Shown: positions 1-64,000 of the stretch, in pieces
Numbering within the stretch: the first letter of the stretch is position 1
How the letters are laid out: each line of letters opens with the position of its first letter
DNA from: Gemmatimonadota bacterium
GTDB taxonomy: Bacteria > Gemmatimonadota > Gemmatimonadetes > Longimicrobiales > Longimicrobiaceae
Direction: 5' to 3'
Assembly (NCBI GenBank): GCA_028287185.1
Contig: JAQBQD010000002.1
Span: forward strand, 1 to 64,000
Length of the DNA: 64,000 nt
Program-made: the position numbers and the translations under genes
Notes under the pieces: model-generated
What the model saw: only the letters and a program-made list of their open reading frames with translations
Database searches by the model: none
What the model was told of the DNA's origin: nothing

Positions 1-649
1 GCGACGCTCTTCCACCTGGGCCCGAGCCGGGGCAGCGCGGAGCTGGTGCGGATGCTGGAGGGGGGAGTATGCGGGGATCGTGACCAGCGACCGGTGGAGC
101 GCGTACCGGATCTGTGCGCGCCGGCAGCTCTGCTGGGCGCACCTGAAGCGCAACCTCGAGGCGCTGGGGCTGCGCGGGCCGGAGGGCGAGCACTTCGCGC
201 GGCGAGGCCTGGCGCTCTGTGCGAGAGTCTTCAAAACGATGGAGCCGGTGCGGGAAGGTCGCAGCCCCCGTGAAGAGCTCCCAAGGCGCATGCGGAGGTG
301 CCGGAAGAGGCTCCAACGGCTGCTTCGGCGCGGTGAAGCATGCGAGGAGCGCCGCGTGGCGGGCTTCTGCCGCCAGCTCCTCGGCCTCTGGCCCTTCCTC
401 TGGACCTTCTTGGAGCACCCCATCGAGCCCACCAACAACGCGGCCGAGCGCGCGCTACGCAAGGCCGTGCTCTGGAGGAAGGGATGCTTCGGCAGCCAGA
501 GCGACGATGGCCTCCGCTTCGTCGAGCGCATCCTCACCGTCTCCGCCACCTGCCAGCAGCAGCCCCGCTCCATCCTCCCATCCCTCGCCGACTCCCTCTC
601 CGCACGACGCGCTCACCTCCCCCCGCCCAAGCTCCTTCCGCCACTCTGA
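1..649 (+). pseudogene. IS66-family transposase (TnpC), C-terminal part, frameshifted
   Basis: The reading frame enters from the left edge. It contains the IS66 transposase C-terminus: the block around SDRWSAY (second catalytic Asp), a CWAHLKRN segment, and NNAAERALR with the catalytic Glu, then the usual IS66 tail. The frame changes near position 60-65: residues up to MLEG are in frame 1, while GEYAGIVTSDRW onward is in frame 2. A run of six G after position 59, where five would restore the frame, explains the shift. The copy is therefore probably inactive, unless the shift is a sequencing error or programmed. The N-terminus lies outside the window. Confidence 0.85.
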
Positions 650-920
650 ACGGTTACGCGGTGCGGTGGTGCGTAGAGAATGTGGGAGCGAAGCCGGAAA
701 TCGCGAATGCGCTCCTCATCCGGTTTAGGAAATCGACTGTGCATTTACAGGTCGTTCGATAGCCCGGCTGCCGATCTGCCCAGAAGAATCCACAGTCATG
801 GGACGGATTTGGTATCAAGCAGAGACATTGCGACGATACGAGCTTCGAGCGATCCCAACCAGTTCCCAATACACGAAGGCCCTGCCACGGAAACCGTTGC
901 AGGGCCTTCACTTATGCTAG

Positions 921-994
921 TCGGGACGGCCGGATTTGAACCGGCGACCCCCTGAACCCCATTCAGGTGCGCTACCGGGCTGCGCCACGTCCCG
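921..994 (-). tRNA. tRNA-Pro (anticodon GGG)
   Basis: The minus strand folds as a full cloverleaf. The acceptor arms CGGGACG and CGTCCCG pair, the anticodon stem is CCTGA/TCAGG with loop ATGGGGT giving anticodon GGG, and the T arm has the GGTTCAAATCC core. The discriminator is A, and the CCA end is not encoded. Confidence 0.95.
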
Positions 995-1065
995 AACCGG
1001 TGCCTGCTCGTGCCGGCAAGCCGTCAGCGAACAGGCGTAGAACCTAACCCCGGCGCGGCATCTCG

Positions 1066-3039
1066 TCAACCCGCGGCCGGTGCGGACGCCGTCACCACCG
1101 CGCGCAGCCAGTCGTCGCGGAGCGCCGTCTGTTCCGGCGTGGGCTGCGGGGTCGGGCGAATCTCCCAGCGTTGCGGCGGGCCGGCCTCCACCTCCAACGC
1201 CAGGTTCACCAGCTCGTCGCGGCGGAACACAGTGAGCACCACCCGCTCGCCCGGCTTTCGATCCATCAGCCGGGCGGAGAGCGTCTCCAATCCCACGCGC
1301 AGGCCGTCCAGGGCGATCACCTCGTCGCCCGCGTTCAGCCCCGCGCGCCAGGCGGGCGAATCAGCCAGCACGTTGCCCACGATCGTCTTTCCGTTCTCGA
1401 ACTTCATCTGCACGCCGATCCGCACGTCCGTCGGCGGGCGCTTCACGGTCGGAGTGGCAGCGAGCGAGTCGGCAGGAACACCTCCCGAGGCGGCATCGGT
1501 TGCACTTGCCGTGGCTGACGTGGACGCCGACGCCATCGACCCCGGCTGCCGGGCCAATCCCCCGCCTCCAGACGTGCTTTCGCCCACTTCGCTTCCGGCC
1601 GCCGCCTGGCTCGCCGCCGCAGCGGATGCGGTGGACGCGGCGTTCGCCGCCGGCGTGTGCGCGCCCACCAGCTCCAGGCCGGCGGCGGCCAGGTAGGGCG
1701 CATAGTCCAGCTCGCCGCGCCCGCGCAGGGTGGCGTCGAAGAACGCCGTCAGGTCCTCGCCGGCCACCTCCGCCGCCACGCGCTCCACCTCGCCCGGCGG
1801 GAAGCCGACGTCGGGCGCACCGAACCGATCCCACATCACGCGCATCACGTCGTCCAGCGAGCGCGCGCCGGCGGTGGACTGGCGGATCTTCAGGTCCAGC
1901 AGCAGGGCGACCAGGGCGCCCTTCTGGTAGTACGAGATGGTGGCGTTGGGCGAGTTGGCGTCGGGGCGGTAGAACTTGATCCAGGTGTCGAACGACGAGT
2001 CCGCCAGCGGCTGCACGAAGCGGCCGGGCACGCCGAAGTGCCGCGTGACGGTCTCCGCCAGGCGCTCCAGGTAGCGCTGGGGGGAGATGAGGCCCGCGCG
2101 GCGCAGCACCAGGTCCGTGTAGTACGTGGTGATGCCCTCCACCACCCACAGGTCGCGCGTGTACGCCTCGCGCGTGTAGTCGAACGGCCCCAGCACCGCG
2201 GGGCGGATGCGCTTGCCGTTCCACGCGTGGAAGAGCTCGTGCGCCGTGAGCGCCAGGAAGTGCTCGTAGGCCACGCCGCGGAAGCTCCACCGGTCCGCCT
2301 GCAGGATGGTCGACGCCTTGTGCTCCAGGCCGCCCGAGCCGCCGGGGGTGAGGTGCAGGATGAAGGTGAAGTGCCCGTACGGCAGCACGCCGAACATCGC
2401 CTTCTCGGCGCGCACGATGGCGGTGGCGTCCACTGCCAGGCGCTGCGGGTCGTAGTTGCCGCGGCCCCACACGGCCCAGCGGTGCTTCGTGCCGTCGATC
2501 TCCCACTCCCACAGCGCATGCGTCCCCAGCTCCAGCGGCGCGTCCACCAGCTCGTCGTAGTCCGCCGCCACGAACGCGTTCGGCGACTCCTCGGCCATGG
2601 AGGTCGTCGCGCGCCAGCCGTTCGGCAGGTCCACCGCCACCCGGTGCGGGGCGTGCTCGCGGCCGCGGGCGAACAGGAAGACGCTCGCGCCGTTCACCGT
2701 CGCGTGGCTGGCGTCCAGGTGGCTGGTGCGCACGCTCAGCTCATCCGCGTGCACCACGTAGCGCACGGCCAGGCGCCCGTCCGCCGGCGCATCCACGCGC
2801 CAGGTGTTCTTGTCCGTCTTCTCCGCCGGCAGCATGCGGCCGGCGCCGTCCGCCGCCATCAGCGCCATCACGTTGCGCGGAAACTCGCGCATCAGGTACG
2901 AGCCCGGCGTCCAGCTCGGCATCACCAGCTCCGTTGGGCCGTCGACGCCGTCCAGCTCCATCTCCACGTGGAGAAGGTGCGTGTGCGGCTCGGGCATGCG
3001 CAGGCGGTAGCGTACGGCGGCGGGCGTGTCGGTCGGCAT
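1066..3039 (-). CDS. M61-family metallopeptidase with PDZ domain
   Basis: A 657-residue zinc aminopeptidase of the M61 (glycyl aminopeptidase-like) family. The N-terminal beta domain contains PSWTPGSYLMREF. The zinc motif HELFH is at residues 267-271, with the probable third ligand in VVEGITTYY (Glu301). A PDZ domain occupies about residues 555-630 and probably guides substrate binding. An Ala/Ser/Gly-rich linker (about 470-545) joins the parts. No signal peptide is obvious from the chosen Met, so it is probably cytoplasmic unless a different start is used. It stands alone beside tRNA-Pro on the same strand. Confidence 0.9.
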   Translation of the reverse strand: MPTDTPAAVRYRLRMPEPHTHLLHVEMELDGVDGPTELVMPSWTPGSYLMREFPRNVMALMAADGAGRMLPAEKTDKNTWRVDAPADGRLAVRYVVHADELSVRTSHLDASHATVNGASVFLFARGREHAPHRVAVDLPNGWRATTSMAEESPNAFVAADYDELVDAPLELGTHALWEWEIDGTKHRWAVWGRGNYDPQRLAVDATAIVRAEKAMFGVLPYGHFTFILHLTPGGSGGLEHKASTILQADRWSFRGVAYEHFLALTAHELFHAWNGKRIRPAVLGPFDYTREAYTRDLWVVEGITTYYTDLVLRRAGLISPQRYLERLAETVTRHFGVPGRFVQPLADSSFDTWIKFYRPDANSPNATISYYQKGALVALLLDLKIRQSTAGARSLDDVMRVMWDRFGAPDVGFPPGEVERVAAEVAGEDLTAFFDATLRGRGELDYAPYLAAAGLELVGAHTPAANAASTASAAAASQAAAGSEVGESTSGGGGLARQPGSMASASTSATASATDAASGGVPADSLAATPTVKRPPTDVRIGVQMKFENGKTIVGNVLADSPAWRAGLNAGDEVIALDGLRVGLETLSARLMDRKPGERVVLTVFRRDELVNLALEVEAGPPQRWEIRPTPQPTPEQTALRDDWLRAVVTASAPAAG

Positions 3040-3414
3040 CGGAAGCGGCGCTCGGGTTCGGGTCTGGAGATGCGAGGTGACTTCGGTCGATCAGACGTGA
3101 CGGACAGGTGGAGCAGGTAGCGACGCAGGTGAGTCGTGCCGGCATGCCGGACATCCGGCCGAGCGCCCCTCCGTCATCCGCGCGCTCGACGGGAGGCCTG
3201 TCCCGAGTCCCGGGCCGATGTCAGGGCAAAACCTGGCCTGCCGCGGGTTCAGCACGAATGCATCGGGCGATCCAGCCCGCTCCGCACGTATCCATCGATC
3301 GACCGTCCCACCAACGCCCGCGCCCCGGACCGTCCCCGCGGCGGAGGGCGGCGCCGGGGCGCAGGTTGTGGCCGGGGCGACGGAGCGCGTCGGCGGAGGC
3401 GGCCGCCCGCTCGG
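3040..3414. other. Intergenic, no gene seen
   Basis: GC-rich spacer between two leftward genes. Open frames here lack a family signature or a convincing start site, and no clear terminator was found. Confidence 0.5.
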
Positions 3415-4446
3415 CTACGGACGCCGGTGCCGGCGGGGGCGCATCACCAGGCCGGCCAGGGCGCCGACCAGGAGGCCCGCCCCGAGTGCCGCGGGCCTGG
3501 CGAAGCGCTGCACCTTCGACTCGCGCAGGATGCTGCCGGCCATGAAGAGGACATTCGCCGGGCGCTCGGCCAGGCGGCGCATCAGGTACGGGTACCACGA
3601 GTCGCCGAAGGGCACGTAGACGCGCACGTTGTAGCCCTCCTCGCGCAGCCGCGTCTGCAGGTCGCGGCGAATGCCGTACAGCATCTGGAACTCGAACGAC
3701 TCCTTGGGGATGGAGTTGTCCCAGGCAAAGCGGCGCGCGTGGCGGATGATCTCCTCGTCGTGCGTGGCGATGGCGGGGTAGGTGCCGGCCTGCAGCAGCC
3801 GCTCCATCTCCTCCACGTACTTGCGGTCCGTGTCGGCCTTGTCGGGGAACGCCACCTCGTCGGGCTCCTTGTAGGCGCCCTTCACCAGCCGCACCCGCGT
3901 GCCCAGGGCGATCAGGCGCTCCACGTCGGCCGGCGTGCGGTGCAGGTACGACTGCAGCACCGTGCCCACGTTGCGGAAGCCCGAGTCGCGCAGCTCCTCG
4001 ACGAGCGCGATGGTGCGCTCCGTGTAGGCCGTGGACTCCATGTCCAGCCGCACGAAGATCTCGCCCTCGCCGTCGCCCAGCTCGCGGGCGCGCTGCAGCA
4101 CGCGCTCCACGTTGCGGCGGCACATCTCCTCGTCGATGTCCAGGCCCAGCTGCGTGGGCTTGAGGGAGATGTTGCCGTCGATGCCCTGTGCCGCGATCGC
4201 CTCCAGCGTGCGGATGGCCATCTCCGCCGCCTCGTCCGCCTCCTCGCGCGTCGCCACGCTCTCGCCCAGAAAGTCCAGCGAGACGCTGAGCCCCGCCGCG
4301 TTCAGCACGCGCGCCGCCTCGATCGCGTCGTCCAGCGTGTCGCCGGCCACGAAGCGCTGGGCCAGCTTGCGCGACAAGGGGGTGCCCGTCACCACCTTCT
4401 TGGCGGCCGGGCTCTCGCTGAGGTAGAGAAGGCTCTGCTTGAGCAT
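3415..4446 (-). CDS. Proline dehydrogenase
   Basis: A 343-residue monofunctional FAD-dependent proline dehydrogenase, which oxidises proline to pyrroline-5-carboxylate. The TIM-barrel signatures are visible: GNISLKPTQLG, FVRLDME, a VRLVKGAY strand and the C-terminal YPYLMRRLAERPAN block that binds the substrate carboxylate. Length fits the short bacterial PutB/PRODH class rather than bifunctional PutA. It begins at an ATG about 80 bp downstream of the leftward gene ending at 4528, so the two may be co-transcribed. No delta-1-pyrroline-5-carboxylate dehydrogenase is nearby. The gene symbol is left blank because naming varies between putB and prodh. Confidence 0.93.
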   Translation of the reverse strand: MLKQSLLYLSESPAAKKVVTGTPLSRKLAQRFVAGDTLDDAIEAARVLNAAGLSVSLDFLGESVATREEADEAAEMAIRTLEAIAAQGIDGNISLKPTQLGLDIDEEMCRRNVERVLQRARELGDGEGEIFVRLDMESTAYTERTIALVEELRDSGFRNVGTVLQSYLHRTPADVERLIALGTRVRLVKGAYKEPDEVAFPDKADTDRKYVEEMERLLQAGTYPAIATHDEEIIRHARRFAWDNSIPKESFEFQMLYGIRRDLQTRLREEGYNVRVYVPFGDSWYPYLMRRLAERPANVLFMAGSILRESKVQRFARPAALGAGLLVGALAGLVMRPRRHRRP

Positions 4447-4527
4447 GTCCTCGCTGGGGTGCGGCGCGCGGCGGGCGCGGCCGGAGGGTGTCGGGCGGGC
4501 GGGAAAGGGCGGCGCGGCGGCCGCGGC

Positions 4528-4905
4528 TCACGCCCCGGTGTCTTCGTCCAGCAGCCTGCGCGCGATCGCGTCGTCCAGCAGGCCGCGCACCTCGTGCAGC
4601 GTCAGCGTCTCCAGGGCGCGGGCGGCGTCGGCCTCCGTCTCTGCGCTCACCAGGTCCGGCGTCTCCATGTGGCCCATCACGGTGCTGCCCGTCTGGGCCC
4701 AGCGCAAGAAGACGAGGTAGGCCACCCAGGGCGCCGCCGGATCGCCCGTCTCCTCCGTCTCCACGCCCACCGTGTACGGCTCGCCGTCGCTTCCGGTGAA
4801 CGCCGCCGCGCGGCCGTGGATGGCCGTGTAGCCGCCCAGGGTCGTCTCGTCCGCGCCTGCGGGCGCCACGGGGTTCAGCCGGTCCTCGGCACCGCCAAAG
4901 CTCAT
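4528..4905 (-). CDS. Hypothetical protein, 125 residues
   Basis: Begins MSFGGAEDRLNP at an ATG near 4905. It contains a mixed region with GEPYTVGVETEETG and VAYLVFLRWAQTGS, and a C-terminal helical stretch. There are no transmembrane segments and no recognised family. It is upstream of, and on the same strand as, proline dehydrogenase with an 80-bp gap, so it may share a transcript. The acidic-aromatic pattern suggests a small soluble cytoplasmic protein; nothing more can be said. Confidence 0.7.
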   Translation of the reverse strand: MSFGGAEDRLNPVAPAGADETTLGGYTAIHGRAAAFTGSDGEPYTVGVETEETGDPAAPWVAYLVFLRWAQTGSTVMGHMETPDLVSAETEADAARALETLTLHEVRGLLDDAIARRLLDEDTGA

Positions 4906-5688
4906 GGCCCGCAAGGTAACGCGCCCCCGTGCCGCGCGACAAGATGGCGAGGTTTCTCCCGCTTTCCGGTGTTCCCGGGCTCGTCGAGCGCGGGGGAAGC
5001 GGGGGGGTCGGGGGTGGAGCGCCGGCGTCGGTGCCGCTCCGGAGCCCGGCGGAAACTGCCCCGCCGGTCTCCTCCGCGGGGCCGGAGAGCCTCCTCCTCC
5101 GGGCGCGATACCGCCTGCGCCCTCCGTCCGGGGTCTCCCCGGCCGCTCCGCGAGCCCCGCGGTACCGCTGCGGGTCTCGCTCCGCAACGGATTGGGGAAT
5201 GGGGGCACTTCATCGCAGGGGATGGCTTCGGACGGGACAGGCATCGCCCCCGACGGCTTCCGGGCGGTTGATGGAACCGCGGCAACGACCACGCGAAGCC
5301 TCCCTTCGCGCGGAGGTGGGCTCCTCGTGGCACGCACGTGATGTGCGCGCGGCGCGGGCGTTGGCGCCGGGGTGATTCTCACCGGCGCCATCGCAGACAA
5401 CCGCCGCCCGCGGAAGGCATCGCGCCGTTGAGGAGCGAGCTCGCGAGGCGCGGATATCCCGTTGCAGCCCCGGGTGTCAACGCGCGGGCCGAGCCCGCCA
5501 CCCGCGGTTCCGCATCCCCGACGATTGCCCCACATCTCCGCCGCCCCTACCTTCGCCGCTCGAGACCAGGCTTCGTGCCCGTCGCCGACACCCGCGTCGC
5601 TCTCCGCGCAACCGCGGACCAGCGCGCGCCCCGTGCGGTGCCCCGACGACGCAGGCGCAAGGCGCGGCAATCCATCACCGGAGCGAGC
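4906..5688. other. Long intergenic region, no gene recognised
   Basis: About 780 bp between divergent genes. Several overlapping open frames exist on both strands, but they are Arg/Pro-rich, as expected from GC-rich noncoding DNA. A small inverted repeat around 5293 (cgcgaag...cttcgcg) was seen. No RNA gene was identified. Confidence 0.45.
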
Positions 5689-6714
5689 ATGCGGGCGGCG
5701 ATCTTTCACGAGAACGGCGGGCCGGAGGTGGTGCGCGTCGAGCAGGTGCCGACCCCCGAGGCGGGGCCGGGCGAGGTGCTGGTGCAGGTGCGGGCGGCGG
5801 CCATGAACCACCTGGACCTGTGGGTGCGGCGCGGGCTCAACATCCAGACCACCATGCCGCACATCGGCGGGTCGGACATCGCCGGGGTCGTCTCCGCCGT
5901 CGGCGACGGCGTGGACGCGGGGCGCGTCGGCCAGCGCGTGGTGGTGAACCCCACGCTGTGGTGCGGGCGCTGCCGCGAGTGCCTGCGCGGCAACGAGCCC
6001 TTCTGCGAGAAGCTGCGCCTGCTGGGCGAGCACACGGACGGCGGCTTCGCCGAGTACGTCGCCGTCCGCGCCGAAAGCGCGCACCCCATCCCCGACACGC
6101 TCTCGTTCCAGTCCGCCGCGGCCGTCCCCGTCTCGTACCAGACGGCGTGGCGCGCGCTCCTCACCCGCGCCCGGCTGCGCGCCGGCGAGGACGTGCTGGT
6201 GCTGGGCGCGTCCGGCGGCACGGCCATCGCCGCGGTGCAGATCGCCCTCCTCGCCGGCGCCCGCGTCTTCGCGGTGACGCACGGCGCCGAGAACGTGGCC
6301 CGCCTGCGCGCGCTGGGCGCCCACCACGTGTACGACCGCACGCACGAGGACTTTTCCGCCGCTGCCTTCCGCGACACCGCAAAGCGCGGCGTGGACGTGG
6401 TGGTGGAGAACGTCGGCGCGGCGACCTGGAAGGGGAGCTTGCGCGCCCTGGCCCGCGGCGGCCGCCTGGTCACCTACGGCGCCACCACCGGCCCCGGCGG
6501 CGAGACCGACATCCCGCTGGTCTTCTGGAAGCAGCTCGAGATCATCGGCACTACTATGGCCTCTCGCGCGGAGTTCCAGGCCGTGCTCGCCGCCGTCACC
6601 AGCGGCGCCATCATCCCCGTCATCGACACCGTGATGCCCCTCGCCCGCGCCCGCGAGGCCCACGAACGCCTCGAAGCCGGCGGCCAGTTCGGCAAGATCG
6701 TGCTCGTCCCCTGA
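5689..6714 (+). CDS. Zinc-type alcohol dehydrogenase / quinone oxidoreductase (MDR family)
   Basis: A 341-residue medium-chain dehydrogenase/reductase. The N-terminal GroES-like domain starts MRAAIFHENGGPEVV. The structural-zinc-type cysteine cluster CGRCRECLRGNEPFC is present. The nucleotide-binding domain has VLVLGASGGTAIAAVQ. A zinc-type cysteine lobe in a quinone-oxidoreductase-like frame fits the zinc-binding alcohol dehydrogenase subclass; the substrate cannot be told. The internal ATG at 5689 was chosen over longer in-frame extensions because the family N-terminus begins exactly there, and upstream sequence reads as noncoding. It is transcribed alone, divergent from the 4528-4905 gene. 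Confidence 0.9.
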   Translation: MRAAIFHENGGPEVVRVEQVPTPEAGPGEVLVQVRAAAMNHLDLWVRRGLNIQTTMPHIGGSDIAGVVSAVGDGVDAGRVGQRVVVNPTLWCGRCRECLRGNEPFCEKLRLLGEHTDGGFAEYVAVRAESAHPIPDTLSFQSAAAVPVSYQTAWRALLTRARLRAGEDVLVLGASGGTAIAAVQIALLAGARVFAVTHGAENVARLRALGAHHVYDRTHEDFSAAAFRDTAKRGVDVVVENVGAATWKGSLRALARGGRLVTYGATTGPGGETDIPLVFWKQLEIIGTTMASRAEFQAVLAAVTSGAIIPVIDTVMPLARAREAHERLEAGGQFGKIVLVP

Positions 6715-7190
6715 CGGCACGCATCCGCACATCCACGGGCTTCCGCGGCTGGTCATCGGATGGATGTCCGCGCCACGCCGCCTACCTCCGCGCCGATCGA
6801 CGTCCCCGCCCGCGCCACCCGGCCGCCGCACCATCGACCTCCGCCGCCCAGCACCTCCCCGGCGCCGCGAGGAGCCCCGCGAAGGCGGGTCCTTTCTCCC
6901 ATGGCAGCCGCGGGTTTCCAATCCGACGGCGGGGGCGGGGCACCCCAACTCTTCGCCGCCCCCGCACTCCTGATCACCACAATCCGGTGCCGTGGGCTCC
7001 GCGTGCCGGCACCGGCGATCCACCGATCCACCGATCGCGGAATCGAAGATCTGCCGCGGTGCTCATCCATTGTTCGCGAATGCGCCGAAGGGTCGATCAG
7101 TGCATGTCGAGCAGTACAGAAACAGAAGCGGCGCCGTCCCGGGTGGGGACGGCGCCGCATGCGAACTTCAGAGGCCGCGGCCGCGGGGGA
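6715..7190. other. Intergenic with a terminator only
   Basis: No credible gene between the convergent ends of the oxidoreductase and the cold-shock gene. A strong hairpin at 7128-7158 is listed separately. Confidence 0.5.
7128..7158 (-). terminator. Rho-independent terminator of the cold-shock gene
   Basis: Perfect 13-bp stem GCGGCGCCGTCCC / GGGACGGCGCCGC with a short loop. On the minus strand it is followed by TTCTGTTTCTG. It lies 33 bp past the stop of the leftward cold-shock gene. Confidence 0.8.
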
Positions 7191-7424
7191 CTACTCTCCT
7201 ACCACTTCTTCTTCCGGTGCCGGACGCACGTCGTTCGCGCGGGGGCCCTTGGCGTCGTCCACGACCTCGAACTCCACCCGGTCTCCGCGCTTGAGCGACC
7301 GGAAGCCGTCCATCTGGATGGCCGAGTGGTGCACGAAGACGTCCTTGCCGCCGTCGTCGGGGCGGATGAAGCCGAAGCCCTTGTCGTCCTTGAAGAACTC
7401 TACGATCCCAGTCTGTCGAGCCAT
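7191..7424 (-). CDS. Cold-shock domain protein (CspA family)
   Basis: A 77-residue single OB-fold protein that binds single-stranded RNA and DNA as an RNA chaperone. It carries RNP1 (KGFGFI) and RNP2 (VFVHHSAI), with the standard opening [16 protein letters not shown]. The C-terminal acidic tail EEEVVGE is slightly longer than in CspA itself. The ATG at 7424 gives the canonical start and has a GGAGGC ribosome site just upstream. It has its own terminator. Confidence 0.95.
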
Positions 7425-7534
7425 GGTGCCTCCGAAGTGACGGAACCGGTCGGTGCCGGGCGTCGTCCCGTCCAACGGCGCACCGGAAGATGTCGTCGGC
7501 CCGGGAAACGCAAAGAGCGTTCCTTATCGGAAAC

Positions 7535-8377
7535 TCAACGCCGGGGCGGCCGGGACGTAGCGGTGAGCTCCAGGATGGCCACTTCGGGGCGGCACAGGAA
7601 GCGCACCGGCAGGTGCACCGTGCCCACCCCGCGCGACACGTAGACCTGCGTCCACGGCCTGCGCCGCAGCCCCTCCTCGTACAGGTCGTCGTGCTCCGCC
7701 GCGTTCAGAACGGCTCCCACGAGGGGCAGCCGCACCTGGCCGCCGTGTGTGTGGCCGCTCACGATCAGGTCCACACGGTCGTACGCCCGCCGCGCCTTCT
7801 CGGCCTGGTCGGGGTCGTGCGCCAGAAGCAGGGTGAAGTCCCGCGCCTCCGGCGGCGGGAGCTGCGCCAGCGACGGGTCGCCGCACGACCAGTCGTCCAC
7901 GCCCGCGACGCAGAGCCGCGCCGCGCCCACCTTGCGCATCACCGCGCGGTTGGTCAGGTCCTCCACGCCGGGGTGCGCCGCCACGTCGCGCCGCCAGCGG
8001 CCGATGCCCACCGCGTAGTCGTGGTTGCCCGGCACCGCCCACACCCCGCACGGCGCGGAGAGCGGCGACAGCGCGTCCAGCACGGCCTCGAACCCGCGCG
8101 CATCGTCCGCGGCGAAGTCGCCGGTGAGCGCCACCAGGTCCGGCCGCTCGCGCATGGCCATGCGCGCCGCGCGGCGCACCAGCGAGAGCGGCGTTCCCGC
8201 GCCCGCGTGGAGGTCCGTGAGAAGCGCCACGCGGAAGCCTTCCAGGTCCGGGTGCAGGGTGGGGACGTGGATCTTCGTGCGGGTGGTCTGCAGCCAGCGA
8301 GGCTCCACGAGCGTGGCATAGGCGCCCAGGCCGGCGGCGGCGAGGCCCGCGGCGTTCAGCAGAGGTCGTGTTCGCAT
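7535..8377 (-). CDS. Membrane-anchored metallophosphoesterase (YkuE/YaeI-like)
   Basis: A 280-residue calcineurin-type phosphoesterase with the full two-metal motif series: LTDLHAG, GDFAADD, GNHDY and GHTHGGQ. A short N-terminal hydrophobic stretch (LLNAAGLAAAGLGAYATLVEP) fits a signal anchor, so the enzyme may face the periplasm. YkuE-type relatives act on UDP-linked lipid or cell-wall precursors; the exact substrate here is unknown. The start at 8377 is the last Met before the hydrophobic anchor. The gene stands alone, divergent from the aldolase gene. Confidence 0.88.
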   Translation of the reverse strand: MRTRPLLNAAGLAAAGLGAYATLVEPRWLQTTRTKIHVPTLHPDLEGFRVALLTDLHAGAGTPLSLVRRAARMAMRERPDLVALTGDFAADDARGFEAVLDALSPLSAPCGVWAVPGNHDYAVGIGRWRRDVAAHPGVEDLTNRAVMRKVGAARLCVAGVDDWSCGDPSLAQLPPPEARDFTLLLAHDPDQAEKARRAYDRVDLIVSGHTHGGQVRLPLVGAVLNAAEHDDLYEEGLRRRPWTQVYVSRGVGTVHLPVRFLCRPEVAILELTATSRPPRR

Positions 8378-8530
8378 GCCGGCCCGCGGGGTGCAAAGCG
8401 CGCGCCGTCTTGCCGGCCCCCGCGGGCGGCGTGCATTATGATCGCCTGCCTCCGCGCGTGCAGCGCGGGCGCTGCGCGTGGGCGGGCCGCCGGCGGCCCG
8501 CCAGAACCGATCCGATCCCTTGAGGAGACC

Positions 8531-10015
8531 ATGCCAGACACACTCGCCTCCGCCCCGGACGACCGCGAGCTGCTGGGCCGCGCGCCCGTCCGCGCCCTGC
8601 TTGACGAGGTGCGCGGCGCGGTGACGGTGGACGACGCGGGCCGCGTCTCGGCGGCGAGCGCGGACGCCCTGCGCGGCGACGCGCTGGACCGCCTGGTGCA
8701 CGCCGCCGTCTTCGGCGCGGACGACGACGTGCGCGACACGGCGCGCTGGCTGATCGGCGAGGCGGGGCGCGCCGTGGGCGTGGTGCCGGCCAGCATCCAC
8801 GAGCTGTACATGGCCCGCGGGCGGGGCGAGGTGCACGGCTTCACAGTGCCCGCCATCAACGTCCGCGCCACCTCGTACGACACCGCGCGCGCCCTCTTCC
8901 GCGCCGCCGCGGACGCCCGCGTGGGCGCCGTCATCTGCGAGATCGCGCGCTCCGAGATCGGCTACACCGACCAGCGCCCCGCCGAGTACGTGGCCGTCAT
9001 CACCGCCGCCGCGTTGCGCGAGGGGTGGAGCGGGCCGCTCTTCATCCAGGGCGACCACTTCCAGCTCAACGCCAAGAAGTACAGGGCCGACGCGCACGCC
9101 GAGATGCAGGCCGTCAAGGACCTGATCCGCGAGGCGCTGGCTGCCGGCTTCTACAACATCGACATCGACACCTCCACGCTGGTCGACCTCTCCAGGGACG
9201 GGCTGGACGCGCAGCAGGAGACCAACTACCGGCTCTCCGCCGAGCTGACGACGTACGTGCGGCACTACGAGCCGGAGGGCGTCACCGTCTCCATCGGCGG
9301 CGAGATCGGCGAGGTGGGCACCGAGAACTCCACCCCGGAGGAGCTGCGCGCCTACATGGACGGGTACGGGCGCGAGCTGGCGAAGTGGGCGGGCAGGGAG
9401 GGCGAGACGCTCGCCGGGCTCTCCAAGATCAGCGTGCAGTCCGGCACCAGCCACGGCGGCACGGTGCTGCCGGACGGCTCCATCGCCAAGGTGGCCATCG
9501 ACTTCGAGACGCTGCGCGTGCTGAGCGACATCTCGCGCCGCGAGTACGGGCTGTCGGGCGCCGTGCAGCACGGGGCCAGCACCCTGCCGTCGGACGCGTT
9601 CCACAACTTCCCCGGCGTGGAGACGGCCGAGATCCACCTGGCCACGAACTTCCAGAACATGCTCTTCGACCATCCGTCGCTGCCCGAGGAGCTGCGCCGG
9701 CGGATGTACGAGCACTGCCGCGTCAACTTCCCCGACGAGCGCAAGCCGGGCGACACCGAGGAGCAGTTCATCTACAGGGCCCGCAAGAAGGCCCTGGGCG
9801 CCTTCAAGCGCGAGCTGTGGGAGCTGCCCGAGCAGAACCGACAGGCCATCCGCGAGTCGCTGCGCGAGCAGTTCGCCTTCCTCTTCGAGCAGCTCGCGGT
9901 CGGGGACACGCAGGACGTGGTGAAGCAGCACACCACCGTTCCCGAGATCCCCCGCACCGGCCCCACCGCCATGCGCTTCAAGGCCGCGACCGATGACTGG
10001 GACCTGTCGGACTGA
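8531..10015 (+). CDS. Class II fructose-bisphosphate aldolase-family protein
   Basis: A 494-residue protein with class II (zinc) aldolase features: VPAINVRATSYDTARALF, the first zinc His in QGDHFQ, GGEIGEVG, SGTSHGG and a phosphate/zinc-loop equivalent QHGAST. It has an extra N-terminal helical extension of about 90 residues and a C-terminal helical tail, making it much longer than the typical 285-360-residue enzyme. The substrate may therefore differ from fructose bisphosphate (ketose-bisphosphate or tagatose-type). The start ATG follows a GGAGAC site. A terminator hairpin follows at 10098-10136. Confidence 0.85.
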   Translation: MPDTLASAPDDRELLGRAPVRALLDEVRGAVTVDDAGRVSAASADALRGDALDRLVHAAVFGADDDVRDTARWLIGEAGRAVGVVPASIHELYMARGRGEVHGFTVPAINVRATSYDTARALFRAAADARVGAVICEIARSEIGYTDQRPAEYVAVITAAALREGWSGPLFIQGDHFQLNAKKYRADAHAEMQAVKDLIREALAAGFYNIDIDTSTLVDLSRDGLDAQQETNYRLSAELTTYVRHYEPEGVTVSIGGEIGEVGTENSTPEELRAYMDGYGRELAKWAGREGETLAGLSKISVQSGTSHGGTVLPDGSIAKVAIDFETLRVLSDISRREYGLSGAVQHGASTLPSDAFHNFPGVETAEIHLATNFQNMLFDHPSLPEELRRRMYEHCRVNFPDERKPGDTEEQFIYRARKKALGAFKRELWELPEQNRQAIRESLREQFAFLFEQLAVGDTQDVVKQHTTVPEIPRTGPTAMRFKAATDDWDLSD

Positions 10016-10097
10016 GCGGACTCCCCCGATTTGCCTCGATTGATCGGGTCGACGTCGGACGGTGATTTCGGCCGATGGACGGAATCGGTGGGTAGCG

Positions 10098-10136
10098 GAA
10101 CGGCCGGAGGCGCGTGGGATGCGCTTCCGGCCGTTC
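10098..10136 (+). terminator. Terminator hairpin after the aldolase gene
   Basis: 16-bp stem GAACGGCCGGAGGCGC / GCGCTTCCGGCCGTTC with one G-U pair and a 7-nt loop. There is no clear T tract. Confidence 0.55.
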
Positions 10137-10644
10137 GCGTCTGCGGATGCATGTTCGGGTGAGGTTCGGCGCGAGGATCGATGCGCCTCGGAGCAGCCCG
10201 CGCCGTCGGGCTTCGCGCCGTTCCAGCAGCGGTTTCAACGGCCTGGGCGGGCCTTCGTCACAACGCACGTACCGTCCGCCCGCGACGCCCCTCCCGGCCG
10301 AGACCTCCCGAAGGCTCCACCATCCCAACCCGTCGCCGGCTTGAAACCCCTCTCCCAACGCCGCGAAACCCGCGGAATCGACGGAAACAATCGTATGCCC
10401 GCCGCCCGTGCCTTCGGGACGATCCGCGGCGTGCACGGGAACACCATGGGACGCATGGGGTTGCATGCTTCCGCGGCGAAGATGGAGGGGCGGGCGGGAA
10501 CGGAATGTGCGCTGGAGGCGGGCAGACGCGGCGGCCACGGGGGCGGCCGCGGGCTCTGGATCGTCATCCAGTCCACGACAACGTGAGGCCCGCCGCCGCG
10601 TCCCGCGGAGGGGGGCCCCGTGCCAGCATCGATCCCGAATCGAC
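10137..10644. other. Intergenic, no gene recognised
   Basis: About 500 bp between the aldolase terminator and the kinase gene. The open frames are typical GC-rich shadows, and no clear promoter was seen. Confidence 0.4.
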
Positions 10645-11334
10645 GTGACCACCCCCGCGCCGAGCGCCGACGCCCTGCTCATCCGCGCCAACAAGCTCGA
10701 GCTGCTCGAGCGGCTGGCGGACGACCTCGCCCACGAGATCAAGAACCCGCTGCACTCCATGGTGATCAACCTGGAAGTGCTCAAGCGGAGGCTGGCTCGC
10801 GCGGGCGAGCCGGACGAGGTGCTGCGCTACATCGGCGTGCTGGGCGGCGAGTTGGAGCGGGTGAACCGGCGCATCGAGCTGCTGCTGCGCCTGTCGCGGC
10901 CCGGGCGCGCGGCCGAGGCCACCACGCTGAACGAGCTCACCGAGGAGCTGATGGAGCTGGTGCACCTGGAGGCGCGCCGCCGGCGGGCGACGGTGGACTT
11001 CGATCCCGGCAACCGCATCACCCGCGTGCGCGTAGCCCGCGCCACCACCCGCCAGGTGATCCTGAACCTGGTGCTGGAGGTGCTGGACGGGGTGGAGGAG
11101 GGCGGCACCCTGCGCATCGCGCTGTCCGAGGAGGACGGCCGGGCGCGGCTGAGCGTCACCGCCCCCGGCGTGGCCCTGTCCGAGATCCCCGCGGTGGTGG
11201 ACGGAGACGAGGTGCCGCGCTACGCCGTGGCGCGCTCGCTGGCCGAGGCGGTAGGCGGCTGCGTGGACGCCGTGAGCGACGACGCGGGGGGCATGGGCGG
11301 GGCGGTGTTCTCGCTGCCCTCCGACCGCGGCTGA
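10645..11334 (+). CDS. Histidine-kinase-like protein without sensor domain; ATPase motifs degenerate
   Basis: A 229-residue soluble protein with a clear HisKA dimerisation helix pair and phospho-acceptor His30 in LAHEIKNPLHS, followed by a HATPase-like domain. No transmembrane, PAS or HAMP segment precedes it. The ATP-binding boxes look eroded. The N-box reads NLVLEVLDG, where a second Asn is expected. The G1 Asp-Gly-x-Gly is replaced by VTAPGVAL, and the GLGL box is absent. It may act as a phosphotransferase or decoy for the NtrC-type regulator downstream. A GTG start at 10645 is chosen because upstream frame sequence is noncoding in character. Confidence 0.75.
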   Translation: MTTPAPSADALLIRANKLELLERLADDLAHEIKNPLHSMVINLEVLKRRLARAGEPDEVLRYIGVLGGELERVNRRIELLLRLSRPGRAAEATTLNELTEELMELVHLEARRRRATVDFDPGNRITRVRVARATTRQVILNLVLEVLDGVEEGGTLRIALSEEDGRARLSVTAPGVALSEIPAVVDGDEVPRYAVARSLAEAVGGCVDAVSDDAGGMGGAVFSLPSDRG

Positions 11335-11344
11335 ACCCCGCTCG

Positions 11345-11368
11345 GGAACGGCGCCCGCGCGCCGTTCC
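11345..11368 (+). terminator. Terminator hairpin between kinase-like gene and regulator
   Basis: 10-bp stem GGAACGGCGC / GCGCCGTTCC with a 4-nt loop and TCCTT tail, 11 bp after the kinase stop. Confidence 0.6.
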
Positions 11369-11386
11369 TCCTTGCGGCGCAACGGC

Positions 11387-11416
11387 TTGACCTCGTTCGT
11401 GGTCGGGCCGTATCTT
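11387..11416 (+). promoter_or_regulatory. Sigma-70-type promoter for the NtrC-like gene
   Basis: TTGACC, 18-bp spacer, TATCTT; ends 35 bp before the ATG. With the hairpin just upstream, this suggests separate transcription of the regulator. Confidence 0.5.
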
Positions 11417-11450
11417 CCTTGTTGATCCACGACGCTTCCGGACTCCCCTG

Positions 11451-12827
<1,377 letters not shown>

Positions 12828-12850
12828 GCGTTTTCCCCGCAGGCAGATGG

Positions 12851-12897
12851 ACGGACGGGGCCGCGCCTTCCGCACGGAGGGCGCGGCCCCCGTCCGT
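12851..12897 (+). terminator. Terminator hairpin after the NtrC-like gene
   Basis: Long interrupted stem: ACGGACGGGG with CCGCGCC pairs with GGCGCGG and CCCCGTCCGT. No T tract follows. Confidence 0.5.
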
Positions 12898-13004
12898 TGG
12901 GGTCGCGGCGCACGGGGCACGGCACGCCCCTTGCCCTTCCCCCTTCCCGCAGGAGATGGGTTCTGCGCCTCGCGGGAGGCGTCTCACCGGGAGGTTGCAG
13001 AGGC

Positions 13005-13400
13005 ATGGCATCGCATCGTATTCTGGTGATCGAGGACGAGCCGGGTGCCCGGGAGGCGCTGGAAAGCCTGCTCGTCGAGGAGGGATACACCGTCGCCACC
13101 GCGGGAAGCGGCGCGACGGGCCTCCAGCGGCTGCGGGAGTTCCGCCCCGACACGGTGGTGTGCGACTTCCGGCTCCCCGACACGGACGGGCTGGACGTGC
13201 TGCGCCACGTGCGGGCCGAGGACGGCTCCGTCACCTTCATCGTGGTCACGGCCGACTGCGGCGGCGAGGACGCCGAGCGCCTGCTGCGCAGCGAGGCCGA
13301 CTTCTTCTTCCAGAAGCCGGTGGACCTGGGCCGGCTGCGGAACGTGCTGCAACAGGACACCCGCGGGCACCGGCCCGCGTGGACGCGCGCCCACAACTGA
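13005..13400 (+). CDS. Stand-alone response-regulator receiver protein
   Basis: A 131-residue CheY-like single receiver domain. It has the acidic pocket IEDEP, phospho-acceptor Asp54 in VVCDFRLPDTDG, Thr/Lys equivalents in VVTAD and FQKPVD, and no output domain. Signalling is therefore by protein interaction or phosphorelay. ATG 13005 has a GGGAGG site upstream. It may serve the neighbouring two-component pair, but a hairpin separates them. Confidence 0.88.
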   Translation: MASHRILVIEDEPGAREALESLLVEEGYTVATAGSGATGLQRLREFRPDTVVCDFRLPDTDGLDVLRHVRAEDGSVTFIVVTADCGGEDAERLLRSEADFFFQKPVDLGRLRNVLQQDTRGHRPAWTRAHN

Positions 13401-13423
13401 TAACCCGACCAGGAGCCCTCCGG

Positions 13424-13930
13424 ATGGGAGACTACGACGACCTGCCCTACATCGTGATCGAGCGCAAGGGCGGCGGGGTGGGGCCGTTCTTCTGGGGCGC
13501 CCTGATCGGCGCCGGCGCCGCGCTGCTGCTGGCGCCGCGCTCGGGCGAGGAGACGCAGGACGAGATCCGCCGCACGGCGCGCCGCCTGGCCGACGCCGCG
13601 GGCGACCGCGTGGACGGCGCCCGCCGCAGCGTGGAGGACGCCGTGGGGCGCACCCGCGGCGTGGTGGAGGACCGCATCCAGGCCGTCCGCGGCGCGGTGG
13701 AGACCAAGGCCGAGCAGGCGCGCCAGGCCGTCCGTGCCGGCAGCGAGGCCGCCCGCCAGGCGCGCGACGAGCTGGAGCGCCGGGTGGACGACGCCAAGGC
13801 GTCGTACCGCGCGGGGCTGGCCGCCGCCAAGACCGTCCGCGCCGGGGGCGAGGTGCCCGAGGTGGACGTGGTGTCGGTGGACGTGGTGGTGACCGAGGTG
13901 GTGGTCGAGGCCGACCCGGCCGACCTGTAG
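13424..13930 (+). CDS. YtxH-domain protein
   Basis: A 168-residue protein. A single membrane-associated hydrophobic segment (GPFFWGALIGAGAALLLAPRSG, about 21-42) is followed by the typical YtxH EETQDEIR and long Ala/Arg/Glu-rich amphipathic helices (about 45-140). The Val-Asp-rich end is unusual. YtxH proteins are general-stress, envelope-associated proteins of unknown mechanism. AGGAG precedes the ATG. It lies just after the receiver gene and before the YihY gene, all rightward. Confidence 0.8.
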   Translation: MGDYDDLPYIVIERKGGGVGPFFWGALIGAGAALLLAPRSGEETQDEIRRTARRLADAAGDRVDGARRSVEDAVGRTRGVVEDRIQAVRGAVETKAEQARQAVRAGSEAARQARDELERRVDDAKASYRAGLAAAKTVRAGGEVPEVDVVSVDVVVTEVVVEADPADL

Positions 13931-13994
13931 CCGGCCGGGCCGCACGGCGGGGCGCGCAGGGCGCACCCGGCGGCGGCCTCCCTCTTTCCCCCGA

Positions 13995-14933
13995 ATGCCG
14001 CTGCCGACGAACGGGACCGCCCGGGTGAGCGTGTGGAGGGCCGCCCTGGCGGCCCTTCGCCGCGTGGGTGCGGGCGCGCTGGACTTCGTGGTGCGGGTCT
14101 ACACGAAGGCCGGCGACGACAACATCTTCTTCCTGTCCGGGGGGATCGCCTTCAACATCATGGTTGCGGCGGTCCCCTTCCTGCTGCTGCTGGTGGCGGG
14201 CTTCGGCTTCGTGCTGAGCTGGGCCGTGCCCGACCCGGCGCACACCACGGTGGACTACGTGCTGCGCATCCTTCCGCCCTCGCAGGCGGTGGTGGGCGTC
14301 ACCATCAAGCTGGTGAACGACATCGTGGGGCGGCGCACGCGCTTCGGCATCCTGGGCGTGGTGCTCTTCGTGTGGACCTCCACGCGGCTGTTCGGCACGC
14401 TGCGCTCGGTGCTGAAGGAGATCTTCGACCTGCAGGAGGACCGCGGCATCATCGCGGGCAAGCTGTTCGACATGGAGATGGTGGTGGTGGCGGGCAGCCT
14501 CTTCCTGGCCAACACGGGCATCACCCTGGCGCTGGAGGCCATCCACGCCTTCGGGCAGCGCTGGTTCGCCCGCTTCGGGTGGCAGGAGCTGCCCGTGGTG
14601 CAGGACGCGTGGGCGCGGGTGCTGGCCTTCGCCTTCACCTTCCTCATGTTCCTGCTCATCTACCGCTTCCTTCCCGCGCGGCGCACGCCGTGGCGGGTGT
14701 CGCTGGTGGCGGCCACCTTCACCTCGGTGGTGTGGGAGCTGCTGAAGGGCCTCTTCGCCTGGTACGTGAGCCACGTGGCCAACTACGCCAACACCTACGG
14801 CGCCCTGGCCACGCTGGTCATCCTGGTGTTCTGGATCTATTATTCGGCCATGGTGTTCATCCTGGGGGGCGAGGTCGCGCAGGTGTGGGACCTGCAGCGC
14901 ATCCGCAGGCGCCAGAGGGAGATGCTGGAATGA
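13995..14933 (+). CDS. YihY/BrkB-family inner-membrane protein
   Basis: A 312-residue polytopic membrane protein of the YihY/virulence factor BrkB family. It has about six hydrophobic segments, the family opening GDDNIFFLSGGIAFNIMVA, and the C-terminal YGALATLVILVFWIYYSAMVFILGGE block. The function of the family is unsettled; the old RNase BN assignment was withdrawn. It ends overlapping the next gene by ATGA, so the two are translationally coupled. Confidence 0.88.
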   Translation: MPLPTNGTARVSVWRAALAALRRVGAGALDFVVRVYTKAGDDNIFFLSGGIAFNIMVAAVPFLLLLVAGFGFVLSWAVPDPAHTTVDYVLRILPPSQAVVGVTIKLVNDIVGRRTRFGILGVVLFVWTSTRLFGTLRSVLKEIFDLQEDRGIIAGKLFDMEMVVVAGSLFLANTGITLALEAIHAFGQRWFARFGWQELPVVQDAWARVLAFAFTFLMFLLIYRFLPARRTPWRVSLVAATFTSVVWELLKGLFAWYVSHVANYANTYGALATLVILVFWIYYSAMVFILGGEVAQVWDLQRIRRRQREMLE

Positions 14934-15538
14934 AGGACCGCCGCACGTTTCCGTTCGTCCCCACGCTGTGGGCCGCCGCCGCGCTCTTCGCGGCCGCGGT
15001 GCCGGCGCGCGCCCAGGGTCTGCCGATGGAGCCGCTGGCGCTGGAGCACGGCGCCCAGCCCGAGGGAGAGCCCCTGTACGCCGACCCGCCGGTGAGCGCC
15101 GAGGGCCGCTACATCGTGGTCTCGCTGGAGGAGCACCGCCTGCGGCTGATGGACGGCTCGCGGGTGCTGTGGGAGACCATCGTGGGCACCGGCACGGGCA
15201 CGCGCCTGGAGGGCGCCGGCCAGAAGTGGGAGTTCTCCACGCCGCGCGGGATGTTCAGGGTGCAGCGCAAGGACAAGAACCCCAAGTGGTACGTGCCCGA
15301 CTGGGAGTTCATCGAGCTCAAGCAGCCCATCCCCTCGGCCGACTCGCCGCTGCGCTGGCAGACGGGGATGCTGGGCACCAGCGCCCTGTTCCTGGGCGAG
15401 GGCATCGCGCTGCACGGCACCAGCAAGCCCGAGCTGCTGGGCCAGAACGTGTCGCACGGCTGCATCCGCATGAGCAACGAGGCGGCCCGGCAGCTCTACC
15501 ACGCGGTGGACGTCGGGACCCCCGTCTTCATCTACTAG
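14930..15538 (+). CDS. L,D-transpeptidase (YkuD domain)
   Basis: A 202-residue exported enzyme with a Sec signal peptide (WAAAALFAAAVPARAQ) and a YkuD catalytic domain. The active-site block is IALHGTS followed by SHGCIRMSN, with Cys nucleophile. It would make or edit 3-3 peptidoglycan cross-links or attach proteins to the wall. The start overlaps the YihY stop (ATGA). Confidence 0.9.
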   Translation: MKDRRTFPFVPTLWAAAALFAAAVPARAQGLPMEPLALEHGAQPEGEPLYADPPVSAEGRYIVVSLEEHRLRLMDGSRVLWETIVGTGTGTRLEGAGQKWEFSTPRGMFRVQRKDKNPKWYVPDWEFIELKQPIPSADSPLRWQTGMLGTSALFLGEGIALHGTSKPELLGQNVSHGCIRMSNEAARQLYHAVDVGTPVFIY

Positions 15539-15637
15539 ACCCACCTGCCGGCGCCCCTCCGCGCTCCGCGGCACGCCGCGCGGGGCGGCCTCCGCGTCTG
15601 CCCGCGGCGGGGCCCGGCGAACGCGAGACCGAGCCCC

Positions 15638-16111
15638 ATGAGCAAGCCCGAGTCGGGCGACCCGCCGCAGCAGATCGTTGTCCAGAACCGCAGGGCCCGC
15701 CACGAGTACCACGTGCTGCAGACGTGGGAGGCGGGCATGGTGCTGCAGGGGACGGAGGTCAAGTCGCTGCGCGATTCCAAGGCCAACCTGCAGGACTCGT
15801 TCGCCCGCGTCTTCCAGGGCGAGCTGTGGCTGTACAACCTGCACATCTCTCCCTACGAGCAGGGCAACCGCTTCAACCACGACCCGCTGCGGCCGCGCAA
15901 GCTGCTGCTGCACGCCAACGAGGTGCGCCGCATGGCCACGCGCGTGGCGACGGAGGGGCTGACCCTGGTGCCGCTGGACCTCCACTTCACCCGGGGCCGC
16001 GCGAAGGTGACGCTGGCACTGGTGAAGGGCAAGAAGCTGCACGACAAGCGCGACACCCTGCGCGAGCGGGCGGTGGCGCGTGACCACGAGCGCGGTTCCA
16101 AGGAGTCGTAG
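15638..16111 (+). CDS. smpB: SsrA-binding protein SmpB
   Basis: A 157-residue SmpB, the tmRNA partner in ribosome rescue. Motifs: NRRARHEYHVLQTWEAGMVLQGTEVKSLR, ISPYEQGN, HDPLRPRKLLLH and the C-terminal tail KLHDKRDTLRERAVARD that mimics the missing mRNA/anticodon stem. Its stop is immediately followed by the ATG of the amidase gene. No tmRNA gene was recognised in the window. Confidence 0.96.
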   Translation: MSKPESGDPPQQIVVQNRRARHEYHVLQTWEAGMVLQGTEVKSLRDSKANLQDSFARVFQGELWLYNLHISPYEQGNRFNHDPLRPRKLLLHANEVRRMATRVATEGLTLVPLDLHFTRGRAKVTLALVKGKKLHDKRDTLRERAVARDHERGSKES

Positions 16112-17593
16112 ATGCGCGGGCTGTGGCTGCTGGCGGCGGCGGTGCTGCTCCCCCTGCCGGCGGAGCGCCTGCCCGGGCAGGATCCGGGCGCCGCCTGGCG
16201 CGTGGTGACGGACCGCGGGGTCCTGGCCGTACGCCAGGTGCGCCACGGGTCGTTCGACGCGCTTCCGCTGGCCACGCTCGTCTCCGTGGGCGCCGAGGTC
16301 TCGTACGGCCGCGGCGACGTGGTGGAGGTCCGCGTGGGCGCGTCCGCTCTGCGCTTCCGCGTGGGCTCGCCGGACTTCGCGCTCGGGGACTCGACCTTCC
16401 ACCTGGAAGGCGCCGTCTACGAGGACCGGGGCGCCGTCTACCTGCCCGTCGGCTTCTTCCGCGACTTCCTGCCCCGTGCCTCCGCCGGCCGCGTGGCGGT
16501 CGACGCCCGCACGCTGGAGATCCGCGGCTCCATGCCGCAGCCCCAGCGCGTCGCCCGCCGGGAGACGAGCGTCTTCGAGTCGGTGAAGTGGGCCGCGCCG
16601 GACACGACCGCTCCCACCCCCACCGCCTCCCCGGACACGGCTGCCGGCCCCGATCCCCTCGCCGCGCTGATCGCCGTCGCCTCGGGCCCGACCGACACCG
16701 CGTCCACCGCGGCGGAGTCGGCGGCGTCGAGCGAGGCCGGCGGCGGAACGGCGGGTCGGCAGGGCGGGGAAGCACCGCTCTTCGCCGGACCGGTGGTATC
16801 GACCGGAACGCTCGCCGGGGATGCGGATGCCCCGTCCGCGGACGGGTCGGCGGCGGGGACGGGGGATGCGTGGCGCGGGCGGAGGCGGCTGGTGGTGGTG
16901 GACGCGGGGCACGGGGGCGTCGATCCCGGCGCGCGGGGGCCGGGAGGAACGCGGGAGAAGGACGTGACGCTGGCCGTCGCCCGCCGGCTCGCCGCGCTGC
17001 TGCGGCGGGACAGCACGCTGGAGGTGCGGATGACGCGCGACCGCGACACGCTGATCGCCCTGGGCGACCGGCCGCGCTTCGCCAACGGGTGGCGGCAGCG
17101 GGGGCAGCCGGCGGTGTTCATCTCCGTGCACTGCAACGCCAACCCCAGCCGCTCGGCGCGTGGCATCGAGACGTACTTCCTGGCCGAGGCCAAGACGGAG
17201 GATGCGCGGCGCGTGGAGGCGATGGAGAACGCGGCGCAGCGCTTCGAGACCGGGTCCGGTCCATCGAACGGCGCCGGGCTGGGCTTCATCCTCCACGACC
17301 TGCGCCAGAACCAGTACCTGCGCGAGTCCAGCGACTGGGCCGAGCTGATCGACGGGCGCCTGGCCGCGGTGGCGGGCCCCAGCCGCGGCGTGCGGCAGGC
17401 GGGCTTCGCGGTGCTGAACGGCGCCTTCATGCCCGCGGTGCTGGTGGAGATCGGCTTCATCAGCAACCCGGTGGAGGAGCAGCGGCTGAGCGATGCCGAC
17501 CACCAGGACGACATCGCCGGCCAGCTCGCCACCTCCGTGCGCGCCTTCCTCGACCGTTCGGAGCGGCATTCCGCGCCGACCGCCGGACGATAG
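16112..17593 (+). CDS. N-acetylmuramoyl-L-alanine amidase (Amidase_3)
   Basis: A 493-residue exported zinc amidase that cleaves septal peptidoglycan. It has an N-terminal signal peptide, then a copper-amine-oxidase-N-like or AMIN-like beta region (about 30-145), then a long Thr/Ala/Asp-rich linker. The C-terminal catalytic domain has VVVDAGHGGVDPG (zinc His), REKDVTLAVARRL (zinc Glu), VFISVHCNANPS (zinc His) and VLVEIGFISNPVEE (catalytic Glu). It starts directly after the smpB stop. Confidence 0.9.
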   Translation: MRGLWLLAAAVLLPLPAERLPGQDPGAAWRVVTDRGVLAVRQVRHGSFDALPLATLVSVGAEVSYGRGDVVEVRVGASALRFRVGSPDFALGDSTFHLEGAVYEDRGAVYLPVGFFRDFLPRASAGRVAVDARTLEIRGSMPQPQRVARRETSVFESVKWAAPDTTAPTPTASPDTAAGPDPLAALIAVASGPTDTASTAAESAASSEAGGGTAGRQGGEAPLFAGPVVSTGTLAGDADAPSADGSAAGTGDAWRGRRRLVVVDAGHGGVDPGARGPGGTREKDVTLAVARRLAALLRRDSTLEVRMTRDRDTLIALGDRPRFANGWRQRGQPAVFISVHCNANPSRSARGIETYFLAEAKTEDARRVEAMENAAQRFETGSGPSNGAGLGFILHDLRQNQYLRESSDWAELIDGRLAAVAGPSRGVRQAGFAVLNGAFMPAVLVEIGFISNPVEEQRLSDADHQDDIAGQLATSVRAFLDRSERHSAPTAGR

Positions 17594-17731
17594 CGCCGGC
17601 TCGCCTCGTCCATCGAGTTTGCGACCTCCCGTAGTCCTCGGTCGACGTGCGTTGCGGAACGCCACCGCATCTGCCCGCCGCGCCCGCTCCTGGGCCCACC
17701 GCTCGTTCTCCCCGTCGATCGCGGCCCTCCG

Positions 17732-19228
17732 ATGCGCCACCCTGCATTTGCCGCAGCTCTGCTCGCCGTGATCGCCGCGACCGGTGCCGATGCCCAGCAG
17801 CCCGCGCGGTACCGGGCCGCTCCGGACACGACCTTCGTGCAGACCATCAACCCATATCACCTGTACTGGGTCCGGGGCGGGGACACGATCGGGAAGCCGA
17901 CGCGGGAGGTGAGCGTGGAGCGGCAGGTGTGGCGCGACGCGGGCGACCACCTGGACATCTCCACGTCGTCCATGCGGCTGGACGTGGCACGGACGATCAA
18001 GGAAGAGGCCCTTGCCATCGCGCCTGACGGGCGGGTGTTGCGCATCGCCGGAGCCCGGCCCACCTCGCACGGCCGGATCGACTTCGCGCTTCACCTCCCC
18101 CCGCGCCTGCTTGCGGCGGGCGTCCGGTGGAGGGATACCGTCGAGGGGACGGGTCCGGGCACGGACTTCTACCGCGTGGAGCGCAGCTACGAGGTGGCGC
18201 GCATGCGGGACACGCTGGGCACCCGCGTCGCGGACGTGCGGGCCACCGGCAGCGTCGCCTTCCGCCAGCAGCTCGGCGAGGGGCTGGGGATGGACGTCAC
18301 GGGCCCGGTCGCCGAACGCTACCTGTTCGACGTGCGCGGCGGACGCCTGCTTTTCCGGCGCTGGGATATGGATCTGCGCGGTGTAGGCACGGTTCCGCGG
18401 GAGAAGGGTGGGGTAGACAGCCTTCGGGCGGGGCTGCGGTCGGTGCAGGAGGAGACGGCGGTCTCCGCGGAGCTGGGCCGCCTGATGACGCGCGACGTGG
18501 CGGGCGCGGACACCACCGCGACGCCGGCGGACCGCGCCGCGTACGCGCTGCACGTCGCCACGGTGGCGGGGGACACGGTGCGCTCCGCGCTCGCGCTGCG
18601 GGATGGGACCGTGGGCACGGTGACGATGCGGTATCGTGCCGGCCGCCCGGTTTCCTACCAGGCGCTGTGGACGGACCCCGCCGGGTCGACGCGACGGCAG
18701 GTGCTCGACATGGCCGGGCGAGGGCTGATCGTGGTGGGCGGACCCGACGACGTGCCGGCGTACACGGACACGGCGAAGGGCAGCCCGGCGAGGGATTGGG
18801 CCGTGGCGGACGTGGGGATGGACGAGTTGCCGGGCCCCGTGCTGGTGGCGCTTCCCGCGGACAGCGCGCCGCGGCGCCTCGCCATCTACCGGCCGCTCCT
18901 GGGGCGCTGGGACACGGCCGGGGTGACGGTGCGGCGGCTGCCGGGGGGCATCGCCGCCCGCATCGTCGCGGCGGGCGGCCCGGATGCGACGACGCGGGGG
19001 TTCGGTGACGACAGCGTGCTGCTCTTCGCCACGGCGGACGACCCCTACCGGCGCCTGCGCGGCGGAAAGACGGGCAGCCGCGTGCTGCGCCGGCTGCAGG
19101 AGATGCGCCCGGCAACCGACCCCGGCGGTGCGCTCCAGCGCCCGCGAGGGGACCTTCCGCGGCGCGATCGGGTAGAGGGAGGCCACACGCGCACCGGGCG
19201 TTCGCCCGCGAAACTCCTGGAGAGATGA
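17732..19228 (+). CDS. Exported protein of unknown function, 498 residues
   Basis: The signal peptide is MRHPAFAAALLAVIAATGADA, cleaved before QQPARY. The mature part is predicted beta-rich with repeated Asp/Arg/Gly turns, for example DTVEGTGPGTDFYRVERSYE and DVRGGRLLFRRWDMDLRG. No catalytic motif or family was recognised. The last 30 residues are Arg/Gly-rich and of lower complexity. The stop overlaps the pyrF start (ATGA), so pyrF translation may depend on it. Confidence 0.75.
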   Translation: MRHPAFAAALLAVIAATGADAQQPARYRAAPDTTFVQTINPYHLYWVRGGDTIGKPTREVSVERQVWRDAGDHLDISTSSMRLDVARTIKEEALAIAPDGRVLRIAGARPTSHGRIDFALHLPPRLLAAGVRWRDTVEGTGPGTDFYRVERSYEVARMRDTLGTRVADVRATGSVAFRQQLGEGLGMDVTGPVAERYLFDVRGGRLLFRRWDMDLRGVGTVPREKGGVDSLRAGLRSVQEETAVSAELGRLMTRDVAGADTTATPADRAAYALHVATVAGDTVRSALALRDGTVGTVTMRYRAGRPVSYQALWTDPAGSTRRQVLDMAGRGLIVVGGPDDVPAYTDTAKGSPARDWAVADVGMDELPGPVLVALPADSAPRRLAIYRPLLGRWDTAGVTVRRLPGGIAARIVAAGGPDATTRGFGDDSVLLFATADDPYRRLRGGKTGSRVLRRLQEMRPATDPGGALQRPRGDLPRRDRVEGGHTRTGRSPAKLLER

Positions 19229-19950
19229 GCCGAGTCCCCGTTCCCATCGTCGCGCTGGACGTGCCCGACACCGCCGCCGCCATGACCCTGCTGGACCGCA
19301 TCGGGCCGGCGGCGGGCTTCGTGAAGGTGGGCCTGCAGCTCTTCGTGTCCGAGGGCCCCGCCGTCGTCCGCGCCGTGCGGGAGCGGGGGGCGCGCGTCTT
19401 CCTGGACCTCAAGCTGCACGACATCCCCAACACCGTGGCCCGCGCGGTCGAGTCGGCCGCGAAGCTGGACGTGGAGCTCCTCACGCTGCACGCCTCGGGC
19501 GGCGCGCGCATGCTGCGGGCGGCGCGCGAGGCCGCCGGCGCACGCGGCGGCGAGGGGCCGCGCCTGCTGGCCGTGACGGTGCTCACCTCGCTGCCGGCGA
19601 CGGAGCTGCGCGACGCGTGGGGACGCGGGTCGGTGGACGTGGAGGCCGAGGCCGCGCGCCTGGCCCGGATGGCGTCGGACGCGGGGATGGACGGGGTGGT
19701 GGCGGCGGTCCGCGAGGCGGCGGCCATCCGCGCGGCGGCGGGCGAGCGCCTGCGCATCCTGGCGCCCGGCATCCGCCGCGCGGGCGACGCCGCGGGCGAC
19801 CAGGCGCGCGTCGCCACGCCGGGCCAGGCGGCCGAGGCGGGCGTGGACTACGTGGTCGTGGGACGCACGGTGACGGCGGCCGACGATCCCGCCGCCGCGA
19901 TGGACGAGGTGCTCCGCGACCTGCGCGGGCAGCCGGCGGATGCGGCATGA
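19225..19950 (+). CDS. pyrF: Orotidine 5'-phosphate decarboxylase
   Basis: A 241-residue PyrF, the last step of UMP synthesis. The opening is PIVALDVPD, the catalytic DLKLHDIPNTV (Asp-Lys-Asp array) is present, and the phosphate-binding end is VDYVVVGRTVT. Length matches short bacterial PyrF (group I). It is translationally coupled by 4-nt overlaps to the exported protein before it and the one after. Confidence 0.95.
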   Translation: MSRVPVPIVALDVPDTAAAMTLLDRIGPAAGFVKVGLQLFVSEGPAVVRAVRERGARVFLDLKLHDIPNTVARAVESAAKLDVELLTLHASGGARMLRAAREAAGARGGEGPRLLAVTVLTSLPATELRDAWGRGSVDVEAEAARLARMASDAGMDGVVAAVREAAAIRAAAGERLRILAPGIRRAGDAAGDQARVATPGQAAEAGVDYVVVGRTVTAADDPAAAMDEVLRDLRGQPADAA

Positions 19951-20396
19951 GGCGCCGCGTCCTCTCCGTCCTGCTCGCCCTCTTCATCCTTGTCGGTGGA
20001 GGACGCGCCGCGGTGGCCCAGGCCTCGCCCGCGCCGCTGCAGGCGTTCGTGGCGGACGTCGCGCGGCTGTGGGCGGCGGGCGACGCGGACGCGCTGGTGG
20101 ACCTGGCGCCGGCGGACGGGCGCATCGTGCTGGACGTGGGCGGCGGCAGCGCCGGCCCCGTGGGCCAGCGGCAGGCGGCCGCCGCGCTGCGCGCCGTCTT
20201 CGGCGGGCGGACCACGGTCTCCGTGCGGGCCGAGCGCTCCACCGTGTCCGGCGGCTCGCCCGTGAGCGGCTTCGGCGAGCTGCGCTGGGACTCGCGCCTG
20301 CGGGGAGTGTCCACGGCGCACGCCTCCGTGGTGTTCGTGGGCGTGGTGTGGGACGGCCGCGCCTGGCGCGTGCGCGAGCTGCGCATCCTGGACTGA
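19947..20396 (+). CDS. Exported NTF2-like small protein
   Basis: 149 residues with a signal peptide (VLSVLLALFILVGGGRAAVAQA). The mature domain, about 120 residues, has the pattern FVADVARLWAAGDADALVDL ... VSGFGELRWDSRLRGV ... VWDGRAWRVRELRIL, typical of an NTF2/DUF4783-like cone fold. There is no catalytic residue pattern. It overlaps pyrF by ATGA. Confidence 0.75.
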   Translation: MRRRVLSVLLALFILVGGGRAAVAQASPAPLQAFVADVARLWAAGDADALVDLAPADGRIVLDVGGGSAGPVGQRQAAAALRAVFGGRTTVSVRAERSTVSGGSPVSGFGELRWDSRLRGVSTAHASVVFVGVVWDGRAWRVRELRILD

Positions 20397-20503
20397 CCCC
20401 CTCCGCTGCGTATCCTTCGAACCAGCCGGCTTGACACCGGGGCGGCGGCGGGGCCAGCTTCACGCGCCGCCGCGGGCTTCCGCGGAGCCATCCGCGTGAA
20501 TCC

Positions 20504-21508
20504 ATGAGCCGGGTCGACTCGCTTCTCGTCGCCAAGGGCGTCCACCTCCGCACGGAGTGGGACGACTACTTCAACCTTCCCGAGCTGACCTCCCGCGGCC
20601 TCCACGTGCTGGGCGCCCTGTTCGTGGGGTGGCTGGCGTACTGGGGCCTGCGGCTGCTGCTGAAGCGCATCGAGCGCTCCATCGGCGAGCCGGACGGCAC
20701 GCTCACCGCCCACGAGCAGCGCGCGCGCACCCTGGTGGGGCTGGTGCGCAGCTTCGGGATGGTGGTGGTCGTGGTGCTGGTGCTGTTCATGGTGCTGGGC
20801 GCCCTGGGCATCGACGTGGGGCCGCTGCTGGCCGGCGCCGGCGTCGTAGGGCTGGCCGTCTCGTTCGGCGCCCAGTCGCTGGTGAAGGACATCATCAGCG
20901 GGCTGTTCATCCTGTTCGAGAACCAGTTCGGCGTGGGCGACGTGATCCGCCTGGACGCCGTGGTCTCGGGCGTGGTGGAGCGGATGACGCTGCGGATGGT
21001 GGCGCTGCGGGACACGTACGGCGTGCTCCACATCGTCCCCAACGGCGAGATCAAGCGCGTCAGCAACCTCACGCGCACCTGGGCCCGCGCCGTGATCGAC
21101 GTCACGGTCGCCTTCGACCAGGACGTGGACCGGGTGACGGCCGCCCTGCGCGCCGTGGGCCGCGACCTTGCGGCGGATCCCGCGTGGGGGCCGCTGCTGC
21201 TGGAGGAGGTGACGGTGCCGGGGGTCGAGGCGTTCACCGACGGCGGCGTGGTGGTGCGCCTGATGGCCAAGACCCTGCCGCTCAAGCAGTGGGACGTGGC
21301 CCGCGAGCTTCGCCGCCGCATCAAGTACCGCTTCGACGCGGAAGGGATCGAGGTCCCCAGCAAGCAGAGCACGCTGGTGCTGTCCGCCGGCGGCGCGGCG
21401 AACGTGGCGGCCGCCGCGAACGAGACGGCCGACCATCCCGCGCCGTCCCCGAACCCCACCGACCCATCCCCCGCGGGCGGCCCACCGACCCGAGAGGAAG
21501 CGTCGTGA
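20504..21508 (+). CDS. Small-conductance mechanosensitive channel (MscS family)
   Basis: 334 residues. Three transmembrane helices lie in the first about 120 residues, with TM3 lining the pore (LLAGAGVVGLAVSFGAQSLVKDIISG). The beta domain begins FENQFGVGDVI and has the IVPNGEI signature, and the C-terminal alpha-beta part ends near 290. A 45-residue Ala/Pro-rich tail follows. It would open on hypo-osmotic shock. A weak TTGACA at 20431 may belong to its promoter. Confidence 0.93.
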   Translation: MSRVDSLLVAKGVHLRTEWDDYFNLPELTSRGLHVLGALFVGWLAYWGLRLLLKRIERSIGEPDGTLTAHEQRARTLVGLVRSFGMVVVVVLVLFMVLGALGIDVGPLLAGAGVVGLAVSFGAQSLVKDIISGLFILFENQFGVGDVIRLDAVVSGVVERMTLRMVALRDTYGVLHIVPNGEIKRVSNLTRTWARAVIDVTVAFDQDVDRVTAALRAVGRDLAADPAWGPLLLEEVTVPGVEAFTDGGVVVRLMAKTLPLKQWDVARELRRRIKYRFDAEGIEVPSKQSTLVLSAGGAANVAAAANETADHPAPSPNPTDPSPAGGPPTREEAS

Positions 21509-21623
21509 CCGCGGCTCCCGCGAGGCGATGTAGGACCTGAACGGGCACCCTCGCCCGCCCTCGTTCCCCGGCCCCGGCACCCCGCCGCGGCCCATCGCCA
21601 TTCGCACACGTCGGGAGACCTTC

Positions 21624-23066
21624 ATGCCCCTGCGGTTCTACAACACGCTCACCAGGCGCGAAGAGGAGTTCGTCCCCCTGCGGGAAGGCCGCGTGGGGAT
21701 GTACTGCTGCGGACCTACGGTCTACGCCCCCCCGCACGTCGGCAACCTGCGCACCTTCTTCTTTGCGGACGTGCTGCACCGGTACCTGGAGTACCGGGGG
21801 TACGAGGTGCGGTTCGTGATGAACCTGACCGACGTGGACGACAAGACCATCCGCGGGGCCCTGCGCGACGGCGTGTCGCTGAAGGAGTACGGGGAGCCCT
21901 TTGTGGCCGCTCTCTTCGAGAGCCTGGACGGGCTGGGCGTGGAGCGGGCCGACCTGTATCCCCGTGCCACGGACTACGTCCCGCAGATGGTGGAGATCAT
22001 CCGGCGGCTGGAGGAGCGCGGGCTGGCGTACGAGTCGGAGGGCTCCGTCTACTACGACATCAGCCAGTTCGCCGACTACGGGAAGCTCAGCAAGGTGGAC
22101 GTCTCGGCCGGCCGCCGCGGCGAGCGGGTGGCCCACGACGAGTACGACAAGGACGACGTCCGCGACTTCGTGCTGTGGAAGGGCGCCAAGCCCGAGGACG
22201 CGCAGGTGGGCGCGGTGTGGGACACGCCCTGGGGCCCCGGTCGCCCGGGGTGGCACATCGAGTGCTCGGCGATGTCGATGCACGAGCTGGGGGAGACGTT
22301 CGACATCCACGCCGGCGGGGTGGATCTCACCTTCCCCCACCACGAGGACGAGATCGCCCAGTCCGAGGGCGCCACCGGCAAGCCCTTCGTGCGCTACTGG
22401 CTGCACGGCGAGTTCCTGCAGATGGACGGCGAGAAGATGGCCAAGTCGCTGGGCAACTTCTTCTCCCTGCAGGACCTGGTGGCGCAGGGGGTGAAGGCGT
22501 CGTCCATCCGCTACCTCTTCCTCACGGCGCACTACCGCAGCAAGCTGAACTTTACCTTCGAGGCGCTGGAGTCGGCCGAGCAGGCCGTACGGCGCGTGCG
22601 GACCACGCGCGAGCGCCTGCGGACGCACCCTGCCGTCGCCAGCCCCGGCCCAGCCGACCAGCCCGTGCTGCACCGCGCGGTGGACGCGGCGCTGGCCGGC
22701 TTCGCCGCGGCGATGGACCAGGACCTGAACACCAGCGTGGCGCTCGCCGAGCTGCACGCCCTGGTCTCCGCCACCAACGGGCGGCTGGAGGGGCTGGGGA
22801 CGGCGCCGATCAGCGAGGCCGAGCGCGACGCGGCACTGGATGCGATGGCGCGCATCGACTCCGTCTTCGGCTTCCTGCGCGTCGCCGACCGCGAGGTGCA
22901 GGTGGACGGCGGGCTCGCGGCGTGGGTGGAGGAGCGCCTGGCCGCGCGGGGGGCGGCGCGCAATGCGAAGGACTTCGCGCAGTCGGACGCCATCCGCGCG
23001 GAGCTGGCGGAGCGCGGCGTGGTGGTGGAGGACACGGCGCAGGGGCCGCGCTGGTCGCTGGCGTAG
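21624..23066 (+). CDS. cysS: Cysteinyl-tRNA synthetase
   Basis: A 480-residue class I synthetase. Motifs: MYCCGPTVYAPPHVGNLRTF (zinc Cys and the HIGH-equivalent PHVGN), GRPGWHIECSAMS, GGVDLTFPHHEDEIAQSE (zinc His and Glu) and EKMAKSLGN (KMSKS loop). The C-terminal anticodon-binding helices end AQGPRWSLA as usual. It lies directly upstream of two tRNA genes. Confidence 0.96.
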   Translation: MPLRFYNTLTRREEEFVPLREGRVGMYCCGPTVYAPPHVGNLRTFFFADVLHRYLEYRGYEVRFVMNLTDVDDKTIRGALRDGVSLKEYGEPFVAALFESLDGLGVERADLYPRATDYVPQMVEIIRRLEERGLAYESEGSVYYDISQFADYGKLSKVDVSAGRRGERVAHDEYDKDDVRDFVLWKGAKPEDAQVGAVWDTPWGPGRPGWHIECSAMSMHELGETFDIHAGGVDLTFPHHEDEIAQSEGATGKPFVRYWLHGEFLQMDGEKMAKSLGNFFSLQDLVAQGVKASSIRYLFLTAHYRSKLNFTFEALESAEQAVRRVRTTRERLRTHPAVASPGPADQPVLHRAVDAALAGFAAAMDQDLNTSVALAELHALVSATNGRLEGLGTAPISEAERDAALDAMARIDSVFGFLRVADREVQVDGGLAAWVEERLAARGAARNAKDFAQSDAIRAELAERGVVVEDTAQGPRWSLA

Positions 23067-23121
23067 GCGGCGGCGCGGGGGTGGATAAACGGGCCAGGGC
23101 AGGTTAAACTACCCGGCCTGT

Positions 23122-23194
23122 GCCACCTTAGCTCAGATGGTAGAGCACTCGATTTGTAATCGAAAGGTCGTCGGTTCGATCCCGACAGGTGGCT
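23122..23194 (+). tRNA. tRNA-Thr (anticodon TGT)
   Basis: Cloverleaf with acceptor GCCACCT/AGGTGGC, the D arm AGCTCAGATGGTAGAGC, anticodon loop TTTGTAA and T arm GTCGGTTCGATCCCGAC. The discriminator is T; CCA is not encoded. Confidence 0.95.
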
Positions 23195-23318
23195 TTCCGC
23201 TCTCTTCCAGTGGTCGGGAACGATGGAGGGGAGCGCGGGATTGCGGAGTCCGGCGGGATGTGTTTACCTTTCGGGCGCAGGGCCGCCGGTCGGCTCCGGC
23301 GGATGGGTGGATGAAGAT

Positions 23319-23391
23319 GCGGGAGTAGCTCAGTTGGTAGAGCATTAGCCTTCCAAGCTAAGGGTCGCGAGTTCGAGTCTCGTCTCCCGCT
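23319..23391 (+). tRNA. tRNA-Gly (anticodon TCC), prophage integration site
   Basis: Acceptor GCGGGAG/CTCCCGC, D arm GCTCAGTTGGTAGAGC, anticodon TCC within TTAGCCTTCCAAGCTAA, and T arm GCGAGTTCGAGTCTCGT. From position 23346 its 3' part is identical to a second copy at 58571, so the functional 3' end was supplied by the integrated element. Confidence 0.95.
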
Positions 23392-23394
23392 CTT
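23346..23394 (+). repeat. attL core (49-bp direct repeat, copy 1)
   Basis: Identical to 58571-58619. It begins TAGCCTTCCAAGC, at the anticodon arm of tRNA-Gly, and runs through the tRNA end plus TT. Confidence 0.93.
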
Positions 23395-23399
23395 CGAAA

Positions 23400-23438
23400 A
23401 CGATGCGCCGGCCTGCACTTAGCGGGTCGGCGCATCGT
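23400..23438 (+). terminator. Terminator downstream of tRNA-Gly (element-borne)
   Basis: 14-bp stem ACGATGCGCCGGCC / GGTCGGCGCATCGT with one G-U pair. It lies just inside the prophage, so it was brought by the phage together with the tRNA 3' end. Confidence 0.7.
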
Positions 23439-23450
23439 CGTTCGTGTGAA

Positions 23451-23469
23451 CAGAGCCAGAAACAGGGCC
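23451..23469 (+). repeat. Candidate integrase arm-type site, left
   Basis: CAGAGCCAGAAACAGGGCC. A 19-bp match with one difference to 58459-58477 near the other prophage end, in the same orientation. Confidence 0.5.
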
Positions 23470-23523
23470 GCGGCATTCGCTCGGGCTTACCTGTCCCTCA
23501 GATCGATTCTGGTCCGCGCCCCG

Positions 23524-23852
23524 CCGAGGGGGGACACGGTGTCACCCCTCGGCAAAGCTATGCGATCGCCATCCGATTCGGATGCGATTGCTATGCGATT
23601 GCTATGCGTCTGCCGATGCTGTTGCGATGCGTTCGGCATCCGATTCGGATAGCGAACGCTATGCGGTTGCCATCGCGGAAGCCCCTCCCAAGCCCCTTCG
23701 AAGGGGTTCCCGAACCCCTTCGATACCCTTCCGAAAGGGTTCGGGAAGGGTATCGAAGGCCCGTCCTGGCCTTCCCGCCTTTCCACGTGGAAACTAGGCT
23801 GAGGGGTGACAGGCTGTCCCCCCTACGGTCACGCCCTGTCACGCCCTGTCAC
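23524..23852. repeat. Noncoding repeat-rich and hairpin-rich left end
   Basis: The stretch 23395-23935 holds no credible gene. It contains a hairpin at 23524-23552, the 14-bp direct repeat CATCCGATTCGGAT at 23570 and 23637, a tandem 11-bp repeat GCGATTGCTAT at 23584-23605, nested inverted repeats built from AAGGGGTTC, and a 16-bp-stem inverted repeat at 23717-23759. A tandem 10-bp repeat ACGCCCTGTC is at 23831-23850. Confidence 0.65.
23780..23793. promoter_or_regulatory. Palindromic site TTTCCACGTGGAAA (copy 1)
   Basis: Perfect 14-bp palindrome. Related sites at 29641, 31642, 43654 and 52978 are also intergenic. Confidence 0.55.
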
Positions 23853-23855
23853 GAA

Positions 23856-23888
23856 GAAGGGCGGCGCCGATCACTGGCGCCGCCCTTC
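23856..23888 (-). terminator. Terminator of the small HTH gene
   Basis: 13-bp perfect stem GAAGGGCGGCGCC / GGCGCCGCCCTTC with a 7-nt loop, 48 bp beyond the stop at 23936. Confidence 0.75.
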
Positions 23889-23935
23889 GCTCCATCCTCT
23901 GCGCTGCTGGACCTCCCGTCTACCTGGCCCCCCAC

Positions 23936-24196
23936 TCACGGCACGTCGTACCGATCCCCTTCGGCGTCGCCCGTCTCAGTCGCGACCTGCCGAGCGGCAA
24001 CCCGCAACCGCTCGGCCGCTCGAAGCGACCGCTTCGCTCGCGCTTCGAGCACATCCGCGAGCTGCAGCAGGCTTCCCGGCCGCGGGTTGCGATCTCCCGA
24101 CAGCCATCCCCGGATCGCCTCACGGGTGATCCCGGCGTCTTTCGCAACAAGGGTTTGCGACAGGCCGGATTCATCTAACGCATCTCGGACGAGCAC
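23936..24196 (-). CDS. Small XRE-type helix-turn-helix regulator
   Basis: An 86-residue DNA-binding protein. The HTH is ESGLSQTLVAKDAGITREAIRGWLSGDRNPRPGSL, a classic lambda-repressor-like five-helix core, followed by an Arg/Ala helix. A GTG start at 24196 is chosen: it has a GGAGG site 7 nt upstream and gives exactly the HTH domain. Its promoter (TTGACT-18-TACTAT) lies about 50 bp upstream, facing a rightward promoter. It probably controls its own gene and the cargo operon. It has its own terminator. Confidence 0.82.
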   Translation of the reverse strand: MLVRDALDESGLSQTLVAKDAGITREAIRGWLSGDRNPRPGSLLQLADVLEARAKRSLRAAERLRVAARQVATETGDAEGDRYDVP

Positions 24197-24243
24197 CGGG
24201 ATTCCCTCCGTGTTCGGATTCAGGACCCACCCCCTATGCTCGT

Positions 24244-24273
24244 ATAGTAGAGACTTGTACCCATAATAGTCAA
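24244..24273 (-). promoter_or_regulatory. Leftward promoter of the HTH gene
   Basis: TTGACT, 18-bp spacer, TACTAT on the minus strand. The spacer contains CTATTATGGGTACA, repeated in inverted orientation at the rightward promoter. Confidence 0.6.
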
Positions 24274-24302
24274 CAAGGCTGTAGATATAGCCAGCAAGCC
24301 CC

Positions 24303-24330
24303 TTGACGGGTGAAATTAGTTGGCTATTTT
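24303..24330 (+). promoter_or_regulatory. Rightward promoter toward the cargo genes
   Basis: TTGACG, 16-bp spacer, TATTTT. The -10 box lies within CTATTTTGGGTACA, which matches the element in the opposite promoter at 12 of 14 or more positions, suggesting a shared operator. Confidence 0.5.
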
Positions 24331-24484
24331 GGGTACAGAAGGTCGAAACGACGAACGGCACCGGACCCCTCGCAAGGAATCCCGGTGCCGCCCGTGAGAC
24401 GAATGAGCCGAAGCCCGCCCGCTGTCCGTGCAACATGGGCCGCGCGAGCGACGGGGTCAAGGAACCCGAACGCGGAGAGAACCC

Positions 24485-24769
24485 ATGCAGAGCACGCGCA
24501 AGCCCTACAACGACCGCGTCGGCTACTTCGCCAGCATGCGCAGCGGTCCCACCAGCTCCGACGGGCGTGGATGGGTGGTGATCTACGACGCCGCGGCGGC
24601 CGGGATCGATACGGACGGGTGCCGATACGCGGTCGTCTGCGAGACGCACAGCACCGTGTCGGGAGTCCAGGGCGAGCGGCTGGCCCGCAAGACCATGCAC
24701 GCGCCCGCGTCGTTCTGCGAGGCGTGCGCGGCGTCGGACGGCGTGCACCAAACCGAGTGGGAGGGCTGA
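24485..24769 (+). CDS. Small cysteine-containing prophage protein, 94 residues
   Basis: Starts MQSTRKPYNDRVGYFASM after a GGAGAGAA ribosome site; a longer frame upstream is less likely. Cys/His pairs in RYAVVCETHSTVSG and APASFCEACAASDGVH suggest a small metal-binding fold of the kind seen in phage and actinobacterial hypothetical proteins. It is the first gene right of the divergent promoters and is followed 4 nt later by the next gene. Function unknown. Confidence 0.65.
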   Translation: MQSTRKPYNDRVGYFASMRSGPTSSDGRGWVVIYDAAAAGIDTDGCRYAVVCETHSTVSGVQGERLARKTMHAPASFCEACAASDGVHQTEWEG

Positions 24770-24773
24770 GACG

Positions 24774-25070
24774 ATGCCGACCAGCGTGAGCGCGGCCGCT
24801 CCCCGCGAAGCCGGCTGGTACCGCCAGCGCGCCCGTGGCGCGCCGGCGTGCCACTCATGCGGCGCGCAGCCGGCCGAGGGTGCCATCATCCGACGGTACT
24901 GGACGGGGTGGGCGTTCACCGCAACGGAGTGCGCCGTCTCGCACGCTCTCCCGATCCGGGGCATCCTGGCCCGCAACGCGTCCCCCGCTGGGGGTTACAC
25001 CGCGCCTGATAAAGACTTGGCCGTTGCCGTGCGGTGTCCCGCGACGACGCGGGGTGGAGTGCCCGCATGA
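24774..25070 (+). CDS. Hypothetical protein, 98 residues, with CxxC pair
   Basis: ATG with a GGGAGG site. The N-terminal half has APACHSCGAQPAEGAIIRRYW, a possible zinc knuckle; the C-terminal half is Ala/Arg-rich and low in information. Its stop overlaps the start of the next gene by ATGA, which supports it being real. Function unknown. Confidence 0.55.
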   Translation: MPTSVSAAAPREAGWYRQRARGAPACHSCGAQPAEGAIIRRYWTGWAFTATECAVSHALPIRGILARNASPAGGYTAPDKDLAVAVRCPATTRGGVPA

Positions 25071-26329
25071 GCTTCGTGCGAGACACGGCGTCTAAAGTAT
25101 TGCGCGCGGGTACGCCTTCCCGCATGATTGAGGGTGCCGCCGCGAAGGCGACACCCCGCCGACGCATCTCCACAGGCCCGCGACCGCCGATCCTCCCCGC
25201 CCCCGCTCCCCAGCTTTTCGCCGCACCGGGTCCGCGGCGCATCCCAAGCTTCGCCCTGCTATGCACAGGTGAAGGGCCGCGCCTTGTTCTGGAGGAAGCG
25301 CCGGCCGCTGTCGCGCTCGCGTGCTGGCAGCTCGCACAGGACGCGGCCACGTACGCAACAGCGGACCCGGACGCTCGGCCCGTGCTCTTCGCCTCGCCTC
25401 CGTTGTGGCCGCTCGATGCGCCCGACTGGACGGCGCCGGCACACGCGATCGCGGCCGGGATCGCGACCCAGGACGGCGCGGCCGTGGCCGCCGCCGCTGG
25501 CCTGCTGAGTGAACGCGCCGAAGCGCACGGGCTTTTCGCGACGGCGGTTGTGATGGCTGAGGTTGCGGCGCTCCTGACTCCAGAGGATGCCGTGCGCGCC
25601 CTTCGAGTGGCGACTCTCGCTCGCGATCGCGGGCACCACGTGGCCGCGGAGTGGTGGGGGCTACGCGCGGCCGCCCGAGCCCGCCGGTGCGGCGACTGGC
25701 TCACGACGGTTCATGGGTATGCCAGGGCGGCCGACGCGATGCAGGCCCGCGGGGCGTACACTACGGCGGCGCGAGTTCGGCGGCGGGAGTTCGCTGCGGC
25801 GCGCCGGACAGGCTCACCCACGGTTCTCGCTCGCGCGGCGCACTCCCGGTTCGTCGCAGCCGTCTTTGTTCGCGACTGGACGGCGGCTGATCGGTGGGCC
25901 GGCCTGGCGCTCCGCTTGTACTCAGCCGGCGATGCGAGGCTTCCGGCGCTCGCGCACGACGTGGCGTGGCTCGCGATCCAGCGGGGCCGCTTCGCATCCG
26001 CGCTGCCAGTTCTGCGGAGCCTACTCGCAGTGTCTTTTGAACCAGCGGACCGGCTCCGCCTGGCGGTGAACGTTGCGCGGGCGGCGGCTCCGTTGAGACT
26101 GCGTGCGGAATACGAGCGAGCTGTGCGGGAAGCATTTGCTGCGCTTGATTCCTTGGCTTACGGCGGTGAGGCCGCGTCCGCGCTTGCGGCTTTGGCTGAG
26201 GCGGCCTGCCTGGAGGGGGAGACTTCGAGCGCCCGTCTTTGGGCTGGTCAAGCACTCACACTCGCAACCGCCCGCGGCGACGCCGAGTCGAAAGCGACAG
26301 CGCGGGCGGTTCTAGGGCGCCTCGACTAG
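25067..26329 (+). CDS. Helical-repeat (TPR-like) regulator-type protein, 420 residues
   Basis: From about residue 100 it is a chain of Ala-rich antiparallel helices resembling degenerate tetratricopeptide repeats, for example EAHGLFATAVVMAEVAALLTPEDA, HHVAAEWWGLRAAARARRCGDW and QRGRFASALPVLRSLLAV. Such solenoids form the ligand-sensing part of many HTH-TPR regulators, but no DNA-binding domain is present here. The separate HTH gene at 23936 may supply it. The ATG at 25067 overlaps the previous stop and follows GGGGTGGAG. Its stop overlaps the stop of the opposing lipoprotein gene. Confidence 0.65.
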   Translation: MSFVRDTASKVLRAGTPSRMIEGAAAKATPRRRISTGPRPPILPAPAPQLFAAPGPRRIPSFALLCTGEGPRLVLEEAPAAVALACWQLAQDAATYATADPDARPVLFASPPLWPLDAPDWTAPAHAIAAGIATQDGAAVAAAAGLLSERAEAHGLFATAVVMAEVAALLTPEDAVRALRVATLARDRGHHVAAEWWGLRAAARARRCGDWLTTVHGYARAADAMQARGAYTTAARVRRREFAAARRTGSPTVLARAAHSRFVAAVFVRDWTAADRWAGLALRLYSAGDARLPALAHDVAWLAIQRGRFASALPVLRSLLAVSFEPADRLRLAVNVARAAAPLRLRAEYERAVREAFAALDSLAYGGEAASALAALAEAACLEGETSSARLWAGQALTLATARGDAESKATARAVLGRLD

Positions 26330-26508
26330 TTGCCGCCGCCCATTCCGCCGATCCCGTCCCCGGGAGGCGTCGGCGGGGAGTGGGGCACGCTGTCGGCCAC
26401 GGTGCGTGTGGGGGCGGAGCGGGCCGGAGTGGTGGGGTTGTCGGAACAGGCGGCGAGGACGGCCGACAGCAGAACGGCGGACAGCACAACGCGGGCGATG
26501 GGGCGCAT
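26326..26508 (-). CDS. Small lipoprotein, 60 residues
   Basis: The signal peptide MRPIARVVLSAVLLSAVLAAC has a clear lipobox (VLAAC), so the mature protein is a lipid-anchored peptide beginning CSDNPTTPARS. It is Pro/Thr-rich and ends GGMGGGN. GGAGGC lies upstream of the ATG. It faces the TPR-like gene, the two stop codons overlapping at 26326-26329. A short surface lipoprotein in a prophage could act in superinfection exclusion, but that is speculation. Confidence 0.7.
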   Translation of the reverse strand: MRPIARVVLSAVLLSAVLAACSDNPTTPARSAPTRTVADSVPHSPPTPPGDGIGGMGGGN

Positions 26509-26535
26509 GGGTGCCTCCGAAATCTCGGGGTGAAT

Positions 26536-26562
26536 GAACGGCCGACGCCTTGTCGGCCGTTC
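26536..26562. terminator. Hairpin upstream of the lipoprotein gene
   Basis: 11-bp stem GAACGGCCGAC / GTCGGCCGTTC with a 5-nt loop. It is in a 260-bp noncoding stretch and its direction is unclear. Confidence 0.45.
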
Positions 26563-26686
26563 GCAATTTAACCCCCCGCGACACTGAAAGCACCTACTTT
26601 CGGCGAGGATGTGGATAACCATCGGAGCGCGTCGCGGAGGGGGCGCGCGGACGGAAAAGGATAGGCGGCACTTGAAGAAACACGAA

Positions 26687-26722
26687 CCCCCTTCCGTTTT
26701 GCTTGGCGGCTTCGGAAGGGGG
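26687..26722 (+). terminator. Hairpin in the leader of the three-gene operon
   Basis: Stem CCCCCTTCCG / CGGAAGGGGG with a 16-nt loop starting TTTTGC, 48 bp before the ATG at 26770. Could be an attenuator or the end of an upstream transcript. Confidence 0.4.
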
Positions 26723-26769
26723 ACGCGCCAGGGCGAACCCTGGAGGTGTCCTAACGGGACGACACTACA

Positions 26770-28173
26770 ATGGGTAAAGAGACGGCAGTTGTCAACAATC
26801 GCGCGGCGGTAGCTGGTGGAAAGGAGCGGGACGCGAGTCCGCCCGACCCGCGGGCCATGCGCGCGGAGTGGGTCCGGCGCACGCAGAGCCGCGCGCTGGA
26901 GGCGGCGCAGGCAGTCGTGAACGCGTTCGCCCCCGTGCTGGATGGCTCGATGGAGGGCCAGCACGCAGACGGCAGCGAGGTGGGGGTCGTGCTCAACTCC
27001 CTGAGCGACACCCGAGACGCCCTGCTGCGGGCCGTCCACGGCGAGCGGGACGCGGCGGACACGCCCTCCGGTTCACCGGCATCCGAGCGCGGCAGCGACG
27101 CGCGCCATGCGGTGCGCGCCCTCGCAGGCTGGTGGGACGTGCTGCGGCGGCTGGTCAGCGCCGGCGCCGACCTCGGCGAGGTGGCGCGCCGGCATCGCGT
27201 GATGGGAGCCACCGCCGCGAACCTGGCCGATCTGCCGGGCGGGGGCGACGGCTGGGCCGAGGCGGCAGAGGCGACCTTCGACGCCTACTTCACCGCGTGC
27301 TCGGTGATGTCGCACGGCCAGGGCGTTGCGCCCGCGGCCGTGGACCCGCTCCAGCAGGTGGACGCCATCGTCATGCGCGCGATCGCCGCGACTCAGGCGG
27401 TGGTCGAGGCCGGCGAGGCGAAGGTGGCGGCGGCGTTCTGGCCGCTCACCTCGCTCGGGAACGGCGACCTGGTGGACGGCACCGGCGGCCCGCTGGGCGA
27501 GCTCGCCCAGATCGTCCTCGGGTCGCTCAACGAAAACCTCGAGGATTTCATCCTGGCCCATGTGCCCGAGACGGACGCGGGTACGCGCGAGCGCTTCGAC
27601 GCGGCGGCGCGCGGCTTCAAACCGGTGCTTTCTATCTCCGTGGATGCAGAGGAGGATCTGTACATCGCGGATGCGTACTTCAAGCTCCTGGCGCACCTGC
27701 ACGAAACGGGGGCCGTGGCGTTCTCGTGGCAGGTCCAGAGCGCCCGCGTGTTCGACGTGGTGGCTCGGAACCTCGCGGAGATGGCCAGCAGCGACGGCAC
27801 GGGCGAAGGCACGTGGTTCGACGGGATCGTGCGGGACCGCCAGCGCTACCTGAGCGCGTTCGGCGGGCGGGTGCCGCCGGAGTTCCACCGGGAGATGGCG
27901 GAGGCGCTCGCCGCGGGCTTCTCCGCCCTCGCGGTGGAGGGCGCCGCCGGGGACGGGCTACGGGGGTCGATGCCCTTCGAGCGGTACGTGCGCCTCGCGA
28001 CGGAGCTTCCCGGTTTCCGCGAAGCCGTTGGCCGCGACGGACTCTCGGGCGAAACGTGCCTCTTGGTTGCGAGCGGCCTATACCCCGCGACGCTGCAGCC
28101 GCGCGCCTGCTGCCTGATCGTGGCGGAGCTGCTTGCCGCGCTCACGGCTTCGGGCGTGGAGGTGGCGTCGTGA
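26770..28173 (+). CDS. Unknown prophage cargo protein A, 467 residues
   Basis: A largely alpha-helical, acidic soluble protein with no transmembrane segment and no nucleotide-binding or nuclease motif that I can see. Recognisable local patterns are ALAGWWDVLRRLVSAGADL, NENLEDFILAHVPETDAGTR and DAEEDLYIADAYFKLLAHL. The N-terminal 30 residues are charged and probably flexible. It is the first gene of a tightly coupled set of three: its stop overlaps the GTG start of protein B (GTGA). A GGAGGTG sequence precedes the start, but at unusually long spacing. Confidence 0.65.
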   Translation: MGKETAVVNNRAAVAGGKERDASPPDPRAMRAEWVRRTQSRALEAAQAVVNAFAPVLDGSMEGQHADGSEVGVVLNSLSDTRDALLRAVHGERDAADTPSGSPASERGSDARHAVRALAGWWDVLRRLVSAGADLGEVARRHRVMGATAANLADLPGGGDGWAEAAEATFDAYFTACSVMSHGQGVAPAAVDPLQQVDAIVMRAIAATQAVVEAGEAKVAAAFWPLTSLGNGDLVDGTGGPLGELAQIVLGSLNENLEDFILAHVPETDAGTRERFDAAARGFKPVLSISVDAEEDLYIADAYFKLLAHLHETGAVAFSWQVQSARVFDVVARNLAEMASSDGTGEGTWFDGIVRDRQRYLSAFGGRVPPEFHREMAEALAAGFSALAVEGAAGDGLRGSMPFERYVRLATELPGFREAVGRDGLSGETCLLVASGLYPATLQPRACCLIVAELLAALTASGVEVAS

Positions 28174-28673
28174 CGGCCCGGGCAGGAACGCCGGCCGCGG
28201 CGGACGCGCTTCCCCGCGCCGCGCGGGAAGCCGTCGCCGAGATGCGGGCGATGATCGAGCCGGTGTGCTTCCTCGCCCGCATCGACGGGCGCGAGGAAGG
28301 GTGTGACGTCTTCGACGGCTCAATCGCGCAGAGCGCCGCGCCGTGGTTCGCCCACCTGCAGGACGAGCTCGACCGCTTCGTGGACGCGTGCGCCGGTCGG
28401 GAGCGGGAGGAGCCGTATCCGGACGGGCCCTTCGCGGTGGACATGATCCGCACCTTCCGCAACCGCGTGGCTGGCCTGGCCGCGCTGGCCGAGGCGATCC
28501 GCGAGCCCAGCATCACGGAACACCTCTGCCACGCCCGGGAACCACAGCGCGAGGGGAGTCCGCTGGTCGAACCCTTCTCGCAGAGCGTCGCGGCGGCCGT
28601 GCGCGAGGTGTTCGAATCGTTCCCACGCTGGGCTGCCATGCTGATCGGCGTGCGCGCCGGGGGTGCGTCGTGA
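28170..28673 (+). CDS. Unknown prophage cargo protein B, 167 residues
   Basis: A helical protein with aromatic and acidic residues in helices, for example APWFAHLQDELDRFVDACAGRE and SVAAAVREVFESFPRWAAMLIGV. The GTG start overlaps the stop of protein A, and its own stop overlaps the GTG of protein C, so the three are very likely made in fixed proportion and act together. No family recognised. Confidence 0.65.
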   Translation: MTARAGTPAAADALPRAAREAVAEMRAMIEPVCFLARIDGREEGCDVFDGSIAQSAAPWFAHLQDELDRFVDACAGREREEPYPDGPFAVDMIRTFRNRVAGLAALAEAIREPSITEHLCHAREPQREGSPLVEPFSQSVAAAVREVFESFPRWAAMLIGVRAGGAS

Positions 28674-29374
28674 GCGCCGCGCGCGGGGTGCCGGTGCCAC
28701 TGGCCGACGGCCTCGATCAATACAGCCGCCTGGACGGGGTGGAAACGGATTTCATGGTGGCCCCGACGCTGGCGTGGGTGCGGGCGTGTCGGGCCGTGGA
28801 GCCGGCGAACCCCAGCCTGTACGCCTTCGAGGCCCTTCTGGGCGCGGTCGTCGCCGGATGGAACGCGCTCTACCCCCTCATCCATGCAGCGTGCCGGGAG
28901 CCGACGGACGGGGAAAGGCGGACGGCTTCGGTCGGCTCGGAATGGGCGAGCGACCCCGAGCGGTGGCTGGGGGATTTCGTCGGACAGCGCATCGTCCGCG
29001 GCTTCCACCTCGTCACGAACGCCTGCCTGGCCCAGCAGGAGTTCCCCTTCCGCCACCGGCGGCTCCATGCGCTCCGGATGAGCGCCGAAGCCGATCCGAG
29101 TACCGAGCTGGACGGCCCGCTCTGGGCACTGGCAATGGACCTATACCTGATGCGAGCCGCGACGGCGGGGTCGGAAGGGGGAATCGGGGCGGTCGCCCGG
29201 GAATGCCTGAACGACCGGCTGGACCTGCCGACGTGGCTCGAAGAGGTGTCGGACCTGGGATGGGCAACGGACTGCGCCGCACACCCGCTGTTGCACGTCG
29301 CCGTTCGTAACGACGCCGCTCAGGCTGTGCTCCAGCGGCTCGCGGACCGCATGTCGGCCGAGGGGGGCATCTGA
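28670..29374 (+). CDS. Unknown prophage cargo protein C, 234 residues
   Basis: A helical protein with FMVAPTLAWVRACRAVEPANPSLYAF, DFVGQRIVRGFHLVTNACLAQQEFPF and RHRRLHALRMSAE. Each of proteins A, B and C has similar amphipathic helix spacing, which could reflect distant relatedness, but I cannot demonstrate it. GTG start in a GTGA overlap with B. Its stop overlaps a possible CTG start of a short secreted peptide. Confidence 0.65.
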   Translation: MSAARGVPVPLADGLDQYSRLDGVETDFMVAPTLAWVRACRAVEPANPSLYAFEALLGAVVAGWNALYPLIHAACREPTDGERRTASVGSEWASDPERWLGDFVGQRIVRGFHLVTNACLAQQEFPFRHRRLHALRMSAEADPSTELDGPLWALAMDLYLMRAATAGSEGGIGAVARECLNDRLDLPTWLEEVSDLGWATDCAAHPLLHVAVRNDAAQAVLQRLADRMSAEGGI

Positions 29375-29598
29375 GGCGGCGGACGCTGGTGGCGCTGGCC
29401 GCGCTGGTGGTGGCGGGCGCCGTCGCCGCGGCGAAAACCCCGCCCCCCAGGGAGGAGATTCCGGCCGGAGCGCCCACGCCGGAGCGAATCTCCGCCCCCA
29501 GGGGAGGAGATTCCGGAAACCCCGCCCCCCAGGGAGGAGTTTCGCCGCCCGGCCTGGCCGGGTGCTCGGGACCGCGGGCGTGTATGTCCGCGGTGTGA
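29371..29598 (+). CDS. Possible secreted Pro/Gly-rich peptide with CTG start
   Basis: If translation starts at the CTG overlapping the stop of protein C (CTGA), the product opens with Arg-rich residues then LVALAALVVAGAVAAA, a good Sec signal peptide. A Pro/Arg/Glu-rich mature part of about 55 residues follows. Three imperfect 25-bp direct repeats (core CCCCCCAGGGAGGAG) at about 29438, 29491 and 29520 encode the PPREEIP / APRGGDSG / APQGGVSP segments. A GTG at 29389 would remove most of the signal's positive end. A terminator follows immediately. The gene is uncertain. Confidence 0.4.
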   Translation: MRRRTLVALAALVVAGAVAAAKTPPPREEIPAGAPTPERISAPRGGDSGNPAPQGGVSPPGLAGCSGPRACMSAV

Positions 29599-29601
29599 CG
29601 G

Positions 29602-29637
29602 TCCAGGGCCCAGCGCCACCCCGGCGCTGGGCCCTGG
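29602..29637 (+). terminator. Terminator of the A-B-C operon
   Basis: 15-bp stem CCAGGGCCCAGCGCC / GGCGCTGGGCCCTGG followed by CTCTTT, running directly into the palindrome at 29641. Confidence 0.8.
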
Positions 29638-29640
29638 CTC

Positions 29641-29654
29641 TTTCCACGTGGAAA
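29641..29654. promoter_or_regulatory. Palindromic site TTTCCACGTGGAAA (copy 2)
   Basis: Identical to copy 1, placed right after the terminator T tract. Confidence 0.55.
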
Positions 29655-29774
29655 CCCGGTGTGCGCAGATCAACCCCCTTGACCGGCCGAGGGGTCCGGC
29701 ACCACGTTGGAAGGCCCCGGACGGCTCCGACTGCCGCCCGCGGGGAGAATCGCCTACCGACCAAGGAGAATCGA

Positions 29775-29873
29775 ATGACCGACAACGGCGGAACGCTCGG
29801 AGGCCCCGGGATCATCGGCAGCTCAGGCGGGAGGGCGACGGCCCGGTCCGGCGGAATGATGGGGGGAACGTGA
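29775..29873 (+). CDS. Glycine-rich mini-ORF 1, 32 residues
   Basis: MTDNGGTLGGPGIIGSSGG at the start, with Arg/Ser and Met-Met-Gly-Gly-Thr at the end. The only member of the array with an ATG and a standalone AGGAGA ribosome site, so ribosomes probably load here. Its stop TGA overlaps the GTG of mini-ORF 2. Confidence 0.6.
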   Translation: MTDNGGTLGGPGIIGSSGGRATARSGGMMGGT

Positions 29874-29962
29874 ACGGCGGGACGATCGGCTCAAGCGGCC
29901 GGAAAGGCGGATGGCTGGGCAGCGGGGGCTCCGTCGTGGATCCGGCCGGAGTGGGCTCGTGA
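29870..29962 (+). CDS. Glycine-rich mini-ORF 2, 30 residues
   Basis: Opens MNGGTIGSSGRKGGWLGSGG, then SVVDPAGVGS. The GTGA overlap at each end and GGGGGGA just upstream support reinitiation. Shares the shape Asn-Gly-Gly ... Gly-Gly-Trp ... Val-Val-(Asn/Asp)-Pro with ORFs 4 and 6. Confidence 0.6.
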   Translation: MNGGTIGSSGRKGGWLGSGGSVVDPAGVGS

Positions 29963-30066
29963 ACGGTGGCGTCGGTGGCGGCGTGGGCCGCACGGCTCGC
30001 TCGTGCGTCGGCACCACGCTGGGGGGCGGCAGCGCCGTCGTCAACCCGACCGGAAGCGGCTCGTGA
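29959..30066 (+). CDS. Glycine-rich mini-ORF 3, 35 residues
   Basis: Opens MNGGVGGGVGRTARSCVG and ends TTLGGGSAVVNPTGSGS. The only member with a cysteine. GTGA overlaps on both sides. Confidence 0.6.
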   Translation: MNGGVGGGVGRTARSCVGTTLGGGSAVVNPTGSGS

Positions 30067-30230
30067 ACGGCGGGACGTTGGGCTCGGGTGGCCGCATCGG
30101 TGGCTGGGTGGGCGGCGGGAGCCGCGGCGTCGTGAACCCGATGGGGAGCGGCAACAGGAGCGGCCGCACCATCACCACGACCGGCTCGGGCAACCGCAGC
30201 GGCGGGTGGGTGGGCGGGAGCGGATCGTGA
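30063..30230 (+). CDS. Glycine-rich mini-ORF 4, 55 residues
   Basis: Opens MNGGTLGSGGRIGGWVGGGS, then RGVVNPMGSGNRSG, a Thr-rich patch and a second GSGNRSGGWVGG unit, as if two repeats were fused. GTGA overlaps on both sides. Confidence 0.6.
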   Translation: MNGGTLGSGGRIGGWVGGGSRGVVNPMGSGNRSGRTITTTGSGNRSGGWVGGSGS

Positions 30231-30427
30231 ACGGCGGCGCGGTCGGCTCCGGCAACCGATCCGGCGGCACCCTCGGAGGCGGCTCGTTGCCCGTGCGAAG
30301 CAGTGGCGGCACCATCGGCGGCAGTTCGGCGCCGCAGCGCAACGGCGGCGTGGGCTCAGGCGCACGCACGGACGACGGATGGTTGGGTGGCGGCGGGGGC
30401 ACTCCTGCCGGGCGTGGTAGCTCGTGA
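30227..30427 (+). CDS. Glycine-rich mini-ORF 5, 66 residues
   Basis: The longest closed member. It opens MNGGAVGSGNRSGGTLGGGS and contains SSGGTIGGSSAPQRNGG and DDGWLGGGGG. GTGA overlaps on both sides. Confidence 0.6.
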   Translation: MNGGAVGSGNRSGGTLGGGSLPVRSSGGTIGGSSAPQRNGGVGSGARTDDGWLGGGGGTPAGRGSS

Positions 30428-30603
30428 ACGGCGGGACGATGGGCTCCGGCACCCGCACGTGGCGAGGCTGGTTGGGTGGTGGGAGCCGGAGCGTCGTCAA
30501 CCCCGTGGGAAGCGGGAATCGTGCGGACGGCGGGTGGGTGGGCGGCGGCGGTAGCGCAGCCGGACGGGCGCCGCACACTCACGCACTCCCCATAGAGGCC
30601 CCC
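30424..30603 (+). CDS. Glycine-rich mini-ORF 6, open into the next gene
   Basis: Opens MNGGTMGSGTRTWRGWLGGG, then SRSVVNPVGSGNRADGGWVGG. Unlike the others it has no stop: the frame continues through a linker into the ATG of the secreted protein at 30604. Either it is an N-terminal extension of that protein, or its stop has been lost. Confidence 0.5.
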
Positions 30604-31221
30604 ATGATTTTACGGACCTTCATTGCATGCGTGCTCGTGGCCGGACTCGCGTCTCGCGGAGAAGCGCAGATAGCCACGGCTGATTACATTCCCGACTCTT
30701 CGCTATTGCACACAGGCTCCCCCATCGCAGGGTTCGCCTCCACTCCCTGGGGCGCGAGCCGGTCCGCTGTGATTCGTCGCCTCGGGGCGCCGCGGAGTGT
30801 CCAACGCCTCGCGGGAACGGATGCGATCGTCTATCACCAGACGGTCCTGCATTACCGCGCAACGGCAGTGTACCTGTTCCGCGGCGACGACGGATTGGTG
30901 GCGGGGATGTACAACTTCGATCTTCCGATGAACGCCGACTGCGAGGCGGTCTACGACGCGATCGCGTCGGCGATCGCGTCCCGGTACCCGAACGACAGCC
31001 CCCTGGAAGAAAAAACGAACGCCTCCTCCCTCTCGTTCTGTGATGGCGTTCTGATCGGGAAGGCGGCGGCTCAAACGGCTTGGTTGGACGCGCAAGGGAA
31101 CAGTGCGAGTGTCTCGATCGATTCGGAGCATCCCCGGCGAGTCTTCGTGCTCTATTCGACGCGGCTCGCGTTTGACGGGGTCGAAGCCGCGAACGCCGCC
31201 GAAGTGCGTCGACAGTTCTAG
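30604..31221 (+). CDS. Exported protein of unknown function, 205 residues
   Basis: The Sec signal peptide MILRTFIACVLVAGLASRGEA is cleaved before QIATADY. The mature domain has STPWGASRSAVIRRLGAPRS, YHQTVLHYRATAVYLFRGDDGLVAGMYNF and a Cys pair (ADCEAVYD, LSFCDG). This resembles small bacterial envelope domains that begin with a P-W-G-x-S segment. The internal ATG at 30604, preceded by AGAGG, is chosen because the signal peptide begins there; the in-frame Gly-rich leader from 30424 would mask the signal. Confidence 0.7.
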   Translation: MILRTFIACVLVAGLASRGEAQIATADYIPDSSLLHTGSPIAGFASTPWGASRSAVIRRLGAPRSVQRLAGTDAIVYHQTVLHYRATAVYLFRGDDGLVAGMYNFDLPMNADCEAVYDAIASAIASRYPNDSPLEEKTNASSLSFCDGVLIGKAAAQTAWLDAQGNSASVSIDSEHPRRVFVLYSTRLAFDGVEAANAAEVRRQF

Positions 31222-31232
31222 TTCGTCCCCGC

Positions 31233-31246
31233 ATTCCGGCCGGAAT
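31233..31246. promoter_or_regulatory. Palindromic site ATTCCGGCCGGAAT
   Basis: Perfect 14-bp palindrome 11 bp after the stop at 31221. Related sites at 36877 (identical), 43224 and 52963 (one base off). Confidence 0.45.
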
Positions 31247-31315
31247 GACGCATCACTCCCCCGCCGCCTACCGCTCGGCAAACCGCATCGCCGGATCGAC
31301 CACTTCGCCGCAGCG

Positions 31316-31585
31316 ATGGATTTCCACAGACCGCGCGAGGATCTGGCCGACCTGCTCCGCCAGACCGCCGACACCGAGCGCGCGGGAACCCTTCCGCCCC
31401 CGGTGATTGCTCGCCTCCGGCGCATCCTCGCGCACCTGGCCGGCGAGCCCGATCGGGCACGGGCAGCGACCGATCTCCGCGCCCTGCAGGCGCTACTCAA
31501 CAAGGGACGGGTTCCGCGGGCGGCGCGGCCGCTGGTCCTGCAGGTGGTGCGGTTGGCGGTCGCCGGGATGCGGGGCGCGGAGTAG
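31316..31585 (+). CDS. Small helical protein, 89 residues
   Basis: MDFHRPREDLADLLRQTADT, then a predicted helical bundle rich in Arg/Leu/Ala (PPPVIARLRRILAHLAGEP, AARPLVLQVVRLAVAGMRG). No membrane segment or known motif. The ATG was chosen for amino-acid composition; a longer upstream frame is Ser/Arg-rich and reads as noncoding. A strong terminator follows, which supports a real gene end. Confidence 0.55.
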   Translation: MDFHRPREDLADLLRQTADTERAGTLPPPVIARLRRILAHLAGEPDRARAATDLRALQALLNKGRVPRAARPLVLQVVRLAVAGMRGAE

Positions 31586-31602
31586 CGGGAGTGGGTCGGA
31601 AC

Positions 31603-31635
31603 GGGGCCGTGCACCGAATCGCGGTGCACGGCCCC
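31603..31635 (+). terminator. Terminator at the end of the cargo region
   Basis: 14-bp perfect stem GGGGCCGTGCACCG / CGGTGCACGGCCCC with a 5-nt loop, followed by TGGTTCTTT and then the palindrome at 31642. It separates the rightward cargo from the leftward late operon. Confidence 0.8.
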
Positions 31636-31641
31636 TGGTTC

Positions 31642-31655
31642 TTTCCACGCGGAAA
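31642..31655. promoter_or_regulatory. Palindromic site TTTCCACGCGGAAA (copy 3)
   Basis: Same arrangement as copy 2: terminator stem, CTGG, pyrimidines, then the site. One central base differs (C for T). Confidence 0.55.
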
Positions 31656-31694
31656 CCTCTGAGTGGCGCCCGTGCGGCCGAGTTGCGCGCGCCC

Positions 31695-32300
31695 TCAATC
31701 CTGGTCGCGAATTAGGCCCACCCCTTCCCGCGCGGCCGCTCCGCCCGCCTGCGGCACCCGCCCCTCCCGCAGCGCGTCCACCGCCGTTTCCACCACCCGC
31801 GGCACCCGCACCACGAGCCGCAGGTTGCGGATGATGGAGGTCGCCTCCGCGCCGATCAGGGCCAGCAGCATCACGCGCGTCATGGGCTGCCAGGCCAGCA
31901 GCGCGGCCGCGGTGTCCGACAGGCACGCCCGTACGGTCCAGTCGATCATCACCCCCAGAGGCACCATGTGCAGCTCCAGCGCCTTCCGCGCGATCCCGTG
32001 CTTGTACGCAGTCCACGCGAACACCTCGGTCGGGCTCAGGTAGGCGCGGAGCCCGCCGGAGGTGCAGTCCAGCAGGATGCAGCCCACGGCGGCGAGCACC
32101 AGGATGAGGTTGAGCTGTCCCAGCAGCAGCCCCGCGCAGGCGACGGTGCCGGCGCAGATCACCCCGGCCGGCTCCACGGACAGCACGATGGCCAGCGGCC
32201 CACGAAGCGCAGGGGTCAGGCGGTGCGGCGTCATACGGCGCTCGGGGTAGGGGCGGTGCACGCGGACCTTCGCCACGCGCGAGGGAACGGCGGCCGCCAT
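31695..32300 (-). CDS. Phage holin family protein
   Basis: 201 residues with about three to four hydrophobic helices: LAIVLSVEPAGVICAGTVAC, LLGQLNLILVLAAVGCILLD and the family-like pair LSPTEVFAWTAYKHGIARKALEL ... LLALIGAEATSIIRNL. This matches the phage holin 4 (TcdE/LL-H-like) layout. It would make the membrane lesion that releases lysis enzymes or triggers lysis. It is the last gene of the leftward late operon and overlaps the preceding stop by ATGA. No endolysin gene was identified next to it. Confidence 0.7.
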   Translation of the reverse strand: MAAAVPSRVAKVRVHRPYPERRMTPHRLTPALRGPLAIVLSVEPAGVICAGTVACAGLLLGQLNLILVLAAVGCILLDCTSGGLRAYLSPTEVFAWTAYKHGIARKALELHMVPLGVMIDWTVRACLSDTAAALLAWQPMTRVMLLALIGAEATSIIRNLRLVVRVPRVVETAVDALREGRVPQAGGAAAREGVGLIRDQD

Positions 32301-32665
32301 CAGAGCGGCCCGTCCAGCAGCAGCACAGGTCCGCCGTCCACGGGTACCTCGTCGTGGCCCACCTGGGCCGGGACGAGTTGCACCATGTAGGTGTCCACCG
32401 CCGCCCGAGCGCCCTGCAGGTTGCTGGCATCGTTGAGCCAGTTGAGGACTCCCTCGGGCGAGTCCGGATAGTTCGCGCCAGCCGCGACCGCGGACAGCTG
32501 GCAGGCGCGGATCGCCTCGTAGATCGGCGGCAGGTTGTCGGACAGGACGTCGGACAGGACGTCGGGCAGCGAGGGCGCCACCATGTCGGTGATGGCGGGT
32601 TTTAGGCTCAGGGCGGTTTCGGCGCAGCGGAGCGCGGTCGGGTAGTCGGGAGCGGTGAGCGGCAT
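32300..32665 (-). CDS. Hypothetical late protein, 121 residues
   Basis: A soluble, mostly helical protein (PTALRCAETALSLKPAITDM, LPPIYEAIRACQLSAVAAG). It lies between tail spike and holin and is coupled to the holin by ATGA. The position suits a tail-fibre chaperone or lysis accessory, but no motif supports either. Confidence 0.6.
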   Translation of the reverse strand: MPLTAPDYPTALRCAETALSLKPAITDMVAPSLPDVLSDVLSDNLPPIYEAIRACQLSAVAAGANYPDSPEGVLNWLNDASNLQGARAAVDTYMVQLVPAQVGHDEVPVDGGPVLLLDGPL

Positions 32666-32681
32666 GGGAAACCCTCGGGAA

Positions 32682-34868
32682 TCAGGTGAAGGCGGGGGAG
32701 CTCAGCCATGTCCCGCCCGTGTAGGCCCACCACTTTTTGGCTGCGCGGTCGAAGAGCATGGGCGTGCACCCCGCGACGACGTTGGTCGGCGTGCCCGAGG
32801 GCGTGCCGTTGCAGGTTGAAACCTGGAAGAAGCCGACTACGGCGGTGGTGGCGAGATCGGCCCCGCCGCCCGCGGTCATGTGGATGTCGCTGTCGAACTC
32901 GGCCTTGCCGCTCACTTTCAGGCGCGCGGCCCGCGTGTTGGTCGTGGCCCCCACGGTGACCGCACCGCCGCCCGTGGCGAGGTTCGCTTGCCCGCTCCCG
33001 AACAGCGCGTTGCGCACGGTGCCGCCCGTCGCCGCGTCCACCACGGCCAGGCTGTTGTTGCTGTCGCTGCCCGCCCGGATCAGCACGCCGCTCCCGCTCG
33101 CGTGGGGGTTGCGCACGTCGAGCCCGTAGCCGCTCTGGTTGGCCGCGATGGTGATGGGGGTCGCCTGGTTCGGCAGCGACGTGATCCCGGTCGCGGCGCC
33201 CACGTACGGGACCCACGTGCCGGGCGTCCCGCCGGCGGTGCACACCCACGCGGACGGCGCGGTCGAGGAGGGCGCGACGTTGACGATGCGCGAGCCGGTC
33301 GCCCACGTGCCGCTCGCCGGCGCCGCGGTCCCGTGGTTCGCGCCCGGCGCGATCTCGCGGAAACCGGGGTCGCATGCGGCGGATGCGCCGTCGACGGAGT
33401 AGACGCTGAACGAGCGCAGCCGCACCGTCCCGGTAGAGCCCGCCACCACGCCGATCCACACCTCGGCCACGGCCGCGTCCACCACGAAGTAGAGCCCGGG
33501 CGCGCCCACGTTGCTTCCGCTGTAGTAGACCCCGCCGTAATTGGTGCTCCAGAAAACCCCGGCCCCGCCGTGCGTCTTGACGTACGTCGTGGCGGAGCCG
33601 TCCAGGACTGCACCCGCGCTGTCGTAGCAGCGGATGATCACCTGGCCGCCGTAGCCCGCCAGGGTGTTGAGCTTGACGGTCAGGCGCTTCGCGGCCGTCG
33701 TGTCCACCCGCACGCCCACGGCGGCCGAGGTCGTCTGCAGGTACGTGCTCCCGAGCGTCCATCCGGCGTTGTGGGCGTAGACCGTGGCGACGCTGCTGTT
33801 GCCGATCCCGCAGCGCTGGACACTCCACGTGGACGAGCCGTCCGCGACGATCGCGTTGCGCCAGACGGCCCCGCTGTCGAAGACCTGGCGGGCCTGCTGG
33901 GTGAGGTACGTGGTGCGGGCGAAGTAGATCGAGGACGGTTTGGTGCCCTGCTCGTCCACGTTCGCGAAACCGTAGTGGGCGCGAAACTCGTTGTCTTGGC
34001 TGTCGTTGGTGATGCGCACGAAGATCGCCGCGGCGGCGCTTCCGCCGGGCAGGTAGTTGCCCTCCTCACGGTAGTTCCACCACGTGCACTGCCACGCGTG
34101 CTCCAGCAGGACCGGCACCACCTCCTTGGTGGGATCGGTGATGGCCGTACCGCTCAACTCGAAGCTGCAGCCGACGAAAAGGTGCTCATTGAGGGGCGTA
34201 CAGGTCCCGTCGTGGGTGATCCGGACGCCGTAGCGGGAGAGCCCCGTGTGCGTGCCGCTGTTCACCGCGAAACGCCAGCGCGAGAAGGTGCACCCGTTGT
34301 TCGCGCCTCCCCCCGTGGCCGTCAGGTCCAGCCCGATCTTGTTGTCCACCAGGCGCGAGCACCCCAGCTCGCAGTAGGCGAGCAAGTTGGCCGACGCGGC
34401 CACCATCTGTACGCCGACCGTGAAGCGCTCCGCCTGGACGTGGGCGATGGGGCAGGTCTGCGCGTTGTAGATGCGCACCCCGACGCAGCCCTCATCGGTC
34501 CAGTCCGAGAGATTCGTGCGGACCGCGCGGAGTTGCCCGCGCAGGTGCAGGATCACGGTCGACGCGCTGCCCCACACCAGGCACGGCAGGTTGACCGCCG
34601 TGGACCGGGAGTCCAGCACGGGCGAGCGCATGTCGGGCGAGACGGTCGCCGGAAAGGTGATCGTGCTGGACACCACGTACCCGATGGCCACGGGCGGGAA
34701 GAGCACCGTGCCGCCCACCAGCTCGGCCGCCGCGATCGCCGCGTTGATGGCCGCAGTGTCGTCGGTCGTACCGTCGCCGACGGCGCCGAAGCCGCGCACG
34801 TTGAAGACGGCGCCGCCGCGGTCGACTGCGGTGAGCGGGAGCGGGATGTCCTGCGGGTTGGTGCTCAT
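32682..34868 (-). CDS. Tail spike with pectate-lyase-like beta-helix
   Basis: A 728-residue receptor-binding or depolymerase protein. The N-terminal segment FNVRGFGAVGDGTTDDTAAINAAIAAA is the pectate lyase 3 signature that opens many right-handed beta-helix tail spikes. A long beta-rich body follows, then a Gly/Ala/Thr-rich C-terminal repeat region (SNNSLAVVDAATGGTVRNALF). It probably decides host range. A catalytic triad cannot be assigned by eye. Confidence 0.85.
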   Translation of the reverse strand: MSTNPQDIPLPLTAVDRGGAVFNVRGFGAVGDGTTDDTAAINAAIAAAELVGGTVLFPPVAIGYVVSSTITFPATVSPDMRSPVLDSRSTAVNLPCLVWGSASTVILHLRGQLRAVRTNLSDWTDEGCVGVRIYNAQTCPIAHVQAERFTVGVQMVAASANLLAYCELGCSRLVDNKIGLDLTATGGGANNGCTFSRWRFAVNSGTHTGLSRYGVRITHDGTCTPLNEHLFVGCSFELSGTAITDPTKEVVPVLLEHAWQCTWWNYREEGNYLPGGSAAAAIFVRITNDSQDNEFRAHYGFANVDEQGTKPSSIYFARTTYLTQQARQVFDSGAVWRNAIVADGSSTWSVQRCGIGNSSVATVYAHNAGWTLGSTYLQTTSAAVGVRVDTTAAKRLTVKLNTLAGYGGQVIIRCYDSAGAVLDGSATTYVKTHGGAGVFWSTNYGGVYYSGSNVGAPGLYFVVDAAVAEVWIGVVAGSTGTVRLRSFSVYSVDGASAACDPGFREIAPGANHGTAAPASGTWATGSRIVNVAPSSTAPSAWVCTAGGTPGTWVPYVGAATGITSLPNQATPITIAANQSGYGLDVRNPHASGSGVLIRAGSDSNNSLAVVDAATGGTVRNALFGSGQANLATGGGAVTVGATTNTRAARLKVSGKAEFDSDIHMTAGGGADLATTAVVGFFQVSTCNGTPSGTPTNVVAGCTPMLFDRAAKKWWAYTGGTWLSSPAFT

Positions 34869-34878
34869 CGACAGCTCC

Positions 34879-35130
34879 TCAGAGGATCAGGCCGGTCGCG
34901 CCAGCGCCCGTACCGAGCACCATGATGCGAGCGGCGTCCATGCCGGTGTCTTCGGACAATGCGAGGGCGTCCCCGTCGTACCGCGGCACCCGGTCGGTCT
35001 GCGTGGTGGTGAGGCGTTGCCACCCGGGCCGGTCGGGATCGTCCTCCAGGTACAGGCCGGCGAACGCCGTGCGGGCGCCCTGGTCCGGGTAGATGTTGAT
35101 CGGAGGGACCTTCGCCGTCTCCGCCATCAT
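34879..35130 (-). CDS. Small structural protein, 83 residues
   Basis: MMAETAKVPPINIYPDQGAR, then FAGLYLEDDPDRPGWQRLTT. A small beta-like protein between the hub and the tail spike, starting in a 4-nt overlap with the hub gene stop. It may connect tail tip and spike; there is no family evidence. Confidence 0.65.
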   Translation of the reverse strand: MMAETAKVPPINIYPDQGARTAFAGLYLEDDPDRPGWQRLTTTQTDRVPRYDGDALALSEDTGMDAARIMVLGTGAGATGLIL

Positions 35131-37652
35131 GCACCCCCCGCGGCGTACCATGTCGCGGTCACGGTCTGCGTGGCCACGGGGACGCTGGCGCCCGTCCAGA
35201 TCTCGCACCGGTACTGCGCCCGCACCGTGCGGCCGGCCGCGGCCGCGCGCATCGGCGTGCCTACGTTGCGCGTGTACGTGGTGTACGTCGTGGGCGGCGC
35301 GGTGATGCCCAGCGCCGCGGTGATGTCGGCGAACGAGCCATACCCGCCCCCGTCGTCCAGCCGCTCGAAGACGTGCGCCGTGTAGCCGACGGGCGCGCCG
35401 CTCGCCTCCAGGGAGAGCGAGACGACGGAGGACGCCAGCGCCGGCGCGGTCACCAGGGAGCGGCTCCAGTACGGCTCCGATCCCGCGCTCGCCCCCTGGA
35501 CCAGCACGGTCCCGTAATCCCGCGGGGTGGAGACGCCGACGGCCGCCAGCGGCACCGGGCGCGCCTCGATGGCGACGGACCACGTCTCCGTCGCGCCGAT
35601 CCCGGCGTGCGCGTTGGTGCCCGTCTGCGCCACGTCCACCGTACCGCCGCGTCCGTCGAACTCGTAGAGCCACGCGCCGCCGGGCCCCGCGAGCCGCCAC
35701 GACTGCACGGCGCTACTGCCGTTGAGGATGATCCGCGTGCCGACGGCCGCCGCCGAGACGATGCGCGGCAGGCCGTCCGAGCTGAAGAAGATCGGGCCCT
35801 CGGTGATCGGCTCGATGCCGTCGCACGTGAGCCGGATCGTGGCCCGGCTCACCAGCGCTCCGTCCAGCGCCACGTCCACCTCCACCTCACCCGCGCCCAT
35901 CGCCGCACCCGTGTAGACGGAGGCGTCGCCTGGGCCGCGTGTGGGCGGGGCCCAGGCCGACAGGGGCCCGGCGCCGGTCTGCGTCTGCGCCTCCACCGAG
36001 AGCACCGGGATCCCGTGCTCTTCGTACTTGAGGTACATCGTCTCCACCGTGCCGGTGCGCACGGAGTAGGTGACGTACGTGGGGGGCTCCGCCTGTGTCG
36101 GGTCCAGGGTGACCGGCCACACCCGCCCGGGACGCAGGTCCGCGCCGAGCGGCTGGAGCCAGATGCAGCGGGTGTATCCCCGCGGCGGCACGCTGGCGAC
36201 GTAGGTGTCCGACCCCGCGTACAGCGTAACCGTCGGCGGCGCTCCGGAGGGCGGCGACGGGTCCCCCGTCACGGGGTAGCTGACCAGCAGGTCCCACACC
36301 AGCACGTAGGCCACGGCCGCGCCGCGCCGCCATCCGAGCGTCGCCGTCGTGTTGCTGCGCTCGCGCACGGATACCTGCGTGAGCGCCCACGCCGTTTCGC
36401 TGGGCTGCAGCGCGTTCGCACCGGCGATCTGCGTGGTGAGGGCCAGCCACCCCCAGTAGGCCCCGCGCGGCTTTCCGCTTACGGTGAGCGTCGTGCTCCG
36501 CTTGGACCCGCTCAGGGTGTGGCGCACCCCCATCACCGCGAGGTCCTGGTCGGTGTCGAAGAATCGGCAGGCCGTGAAGCGGATCAGGTCGCCGATCTGG
36601 ACGGCCCAGTGAAACGCCACCTCGACCTCCATGTCGGCCAGCGGCTCGGACAGGTCCGAGAGCACGGTGGTGGCGAGGGTGCGCGCGGCGTCTCGCGAGC
36701 GGACGGGCGAGTCCGTCCCGAGCACGATGCGGGCGTAGCGGCGGCCGTACTTGCTGATGCTGGCCAGGTTGGTAACGATCAGCTTGTCGGCGAAGTAGCC
36801 GTTCTCCAGGTAATCCACCCGAATTACGTTGCGGATGTCGCTCCGCCCGATCTTGAGACGGGCGACGCCCATCACCATTCCGGCCGGAATGGTCCAGTCC
36901 GGCACCGCTCGCTCGCGGTCCACCTGCATGAGGGTTGGCCGGTAGCTCGCCGTCCCCTGGTCGTACCAGTACCGGACCTCCCACCCGAACTTGAGCGCGG
37001 TGGAGCGCGCCAGCTCCCACACGCTCCCGCTGCCCCCGGTGAAGGTGCGCAGGTTGACGCCCGGCGACGTGGGGGTGTAGAGAGTGACGGGCACGCCGAG
37101 CGGCACGGACCCGAGGATCGCCTGCAGCACCGCCTCGGCGGGTTCGCCCGCCGCGCTGCCGTACGTCGGCTCCACCACGTTCCCGCCGACGGCCTCGCTG
37201 TAGTGCGGGTCCACCGCCTCCACCTGCGCGTCCATGAGCGCGCCGCCAAGGTCGCGTAGGCTGAGGGCGCCGGCCGCCGGGTCCACGTCGTCTACCTCGC
37301 CGTGGAAGATCAGGCGCCAGTCCCCGCCCGCCGGCGTCGCGCCGGGCAGCATGGTGGCCACCTCGATGCGCACCTCGCGCCCCGTGTCCACGGCGGGGGC
37401 GTACGACCCGCCCGGGTTGTTCGACGGCGCGGAGGTAATGAGGGGGTTGATCGCGTCGCCGCCCGCGCGGTACCGCAGCCGCAGGCGCGCCGACTCCACC
37501 GCGTCGTCGAGCATCACCTGCGTCCCCACCTCTTCGAGCCATCCGGTCAGGTCCGCGAACACGCCCGACGCGTCCTCCATCAGCAGGCGGACGTGCGTCG
37601 CGCGGTGCGGGGCCGCGAGCGCCGCGGCCTCTGCCGTCGTCATGGTGCGCAT
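35127..37652 (-). CDS. Tail tip / hub protein with fibronectin-like C-terminus
   Basis: 841 residues. The N-terminal about 400 residues resemble phage tail hub proteins (repeated strand patterns around VRIEVATMLPG, WRLIFHGEVDDVDP and FGWEVRYWYDQG, and a late LADMEVEVAFHWAVQIGDLIRFTA barrel). The rest is beta-sandwich in character (SVRERSNTTATLGWRRGAAVAYVLVW), suggesting fibronectin type III domains. It follows the tape measure gene, as expected for a siphophage tail tip. Assignment is from order and fold pattern. Confidence 0.7.
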   Translation of the reverse strand: MRTMTTAEAAALAAPHRATHVRLLMEDASGVFADLTGWLEEVGTQVMLDDAVESARLRLRYRAGGDAINPLITSAPSNNPGGSYAPAVDTGREVRIEVATMLPGATPAGGDWRLIFHGEVDDVDPAAGALSLRDLGGALMDAQVEAVDPHYSEAVGGNVVEPTYGSAAGEPAEAVLQAILGSVPLGVPVTLYTPTSPGVNLRTFTGGSGSVWELARSTALKFGWEVRYWYDQGTASYRPTLMQVDRERAVPDWTIPAGMVMGVARLKIGRSDIRNVIRVDYLENGYFADKLIVTNLASISKYGRRYARIVLGTDSPVRSRDAARTLATTVLSDLSEPLADMEVEVAFHWAVQIGDLIRFTACRFFDTDQDLAVMGVRHTLSGSKRSTTLTVSGKPRGAYWGWLALTTQIAGANALQPSETAWALTQVSVRERSNTTATLGWRRGAAVAYVLVWDLLVSYPVTGDPSPPSGAPPTVTLYAGSDTYVASVPPRGYTRCIWLQPLGADLRPGRVWPVTLDPTQAEPPTYVTYSVRTGTVETMYLKYEEHGIPVLSVEAQTQTGAGPLSAWAPPTRGPGDASVYTGAAMGAGEVEVDVALDGALVSRATIRLTCDGIEPITEGPIFFSSDGLPRIVSAAAVGTRIILNGSSAVQSWRLAGPGGAWLYEFDGRGGTVDVAQTGTNAHAGIGATETWSVAIEARPVPLAAVGVSTPRDYGTVLVQGASAGSEPYWSRSLVTAPALASSVVSLSLEASGAPVGYTAHVFERLDDGGGYGSFADITAALGITAPPTTYTTYTRNVGTPMRAAAAGRTVRAQYRCEIWTGASVPVATQTVTATWYAAGGA
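36877..36890. promoter_or_regulatory. ATTCCGGCCGGAAT inside the hub gene
   Basis: Second exact copy of this palindrome, here within coding sequence (encodes IPAGM). Confidence 0.35.
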
Positions 37653-38002
37653 CAGGCTTCCCGTAGTGTGAAGACGACCGTCACCAGGTGCTCGCCCGGT
37701 CCGCGTCCGATCATGCCCCCCGCCTCCACGTCCGCCAAGCAGGTGAGGGTGCCGCCCGGGATGTCGCCGGTGGCGGTGATCGGGATCGAGTACAGCAGCA
37801 GCAGGCCGGCGTCCGCGGCCGCGCGGGCCATGGGGGCAGTGGTCACCTTCCAGCCCCGCTTACGGACCGTCACGTCGGACAGCAGCGTGCCGGCAAGGCT
37901 GCGGGACACGGTACCCACCATCTCCGGCGCCAGCGGCGAGCACGACGCGACCGGCACCGTCCAGTTGGGCAGACCCGCCGCGGTGAGCGTGAGGGCGGAC
38001 AT
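37652..38002 (-). CDS. Minor tail protein, 116 residues
   Basis: Beta-rich: MSALTLTAAGLPNWTVPVAS, SDVTVRKRGWKVTTAPMARAAADAGLLLLYSIPI and GEHLVTVVFTLREA. It sits between tape measure and hub, where distal-tail-type proteins are encoded. It overlaps the hub start by a single base. No named family. Confidence 0.65.
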   Translation of the reverse strand: MSALTLTAAGLPNWTVPVASCSPLAPEMVGTVSRSLAGTLLSDVTVRKRGWKVTTAPMARAAADAGLLLLYSIPITATGDIPGGTLTCLADVEAGGMIGRGPGEHLVTVVFTLREA

Positions 38003-38006
38003 CGGG

Positions 38007-40826
38007 TCAGGCGGGGATCGCGTTGGCGAGCGCGAGCGAGGCGCCGCCTGCCGAGCGCGACTTCTCGATCACCTTCTGGCGCCAGTCCTGATAGGTCCGC
38101 TCCGCGTCGCCCGTGGTGTGGATCACGACGTCGCCGGTGAAGTTGATCACGCTCGCCTGCCCGACGTTGGCGTACGCGCCCACCCCGGGCCCGCGCATGG
38201 GCGGGGCGGAGCTGTAGATGGCCTCCGCCACGCGGTACCAGCTGGGGATGTTCGTGAAGCTGTCGGTGAGCGCGCCGGCCGCGGCCCCCGCGCGGGCGAG
38301 GGCGTCGGTGAACTTCATGGTTTCCAGGACGTGGCGCCCTTCCGCGAGCTGTTTTGCACCCTCCAGGAAGCCATCGCCCTGCGCCGTCATCTGCTTCCCG
38401 GCACGCTCGATCGCGTGGCCGATCGCGCCGATGAACGGCAGGTGGCCCAGCAGGCGACCGAGGGCCGAGATGAGTGCGCCGACGGCCTTCTCGATCCCGC
38501 CGGAGATCGTGAAGATGATCTGGCCCAGGTACGTCCCCGCGATCGCGATCTCCTTGAAGATCGGGAAGAGCGGCTGGAGCACCGGGATGAGCGCCCGGCC
38601 GACGATCTCGCCGAGCATCTTCAGCGGCTCCTTCAGCGCGTCAAGTGCCGGCTGGATGCCCTGCAGGAAGCCGCTGAACGCGGTGAGCGCGGCGCCCGCC
38701 GGGGTGAACTGCGCCGTGAGGCTCGCGCCGAAGTCCTTCACGCCGGCTGCGAGCTGCGCCGCCTGCTGGCCGTTCACGTCCTTCCACGACTGGACCGGCC
38801 GGGCAAGCGCGGCGAAGGGCCCGGTCCGTTCGGGTTCCACGCCGGCGGCATCGCTGGCGGCCTTGACGGCGGCCATGCCCGCCTTCCGCGCATCCGAGCC
38901 GACGTTCGGCGCCAGCAGGTTCCGGTTGAACTCCTTCCGCGCGTCGCGGAGCCGGTGGACGGCCCTGTCGAGATCCTGCTGCGCGGACCGCATGGCCGCC
39001 GAGTTCCCCGCGTCCGCAGCCACCCGCAGCCGGTCCCTCGCGGCGGCGACCTGGCCCGCCCACGCCTGCATTACCGCCGCGGACGGGGGCGCGAACAGGA
39101 TGGGGCGGATGGACCCGCCGATGGGGAGGGTGGTGCTTTCCGTCGTCGCGGCGTGGAGGCGCTTCCGCTGGCCGGCCAGCGCACCCGGGTTGAGCGCCAC
39201 GTGCAGCCGGTCGGCCGCCTCGGCGAGGTGCGCCTGGAATTCGTTCGCCTGCGCCACGTAGGAGTCCAGCATCTCCTTCCAGCCCTTCGGCGGAGAGACG
39301 CCGAGGGCGGCCAGGTTGTGCAGCTCCGTACGCAGGCCCGCCACCTTCTTGCGCGCGTCCTCCGCCTCACGCGCGGCGGCGCCCATGTTCGTCCCCGGCT
39401 GGCCGTTCAGGCCGGGGACCTCGATCTTCGACAGGTCCAGGTGGCCGAAGCCGATTCGGGCTTCGAGCTCCATCGCCCGCACCATTTCCGCGACCCGCTC
39501 CCGTGCCGCGCGGACGGCGTTCTCATGGTCCTTCCCCGTCGCCTCAGCCCCTTCATCGGCGCCGAAGAGCTGGTCGATGAGGGCGCCCATCAGGTTCGCG
39601 GTGTGGCCACCGGCACCCCCACCCGCCCGCTGCTGTGCGGCGATCCGGTCGAATGCGGCCTGCGCGGCCGCCACGCGGTCGTCCGCGAGGTGGGCGGTGT
39701 CGATCTTGGCCCCGCCGAACATGCGGAGCGGCTCCACGAAGTGGAGCATCGAACTGTTCACCACGCCCTCGGGCACGCCGGCGCCGCGCATGTGGGCGTC
39801 CTGGCGCTGCCAGAAGTCGCCGATGTTGTTCGAGGCGGCCTGGAGGGAGCCGCCGGAGCTTTCGTTGATGTGGGCAACAGCCGCGTTGAACCTCGCCAGC
39901 AGCACGGGGATCTTCGCGGCCATCAGCTCCAGGTTGTCGATGGCCCCGCCCACCACGCCGGCGAGCGTGCCGATCACGCTCACGGCGCCGCTGGCGAAGT
40001 CGCCGATGCGCGTTCCCCACTGGTCGAACGAGCCCTGGTTGTTCTCGACCCAATGCTGCATATCGCGGATGAGCCCGGTCACACGCGGGAACACCTCGGC
40101 TCCGCCGAGCATCGCCGTGAGCGCACCCCCTACAGCCTCCTTGAAGTCGTCCCAGGCGACGGAGGTCTGCTTCATCTGGCCCGACAGGGTATGCGCCTCG
40201 GCCTCCGCGAGCCCCTGATACCGCTGCCGCAGCGCTTCCAGGGCGGAATGCCCGGCCTGGACCTCGATGCCCATCTTGTGCAGCGCGGCCGTGTTCCCGT
40301 TGTATGCCTTGCCGACGAGCTGGGCCGCCGCCGCGATGTCGATGGTCCGACCGACGGCCACGTCGGCGACGAGCTCGACGTTGCGGAAGGACGCTGCTGC
40401 GGCCTTCCCCGTCGTCCGGATGATGCCTGCGGTGGCCGACGCGTAGCTCTCATCGTCGAAGGATGTCAGCCGCTCGAAGGCGGCCGCGTTCTTCTGGAGC
40501 GTCGGCTCCATTTGCGAGAAGCTGGCGTGCACGTTCTTGAGCGTCCCGGCGAGGAGCGCCCACTCCCGTTGGGAACTCGCGAACGCTTTGATGGACGACT
40601 CGCCGAAGTTCCAGGCCGCCGCCGCCCCACCCTCCAGCGCGTCCGCCACCAGGTTCCCCGCCACGACGCCCTGCAGCATGCCACCCCAGCTCATGCCGCT
40701 GGTCGCCTTTGACAGCTTGCCGGCGTCGGCCTTGAGCTGCGCGAACATCGCCTCCGCCTGCTTCACCGCACGCGCAAGGTCTGCGGGGTCGCCCGTGATG
40801 GTGACGTTCACTGCGGGGTTGCTCAT
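38007..40826 (-). CDS. Tape measure protein
   Basis: 939 residues. The N-terminus is MSNPAVNVTITGDPADLARAVKQAEAMFAQLK, then long amphipathic helices and Ala/Gly-rich coiled segments. A hydrophobic mid-to-late region (PFIGAIGHAIERAGKQM, GRALIPVLQPLFPIFKEIAIAGTYLG) is typical of tape measures, which set tail length and may insert into the host membrane. Length predicts a tail of roughly 140 nm by the usual 0.15 nm per residue rule. It is located just after the frameshifted chaperone. The start at 40826 is the first Met of the conserved-looking N-terminus. Confidence 0.85.
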   Translation of the reverse strand: MSNPAVNVTITGDPADLARAVKQAEAMFAQLKADAGKLSKATSGMSWGGMLQGVVAGNLVADALEGGAAAAWNFGESSIKAFASSQREWALLAGTLKNVHASFSQMEPTLQKNAAAFERLTSFDDESYASATAGIIRTTGKAAAASFRNVELVADVAVGRTIDIAAAAQLVGKAYNGNTAALHKMGIEVQAGHSALEALRQRYQGLAEAEAHTLSGQMKQTSVAWDDFKEAVGGALTAMLGGAEVFPRVTGLIRDMQHWVENNQGSFDQWGTRIGDFASGAVSVIGTLAGVVGGAIDNLELMAAKIPVLLARFNAAVAHINESSGGSLQAASNNIGDFWQRQDAHMRGAGVPEGVVNSSMLHFVEPLRMFGGAKIDTAHLADDRVAAAQAAFDRIAAQQRAGGGAGGHTANLMGALIDQLFGADEGAEATGKDHENAVRAARERVAEMVRAMELEARIGFGHLDLSKIEVPGLNGQPGTNMGAAAREAEDARKKVAGLRTELHNLAALGVSPPKGWKEMLDSYVAQANEFQAHLAEAADRLHVALNPGALAGQRKRLHAATTESTTLPIGGSIRPILFAPPSAAVMQAWAGQVAAARDRLRVAADAGNSAAMRSAQQDLDRAVHRLRDARKEFNRNLLAPNVGSDARKAGMAAVKAASDAAGVEPERTGPFAALARPVQSWKDVNGQQAAQLAAGVKDFGASLTAQFTPAGAALTAFSGFLQGIQPALDALKEPLKMLGEIVGRALIPVLQPLFPIFKEIAIAGTYLGQIIFTISGGIEKAVGALISALGRLLGHLPFIGAIGHAIERAGKQMTAQGDGFLEGAKQLAEGRHVLETMKFTDALARAGAAAGALTDSFTNIPSWYRVAEAIYSSAPPMRGPGVGAYANVGQASVINFTGDVVIHTTGDAERTYQDWRQKVIEKSRSAGGASLALANAIPA

Positions 40827-40892
40827 CCCTCGCCTCGCTTCGGGTTGGGCGCGGCACCGTCCCGGCACCACGTTCGTACGATTCGATCGCTA

Positions 40893-41674
40893 TCAGGGAG
40901 GCAGTTCCGGCGACGGTGCCCTGACTCCACCGTCCCCGCCGCTGCCACCGTCCATCGGCCCCCGCAGATCGAGCCCGCCGAACGCCGTGTTCAGGGCCTC
41001 CGCGACGGCGAGCATGTGAGCCTCGCTCTGCTGCGCCGGCGCCGTCTTCCCACCCTCCACCAGCAGCGGGAAGAAGTCCTCGGGCCCGGCCGGCGAATCG
41101 CCCTTGTCGCGCCACTGGTTCGCGACGATTGCGGCGATCGTCCCCGCGCACCACTCGCGGTGTCGCCGCTCGCCTTCCTCGCGGTCCCGTCGGCGTGCCA
41201 GCAGCGCGTAGACGATGCGGGGGGTGAGGGTCCAGAACTCCGCCTCGCCCATCCCCAGGTCGCATCGCGCCAGCAGGTACAGCCTCAGTTCGGGGCTTGC
41301 GCCGCGGGCAGGGTCGCCGGCGGCGCCGGGTCCAAAGGGACCGCGTCGTCCTCCGGCGGCGCGTCGGGCGCGAACTGGCGCATCATCTCGATCAGCATGG
41401 GCGTCATTCGCAGCGCTTGGCCGTAGCCCAGCTCCTCCAGCACGTCGTCGGTGGTGAGGCCGGGCCGGGACGGCGCGCCCATGGCCCACACCAGCGCGGC
41501 GATGAAGCGCTCGTCCACCTGCCCGGCGCCCTCCATGAGCGAGTAGCCCATGGCTTCGCGGAAGCGGACGCCGGCCGCGAGGTTCATCCGCAGGGTGAGC
41601 GGCTTGCCGCCCAAGGTCATCGTCGCCGTGGGGACCAGGTCGCCGATGTTGCAATCGGAGAGAGACTCCGGCAT
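40893..41674 (-). CDS. Tail assembly chaperone G-T fusion, made by -1 frameshift
   Basis: The zero-frame product ends at 41285. A second frame, without its own start, continues to 40893 (LRLYLLARCDLGMGEAEFWTLTPRIVYALLARRRDREE). The perfect slippery heptamer C-CCT-TTG at 41339-41333 is in the right phase: slipping back one base gives CCC-TTT and about 260 residues in total. This reproduces lambda gpG/gpGT and similar pairs upstream of the tape measure. GC-rich inverted segments just downstream could stimulate slipping. Confidence 0.8.
41285..41674 (-). CDS. Tail assembly chaperone G (unshifted product), 129 residues
   Basis: MPESLSDCNIGDLVPTATMT, then GGKPLTLRMNLAAGVRFREAMGYSLMEG and a Pro/Ala-rich end. 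Found between tail tube and tape measure. It coats the tape measure during tail assembly in related phages and is expected in excess over the frameshifted form. Confidence 0.75.
   Translation of the reverse strand: MPESLSDCNIGDLVPTATMTLGGKPLTLRMNLAAGVRFREAMGYSLMEGAGQVDERFIAALVWAMGAPSRPGLTTDDVLEELGYGQALRMTPMLIEMMRQFAPDAPPEDDAVPLDPAPPATLPAAQAPN
41333..41339 (-). promoter_or_regulatory. Slippery heptamer CCCTTTG (-1 frameshift site)
   Basis: X-XXY-YYZ pattern read as C CCT TTG in the G frame at codons 113-114. Shifting joins the G frame to the downstream T frame. Confidence 0.75.
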
Positions 41675-41751
41675 GGATCAGGACTCCCGCGAGGGGGTGG
41701 ACGTGACTGCGGGCGCCGGCGGACCCGGCGCCCGTTCGCGTGCGGTGATGC

Positions 41752-42183
41752 TCAGGCGAGCGTCGGCTGGCCCACGATCTTGAGCGTGGCGCTGCCCTTG
41801 AGCGCGTCGGTGAAGCCACCGGGCTTGATCGCGAACTTCGTGACCAGGGCCGAAAACGACCACACCGTCGCGGCCGGATTGCTGAACGTGATCTTGTAGT
41901 TCTTCGCCGCACGGGCCACCATGGCGCCCACGAGCCCGGTGGTGACGCCCTGCGTGGGGTGCTCGGGCAGCGCCATGAAGTCGATCTGCAGCTCGCCGCC
42001 GCGCAGGATCGTGGCGACGCTCTTGTCCCACAGGTCGTCCAGCGTGGTCGTCTCGGTGGTGTCGGCGGACAGCTCGACGCCGTTCAGGTTGGTGATGCCG
42101 GCAACGATCGTGAACACCTCGGGCGTGGCACCGTCGCCCATCTTGAACGTGGTGCCGAGGGTAGCAGCGGGAGCGGCGGACAT
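41752..42183 (-). CDS. Major tail tube protein
   Basis: A 143-residue beta-barrel-type protein: FTIVAGITNLNGVELSADTTETTTLDDLW, QIDFMALPEHPTQG and ITFSNPAATVWSFSALVTKF. This is the usual pattern of lambda gpV-like tail tube proteins with an Asp/Thr-rich strand after VTNL. Position between terminator-type proteins and chaperone fits. It forms the non-contractile tube. Confidence 0.85.
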   Translation of the reverse strand: MSAAPAATLGTTFKMGDGATPEVFTIVAGITNLNGVELSADTTETTTLDDLWDKSVATILRGGELQIDFMALPEHPTQGVTTGLVGAMVARAAKNYKITFSNPAATVWSFSALVTKFAIKPGGFTDALKGSATLKIVGQPTLA

Positions 42184-42195
42184 GGTCGGCCTCCG

Positions 42196-42417
42196 TCAGA
42201 GGGTAGGGTGCGCGCGGGCGACGTGCAGCCGGATCGCCGCCTCGCCCTCCAGGGTGTCGAACGGGCAGGCGGCGCACGCGTGGTGCGGCAGGCCGTGCCA
42301 CGTGTCGGCGGTCCAACGGTCCACGGCCGTCGCCGGCTCGTGGGCGGCGGACTCCGGGCCCGCCACCGGCGGCACCACGGCGTCCGGCGTCTCGTCCGGC
42401 ACGGGCTTCTTCGTCAT
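42196..42417 (-). CDS. Small zinc-finger-like protein, 73 residues
   Basis: The C-terminal half has CAACPFDTLEGEAAIRLHVARAH, a C2-H2 spacing (Cys-x2-Cys ... His-x4-His). The N-terminus is Pro/Ala-rich and flexible. The start overlaps the previous gene by ATGA. An odd component of a structural operon; it could be regulatory. Confidence 0.65.
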   Translation of the reverse strand: MTKKPVPDETPDAVVPPVAGPESAAHEPATAVDRWTADTWHGLPHHACAACPFDTLEGEAAIRLHVARAHPTL

Positions 42418-42875
42418 GCAACCTCCGGGTCCGCTTCCGCGGTGTTGAAGTCCACTTGGAACGTGAGGACGGCGCGCCCGAGGTGTTCGGCGAGCTCGGC
42501 GCTGTCCCACGTCGCGGCCATCTCGCGCACGTCGCGCGCGCCGGCCGCGCGGAGCGCCGCGTTGTAGGTGGTCAACCGCGTCTCCGCCCAGCTAACCACA
42601 GGGTCCAGTGCGGCCTCCGGCACCTCGCCGGTGGCGTAGCACGCCACGTGAAACGTGAGTGTGCGGAGCAGGTGCGCCCCATCCGCGGATTGCGACTCGC
42701 GGCTCACGGCCTCCTCGCCGAAGAAGAGGATGACGACGGACCAGGTGGACGCGCCGCCAGGCCCGTCGAGCGGGCGGCGGCGGTCGCGGTAGACGCGCAT
42801 CCCCGCGGGGCGCGCGTCGTCCGCGATCGCCGCGAAGAGCGCCTGACCGATCGCCTCCCGCCGCGAGATGCCCAC
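42414..42875 (-). CDS. Tail terminator-like minor protein, 153 residues
   Basis: Mixed alpha-beta: FAAIADDARPAGMRVYRDRRRPL, WSVVILFFGEEAVSRE, LLRTLTFHVACYATGEV and LTFQVDFNT. Resembles lambda gpU-type tail terminators in length, strand order and gene position (just before the tube gene), but the call rests mainly on context. Confidence 0.65.
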   Translation of the reverse strand: MGISRREAIGQALFAAIADDARPAGMRVYRDRRRPLDGPGGASTWSVVILFFGEEAVSRESQSADGAHLLRTLTFHVACYATGEVPEAALDPVVSWAETRLTTYNAALRAAGARDVREMAATWDSAELAEHLGRAVLTFQVDFNTAEADPEVA

Positions 42876-42878
42876 GCG

Positions 42879-43175
42879 CTACGCCCCGTCCGCCAGCAGG
42901 ACGACCGTCAAGCCGCCATCGCGCGTGCGCATGTGGCCGCGGACCTGGTAGGCGGTGCCGCCCACCGTCAGGGCCGCGTCCTGCGCCAGGCCGGGCAGCG
43001 CGCCGGTCCGTACGGTGAGGGTCCACTTCGCCCCATACACACCCGTCTCCTCGGCCAGCAGGGCTTCGTCGGCCACCTGCAGGATGCCGAACGCGTTCAC
43101 GCCGCCGCACGTGGCCAGCGCACCGCCGGCGTCCGCCAGCATGAAGTCCAGGTCCTCCGTGAAGTTGATGCTCAC
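42879..43175 (-). CDS. Head-tail joining protein (gpFII-like), 98 residues
   Basis: Start GTG at 43175 overlapping the preceding stop. SINFTEDLDFMLADAGGALAT, then EETGVYGAKWTLTVRTGALPGL and GGTAYQVRGHMRTRDGGLTVVLL. Matches the short phage head-tail joining/attachment barrel (gpFII, often annotated ATP-binding sugar transporter-like). Confidence 0.7.
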   Translation of the reverse strand: MSINFTEDLDFMLADAGGALATCGGVNAFGILQVADEALLAEETGVYGAKWTLTVRTGALPGLAQDAALTVGGTAYQVRGHMRTRDGGLTVVLLADGA

Positions 43176-43405
43176 GCGGTCGCCCACGGGCGGAAGCGAT
43201 GCTGGAAGTCGCCGCGCCCGAGTATTCCGCCCGGAATGATCCGCACCTCGCGCGGCAACGCCGGCGCACGAAGCGGCGCGTGATGCGGCGCTTCGGCGCG
43301 CAGCCAATCCCACGCGGCGACGGCCGCGAGGGCGAGGGCGGCGCCGGCGCATGCGGCCAGCATGCGCGCCGTGCGGGAGGTGGCGCCCCGCCCCGCGCGG
43401 CTCAC
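43172..43405 (-). CDS. Small single-pass membrane protein, 77 residues
   Basis: One hydrophobic helix (MLAACAGAALALAAVAAWDWL, about 15-35) after an Arg-rich N-terminus; the C-terminal 40 residues are hydrophilic. It lies within the head-tail module, with 4-nt overlaps at both ends. A spanin or a virion membrane peptide is possible. The palindrome-like ATTCCGCCCGGAAT at 43224 lies in this gene. Confidence 0.55.
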   Translation of the reverse strand: MSRAGRGATSRTARMLAACAGAALALAAVAAWDWLRAEAPHHAPLRAPALPREVRIIPGGILGRGDFQHRFRPWATA

Positions 43406-43614
43406 GCCTCCGCCTTCGTGATCTCGACGTACTGCGCGCGGCCCCCGCCCACGAGCCCGGCCGCGAAGTGGGCCGACACCTCGCCGGGCACCGCGTACTC
43501 CTTTCCCTTCGCCAGGTCGTCGCCCTTCTCGCCCGTGACGTTGAAGGTGCCCATCCGGATGCGCCCGGTGGGGTGGTTCACGACCTCGCCCGTCGCCGTC
43601 TTCGTCTCCGCCAT
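43402..43614 (-). CDS. Hypothetical head-region protein, 70 residues
   Basis: MAETKTATGEVVNHPTGRIR, then GTFNVTGEKGDDLAKGKEYAVP and AAGLVGGGRAQYVEI. Small, possibly beta. It lies directly after the capsid gene, where head decoration or stabilising proteins are often found. ATG with good spacing; overlaps the next gene by ATGA. Confidence 0.6.
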   Translation of the reverse strand: MAETKTATGEVVNHPTGRIRMGTFNVTGEKGDDLAKGKEYAVPGEVSAHFAAGLVGGGRAQYVEITKAEA

Positions 43615-43643
43615 GATCGTGTTCCGTTCAGGTTGGGGGGGGT

Positions 43644-43677
43644 GCCGCCGGAGTTCCCGCGTGGAAACTCCGGCGGC
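43644..43677 (-). terminator. Hairpin after the capsid gene, containing a palindrome-like site
   Basis: Stem GCCGCCGGAGTT / AACTCCGGCGGC. Its loop region is CCCGCGTGGA, so TTCCCGCGTGGAAA (43654-43667) matches the TTTCCACGYGGAAA family with two changes. Probably limits read-through from the capsid gene. Confidence 0.6.
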
Positions 43678-43697
43678 CTCGAACGCTGCCGATGGCG

Positions 43698-46292
43698 CTA
43701 CGCGGTGCGCCCGTCCATGGTCTTGCTGAACGCCTCGGGATGGCGCAGGCAGGTTCCGACCATCGCGAAGGACGTGAGCTCGATGATCCCCTGCTTCTTC
43801 TTCGTGTACGGGTCGACGATCACGTCCAGCGCATTCCAGTAGCCCATCACCAGCTCGCTCCAGACGCCGAAGGCGATCGCGTGGCAGTCCGACGACGTGC
43901 CCTTGGTGAGCCCCTGGGGCACCTGCTTGGACGACAGGGCGGTGTAGCCGTTCACTTCGTCGCCCTCCCAGATGGCCTGCGCGATCGTGTTGCCCAGCCG
44001 CGCCGTCTGCTTGAGCTTGCCGCGGATGCCGGGCGTGCTCAGGTAGCCCATCTTGCCGATGTCGGCGTTGCTGTCGGTGATGGCCGTCTCCAGGTCCACG
44101 ATGGTGGCCCACGTGGGCGCGCCGCCGTTGGTGCCCACCGGGACGGAGTTGACGCCGGAGGTGTAGAGCACGCCCGTGGGCTCGTTCGTGCTCCCGCTCG
44201 CGTTGCCGGCGATGCCGACGCGATCGAACTCCAGGGCGTTCTTCTTGTAGAGGTCGTCCTGGACCAGCCCCTCGCCGCCGTAGGTGTTCATCACCAGGAA
44301 CTGCCGGGTGAACCCCGTGCTGATCTGGACCGTCTTCGCGTTGAGCGCCACCTGCGTGTAGCTGGTGTCGCTGTCCGCGACATCGGCGCCGGGGTTCTCG
44401 CCGATCCACACGGCGGTCGTGCTGCCCGTCTGCTTGGGCAGCGCGACGTTGCCCTTGAGGCCGTTCAGCACGGTGATGCCGAGCTGGCCCAGCCGCATGC
44501 GGGGACGCAGCAGGTCGATGAACTCTCCGCCCTGCGTGAACACCATCTCCGCGCCCTTGGTGGCGGTGCCGGCCGACTGGACCGCCACCACGGACGCGCT
44601 CGGCAGCATCGTGGGCAGCAGGATGCCGCGCGGCGCGTAGCCGCTCGGAAGGTTCCGCTGGATCTCCGCGGCGACCTCGCGCTCGAAGGCGTCGTCCACC
44701 TTGGCCGCGCTGCCGAACACCTCGCCCTTCACGTCGTTGCGGTGCGCCTCGCCGAGGATGGCGCGCACCATGGAGAACCGCTTCCCGTCCCGGGGGGACA
44801 GGTCCGCCAGCGGGTTGCGCATGGCGTCGATGTTCTGGCGGAAGCGGCGGGCGATGTCGGCGCCCACGTCCGCCGCCGCCATCGGCGTCGCGATGTACTC
44901 CGCCGCCTCGCCGACGATGCCGTGGCCATCGCAGAGCGCGCGGATCTGTGCGGCGCGCTGCAGCTCCGCGCCGCGGTCCGCGCCGGCGCTCGCGCGCACG
45001 GTGCGGGTGGGGTCTTCGGTTCCGCTGGCGGCCGTGGCCGCCGTACCCGGTACGGGCATGGTGCTCTCCTTGGCCGCGTGGGCCGGTGGTGTCGCGGGGG
45101 GGTAGATCCTCGCCGCCGCGGCCCCGCCCGCGGTCGAAGCGTCCACATCCAGCGTCGCGCTCGCGCCCTGCGCCAGCACGTGCCGCAGTCCGTCGGTGGG
45201 CAGCAGAGCCGCGAGCCTGAGCCCGGCGAAGCGCCCCTCCACGTCCTCGCCGCCCCGCCCGCAGTCCGGGCAGCACAGCACGCCGTCTCCGTCTTCCTCC
45301 AGTGGGACACCGCAGTCCGGGCACACCTCGCCGTCCTCCTCCCATCCTTCCGCGCGCGGGGCCGATGCGGCCCCCGGCTCCCCGCGCCGCGCCGCCATGC
45401 GGCCACTCCCCAGCGCACCCGCCCCCTGTGCGCTGGCCTCGCTTACGAGTGCCGAAGCCGAGACGCCCAACTCCGCGAGCAGATCTTCGAAGGTCGAGAT
45501 CCGGTGCACCACGCCCGCGGCCAGCGCCTCCTCGGCGAGCATGGTGCGACCCTGCCCGAACCGGGCGTGCACTTCTTCGGGCGTGAGTCCCATGTTCCGG
45601 GCGACATCGCCCTCGAAGCTCTGGCCGATGATCGTCACCTGGTTGACCAGGTAGGCCAGCGCCTCGGGCGACAGCGGCTCGCCCGCGAACCCTTCCGCCT
45701 TGTGCAGCGGATAGCGGATGATCGTCTGCTTGAACCCGTGCTCCGCGTCGTATCCGGCGGTGTCCACGTGGAGCATGAAGGCGCCGAGCGCGGGCACCTG
45801 GCCGGACGGGGTGATGACGATCTCGTGGGCCGCGGACGCGGCCCAGTAGGCCGCGCTCGCGCAGATCGGGTCCACGTGGGCGATGATCTTCTTCGCCGCG
45901 CGGGCCTCGAAGATCTTCCGCGACAGTTCCGGGACGCCGAGGACGCTGCCCCCGGGCGAGTCGCACCGGATCACGATCGTTCCCACCGACGCGTCGTCCA
46001 CCAGCGCGTCGAACCGCTGGCCGAACTTCTCGCAGGACACGCCGCCGCTGAACGCCGCGATGCCCTCCAGGCGCCGCGACATCGTCCCGTACATCGGCAG
46101 CACGGCCACGCCCCCGCCCTGCTGCAGGACGGCCGGGCGCGCGTTGCCGGCGACGATGCGGAGCTGTTCCGCGTCCACCGTTCCGCCCGTGCCGCGCAGC
46201 TCCAGGAAGGCGGCGATCTCGTCCAGCTTGTCGGGCAGGATCGCCCACACCTGGCCGGCGGCGGCACGGATGACTCGCTGTAGGCTGCTCAT
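43698..46292 (-). CDS. S49-type head protease fused to HK97-fold major capsid protein
   Basis: An 864-residue fusion. Residues about 60-270 are an S49/ClpP-like phage protease, with Ser146 in CASAAYW and Lys198 in YPLHKAEG. Residues about 324-344 form a zinc-ribbon-like CPDCG ... CCPDCG. Residues about 430-864 are an HK97-type capsid: WIGENPGADVADSDTS, GEGLVQDDLYKKNALEFDR and NEPTGVLYTSG. An internal ATG at 45059 (residue 412) has a perfect AAGGAG site six bases upstream, so a separate 453-residue scaffold-capsid product is likely, much as lambda Nu3 starts inside gene C. Confidence 0.88.
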   Translation of the reverse strand: MSSLQRVIRAAAGQVWAILPDKLDEIAAFLELRGTGGTVDAEQLRIVAGNARPAVLQQGGGVAVLPMYGTMSRRLEGIAAFSGGVSCEKFGQRFDALVDDASVGTIVIRCDSPGGSVLGVPELSRKIFEARAAKKIIAHVDPICASAAYWAASAAHEIVITPSGQVPALGAFMLHVDTAGYDAEHGFKQTIIRYPLHKAEGFAGEPLSPEALAYLVNQVTIIGQSFEGDVARNMGLTPEEVHARFGQGRTMLAEEALAAGVVHRISTFEDLLAELGVSASALVSEASAQGAGALGSGRMAARRGEPGAASAPRAEGWEEDGEVCPDCGVPLEEDGDGVLCCPDCGRGGEDVEGRFAGLRLAALLPTDGLRHVLAQGASATLDVDASTAGGAAAARIYPPATPPAHAAKESTMPVPGTAATAASGTEDPTRTVRASAGADRGAELQRAAQIRALCDGHGIVGEAAEYIATPMAAADVGADIARRFRQNIDAMRNPLADLSPRDGKRFSMVRAILGEAHRNDVKGEVFGSAAKVDDAFEREVAAEIQRNLPSGYAPRGILLPTMLPSASVVAVQSAGTATKGAEMVFTQGGEFIDLLRPRMRLGQLGITVLNGLKGNVALPKQTGSTTAVWIGENPGADVADSDTSYTQVALNAKTVQISTGFTRQFLVMNTYGGEGLVQDDLYKKNALEFDRVGIAGNASGSTNEPTGVLYTSGVNSVPVGTNGGAPTWATIVDLETAITDSNADIGKMGYLSTPGIRGKLKQTARLGNTIAQAIWEGDEVNGYTALSSKQVPQGLTKGTSSDCHAIAFGVWSELVMGYWNALDVIVDPYTKKKQGIIELTSFAMVGTCLRHPEAFSKTMDGRTA

Positions 46293-48004
46293 GGTGCGAC
46301 CGGGGTGCGGGGTTGGGTGTCGTCGGAGAGTGCGAGCGCCTGGAGGGCCAGGCGGCGCGCGTCCATCGGGTAGCGCTCCAGGGCGACCACGTGGGCCGCG
46401 AGGTCGTCCAGGCGGGAGGCGTAGTCGAGGCTCGCCGCCGCGTCGTCCGCCGGCGGCGAGGGCTTGCCCGGGGCGCCGTCGTCGAAGAGCGGCGGCTTCA
46501 CCGCCACCGGGACGGGCGCGCCGAGCATCACGCCGTTCAGCCGGGCGAACCGCTCCTCTTCCGCGCGCTCCAGGACGACGGTTTCGAAGTCCAGCCCGCG
46601 GCGGGCACACACCTGCGTGCGCGACGCGAACCCCTCTTCCACGTCGGCCTTCGCGGCGAGGGAGTCTTTAAGGGGGTCCACCCAATCCATCCCGTCGGGA
46701 TGCCAGGTGCACGCCGTGTAGCTGGTGAAGTTGAGCGACGGGAGATGTAGCGTGCCCGTCGTGGCGGACCACTTCACATAGTCCGCGTAGGCGGGCTCGT
46801 CGAAGCGGCGGATCATCCGCCACTGCATCCATTCGAAGGACTTCCAATCGTTCAGCTTCCCTTCCCGCAGCCCGCTGTAGCTCGCTTCGGAGAGGTCGTT
46901 CGCCAGCATGCTGTAGCCGACGTTCATGCCTGAGGCGACGCTGCGCAGACCCGCCTTGATGAAGAATGGGTAGGCCGTCGTCGGATGGTCCGGGTTGAGC
47001 TGGGTAGCCTTCCAGCCGGCGGGAAGCGCGTCCCAGCTCCCCGGCTCCACGCTCAGGGGAAGCTCCGTCGGCGGGGTGAAGCCGTCCGGGTCGTCGGGGT
47101 CCCCAGGCGGAGCGGCCTTGTCCGGGTCCAACTCGAAGAAGCCGGGCTTCGCGGCGCCGACGCGGGCGGCGACCAATTCGGCTTGTTCGTATCCTTCGAG
47201 CATGTTGAGTCGAAGGAGCACGGGCGCGAGCGGCGTGGTGCCGCGCGTCTGGCCGGCCTGCAGGACCACGGCGTCGAAGATCACCTGGTCCGCGGGGACG
47301 CGGATGCGGCGGAGATCCTCGCCGGCGTACTGGTAGTCGTGCGGGTGGCGGTTCCACAGGTGGTAGGCCACGTGGCGGCCGAAGCGGTCCACCTCGATGC
47401 CCATCCGCACCTGGTTGCCGGAGCCGGGATAGATCTCGTTGAACCGTTCGTCCAGCAGGTCCGGGTCGATCCACTGGTAGGAGATGCCGTGCTTGCCCAT
47501 GCCGGGCAGCTTGCGGCAGATGAACTCGCCGTCGATGCACATCGACTCGACGTACGCCGCCTCCATCTCCGCGCGCGACATCCGGCCGTCGGCGCTGAAA
47601 TTCTCCGCCCGGCCGAAATCCTCCCATCCGGCTTCCAGCGCCGCATTCGTCGCCCGGTCCAGCCCGCCCACCAGGTCGCGCACCTTCGGCTTCATGCGCA
47701 CGCCGTGCGGGCCCACGACGTTGAGCGCCATCATCCGGCGGAACCGCGTCACGTGCGGGTTGTCGCGCGCGAGCTGGCGGGCCCGGCTGCGCAGGACGCG
47801 CAGGTCGTAGCGGACGATGCGGTCGGCGCTCGCGTACACGGCGCCCACCCAATCCGCCGTCAGGCGCCCGTGCTGCGCGCCGGCGTGCATGGTGTTCGCC
47901 TGGACGCGAGGCGCGGCGGCCGCTTCGTCGGCGGCCGCGAGGTCCGCCACGAGCTGCGCGCGCAGCGAGGCGCGGCTGCGCCGGAGGTCAAGTAGGCGGG
48001 CCAA
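46289..48004 (-). CDS. Portal protein (lambda family)
   Basis: A 571-residue lambda gpB-type portal: VRYDLRVLRSRARQLARDNPHVTRFRRMM, NVVGPHGVRM, YQWIDPDLLDERFN, GIEVDRFGRHVAYHLW and FDAVVLQAGQTRGTTPLAPVL are family landmarks. The C-terminus is Asp/Ala/Pro-rich. The TTG at 48004 gives the expected N-terminus and overlaps the preceding gene; the ribosome site is weak. It overlaps the protease-capsid start by ATGA. Confidence 0.92.
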   Translation of the reverse strand: MARLLDLRRSRASLRAQLVADLAAADEAAAAPRVQANTMHAGAQHGRLTADWVGAVYASADRIVRYDLRVLRSRARQLARDNPHVTRFRRMMALNVVGPHGVRMKPKVRDLVGGLDRATNAALEAGWEDFGRAENFSADGRMSRAEMEAAYVESMCIDGEFICRKLPGMGKHGISYQWIDPDLLDERFNEIYPGSGNQVRMGIEVDRFGRHVAYHLWNRHPHDYQYAGEDLRRIRVPADQVIFDAVVLQAGQTRGTTPLAPVLLRLNMLEGYEQAELVAARVGAAKPGFFELDPDKAAPPGDPDDPDGFTPPTELPLSVEPGSWDALPAGWKATQLNPDHPTTAYPFFIKAGLRSVASGMNVGYSMLANDLSEASYSGLREGKLNDWKSFEWMQWRMIRRFDEPAYADYVKWSATTGTLHLPSLNFTSYTACTWHPDGMDWVDPLKDSLAAKADVEEGFASRTQVCARRGLDFETVVLERAEEERFARLNGVMLGAPVPVAVKPPLFDDGAPGKPSPPADDAAASLDYASRLDDLAAHVVALERYPMDARRLALQALALSDDTQPRTPVAP

Positions 48005-48533
48005 ACGTCACCCGGATGGGAACGAAGACGGCGCCCGGCGCGCGCTCGCGCCGCACTTCGTCCTTGTACTTGGACCGCAGGGAGTGGAGCTCCTTGATCG
48101 GGATCTTCGTGACGGCGCGGCCCTCGATCTGGTAGCTCTCCAGGTCGGCGGCGAGACGGCCCTCCAGGCGCGCTTCGATGATCGCGAGGGTGCGCTGCGC
48201 GTGGGACGTGGCGGCCGCCGCCGTCTCCGGATCGGGCGCCACGGTGACCGGCTGGCGGAGCACCTCGCGGCGCTCGCCGCCGGAGCGCACGAAGCCGAAG
48301 AGCTTGTAGGTGCCGGGGCTGATCGAGGCGGTGGTCGTGGCGGGGATCGTGGTGCGCCACCCGCCGCCGGACGCCACCACGCATCCCGCGTCGATCGCGA
48401 CGCGTGCCGGCCCGGACAGCACCCACGACAGCGTCCACGTGGCCGACGGGAACTCCGCGGCCGCGAAGTCCCACTGCCAGGTATCCCCGGCGGTGGTGCG
48501 CTGCGGCGGGCCTGCGGGCACGGACGGCGGCAT
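47988..48533 (-). CDS. Head-tail connector (gpW-like) with extra N-terminal domain
   Basis: 181 residues from the Met at 48533; start uncertain. The C-terminal about 60 residues (LESYQIEGRAVTKIPIKELHSLRSKYKDEVRRE) fit the gpW head-completion pattern. The N-terminal about 100 residues are a beta-sandwich-like addition (TWQWDFAAAEFPSATWTLSWVLSG ... GTYKLFGFVRSGG) not found in the 68-residue lambda protein. It lies between terminase and portal, exactly where gpW belongs. Confidence 0.7.
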   Translation of the reverse strand: MPPSVPAGPPQRTTAGDTWQWDFAAAEFPSATWTLSWVLSGPARVAIDAGCVVASGGGWRTTIPATTTASISPGTYKLFGFVRSGGERREVLRQPVTVAPDPETAAAATSHAQRTLAIIEARLEGRLAADLESYQIEGRAVTKIPIKELHSLRSKYKDEVRRERAPGAVFVPIRVTFGPPT

Positions 48534-48566
48534 GGGCAAGGGGGCCGTAGGGTACAAACACAGAAA

Positions 48567-48597
48567 GCCCCACCCCGGCATTGTCGCCGGGTGGGGC
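48567..48597 (-). terminator. Terminator inside the late operon
   Basis: Stem GCCCCACCCGGC / GCCGGGGTGGGGC on the minus strand with a 6-nt loop, followed by TTTCTGTGTTTGT. It lies between the zinc-ribbon gene and the gpW-like gene, so passage into the structural genes would need antitermination or a new promoter. Confidence 0.7.
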
Positions 48598-48656
48598 CTC
48601 TTAGCGGGCAGGTGATTCGGGAGCCCCGGGAGAACGCACGGGACCTGAATGCAAGT

Positions 48657-48920
48657 CTATGCGGAGCCGTCGCCCCCGTCAATACCGGCGGCTGGTGCCC
48701 GCTCCATGAACGCGTCGTGCCATGCGCTCGCGTAGAGGGTGTAGACTCGATTGCACAGGCGCCCGCCCGCCCGCGTCCGCTTGCACTGGTAGGTCTGCAC
48801 CGGCTCCTGTCGGGGCAGGTGGTCGTACCCGTGCACGTGGGCGGCGTAGACCCGCAACGCCGGGGCCGAGGCGCACGCCGGGCACTGGGCCGCGAGGATG
48901 AACAGCGGTCCGATGCTCAA
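48657..48920 (-). CDS. Zinc-ribbon protein, 87 residues
   Basis: A TTG start overlapping the terminase stop (TTGA) gives MSIGPLFILAAQCPACASAP. The cysteines in CPAC and YQCKRTRAGGRLCNRVY suggest a zinc ribbon. The C-terminus is acidic. A terminator follows, supporting the gene end. Could be a regulator of late expression, but no homology is asserted. Confidence 0.6.
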   Translation of the reverse strand: MSIGPLFILAAQCPACASAPALRVYAAHVHGYDHLPRQEPVQTYQCKRTRAGGRLCNRVYTLYASAWHDAFMERAPAAGIDGGDGSA

Positions 48921-50863
48921 CCGTCCCCGCTCACGAACGACGAACGCACCCGCGTCCGCTTCGCCGCCTTCCGCGCCGGCGGCTTCGCGCCCTCGGCAGC
49001 CGGCTTCCACTCGCTGTGTCGCCGCGCCATCTCCGGCAGGCGCCGCACGAACGTCGGGTCCCGCATCTCCAGCGCGCGCAGCGCGGCGAGCGCGTAGCCG
49101 GCGCAGTCCAGCGCCTCGTTCCGCTGGCCCTGAGACTTGAGAACCCAGGTCCGGTGCGGCCGTCCGTTCACGTAGCGCGTCGCCCGCTTCTCGGCTGTCA
49201 GTTGCTCGAACCATGCGGAGTCTGCCCATTCGGGGAAGTGCACGAAATTGCGCACGGGCTCGCCCGGCGCGGCCTCGGGTGGACGAACGGTCCGGAGCCG
49301 TGCATCCAGGTTGTCTTTCGCACCGTCGATCCCCACGACGTAGGTGGGGCGCTTCCGGCTGCGGAACCGCGCTTTCCGGTCCTTCTCCGGCGCCTTGAGC
49401 AGCTCGCGCCCGGGGCCACTCCGCCCCATCACCGGGATGCAGTTCGCCAGGCGTTCGCAGAAGCGGTGCACCATCTCGGTGTTGTGGCCGGCGTCGATGG
49501 CCGCGAAGGCGATCGGGATCTGCGCCCCGCTTTCGTGCGTGAAGCGGCGGTTGCGCAGATAGTCGAGCACGCGGCCCCACACCTCGGGCTGCGCCGGCTC
49601 GCCGTCGAACACCTCCACGGCGATCACCCACGACTCCCCGCCGCCGCCGTAGCCCCACGTGTGCAGCTCCACGCGGTCGCCCTGGACGTCGCCGCCCGTG
49701 ACCAGGGCGCCCACCCCGTGCGGCACCTCGGCCGCGTACCGCTCCGCGCGGCCGGCAAGGAAGTCCCCGTCCAGGCTCTCGTCCGGCTCCTTGTACGGGA
49801 GCGCCAGGGTTCCCGTCACGAACGCCTTCATCCCCCCCGGCTCGCGCGCTGCACGGATGAAGCGGCGTGCGACCATGTCCCAGCTCAGGAAGGGCGAGTA
49901 GAGCGACGCCAGGTGGAAGCCCGCCACGTCGCGGTCCGGGAAGCGAGGCACCCACTCGCCCGAGGCGAGCATGGCGGGCTTGTGGCGCTCACTGATGTAC
50001 TGGTCGCACTGCCGGCAAACGTAGTGCACCGAACCGGGGATCAGGTCGCCGGAATCGCTGGTCTGCCACACGAAGCGGAATGCGCCCGTCTGGTCCGCGT
50101 CGTCTTCGCCGTCACGCCAGCGAAGCACCTGCATCACGCCGCAGTGCGGGCAAGGGACGTGATACTCCTCGAACGTGCTGGCCAGCAGCTCCTTCCAAAT
50201 CCGCGAGGCGCCCCACACCGTCGGCGTGCTGACGATCAGGCCCTTCGCTTCATCGCCGAACGTCGTCAGCCGCAGCCTCAGCAGCTCCAGCGGATCGCCC
50301 TGCCCATCGAGGTCCACGTCCCACTCGTCCACCTCCTCGGCGATGAAGCGCTTCGCGGTGTCGGATTTCAGGTCCGATGCGGAGCCTGCCGTGCCCGCCA
50401 TCATCCACCCGCCCGCGAAGATCTTGCGGGCGAGCGAGTCCGAGCTGTCGCGGCGGCCCGTGCGGGGGAACATGGCCCGCAACACAGGCGTGTCCTGGAG
50501 GAGCGGATCCAGGCGGGTGAGGCTCCAGTTTTCGTATTTCTTCTGCGTGGGCCAGATCACCAGGACGCCCGACGGGTCCTGATGCATCGTGAATCCGAGG
50601 AAGTTCTCGCCGATGGTACTCTTCCCGATCTGCGCCCCCGTGCAGAGCACCACCTCGCGGTAGCGGCGGTCCGTCAGGCAGCACATGGGCCGGCGGAAGA
50701 ACGGCGTCAGGTCCGTTCGGTAGCGGCCCTGCACCGGCGCGTCCCGCGGCATCACCCGGAAGCTATCGGCCCAGGCGTCCACCGTGATCTGCGGCCGGGG
50801 AGCGAAGGCGCGCATCGCCATCCCCGCCACCATCCGTCGGACGCGCGCGGTGATGGAGCTCAT
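48917..50863 (-). CDS. Terminase large subunit (gpA family)
   Basis: 648 residues. The ATPase Walker A variant CTGAQIGKST is at about residues 74-83, and Walker B and catalytic Glu are in RFIAEEVDEWD. A zinc-like CPHCG ... CRQCD is in the middle. The nuclease part has VTGGDVQGDRVELHTWGYG and AIDAGHN. Lambda gpA-type terminases package cos-ended DNA. It overlaps the small subunit by ATGA. Confidence 0.93.
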   Translation of the reverse strand: MSSITARVRRMVAGMAMRAFAPRPQITVDAWADSFRVMPRDAPVQGRYRTDLTPFFRRPMCCLTDRRYREVVLCTGAQIGKSTIGENFLGFTMHQDPSGVLVIWPTQKKYENWSLTRLDPLLQDTPVLRAMFPRTGRRDSSDSLARKIFAGGWMMAGTAGSASDLKSDTAKRFIAEEVDEWDVDLDGQGDPLELLRLRLTTFGDEAKGLIVSTPTVWGASRIWKELLASTFEEYHVPCPHCGVMQVLRWRDGEDDADQTGAFRFVWQTSDSGDLIPGSVHYVCRQCDQYISERHKPAMLASGEWVPRFPDRDVAGFHLASLYSPFLSWDMVARRFIRAAREPGGMKAFVTGTLALPYKEPDESLDGDFLAGRAERYAAEVPHGVGALVTGGDVQGDRVELHTWGYGGGGESWVIAVEVFDGEPAQPEVWGRVLDYLRNRRFTHESGAQIPIAFAAIDAGHNTEMVHRFCERLANCIPVMGRSGPGRELLKAPEKDRKARFRSRKRPTYVVGIDGAKDNLDARLRTVRPPEAAPGEPVRNFVHFPEWADSAWFEQLTAEKRATRYVNGRPHRTWVLKSQGQRNEALDCAGYALAALRALEMRDPTFVRRLPEMARRHSEWKPAAEGAKPPARKAAKRTRVRSSFVSGDG

Positions 50864-51420
50864 GCCTCGCCTTCGTCCGGCTCGCCGGTGGGCAGCAGCC
50901 GGAGCACCGCACCGCCCGCCCCCTCCGCCTCGGCCTCATCCACGGCCGCCTCGAAGGCGCCGCGCAGCCCTTCCTTCAACTCCTCCACCAGCTCGCGGAG
51001 CTTGTCCTGCGCCTCGGCCCGACTCTCCAGGTGGAGGATGCGCATAGCGCCCTGGCCCGGCAGGCGGTCCAGCGCCGTCCGCAGCGAGGTGAAGACGCCG
51101 TCGATCTCGCGCTCATGGATGGCGAGCGGAACCGAGTTGCCGGCCTCCGCCTCGGCCTTGATCTCCTCGCGCTTCACCTGCGCCGCCAGCTTCCTCTTTT
51201 CCAGCTCGAAGGTGTCCGCGTCGGCGGTGTCTCGCGCGGCCCGTGCGACGGCCTCCTGCTGCTTGAAGCTGATGTAGGCGCGGTTCGCGGCCGGCCACGG
51301 GTAACCCTTTCGGGGGTCACCCTCTACGGGCACCAGCACGCCGTCGCCCGTCAGGGTGCGGACCTGGCGCGTGGTGATGCCGAGATGGCCGGCGAGCTCC
51401 TTCTGCGTGATGGTCGGCAT
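50860..51420 (-). CDS. Terminase small subunit (Nu1-like)
   Basis: 186 residues. The N-terminal winged HTH TQKELAGHLGITTRQVRTLTGDGVL resembles lambda gpNu1, which binds cosB. A coiled region follows (DTFELEKRKLAAQVKREEIKAEAE) and a C-terminal acidic helix for contact with the large subunit. It overlaps terL by ATGA and starts just left of a noncoding gap that could hold cos. Confidence 0.85.
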   Translation of the reverse strand: MPTITQKELAGHLGITTRQVRTLTGDGVLVPVEGDPRKGYPWPAANRAYISFKQQEAVARAARDTADADTFELEKRKLAAQVKREEIKAEAEAGNSVPLAIHEREIDGVFTSLRTALDRLPGQGAMRILHLESRAEAQDKLRELVEELKEGLRGAFEAAVDEAEAEGAGGAVLRLLPTGEPDEGEA

Positions 51421-51563
51421 GCCTCAGCCGCGCGGAAGCGGAAGCGAGGGGTTCGGCGGGCCTGTATACAGCCACAGACCGGACTCGTGCGTTACCCGCG
51501 GGGCTGCGGGGCGGGGGGAGGACCCGCGCCGCCCCCTGGGCAGGGCCCCCGACGGAGCGCAGG
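51421..51563. other. Candidate cos region
   Basis: A 143-bp noncoding gap directly upstream of the small terminase gene, where lambda-like phages have cos. It contains the palindrome CTGTATACAG (51462-51471) and a strongly G-rich run. No experimentally defined cos sequence is recognised. Confidence 0.3.
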
Positions 51564-52298
51564 TCACCTGCCCACCTTCGCGGTGCGGATGGCCTCGGTC
51601 AGCTCCGCCTCGAAATGCCGCAGGAACGTGGCGCGGATGCTCCCACCCACGGTCGCCTCGAAGTGCAGGCGGTTGTCGATCTTCGCCGATGGCGTGAAGC
51701 GGTAGAGCGTCACCACGTTGGCGTCGCGGACCATGCGCGAGCCGATGTCCGACACCAGCCGCCGGCCCGCGCCGGCGCGCTTCTTCGTGGCCTTCTTGCC
51801 CACTCGCTTGAAGATGCCGCCGGTGCCGTCCGGCTGGCGGATCATGAAGACGCGGCCCGGACCTCTGTAGATCGTCCCGGGCACGACCTCCACCAGCTTG
51901 AAGTCCCGCGGGCGCTTCTGGCGGCCGCCGCCGTTGTCGGACCGGCTGATGCGGGACTCCGACACGGCGAGGCGGCCCCCGGCCTTCGTGCTGCGCTTCA
52001 CGCCCGCCGCCTCGAACTTCGACAGGATGTCCGCCCGCTTCTTGCCGCCGGGCGGGTCGATGCTGATGGTCGCCTGCAGCCGCGTCTTGGTGGCGAACGG
52101 TTTGACCTTCACGGCCTTGTCCACCCACGCCGTGCGGCGGACGGTGAAAATCGCGCGCTGGTGTGCGACCTGGGCCTTCTGCGCGTCCACGGCCACGCGG
52201 TTGATGGCCTTCGAGACGGCGAACGGGATCTGATCCTCGAACCCTTCGAAGGCGCGCATCACCTGCGCGATGTCGGCGTCCACGCGGATGATGCTCAT
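51564..52298 (-). CDS. Phage structural protein (gpZ-like), 244 residues
   Basis: MSIIRVDADIAQVMRAFEGF, then EDQIPFAVSKAINRVAVDAQKAQ and basic strands (RPRDFKLVEVVPGTIYRGPGRVFMI). Pattern and basic charge resemble phage minor tail protein Z-type families. Its position before terminase is unusual for that role, so the assignment is tentative. It overlaps the next gene by ATGA. Confidence 0.55.
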   Translation of the reverse strand: MSIIRVDADIAQVMRAFEGFEDQIPFAVSKAINRVAVDAQKAQVAHQRAIFTVRRTAWVDKAVKVKPFATKTRLQATISIDPPGGKKRADILSKFEAAGVKRSTKAGGRLAVSESRISRSDNGGGRQKRPRDFKLVEVVPGTIYRGPGRVFMIRQPDGTGGIFKRVGKKATKKRAGAGRRLVSDIGSRMVRDANVVTLYRFTPSAKIDNRLHFEATVGGSIRATFLRHFEAELTEAIRTAKVGR

Positions 52299-52921
52299 GG
52301 ATGGACGTGGGGTGGCGAGGTGCGCGGCGGCGCGTAGATCAGCACGCCCGCGGTGAGCAGGTGGCATGTGACCGAGACGCCGCGCATCACCAGGTCGCCT
52401 TCGGGCGTCGCCGGGTCCACGTCGGCGATATCGCACACCTGCTGTCGCAGCCTCGCCACCACCCCGGCGCACGCAGCTCGGGCGGTCGCGGGGAAGGCGA
52501 GCCAATCGCCGGGCTGCCAGAAGATCGGCTCGTCCCCTCCCTCGGACGCCGCCTCTTCCACCGCCGGCCGGATGCCCGCGGCCACCAGCACAAGCCGCAG
52601 GGCGTCGTCGCGGGCCGCACCCTCGCCGGTGCACTGGTCGGCCCCCATCTCGTACTTGTGCGAGGTGAGGGTGAGGAGGGTCGGGAGCCGCCGCAGCACG
52701 GAAGCCATTCCCCCGAGCGGCGCGACGATCCGCAGGCGGTCCGTGCCGGGCACGCGGGTGGCGGTGTCCGCGTCGTACGAAACCCGGTCGACGGCCTGCG
52801 GGATCGCGGCCCACCACGCGTCGGGTGGCCGGGGCGACAGGACGACTTCGACGCACGCCGCGGTCGACTCGTCCCCGGCGTCCGCGGCGGTGTAGCCGGT
52901 GATGCTGATCTTCAAGGGCAT
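52295..52921 (-). CDS. Hypothetical protein, 208 residues
   Basis: MPLKISITGYTAADAGDEST, WWAAIPQAVDRVSYDADTATR and PIFWQPGDWLAFPATARAACAG. Mixed alpha-beta, soluble; no family recognised. It follows the pair of palindromes at 52963-52991, which could contain its promoter or a processing site. Confidence 0.6.
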   Translation of the reverse strand: MPLKISITGYTAADAGDESTAACVEVVLSPRPPDAWWAAIPQAVDRVSYDADTATRVPGTDRLRIVAPLGGMASVLRRLPTLLTLTSHKYEMGADQCTGEGAARDDALRLVLVAAGIRPAVEEAASEGGDEPIFWQPGDWLAFPATARAACAGVVARLRQQVCDIADVDPATPEGDLVMRGVSVTCHLLTAGVLIYAPPRTSPPHVHP

Positions 52922-52962
52922 GGGTGCAGGTCCGTGGGTGCGAGGGGCTGGGCCGTGGAAAC

Positions 52963-52991
52963 ATTCCGGCGGGAATCTTTCCACGCGGAAA
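52963..52991. promoter_or_regulatory. Adjacent palindromes ATTCCGGCGGGAAT and TTTCCACGCGGAAA
   Basis: The two 14-bp families lie one base apart (52963-52976 and 52978-52991) in the only long gap of the early-late transcript between 51.6 and 55.3 kb. A GTGGAAAC half-site is at 52955. Confidence 0.5.
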
Positions 52992-52992
52992 C

Positions 52993-53520
52993 TCAGGCTA
53001 CGGCCGACCGCGCGACGGGCGGCAGGCAGGGGAGCCCGGCGAGCCGAAAGAACTCCTCTTCCGTGGGCGTCGGAACGATCTGGCCCGCGCCATCCACCAC
53101 GTGGCCGTCGCGGTGGCGGTACCCCCGGCGGGCGAGCCGCTGCATCGCCAGCGCGCCGAACTCGGCCGGGCCGGTGCGGATGGCGAGGATCGACCCGAGC
53201 TGCGCCGGGGGATGGCACAGGTACAGCTCCACCTTCACCTCGCCGGCGTCCACCGAGATCAGGCGGTCGCCGGACCGTACGATCTTCCCCCACAGCAAGG
53301 CGACGGCGCGGATGGAGTCCAGGTCCGGGCGCTCGTCGCCGAAGAGCCCGTCCGGAATCATCCGAGGCACCACCACCAGCTCCACATCGCCCACGAAGGG
53401 CCGCTCGCGGCGGACGGAGCCGGCCACGTGCACCTCGGCCGCGGCAGGCGCCAGCGCTGCGGCCGCGCGATCGGCGATCCGCCGTGCGCGGGCCAGCGGA
53501 ATCTTCTCGCCAGTGCTCAT
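52993..53520 (-). CDS. DNA polymerase X-like nucleotidyltransferase, 175 residues
   Basis: The motif HVAGSVRRERPFVGDVELVVVP matches the polymerase beta/X palm signature (Gly-Ser-x-Arg-Arg, then Asp-x-Glu). A third acidic strand is in SVDAGEVKVELYLCHP, followed by GYRHRDGHVV. Only the palm and part of the thumb are present, far shorter than a full PolX. It may be a repair polymerase or a nucleotidyl-transferring modifier of phage or host molecules. It lies in the early module, coupled by ATGA to the next gene. Confidence 0.75.
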   Translation of the reverse strand: MSTGEKIPLARARRIADRAAAALAPAAAEVHVAGSVRRERPFVGDVELVVVPRMIPDGLFGDERPDLDSIRAVALLWGKIVRSGDRLISVDAGEVKVELYLCHPPAQLGSILAIRTGPAEFGALAMQRLARRGYRHRDGHVVDGAGQIVPTPTEEEFFRLAGLPCLPPVARSAVA

Positions 53521-53822
53521 GCGGCGGGCTCCAGAGGGTTCGACGCGGCGTGGGCGCCCATCGCCTCGATCGCGGCGGCGAGGTGGCGCCCGGCACCGTC
53601 CGGGTCGCCTCCACCGTTGATGCAGGCCCGGGCGGCGGCCATCTCGGCCACGACGGGCGCCGGCGCCGCGGAGCGCTGGGCCAGCTTCACCAGGTCCACC
53701 AGGTCCCACGCCAGCCCCGGCCACCGGGTGAAGTCCTGCCCGATCTCGCGCGCGGCGGCGAGCTGGCGTTCCGTGGCCTGGCGCAGTTCCGCCGGCGAGG
53801 CGGCCGTGCGTGTCCTGCTCAT
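53517..53822 (-). CDS. Hypothetical early protein, 101 residues
   Basis: A helical protein (SPAELRQATERQLAAAREIG, LAWDLVDLVKLAQRSAAPAP). 4-nt overlaps on both sides. Small size and position next to the initiator suggest an accessory replication role such as a helicase loader, but there is no motif. Confidence 0.55.
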   Translation of the reverse strand: MSRTRTAASPAELRQATERQLAAAREIGQDFTRWPGLAWDLVDLVKLAQRSAAPAPVVAEMAAARACINGGGDPDGAGRHLAAAIEAMGAHAASNPLEPAA

Positions 53823-55297
53823 GATGCCCCCTGGCTTGCGTGGAGGTGTCGGGCGCCCCTGCGGGAGTGGTTCGGCTTCCGCGTCTGCGTCCAGGAAATC
53901 GGGACGCAGAACCCGGCTGCGTCCGGGAAACCGGGACAGAGCCCACCGGCAGCGAATGGAAGTGTCAAACCGACACGGGACGGAGCCGGGCGGGCCCGAA
54001 TTTTTGAGGGTCGGACGTGGTCTACCTGGTGGACCGGCCCGGCTGAACTCAGGGTCCCAACGACACCCGCGACGGCTGCTGCTTGCTGCTTACCTGCTGG
54101 TGGGTGAGGGGTGGATAGCTGTGCCGAAGCTGCCGAGCTATCGCGCTCGCCTGCACCCCCTTCTACCACATAGACCTTATCTGAGGCGCCACCGCTGTTA
54201 AGAAACTCAAAGACTACGCAGTAACTACTTACACGGTCGGTTTGAAGGACGACTAGATTCGGTCTGAGGGAATTCCGATTCGGTTTGAAGGACCAGAGTC
54301 GGTCTGAGGGACTAGATTCGGTTTGAAGGACGGGCCTGGCGCCTCCGAACACCTGAGCCTGCCGCGCCCGCAACTCGCCGCCGCCGCCTTCGTTCAGCAT
54401 CTCGAAAGGGAAGGCCGTCGGCTTCCGGAAGGCGCCAGGCGTCCAGCCGATCCACGTCGGGAAGGTGGGTGCCCCCGTCTCCACGTAGGGCACGGTGCCG
54501 CCGTCCAGGGCGGGCGCCTGCAGCACGCGCAGGGCAGCGTACAGGGGCGACCTGGACAGCCCACCGCACATCTCGCCGAGGCTGGGTAGCGACACCGGAT
54601 TGTCCTCGCGGTTCACGGTCAGCAGGGCGGCCGCGTCGGCCGGTTCGATCTCTCCACCCGCGGCGATCCCCGCCACGTAGTGCTCGGGCGAGCGCACCAT
54701 CTGCTGCGCGCCGATCGTCAGCAGTAGTTGCCGGGCGGCCGGCGTGGGGAGCGACGCCAGGTGGCCGGCGTAGAAGAGTTCCCACGGGATCCGCACCACC
54801 TCGCCGCGCTTCCAGTCCTCCGCCCGCGAGAAGAGCATCCGCACCACGCCGACGCGCAGCTCCAGCCCGCGACCCGTCTTCCGGGGCGCCTTCCGCGTCA
54901 CCACCAGTCCTTGCGTGCACATGAAGTCCAGAGACTCCATCACCCGCTCCGGACAAGAGCCCGTCACGGCCGCCATGCGGCCGATGCTCAGGGCCGTGGG
55001 CGTGGTGTGGCCCCGCTGGTCGCCTCGGGCTTCCTCGGGCGCCGCGACGGCCGCGTGCAGCGCCGCCAGCGTCAGCACGGCCAGCGCAGCCGAGTCGCCC
55101 CCGCGGCGCTGGTGCGGGTTCCATAGGCTGCACGCCATCGACGCATGCAGCAGCCGGGGCCCCGAGAGGTTCGCGTGGAACCGCCCCGCGCCGCGTGCGA
55201 GCGCCACGTCGTCGAAGCGCCAGCGCGCCTTCGGCCCGTACGCCTCCGCGTCCGGCTCGGCTGGGGGCTTAACGGCAACCACGGCAGGTCTGGGCAC
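53819..55297 (-). CDS. Replication initiator-like protein with internal origin
   Basis: 492 residues, GTG start. The N-terminal two thirds have winged-helix-like segments (TPTALSIGRMAAVTGSCPERVMESLDFM, LPSLGEMCGGLSRSPLYAALRVL), as in phage O-type or RepA-like initiators. The DNA for residues about 320-355 contains five iterons, an arrangement known from lambda gene O. The C-terminus is low complexity. It sits just downstream of the early DNA-binding genes. Confidence 0.7.
   Translation of the reverse strand: MPRPAVVAVKPPAEPDAEAYGPKARWRFDDVALARGAGRFHANLSGPRLLHASMACSLWNPHQRRGGDSAALAVLTLAALHAAVAAPEEARGDQRGHTTPTALSIGRMAAVTGSCPERVMESLDFMCTQGLVVTRKAPRKTGRGLELRVGVVRMLFSRAEDWKRGEVVRIPWELFYAGHLASLPTPAARQLLLTIGAQQMVRSPEHYVAGIAAGGEIEPADAAALLTVNREDNPVSLPSLGEMCGGLSRSPLYAALRVLQAPALDGGTVPYVETGAPTFPTWIGWTPGAFRKPTAFPFEMLNEGGGGELRARQAQVFGGARPVLQTESSPSDRLWSFKPNRNSLRPNLVVLQTDRVSSYCVVFEFLNSGGASDKVYVVEGGAGERDSSAASAQLSTPHPPAGKQQAAAVAGVVGTLSSAGPVHQVDHVRPSKIRARPAPSRVGLTLPFAAGGLCPGFPDAAGFCVPISWTQTRKPNHSRRGARHLHASQGAS
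54198..54331. other. Candidate replication origin: five iterons beside an AT-rich stretch
   Basis: Iterons TCGGTTTGAAGGAC or TCGGTCTGAGGGA(C/A) start at 54237, 54259, 54280, 54299 and 54318, spaced 19-22 bp, about two helical turns. The adjacent 54198-54234 is the most AT-rich stretch of the region. The repeats interrupt the initiator gene without a stop. Confidence 0.7.
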
Positions 55298-55312
55298 GGA
55301 CAGGGGAACCCG

Positions 55313-55744
55313 TCACCCGGCGAGCGGACGGCCGGGGGCCGTGCGCTGCCGCCGGCGCTCCATGAGCGATAGGGACGGGCGGGCGGACGGGCGCGACGCG
55401 GCGGCGGACGCGCCGTCCGTGACTGGCAGCGCACGCGCCTTCGCGGCGTCCTCCCGCCGTACGACGGTCGCACGCGGAATCCACCAGCGTCGGTCCCCCG
55501 TCATGCGATACGGCGCCCCGGGCTCGCCACTGCCAGGCGTGCCCCACTCCCCGGCGTTCAGCCGCTCGCCGATCGTGGATTCCGACCGCTCGTAACGCCT
55601 GGCCAGGGTCGCCACGGTGAAGTCCAACGTGGGGTCCGCAATGGACCCCGCGTCGATCTCAGCCAGGGCCTCACGGACCAGATTCGCCGGCGCGGTGATG
55701 TCGCGCGCCGCCAACTCGCGGAGCAGTTCGGTGGCCCTCATCAT
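55313..55744 (-). CDS. HTH protein of the early operon, 143 residues
   Basis: The helix-turn-helix FTVATLARRYERSESTIGERLNAGEWG, followed by YRMTGDRRWWIPRATV, resembles a MerR/excisionase-type wing, so it may direct excision or activate early genes. The C-terminus is Ala/Arg/Ser-rich. It overlaps the preceding gene by ATGA. Confidence 0.65.
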   Translation of the reverse strand: MMRATELLRELAARDITAPANLVREALAEIDAGSIADPTLDFTVATLARRYERSESTIGERLNAGEWGTPGSGEPGAPYRMTGDRRWWIPRATVVRREDAAKARALPVTDGASAAASRPSARPSLSLMERRRQRTAPGRPLAG

Positions 55745-55986
55745 CTCGCGCCTCTGCCGCCGGGTCCGGGCGCTCGCGCGCCGGCCACTTCGACTTCCGC
55801 GGCCACGCGCTTCGCAAGCCCATCGGTGATGAGCTGGCGAGCGAGGGTGCCCGGGTCCAGTTGAAGCTCGGTCGCCGTCTCGCGCAGAAGCGAGTTCTGC
55901 AGCGCCGTAAGCCTGGCGATCACGCGGTGTGGGTAGAGCTTCCCGCGGGGTCTTCCCCTCTTCGGCTTCGCCGCGCTCGGATGCAC
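55741..55986 (-). CDS. AT-hook-containing early protein, 81 residues
   Basis: MHPSAAKPKRGRPRGKLYPH contains an AT-hook core (KRGRPRGK). Helices follow (VIARLTALQNSLLRETATEL) with a Gly/Ala/Arg tail. First gene of the leftward transcript, 50 bp from its operator-covered promoter. Probably a small DNA-binding regulator, the position of Cro or a nucleoid-type protein. Confidence 0.7.
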   Translation of the reverse strand: MHPSAAKPKRGRPRGKLYPHRVIARLTALQNSLLRETATELQLDPGTLARQLITDGLAKRVAAEVEVAGARAPGPGGRGAR

Positions 55987-56023
55987 CTGTTAACCTCCGG
56001 TTGTCGAGTAAGGTTGCACCTAC

Positions 56024-56112
56024 GTGGAAAATTACACTCCCCCGAAAGTGCCTGTCAACACTCTTGACCGCGTGTGCAAAATTACACAGATTGCGGGTGT
56101 ATGCGAAAATAC
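56024..56112. promoter_or_regulatory. Immunity region: divergent promoters and operators
   Basis: The leftward promoter is TTGACA (56058-56053), 16-bp spacer, TGTAAT (56036-56031). Operator 1, GTGGAAAATTACAC (56024-56037), covers its -10 box. Operator 2, GTGCAAAATTACAC (56074-56087), lies in the spacer of a weak rightward promoter (TTGACC at 56064, CAGATT at 56087). A weaker dyad GTATGCGAAAATAC is at 56099. Confidence 0.65.
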
Positions 56113-56132
56113 CCGTGCAGAAGAGGCGATGG

Positions 56133-56921
56133 ATGGGGACTGACCAGCGGGCCCGCGCGCTGCATCCCGCCGAGATGCTGGAGGGCTTCGCGGCAAGGCT
56201 GCGGCAGGAGATTCAGCGGGGCCAGGGGACGGAGAACATAAACCTCACGGACTTCGCGACCGCGGTCGCCGCCCACACGGCCGGGCGGTGGACCGGCACC
56301 AACCGCACGGTCATCAAGCGCGTTCTGGACGGCGAGCAGCGTCCTTCCGTCGAACTCGTGGTGAGCGCCGCTCAGGCACTCGGCGTGAAGGCGGAGTGGT
56401 TGCTGACGGGTCGGGGGCCTCGCACCGATGAAGACGCCGGTTACAGCGCAGCAGCGCAGGCGGAGATCGCCGCCCTGCGCAGCCTGATCCCGGTCGAGCC
56501 GGAAACCTTACGCCACCCCTTCGACCTCTTCGCGCGTTCACGAGATGAGGTTCTACGCGACGCGCTGGTGTCCGCGAACGCCGGGCATGCGGCATGGCGG
56601 AGCGCGGCCCAAGCCCTGTTCGAGCCACTGATCTTCTCGTTACGGCGGGCTGAGATGGCCGGCACGGTCACCCGAGCCGAAGCCGACGCGATCGCCGCGC
56701 ACGTCGGACGCTCGTTCGTCGACTTCATCGTCGCACCGTCTGCACTGTTCGGGGTTGCCGTCGGCGCAATGGACACGCATGCGATGATGGTTTACGCCCA
56801 CGCCGCGGTCGCCGCGCTGGGCTCCGCTGGGGTGGGTAGCATCGTCTGGAGCGAAGCGGCGGTTCGGCGAGTGCTGGCCGAGGTCCGCAAGTCGGGAGGT
56901 GAAGCCGAGGGGGGAACGTGA
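56133..56921 (+). CDS. Phage repressor-like HTH protein, 262 residues
   Basis: The N-terminal XRE-type domain has the HTH spread over LTDFATAVAAHTAGRWTGTNRTVIKRVLDGEQRPSVELVVSAAQALGVKAEWLLTGRG, including the WLLTG element common in phage CI-type repressors. The C-terminal half is helical (EPLIFSLRRAEMAGTVTRAE, MVYAHAAVAALGSAGVGS), with no visible S24 Ser-Lys protease, so induction by RecA-stimulated self-cleavage is not obvious. It is divergent from the early operon and overlaps the integrase by GTGA. Confidence 0.78.
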   Translation: MGTDQRARALHPAEMLEGFAARLRQEIQRGQGTENINLTDFATAVAAHTAGRWTGTNRTVIKRVLDGEQRPSVELVVSAAQALGVKAEWLLTGRGPRTDEDAGYSAAAQAEIAALRSLIPVEPETLRHPFDLFARSRDEVLRDALVSANAGHAAWRSAAQALFEPLIFSLRRAEMAGTVTRAEADAIAAHVGRSFVDFIVAPSALFGVAVGAMDTHAMMVYAHAAVAALGSAGVGSIVWSEAAVRRVLAEVRKSGGEAEGGT

Positions 56922-58450
56922 AGAGAGATACGGGCCAACCGAAGATCGTCTGGCGGGACCAGGGCGGGACGCCGCGGGCGTACCTCGATGCCCGGCGGTT
57001 CGGGGTGAAGGGGCGCATCCCGTTGAAGCCCGCGGGGTCCACCCGGTGCACCACCGACCCGGTCGAAGCACAGCGGCTCGCCGTGGCGAAGCTGCGCGAG
57101 CTGGAGATGGTCGCGCAGGCGCAGGCGGTCGCGGCCGAAGCCACCCGCCTGCGCCACGCACGTCTCGGGCTGGACGAAGGGGCGGACCTGGTGGAGTACG
57201 GGGATGAGCACCTACAGCGGAAGGAGCAGGCCGGGCGCTACGCCCGGGTGTGGCTGGACAACCTCGCGCGCTACCTGGACCGGGCGAACACGTACTTCAA
57301 CGCGGTGCAGGTGACACAGGCACGCACGCCGACCGAGGCGGAGCGGTGCGCCGCGCCGCGCAACCTGCTCACGATCAGTCCCGTGGACGTGCGGGCCTAC
57401 ATGCGGTGGCTGCAAGGGCAGGACAACGGGCGGGGCGGGACGCAGGGGCAGCAGAGCGTCCGGCATCACCTGTCGGCCCTGAGCGGACTGTTCGCCTCGG
57501 CGATCGGCGATGGGCTGCTGCCGATGGGCCACAACCCCGTCGCGAACATGAACGAGCGGCCGGGCGTCCCGAAGTCCACCACGAAGCTGATCGAGGCGCC
57601 GGACCTGGCGCTGCTGCTGGAGTCCGCGCGGACGCTGCAGGAGGAGGTTGACCCTGCGGACCGCATGAAGCCGCTGGCCTGCGCGCATGCGATGCTGGCC
57701 ACCTACGTCTACACCGGCGCGCGCGATGCCGAGGTGAAGGCAATGGACGTGTCCGACGTGCACTTCGCCACCGGCTACGTAGAAATCCGGGGCACGAAGA
57801 CGGCGAATGCTGATCGTGCGGTTCCGCTGCACCCGGCGCTCGGCGCGATCCTGCGGGAGCACGTCCGGCGAACCGGCCGGATCGCCGGCCCGCTGTTCGT
57901 GAACGAGCGCACCGGCGCGCGGGTGGGGAGTTGGCGGCGGACGTTGGACCGGATCGCTGTGCGCGCCGGCTTCGCGCGCGGCGAGGTGTTTCCGCGGCGC
58001 CTGCGCGTGTCGTATGCGACGCACAGAAGCACGTGCAACGGGATCTCCGCGAACGAGCTGCGCCTGGAGATGGGGCACTCGGCTTCGCTGGCGCAGCTCG
58101 AACGGGTGTACGCGAAGGCGCAGCGGCGCGGCGAGCGGATGGGGGACAGCTTCGAGTTCACCGTGGAGCGGTACGCGGACGAGCTGGCGCCGCGCATGGC
58201 CCGGCTGGGCACGTGGGGCGCCGCGCGCCGGGCGGAGACGGCAGCCGAGCGGGGAAGGGTCGTGCGGGAGTTCCTTGCGGCCGTGCAGGGCTGGAGCGGG
58301 CCGGAGGTGATGAAGGCCACCGGCATCCCCACCCCCACCGTCAACCGGCTGCGGGCAGGCGGTGCCCAGCCGGAGAACGTGAAGAGCAAGACACTGGACG
58401 CTATCCGCGGGTTCCTCGCTTCCGGCGCCGCGCGGGCGCGGGCGGGGTGA
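56918..58450 (+). CDS. int: Tyrosine recombinase (integrase) with C-terminal HTH extension
   Basis: 510 residues. It has an N-terminal SAM-like core-binding region, then the catalytic domain: Arg269 (TGARDAEV), Lys294, Arg363, His387 (EMGHSA) and nucleophile Tyr398 (RVYAK). The usual His-x-x-Arg box reads RRLR, so the His is replaced by Arg. About 60 residues after the catalytic core form an HTH-like domain (WSGPEVMKATGIPTPTVNRL). GTG start in overlap with the repressor. It would recombine the tRNA-Gly attB. Confidence 0.9.
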   Translation: MKRDTGQPKIVWRDQGGTPRAYLDARRFGVKGRIPLKPAGSTRCTTDPVEAQRLAVAKLRELEMVAQAQAVAAEATRLRHARLGLDEGADLVEYGDEHLQRKEQAGRYARVWLDNLARYLDRANTYFNAVQVTQARTPTEAERCAAPRNLLTISPVDVRAYMRWLQGQDNGRGGTQGQQSVRHHLSALSGLFASAIGDGLLPMGHNPVANMNERPGVPKSTTKLIEAPDLALLLESARTLQEEVDPADRMKPLACAHAMLATYVYTGARDAEVKAMDVSDVHFATGYVEIRGTKTANADRAVPLHPALGAILREHVRRTGRIAGPLFVNERTGARVGSWRRTLDRIAVRAGFARGEVFPRRLRVSYATHRSTCNGISANELRLEMGHSASLAQLERVYAKAQRRGERMGDSFEFTVERYADELAPRMARLGTWGAARRAETAAERGRVVREFLAAVQGWSGPEVMKATGIPTPTVNRLRAGGAQPENVKSKTLDAIRGFLASGAARARAG

Positions 58451-58458
58451 GAGGCGGA

Positions 58459-58477
58459 CAGGGCCAGAAACAGGGCC
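58459..58477 (+). repeat. Candidate integrase arm-type site, right
   Basis: CAGGGCCAGAAACAGGGCC, with another ACAGGGCC at 58480 and an inverted GGCCCTGT at 58499, forming a small cluster just before attR. Also works as a hairpin around TTTTT at 58491. Confidence 0.5.
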
Positions 58478-58570
58478 AGCACAGGGCCGGTTTTTCCTGG
58501 CCCTGTCGGGAGTGACCGGGCGAAAAGCGTGCGTTTCCGTGGCTGGTCGGCACTCACAAGGTGCGGAGAG

Positions 58571-58619
58571 TAGCCTTCCAAGCTAAGGGTCGCGAGTTCG
58601 AGTCTCGTCTCCCGCTCTT
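58571..58619 (+). repeat. attR core (49-bp direct repeat, copy 2)
   Basis: Identical to attL. Only the 3' half of the tRNA is present, so it cannot make tRNA-Gly. Confidence 0.93.
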
Positions 58620-58623
58620 TTAA

Positions 58624-58663
58624 GCGATGGCCCCGCAACGGTCTACTGTTGCGGGGCCATCGC
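58624..58663 (+). terminator. Terminator after attR
   Basis: 16-bp perfect stem GCGATGGCCCCGCAAC / GTTGCGGGGCCATCGC with an 8-nt loop, then GTTTCTT. Sequence unrelated to the attL-side hairpin. Confidence 0.8.
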
Positions 58664-58670
58664 GTTTCTT

Positions 58671-59071
58671 GAAAACAGTCACAAACCACTCACAGGGGAC
58701 CTCGAAGCCTTTGAAAGTAATTCCGAAGTCACCGTCGCCCGCGACACGGTCGGTCGGTTTCCTGCAGAAGCATGCAGCATAACGGTACACATGTATTTTT
58801 TTGACTCACGACACTAGCCACTCTTTCTTTGACCGGGGTACTCGGGAGAACGGCAGGAAGGGCACATGACTAGCCGCCGATTCTCTGCAGCCCCCCGGAA
58901 ACGCCGGGTTCTAGCGTCGTCCGAGCCGCCGACTTCGTGGTGCGCCAACAGGCGCCGCCACCGACGAGTTGCCGCTACGGGAAGCGAAAAGCCCCCGCCA
59001 GACTTGCCTGGCGGGGGCTTTCGCTCTCCCGAGGCGCAGGAAAACGGGCTCGTGGCCGTCCGGCCAGCGCT
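58671..59071. other. Intergenic, terminator only
   Basis: No credible gene. A locally AT-rich patch around 58790-58840 (TGTATTTTTTTGACTC) may be an old promoter. The bidirectional hairpin AGCCCCCGCCAG / CTGGCGGGGGCT at 58990-59019 terminates the leftward lipoprotein gene. Confidence 0.6.
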
Positions 59072-60880
59072 TCAGGCCTGGGTGGGCGCGCTGCTGGTGT
59101 AGGCGGAGCATCCGCCGTCGTTACAGGCACGGATGCGGTACTGATACACCGTGCTCGGCGTGATCGGGTCCTGATCCGAGGTGACGTTCATCGTCCTGAC
59201 GATCGGCGCGGACCACTCGCCGAACGCCGTGCCGTGCTTCTCGCGGCGCTGCCGCTCGTAGGTAGTCTCGTTCGCGACGTCGCCCCAGACGAGGTACATG
59301 TAGTTCCCCATCGCATTCGCCGTGAGCGACGCGGGCGCGGCCGGCGGCGGCGGTGGCCGCGCGACGAAGGCGTTGCTCGATACGTAGACGGAGCACCCGC
59401 GGCTGTTGCAGGCCTGGACGCGATACTGGTAGCTCGCCCCGGCTTTGAGCCCAAACTGGTCGAAGGTGGTGGTCAAGCGGCCTTGCGCGGGCAGGTCCTC
59501 CCACGCGCCGTAGCCGGCTCCCGTGTTCACTCGGCGCTGAAGGCGGAGCTCTTCGACGAAGGTGTTGTCGACTGTCCACGTCACCTTCGCACAGGACGCG
59601 TACCCGCAGGTGTAGCTGCTTGCCGCCACTCGGGAGGGCGCAGGGGGTACCGTTGCCGGAGCCGCAGTCGGGTTCGACTGCTGCCACTGGGAGCACCCCG
59701 CATTGTTGCACATGCGCAGCCGGTACACGTACGTCGCGCCGGCCGCCACGCTGTCCGAATAGGTTCTGCTGTCGGGGCGAACCTTGGCGATGAGCATCCA
59801 CGAGGTGGGGTTGCGGTCGCGATCGGCGACGCTTCGCTCGATCTCGCCGCGCAGCTCGTTCGCGTTGCGGTCGCGCCACTCCAGGCGAATCCGCGCCGCG
59901 CTCGGGAGCGTGGATCTTGGCACATCAGCCACCGGAATCACATCGGGAGCATCCGATCCGATCGTCTGCACCTCGCCGAAGCACTCGAAGTAGCCGTCCG
60001 CGCGCAGCCCGCAGGTGTGGTAGTTGCCTGCGGTGATCCGCGTCCATCTCCCCGTCGTCAGGCTGCGCTCCTCCGGCCCCTGCCACGACCCGGGGTAGCC
60101 CACCGGGCACTCCGCACCTCCGTCGGCGCGGAGGGCGCACCGGTGGCTGGCACCCACGGTCACCTGCACGTACGGTCCCGTGTGGCGGCCCGGCAGATAG
60201 CCCCAGCAGTCCACGACACCGGTGCTCGTCAACGCGCAATTCGTCTGGCCGATCGCCGGGGCCAGCATCACGTACGTGCCGGAGGACGCCCTCTGGACGG
60301 CCGGCGCGAACTGACGGCGTCCCCTGCACTCGATCACTCCATCGTTACGCAGCGCGCACGTAGTGGTCGCGCTCGCGGTCACTTCCGTGAACTTGCCGGT
60401 CTGAGGCGCAAACACCGGTGGCGCCTGGCCATAGGTGCTCGAGCCCCAGCATTCGACGACGCCGTCTTTGCGCACGGCGCAGGAATGGCTCAGACCGGCG
60501 CTGACCGCAACGTACGATCCGGTGGCCGTCCGCCTCAGCGGCGGCGCCTTGCCGAAGTCGTTCGCTCCCATGCATTGCACCGCGCCGGCCGTGGTCAGGG
60601 CGCACGCATGCGTCGGCCCCGCGGAGAGCTGAACGAACGAGCCGGTCGCGGCACTGTACACGCCGTTGGGCTGGCCCTCGTCGTGGGCGCCGAAGCAGGC
60701 CACCCGGCCGCTCCGCAGCGCGCAGACGTAGTCGTAGCCCGAACGGAGGTCGGTCGTCACCGGGCCCGCGGTCGCGATCGCGAATCGAGGCTCGGCCGGA
60801 CCTGAGGGTGTGAGGGGTGCGTCCTGGCACGCCATGGCGCTGGCCAGCAGCACGAATGGAAGGATGTGGCGGCGGTGCAT
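59072..60880 (-). CDS. Lipoprotein with RCC1-like repeats and fibronectin III domains
   Basis: 602 residues. Signal MHRRHILPFVLLASAMAC with a lipobox. The first half has about seven repeats of the form Cys-Ala-Leu-Arg-x-Asp-Gly-x-x-Glu-Cys-x-Gly (ACFG, QCMG, ECWG, ECRG, DCWG, ECFG endings), an RCC1/BLIP-II-like beta-propeller. The second half has three fibronectin-type units ending YRLRMCNNAGCSQW, YQYRVQACNSRGCS and YQYRIRACNDGGCS. It is cell-surface anchored and probably binds protein or glycan. It is the only gene of a segment bounded by tRNA-Gly remnants. Confidence 0.85.
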   Translation of the reverse strand: MHRRHILPFVLLASAMACQDAPLTPSGPAEPRFAIATAGPVTTDLRSGYDYVCALRSGRVACFGAHDEGQPNGVYSAATGSFVQLSAGPTHACALTTAGAVQCMGANDFGKAPPLRRTATGSYVAVSAGLSHSCAVRKDGVVECWGSSTYGQAPPVFAPQTGKFTEVTASATTTCALRNDGVIECRGRRQFAPAVQRASSGTYVMLAPAIGQTNCALTSTGVVDCWGYLPGRHTGPYVQVTVGASHRCALRADGGAECPVGYPGSWQGPEERSLTTGRWTRITAGNYHTCGLRADGYFECFGEVQTIGSDAPDVIPVADVPRSTLPSAARIRLEWRDRNANELRGEIERSVADRDRNPTSWMLIAKVRPDSRTYSDSVAAGATYVYRLRMCNNAGCSQWQQSNPTAAPATVPPAPSRVAASSYTCGYASCAKVTWTVDNTFVEELRLQRRVNTGAGYGAWEDLPAQGRLTTTFDQFGLKAGASYQYRVQACNSRGCSVYVSSNAFVARPPPPPAAPASLTANAMGNYMYLVWGDVANETTYERQRREKHGTAFGEWSAPIVRTMNVTSDQDPITPSTVYQYRIRACNDGGCSAYTSSAPTQA

Positions 60881-61152
60881 AGGAGCGACCCCCGGGTTGA
60901 AGTTCCGGCCGCGCCAGAAGCGAGAAGCGTGCCGGTGCGGGGGGAGCCGGGAGGTCTCTCCGCGGCTCCGCGTTCCCACGGCGGGCACCCGGAAATTGGG
61001 GCCGTTGGCGTTCGATGGAACCTCGCGATCGGCCATGTAGTCACAGGCACAGTAACGAGCGCCCACCAGCGCCTACTAGCAATCGATGTTCGAAAACCAG
61101 CGCTGGCAAGCACTTGTGCGCCGGTGTGCGACGGTCCTGGACAATACCGGAT

Positions 61153-61197
61153 GCCTTCCAGACTTTAGGTCGCGAGTTCGAGTCTTGTCTCCCGCTC
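61153..61197 (+). repeat. Degenerate tRNA-Gly 3' end (remnant 2)
   Basis: GCCTTCCAGACTTTAGGTCG, then GCGAGTTCGAGTCTTGTCTC and CCGCTC. Keeps the anticodon start, T arm and acceptor end with a handful of changes. Confidence 0.85.
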
Positions 61198-61205
61198 CGT
61201 GTAAG

Positions 61206-61240
61206 CGAAATCCCCGTCGCAAGTTGCGACGGGGATTTCG
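61206..61240 (+). terminator. Hairpin after remnant 2
   Basis: 16-bp perfect stem CGAAATCCCCGTCGCA / TGCGACGGGGATTTCG with a 3-nt loop. Confidence 0.7.
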
Positions 61241-61401
61241 GTGAATAGTGCCGAAAAGCTACCGGTTCGGAGCGGAAACGGCGCCACGGCTTTCGTGGGG
61301 CTGCCGAGCAGCCGATGCGGTGTCGCCGTTCCGGGTCGCGCTCGAGATGCGCAGTTCCAGGTTCGGCAGGGTGCGCCAACCCGTGGAGGGGGCGGCGCGG
61401 C

Positions 61402-62070
61402 TCAATCCGGGGGGGACACAGGCGCGTTCTCTGCGAACACCAGCGAGTCGCGCACGCGGGCGAAGAGCGGCTCTTGTGCAGCGAACCGGGAAACACTCTC
61501 CACGAAGATCAGTCCGTACACGATGCCGTCCTTCACCGTCAGGTACAACTCGGTCCGCGACTGGTGCCCTTCCTTTACGAGTAGGGCGCTCATGTATCCG
61601 GCTCGTTGACCGCCGAGCGTCCGTATCTCGTGCACCACGTCCCGGAACTGGGCACCTTGTGTACGAGCCGCGTTGGTCCCCAAGCCGAACAAGAGCGAGT
61701 CCGAACCCATCAGAGTGTTGGTCACGATCCGCCGTTGCTCGGCCCAGGAAACCGGCAGGTCGGATCCCTTCACCGGTACTGCGTCGCTCACGATGAGGCG
61801 GATGTACCCCGTTCCCCTCTCGGCGCTCAGCGCTTCCGCCGGGGCCTGCACCCGCACGGTATTGGTAATCCTGCCGCCCTGCATCGGGGCCTGTCCCGAG
61901 ACGTTCAGGTCTTGCCGTTTGATCTTCCACCTGCTGGGCAAGCTGATGCGGTATGCCAAAGGATTGCCGATTTGGGGCACCAGCGGCGTAGATGTGGGAG
62001 ACTGTGCGGGTGCGGCGGAGGCGCAGGCAAGCAGGGCCGCGAGGAGCGGCGGAGCAGACGAGAGTCGCAT
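61402..62070 (-). CDS. Exported protein of unknown function, 222 residues
   Basis: Signal peptide MRLSSAPPLLAALLACASAAPA, mature start near QSPTSTP. The mature part is a mixed alpha-beta domain: YRISLPSRWKIKRQDLNVSG, YIRLIVSDAVPVKG, QRAGYMSALLVKEGHQSRTELYLTVKDGIVYGLIFV. This pattern resembles PsbP/DUF1795-type ligand-binding domains (serine-rich start, YLTVKDG strand), but that is only a hint. The only gene between two tRNA-Gly remnants. Confidence 0.75.
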   Translation of the reverse strand: MRLSSAPPLLAALLACASAAPAQSPTSTPLVPQIGNPLAYRISLPSRWKIKRQDLNVSGQAPMQGGRITNTVRVQAPAEALSAERGTGYIRLIVSDAVPVKGSDLPVSWAEQRRIVTNTLMGSDSLLFGLGTNAARTQGAQFRDVVHEIRTLGGQRAGYMSALLVKEGHQSRTELYLTVKDGIVYGLIFVESVSRFAAQEPLFARVRDSLVFAENAPVSPPD

Positions 62071-62344
62071 TGGAGTAGGGTCTGATGCAGAAAGGTGGAC
62101 CAGCATCAACGGAAGGAGAAGGGGCAGGGACTTCCGACAGGGCGGGTCGCCACAGCGCACACTCTAAGTCGTTAAGAGACTCTTCGTGCCGACCCTGCTC
62201 AAGGTAAGCAGTGCCAGCAATGGTGACAACCATCTCAGAAACGCAGGCAGCGCTGGCCGGGGCTCATCCGCGTCCGCCAGCAGAAAGCGACCATCTTCGT
62301 GGGTTTTCAACGCCCGTCTGCGGTGGTCAGCGGCGATTTTCGCT

Positions 62345-62390
62345 GCCTGCCAAGCTAAAGAGGGCGCGTTCGAGTCTCGTCTCCCGCTCT
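62345..62390 (+). repeat. Degenerate tRNA-Gly 3' end (remnant 3)
   Basis: GCCTGCCAAGCTAAAGAGGG, then CGCGTTCGAGTCTCGTCTCC and CGCTCT. The T-arm and acceptor ends are intact, the anticodon side altered. Confidence 0.85.
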
Positions 62391-62401
62391 GCATAAGATG
62401 A

Positions 62402-62432
62402 AGTCCCGTCGCAAGATGCTTGCGGCGGGACT
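62402..62432 (+). terminator. Hairpin after remnant 3
   Basis: 14-bp stem AGTCCCGTCGCAAG / CTTGCGGCGGGACT with one G-U pair and a 3-nt loop. Confidence 0.6.
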
Positions 62433-62579
62433 ATACGCCTATCGCGACGGAACGGGTTCGCGTTCCTCCCGCGCTGTTGTTGGCGCGCGCTCCTCCGGTG
62501 GCACGGGTGTTGGATTTGCGTCCGTTTCCGCCCCGCGCGCCCCCGCCACTTCTCCGCACCGATCCAACCCCGCATCGCC

Positions 62580-63107
62580 ATGACCACCGACGTTTTCGCC
62601 CGCGTGCTCCCCACGATCTTCCGCGAGCTGGTGGACGGGGCCCCGGATCCCGCGACACGCACGTACATGCTCAACCGCGGGGACCCGGGTCTCCTCGCCG
62701 CGCTCGATCGCCTGTCCGCCGCGGCTGCGTCGGAGTCATCGGGCGGCGGGCCGTCCATCGCGGCGCACGTGGACCACCTGCGATACGGGTTCTCGCTGCT
62801 GAACCGCTGGGCGGCGGGGACGCCGGTGCCGTGGAAGGAGACGGACTGGTCCGCGAGCTGGGCGCGGAACGTCGTGTCCGAGGAGGACTGGCGGGCGCTC
62901 CGCGACGAGCTGGCCCGCGAGACGGCCGGATGGGCGCAGGTCCTGGCGTCCGGCCGCGAGGTGAGCGAGATGGAGGCGGGGTGGATTACGGGAAGCGTGG
63001 CACACGTGGCGTACCACCTGGGTGCCATCCGCCAGATCGACCGCGCCGCCCGTGGCCCCACGGCGGAGGACGAACACCGGGCGGAGGTGGCGCTGCGGCA
63101 GCGGTAG
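62580..63107 (+). CDS. DinB-superfamily protein, 175 residues
   Basis: Four-helix-bundle metal-binding family; the metal His are in HVDHLRYG and AHVAYHLGAIRQI. DinB-type proteins include thiol-dependent detoxification enzymes; the substrate is unknown. Length and His spacing are normal. ATG at 62580. First chromosomal gene beyond the tRNA remnants. Confidence 0.8.
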   Translation: MTTDVFARVLPTIFRELVDGAPDPATRTYMLNRGDPGLLAALDRLSAAAASESSGGGPSIAAHVDHLRYGFSLLNRWAAGTPVPWKETDWSASWARNVVSEEDWRALRDELARETAGWAQVLASGREVSEMEAGWITGSVAHVAYHLGAIRQIDRAARGPTAEDEHRAEVALRQR

Positions 63108-63382
63108 GGCGGCGGCCGACAAGCCGCGGAGTGGACGGCTCGCCGACCTGCCCGGCCGCGAACTCCGTCCGGTTGGTCACTTCTGCTCTAATTCGTCACA
63201 TCTGCAGCGCAGCCCCGGCCGTCGACTGAGACGCGCCGGGGTTTTTCACGTCGGTGCGCTGGGCCTCGACTGTTCTCGTCGGGTGCCTGCTGCAATCTGC
63301 CTTCTGTGCATCGTGCATCTCCCTGGCGGGACACGAACCAGTGCTGAGATCAGGACGGCGATTTGCCGCCTGATCAGCACCG
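63108..63382. other. Intergenic, no gene seen
   Basis: About 275 bp. A short CCCCGGCG-like inverted element near 63214-63240; otherwise nothing recognised. Confidence 0.4.
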
Positions 63383-63416
63383 TTGACAATAAATAAGTAC
63401 ACGCTTATTTATTGTC
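63383..63416 (+). promoter_or_regulatory. Promoter overlapped by an ArsR-type operator
   Basis: TTGACA (63383-63388), 17-bp spacer, TATTTA (63406-63411). A perfect inverted repeat GACAATAAATAAG / CTTATTTATTGTC (arms 63385-63397 and 63404-63416, 6-bp centre) covers the spacer and -10 box. The predicted start point is at or next to the ATG. Confidence 0.8.
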
Positions 63417-63417
63417 C

Positions 63418-63747
63418 ATGCAGAGCGCGACTGTGGCCCACGACAAGATCTTCCAGGCGCTGGCGGACCCCAGCCGCCGGGCCATCTTCGAGTCGCTGAC
63501 GCGGGGCGAGGCGGCGGTGAAGGAGCTCACCGGGCGCTTCGCCATCTCGCAGCCGGCGGTCTCGCAGCACCTGGCGGCGCTCAAGGATGCCGGCCTGGTG
63601 AACGGCCGCCGCGAGGGGCGCAACGTCTACTACCGCGTTGAGCCGCAGGGCATGAAGCCGCTGATCGACTGGATCGCGCACTACCGCGCCTTCTGGTCTG
63701 AGCACGTGGACCGCCTGGAGCAGCTTCTGGAGACGATGGACGGATGA
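63418..63747 (+). CDS. ArsR-family transcriptional repressor
   Basis: 109-residue winged HTH: FQALADPSRRAIFESLTRGE, VKELTGRFAISQPAVSQHLAALKDAGLVNGRREGRNVYYRV. It lacks the Cys pair of metal-sensing ArsR, so it belongs to the subgroup that pairs with SRPBCC proteins. It starts 1 bp after its operator, so the mRNA may be leaderless; a TTG two codons upstream is possible but lies in the operator. Coupled by ATGA to the next gene. Confidence 0.92.
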   Translation: MQSATVAHDKIFQALADPSRRAIFESLTRGEAAVKELTGRFAISQPAVSQHLAALKDAGLVNGRREGRNVYYRVEPQGMKPLIDWIAHYRAFWSEHVDRLEQLLETMDG

Positions 63748-64000
63748 CCGCCACCGACACGACCGCGAAGTCGCAGACCGAATCCCTCTCGTTCGAGTTC
63801 GATCTGCATCATCCGCCGCAGAAGGTGTGGCGCGCGCTCACCGACCCCGTGCTGCTGACGGAGTGGCTGCTGCCCGTAACGGGCCTCGAACTCCATCCCG
63901 GCGCGGCGTTCACGTTCAACACGGAGCCGAAGCCCGGTTGGGACGGCGTGGTGAACTGCCGGCTCCTGGAGATGGAAGCGCAGAGGAAGCTCAGCTACAC
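63744..64000 (+). CDS. AHSA1/SRPBCC-domain protein, partial
   Basis: The N-terminal 85 residues are in the window: SFEFDLHHPPQKVWRALTDPVLLTEWLLPVTGLELHPGAAF, the opening of an Aha1/START-like hydrophobic-ligand domain. Typically encoded with ArsR repressors of this type. The stop is beyond the window. Confidence 0.88.
   Translation, partial: MTATDTTAKSQTESLSFEFDLHHPPQKVWRALTDPVLLTEWLLPVTGLELHPGAAFTFNTEPKPGWDGVVNCRLLEMEAQRKLSY

Follow-up and report, generated by a model that had tools for sequence, protein, structure and literature searches.

A tandem array of GTGA-linked, glycine-rich mini-ORFs in a Gemmatimonadota prophage and its possible motif link to the lipoprotein partners of a TPR protein family

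The array and its prophage setting

The window, by which we mean the whole 64,000-nucleotide stretch analysed here (contig JAQBQD010000002.1, positions 1 to 64,000), contains a prophage of about 35 kb that is inserted in a tRNA-Gly gene (Table 1). Besides an integrase and a large terminase, the prophage encodes a small terminase and tail genes. A chain of short glycine-rich frames is part of the cargo arm, which extends from attL to the lysis and tail genes. The chain is enclosed by attL and attR, and hence the phage context assumed in an initial annotation of this DNA is borne out. The cargo beside the array consists of a gene for a TPR protein with a convergent lipoprotein gene, a three-gene operon and a gene for a 205-aa protein whose N-terminus is of the signal type. 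The cargo genes had no match to defence-system or NCBIfam families, and the three operon proteins gave no significant family hits. For the largest of them no informative relative was found and a single weak partial match was seen among 395 genomes; the 205-aa protein had no homologue in the viral contigs or phages searched.

The array module is flanked by two copies of the palindrome CTTTCCACGNGGAAAC. The 6-Mb genome has four copies of it (23779, 29640, 31641, 52977), all inside the prophage, and it is possibly a repressor or partition site. Two of the copies come after GC-rich hairpins. Between operon and array, at 29432-29543, a 30-bp repeat (CGAAAACCCCGCCCCCCAGGGAGGAGATTC) is present three times. 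Outside the prophage, two incomplete copies of the tRNA-Gly end present in attL and attR (18 bp and 23 bp) are found at 61168 and 62368 and suggest a second integrated element.

Table 1. Features of the prophage, its array and neighboring cargo genes (window coordinates).
Feature	Position	Strand	Description
tRNA-Gly (tcc)	23319-23392		
attL	23346-23394	+	direct repeat of 49 bp made up of the 3' part of tRNA-Gly (tcc); same sequence at 58571-58619
TPR protein	25034-26329	+	431 aa; prophage copy of a paralogous host-family set
Small lipoprotein	26326-26508	-	convergent with TPR gene; ends GDGIGGMGGGN
Three-gene operon	26770-29374	+	467, 167 and 234 aa; TCGTGA overlaps; proteins without family assignment
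Palindrome CTTTCCACGTGGAAACC	29640-29656	+	prophage-specific, upstream of array
Mini-ORF 1	29775-29873	+	32 aa; ATG start with AAGGAG
Mini-ORF 2	29870-29962	+	30 aa; GTGA-linked
Mini-ORF 3	29959-30066	+	35 aa; GTGA-linked
Mini-ORF 4	30063-30230	+	55 aa; GTGA-linked
Mini-ORF 5	30227-30427	+	66 aa; GTGA-linked
Mini-ORF 6	30424-31221	+	265 open codons; glycine-rich part to ~30573
Secreted-type protein	30604-31221	+	205 aa; own ATG, in frame with mini-ORF 6
Terminator and palindrome	31603-31657	+	14-bp GC-rich stem terminator, then second CTTTCCACGCGGAAACC palindrome
Probable holin	31698-32300		match below curated cut-off
Large terminase	48917-50863	-	phrog_15, E 7e-200
Integrase	56918-58450	+	phrog_1; adjoins attR
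attR	58571-58619	+	49-bp repeat identical to attL

Within 29775-30603 one frame with an ATG start is followed by five frames with GTG starts, and each of these overlaps its predecessor by GTGA. The TGA stop of each of frames 1-5 overlaps with the GTG start that follows, so that all five junctions are exact 4-nt stop/start overlaps with a -1 step in frame. The starts and the lengths of the first five frames, the regular GTGA step and the common start sequence, GTGAACGG[C/T]GG in five of the six frames, are as described in the initial annotation. The spacings between the array units are 89, 104, 164 and 197, every one of them 2 mod 3, and the frames have no internal stops. NGGTLGSGGRIGGWVGGGS, GSGNRADGGWVGGGGS and similar stretches are examples of the array sequence. 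The first ATG is preceded at the usual distance by the strong ribosome site AAGGAG. A purine-rich site had been claimed before each GTG; the claim stands for the first four GTG starts (GGGGGGAAC, CCGGAGTGG, CCGGAAGC and CGGGAGC) and fails for the last, which has neither a ribosome site nor a purine-rich stretch upstream (CGTGGTAGC). Mini-ORF 6 had been given at least 60 residues. Its start at 30424 is correct and its reading frame is far longer, since it has no stop of its own near 30603 and reads through the ATG at 30604 to 31221. This continuity with the 205-aa protein means either that the product is a fusion or that a stop has been lost.

Coding, duplication and coupling of the frames

A GTGA overlap is in itself ordinary. 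In prokaryotes, no coupled arrangement is more common than overlaps of the -4 type, GTGA or ATGA (PMC10666635), and GTGA coupling is also used locally, in the three-gene operon just upstream. The array shares with such pairs the exact GTGA overlap between unidirectional genes, but differs in what is joined: a single short glycine-rich cassette, six times in tandem, in place of distinct genes. The length of the chain is by itself not significant either, because random sequences of 64 kb with matched dinucleotide composition give longest NTGA-linked chains of 4-8 frames. Likewise, the five GTGA junctions cannot be counted as independent of each other, since repeats carry their junctions along. 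What stands above chance is the repeated coding sequence together with its divergence pattern. The check for purifying selection proposed with the initial annotation was run among the copies of the array and came out in favor of coding: in aligned blocks, dN/dS is 0.36 in the annotated frames, compared to 0.86 and 2.98 in the two shifted frames, and the differences are distributed over codon positions 1, 2 and 3 as 32, 16 and 47. Thus, the coding nature of the array is well supported by the divergence among its copies, and the cassettes were duplicated and then diverged under selection on the protein sequence. That the frames arose by chance in repeated GC-rich non-coding DNA would agree with the chains seen in random sequence and with the copying of junctions along with the repeats; however, the codon-phase divergence of the copies, a codon use broadly like that of the trusted genes of the window and the ribosome site at the first ATG make this very unlikely.

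Duplicated coding cassettes coupled by termination-reinitiation, as envisaged in the initial annotation, remain the best reading. Its part on duplication and coding is carried by the purifying selection in the annotated frames, while the coupling is suggested by the anatomy, that is, by the GTGA layout. The annotation had also considered a single polyprotein, with a -1 frameshift at every junction. The sequence G_GGG_GGA, located 13 nt upstream of the end of frame 1, would suit such a mechanism, but it is the only slippery heptamer just before a stop among the five junctions; the other four have none close to the stop and a start codon is retained at every junction, which renders a frameshifted polyprotein extremely unlikely.

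We searched for relatives of the array at several levels. The array peptides had no relative in their own genome or in related genomes, none in 395 genomes of the phylum by profile search (weak matches were unrelated frames), and none in IMG/VR or INPHARED. A two-cassette pattern scan of GTDB returned 54 stretches, none of which is a linked glycine-rich homologue, and the corresponding parts of related prophages hold no glycine-rich chain. Hence, the peptide search of Gemmatimonadota genomes and prophages that had been proposed as a check recovered no other array, and the remark that no described phage system has this layout holds within IMG/VR, INPHARED, the 395 phylum genomes and the GTDB scan. 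The array is real as a coding array of unusual layout without known relatives. Short tandem genes with a common motif, each coupled to the next frame, would offer a compact route to many peptide variants per message.

The glycine motif and the TPR/lipoprotein pairs

The TPR gene of the prophage belongs to a family with matches in 22 of 41 genomes searched. It is present in all 20 other genomes of the host family, probably the Longimicrobiaceae, with 1-21 copies each, and, outside the family, in one of 20 other genomes of the order, where the match is weak. TPR_12 (Pfam) was found in 54 of 56 family members, and a Pfam search of the members gave no HTH. An AlphaFold2 model of the prophage protein, built with 56 family members, is a helical repeat predicted confidently from residue ~80 onward; its mean pLDDT is 85, and residues 1-19 and 24-73 are modelled at low confidence. 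A fold search with the model lists general TPR proteins, and the Rap proteins RapH, RapI and that of phi3T rank within the top 50; these matches are compatible with peptide binding and no proof of it.

At 39 of 70 TPR loci (distinct loci with enough downstream sequence) a convergent small ORF with a motif-like glycine C-terminus was found, nearly always with a lipobox, and further partners carry the motif internally. The C-termini include GGQYGSGG, GGVLGSGG, GGWAGSGG, GGGVKGSGN, SGGTIGSGH, GGMMGGGG and others. The partner lipoproteins end in GG-x-h-GSGG/N/S, with two variable middle residues (25034-26508; loci L123-L145, L178-L277). As a DNA pattern, the C-terminal motif is not enriched genome-wide over a reversed control; several of its hits adjoin TPR genes.

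The array motif, GG-x-h-G(S/G)G, recurs as the signature at the C-termini of the small lipoproteins convergent with the TPR genes. GGxhG(S/G)(G/S) occurs ten times in the array against an expected mean of 1.6 and a maximum of 7 in 3000, counts that are not independent because the copies are duplicates. A close counterpart is L247, a TPR-partner lipoprotein of the same genome. Frame 6 aligns to it with a score of 82 (shuffle mean 41.8; P 0.001, above all 1000 shuffles), the other frames range from P 0.005 to no signal, and the exact 8-mer GSGNRADG is common to frame 6 and L247 (P 0.001 with shuffled sequences, 0.012 with a dipeptide model). Both have GGTIGSGNRADG repeats, and L247 has five motif copies, among them VGGTIGSGNRADGTGTVGSGT. 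In contrast to the short, signal-less array frames, L247 is one single frame with signal peptide and lipobox. In a search of every frame of the TPR loci with an array profile, L247 came first by whole-sequence score, and apart from L247 and L226 the partner lipoproteins did not exceed column-shuffled controls. Glycine-rich sequence matches easily, and the profile did not separate partners from other glycine-rich frames. Judged from these comparisons, the motif link between array and TPR/lipoprotein pairs appears moderately supported.

The likeness to L247 also allows the view that the array is a decaying relic, namely a multi-motif lipoprotein gene of this kind that lost its signal sequence and was split into short frames. 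This would fit with L247, where a single frame equipped with a signal peptide has the repeat layout of the array, and with the missing stop of frame 6. We nevertheless consider decay unlikely in view of the five identical GTGA junctions, the ATG with its strong ribosome site, the frames free of internal stops, the uniform 2 mod 3 spacing and the low dN/dS.

Possible role of the peptides and comparison with RRNPP systems

The array may be a short operon in the prophage cargo arm for small, glycine-rich cytoplasmic peptides. Ribosomes would enter at the ATG at 29775 and, as the anatomy suggests, go on by termination-reinitiation at the GTGA overlaps. The resulting peptides would carry repeated GG-x-h-G(S/G)G, as found on the C-termini of the TPR-partner lipoproteins. 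By inspection of the translations, none of the array frames has a hydrophobic signal or a lipobox. Therefore, secreted peptide precursors, one of the products considered in the initial annotation, are unlikely, and an action inside the cell is the natural assumption. As a tentative hypothesis that we hold possible, the signal-less motif peptides might act there on the TPR/lipoprotein system by mimicking the ligand of cytosolic TPR proteins or serving as decoys for them. This presupposes that the TPR proteins bind GG-x-h-G(S/G)G, which we likewise put forward as a hypothesis. In favor of a TPR-directed role counts that the prophage itself holds one TPR/lipoprotein pair; against it counts the distance of about 3.4 kb between the array and the prophage TPR gene. 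The more specific proposal that the variant peptides imitate the C-terminal motif and so read or jam host communication from within the cell appears distinctly unlikely.

A coupled glycine-rich coding array might instead have another role, for example in self-assembly, or be cargo unrelated to the TPR proteins, with the motif match a case of convergence. The dN/dS values support coding under this explanation as well, much of the similarity is accounted for by composition alone according to the profile test, and the TPR pair is remote from the array. Yet, the order of residues in the motif exceeds dipeptide-preserving models, and the 8-mer and overall layout are common to L247 of the same genome. 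A role apart from the TPR system is in our estimate quite possible, though short of an even chance.

If the peptides do address the TPR/lipoprotein system, peptide-receptor systems of the RRNPP type are the obvious comparison. RRNPP/RRNPPA systems include phage members, Rap-Phr and AimR-AimP (PMC10075063, PMC9765709), and Firmicutes TPR receptors with several similar or multi-pheromone propeptides have been termed 'chatterers' (PMC9765709). We used the screening criteria of PMC10075063. On the receptor side these ask for a TPR protein of 250-500 aa, and the prophage protein with its 431 aa lies in this range; adjacency to a small exported protein is seen at the 39 of 70 loci, and at more if internal motifs are included. 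The TPR/lipoprotein pairs resemble RRNPP pairs in size, TPR content and adjacency, as far as sequence can tell: a TPR protein of 250-500 aa has as its immediate neighbor a small exported protein whose C-terminal motif is conserved, the motif is repeated within one product or spread over several similar genes, one member is phage-borne, and Rap proteins are among the many TPR hits of the fold search. Unlike RRNPP systems, which were described in Firmicutes, the pairs occur outside this phylum, the partner has a lipobox and no HTH was found in the TPR family by Pfam. The receptor criteria also include an N-terminal HTH or a Rap three-helix bundle, and the low-confidence residues 1-19 and 24-73 of the model lie in this part of the protein. 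On the propeptide side, array frames 1-5 (30-66 aa) fall within the size range of 10-100 aa. By inspection, however, the array frames show no export signal of the SEC or SHP type, and four genes lie between the end of the TPR gene at 26329 and the start of the array. Because export and adjacency fail, the array peptides are not filed as RRNPP propeptides.

No account of such a TPR/lipoprotein system was found in the literature searched. Should the motif link be true, a many-copy TPR/lipoprotein family answering to most published RRNPP screening criteria would exist outside Firmicutes, and a phage may interfere with a TPR/lipoprotein peptide system of its host. Such a peptide system would be so far undescribed and present in many copies in a Gram-negative family of the Gemmatimonadota type. 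L247, with its five motif copies, resembles a multi-pheromone propeptide.
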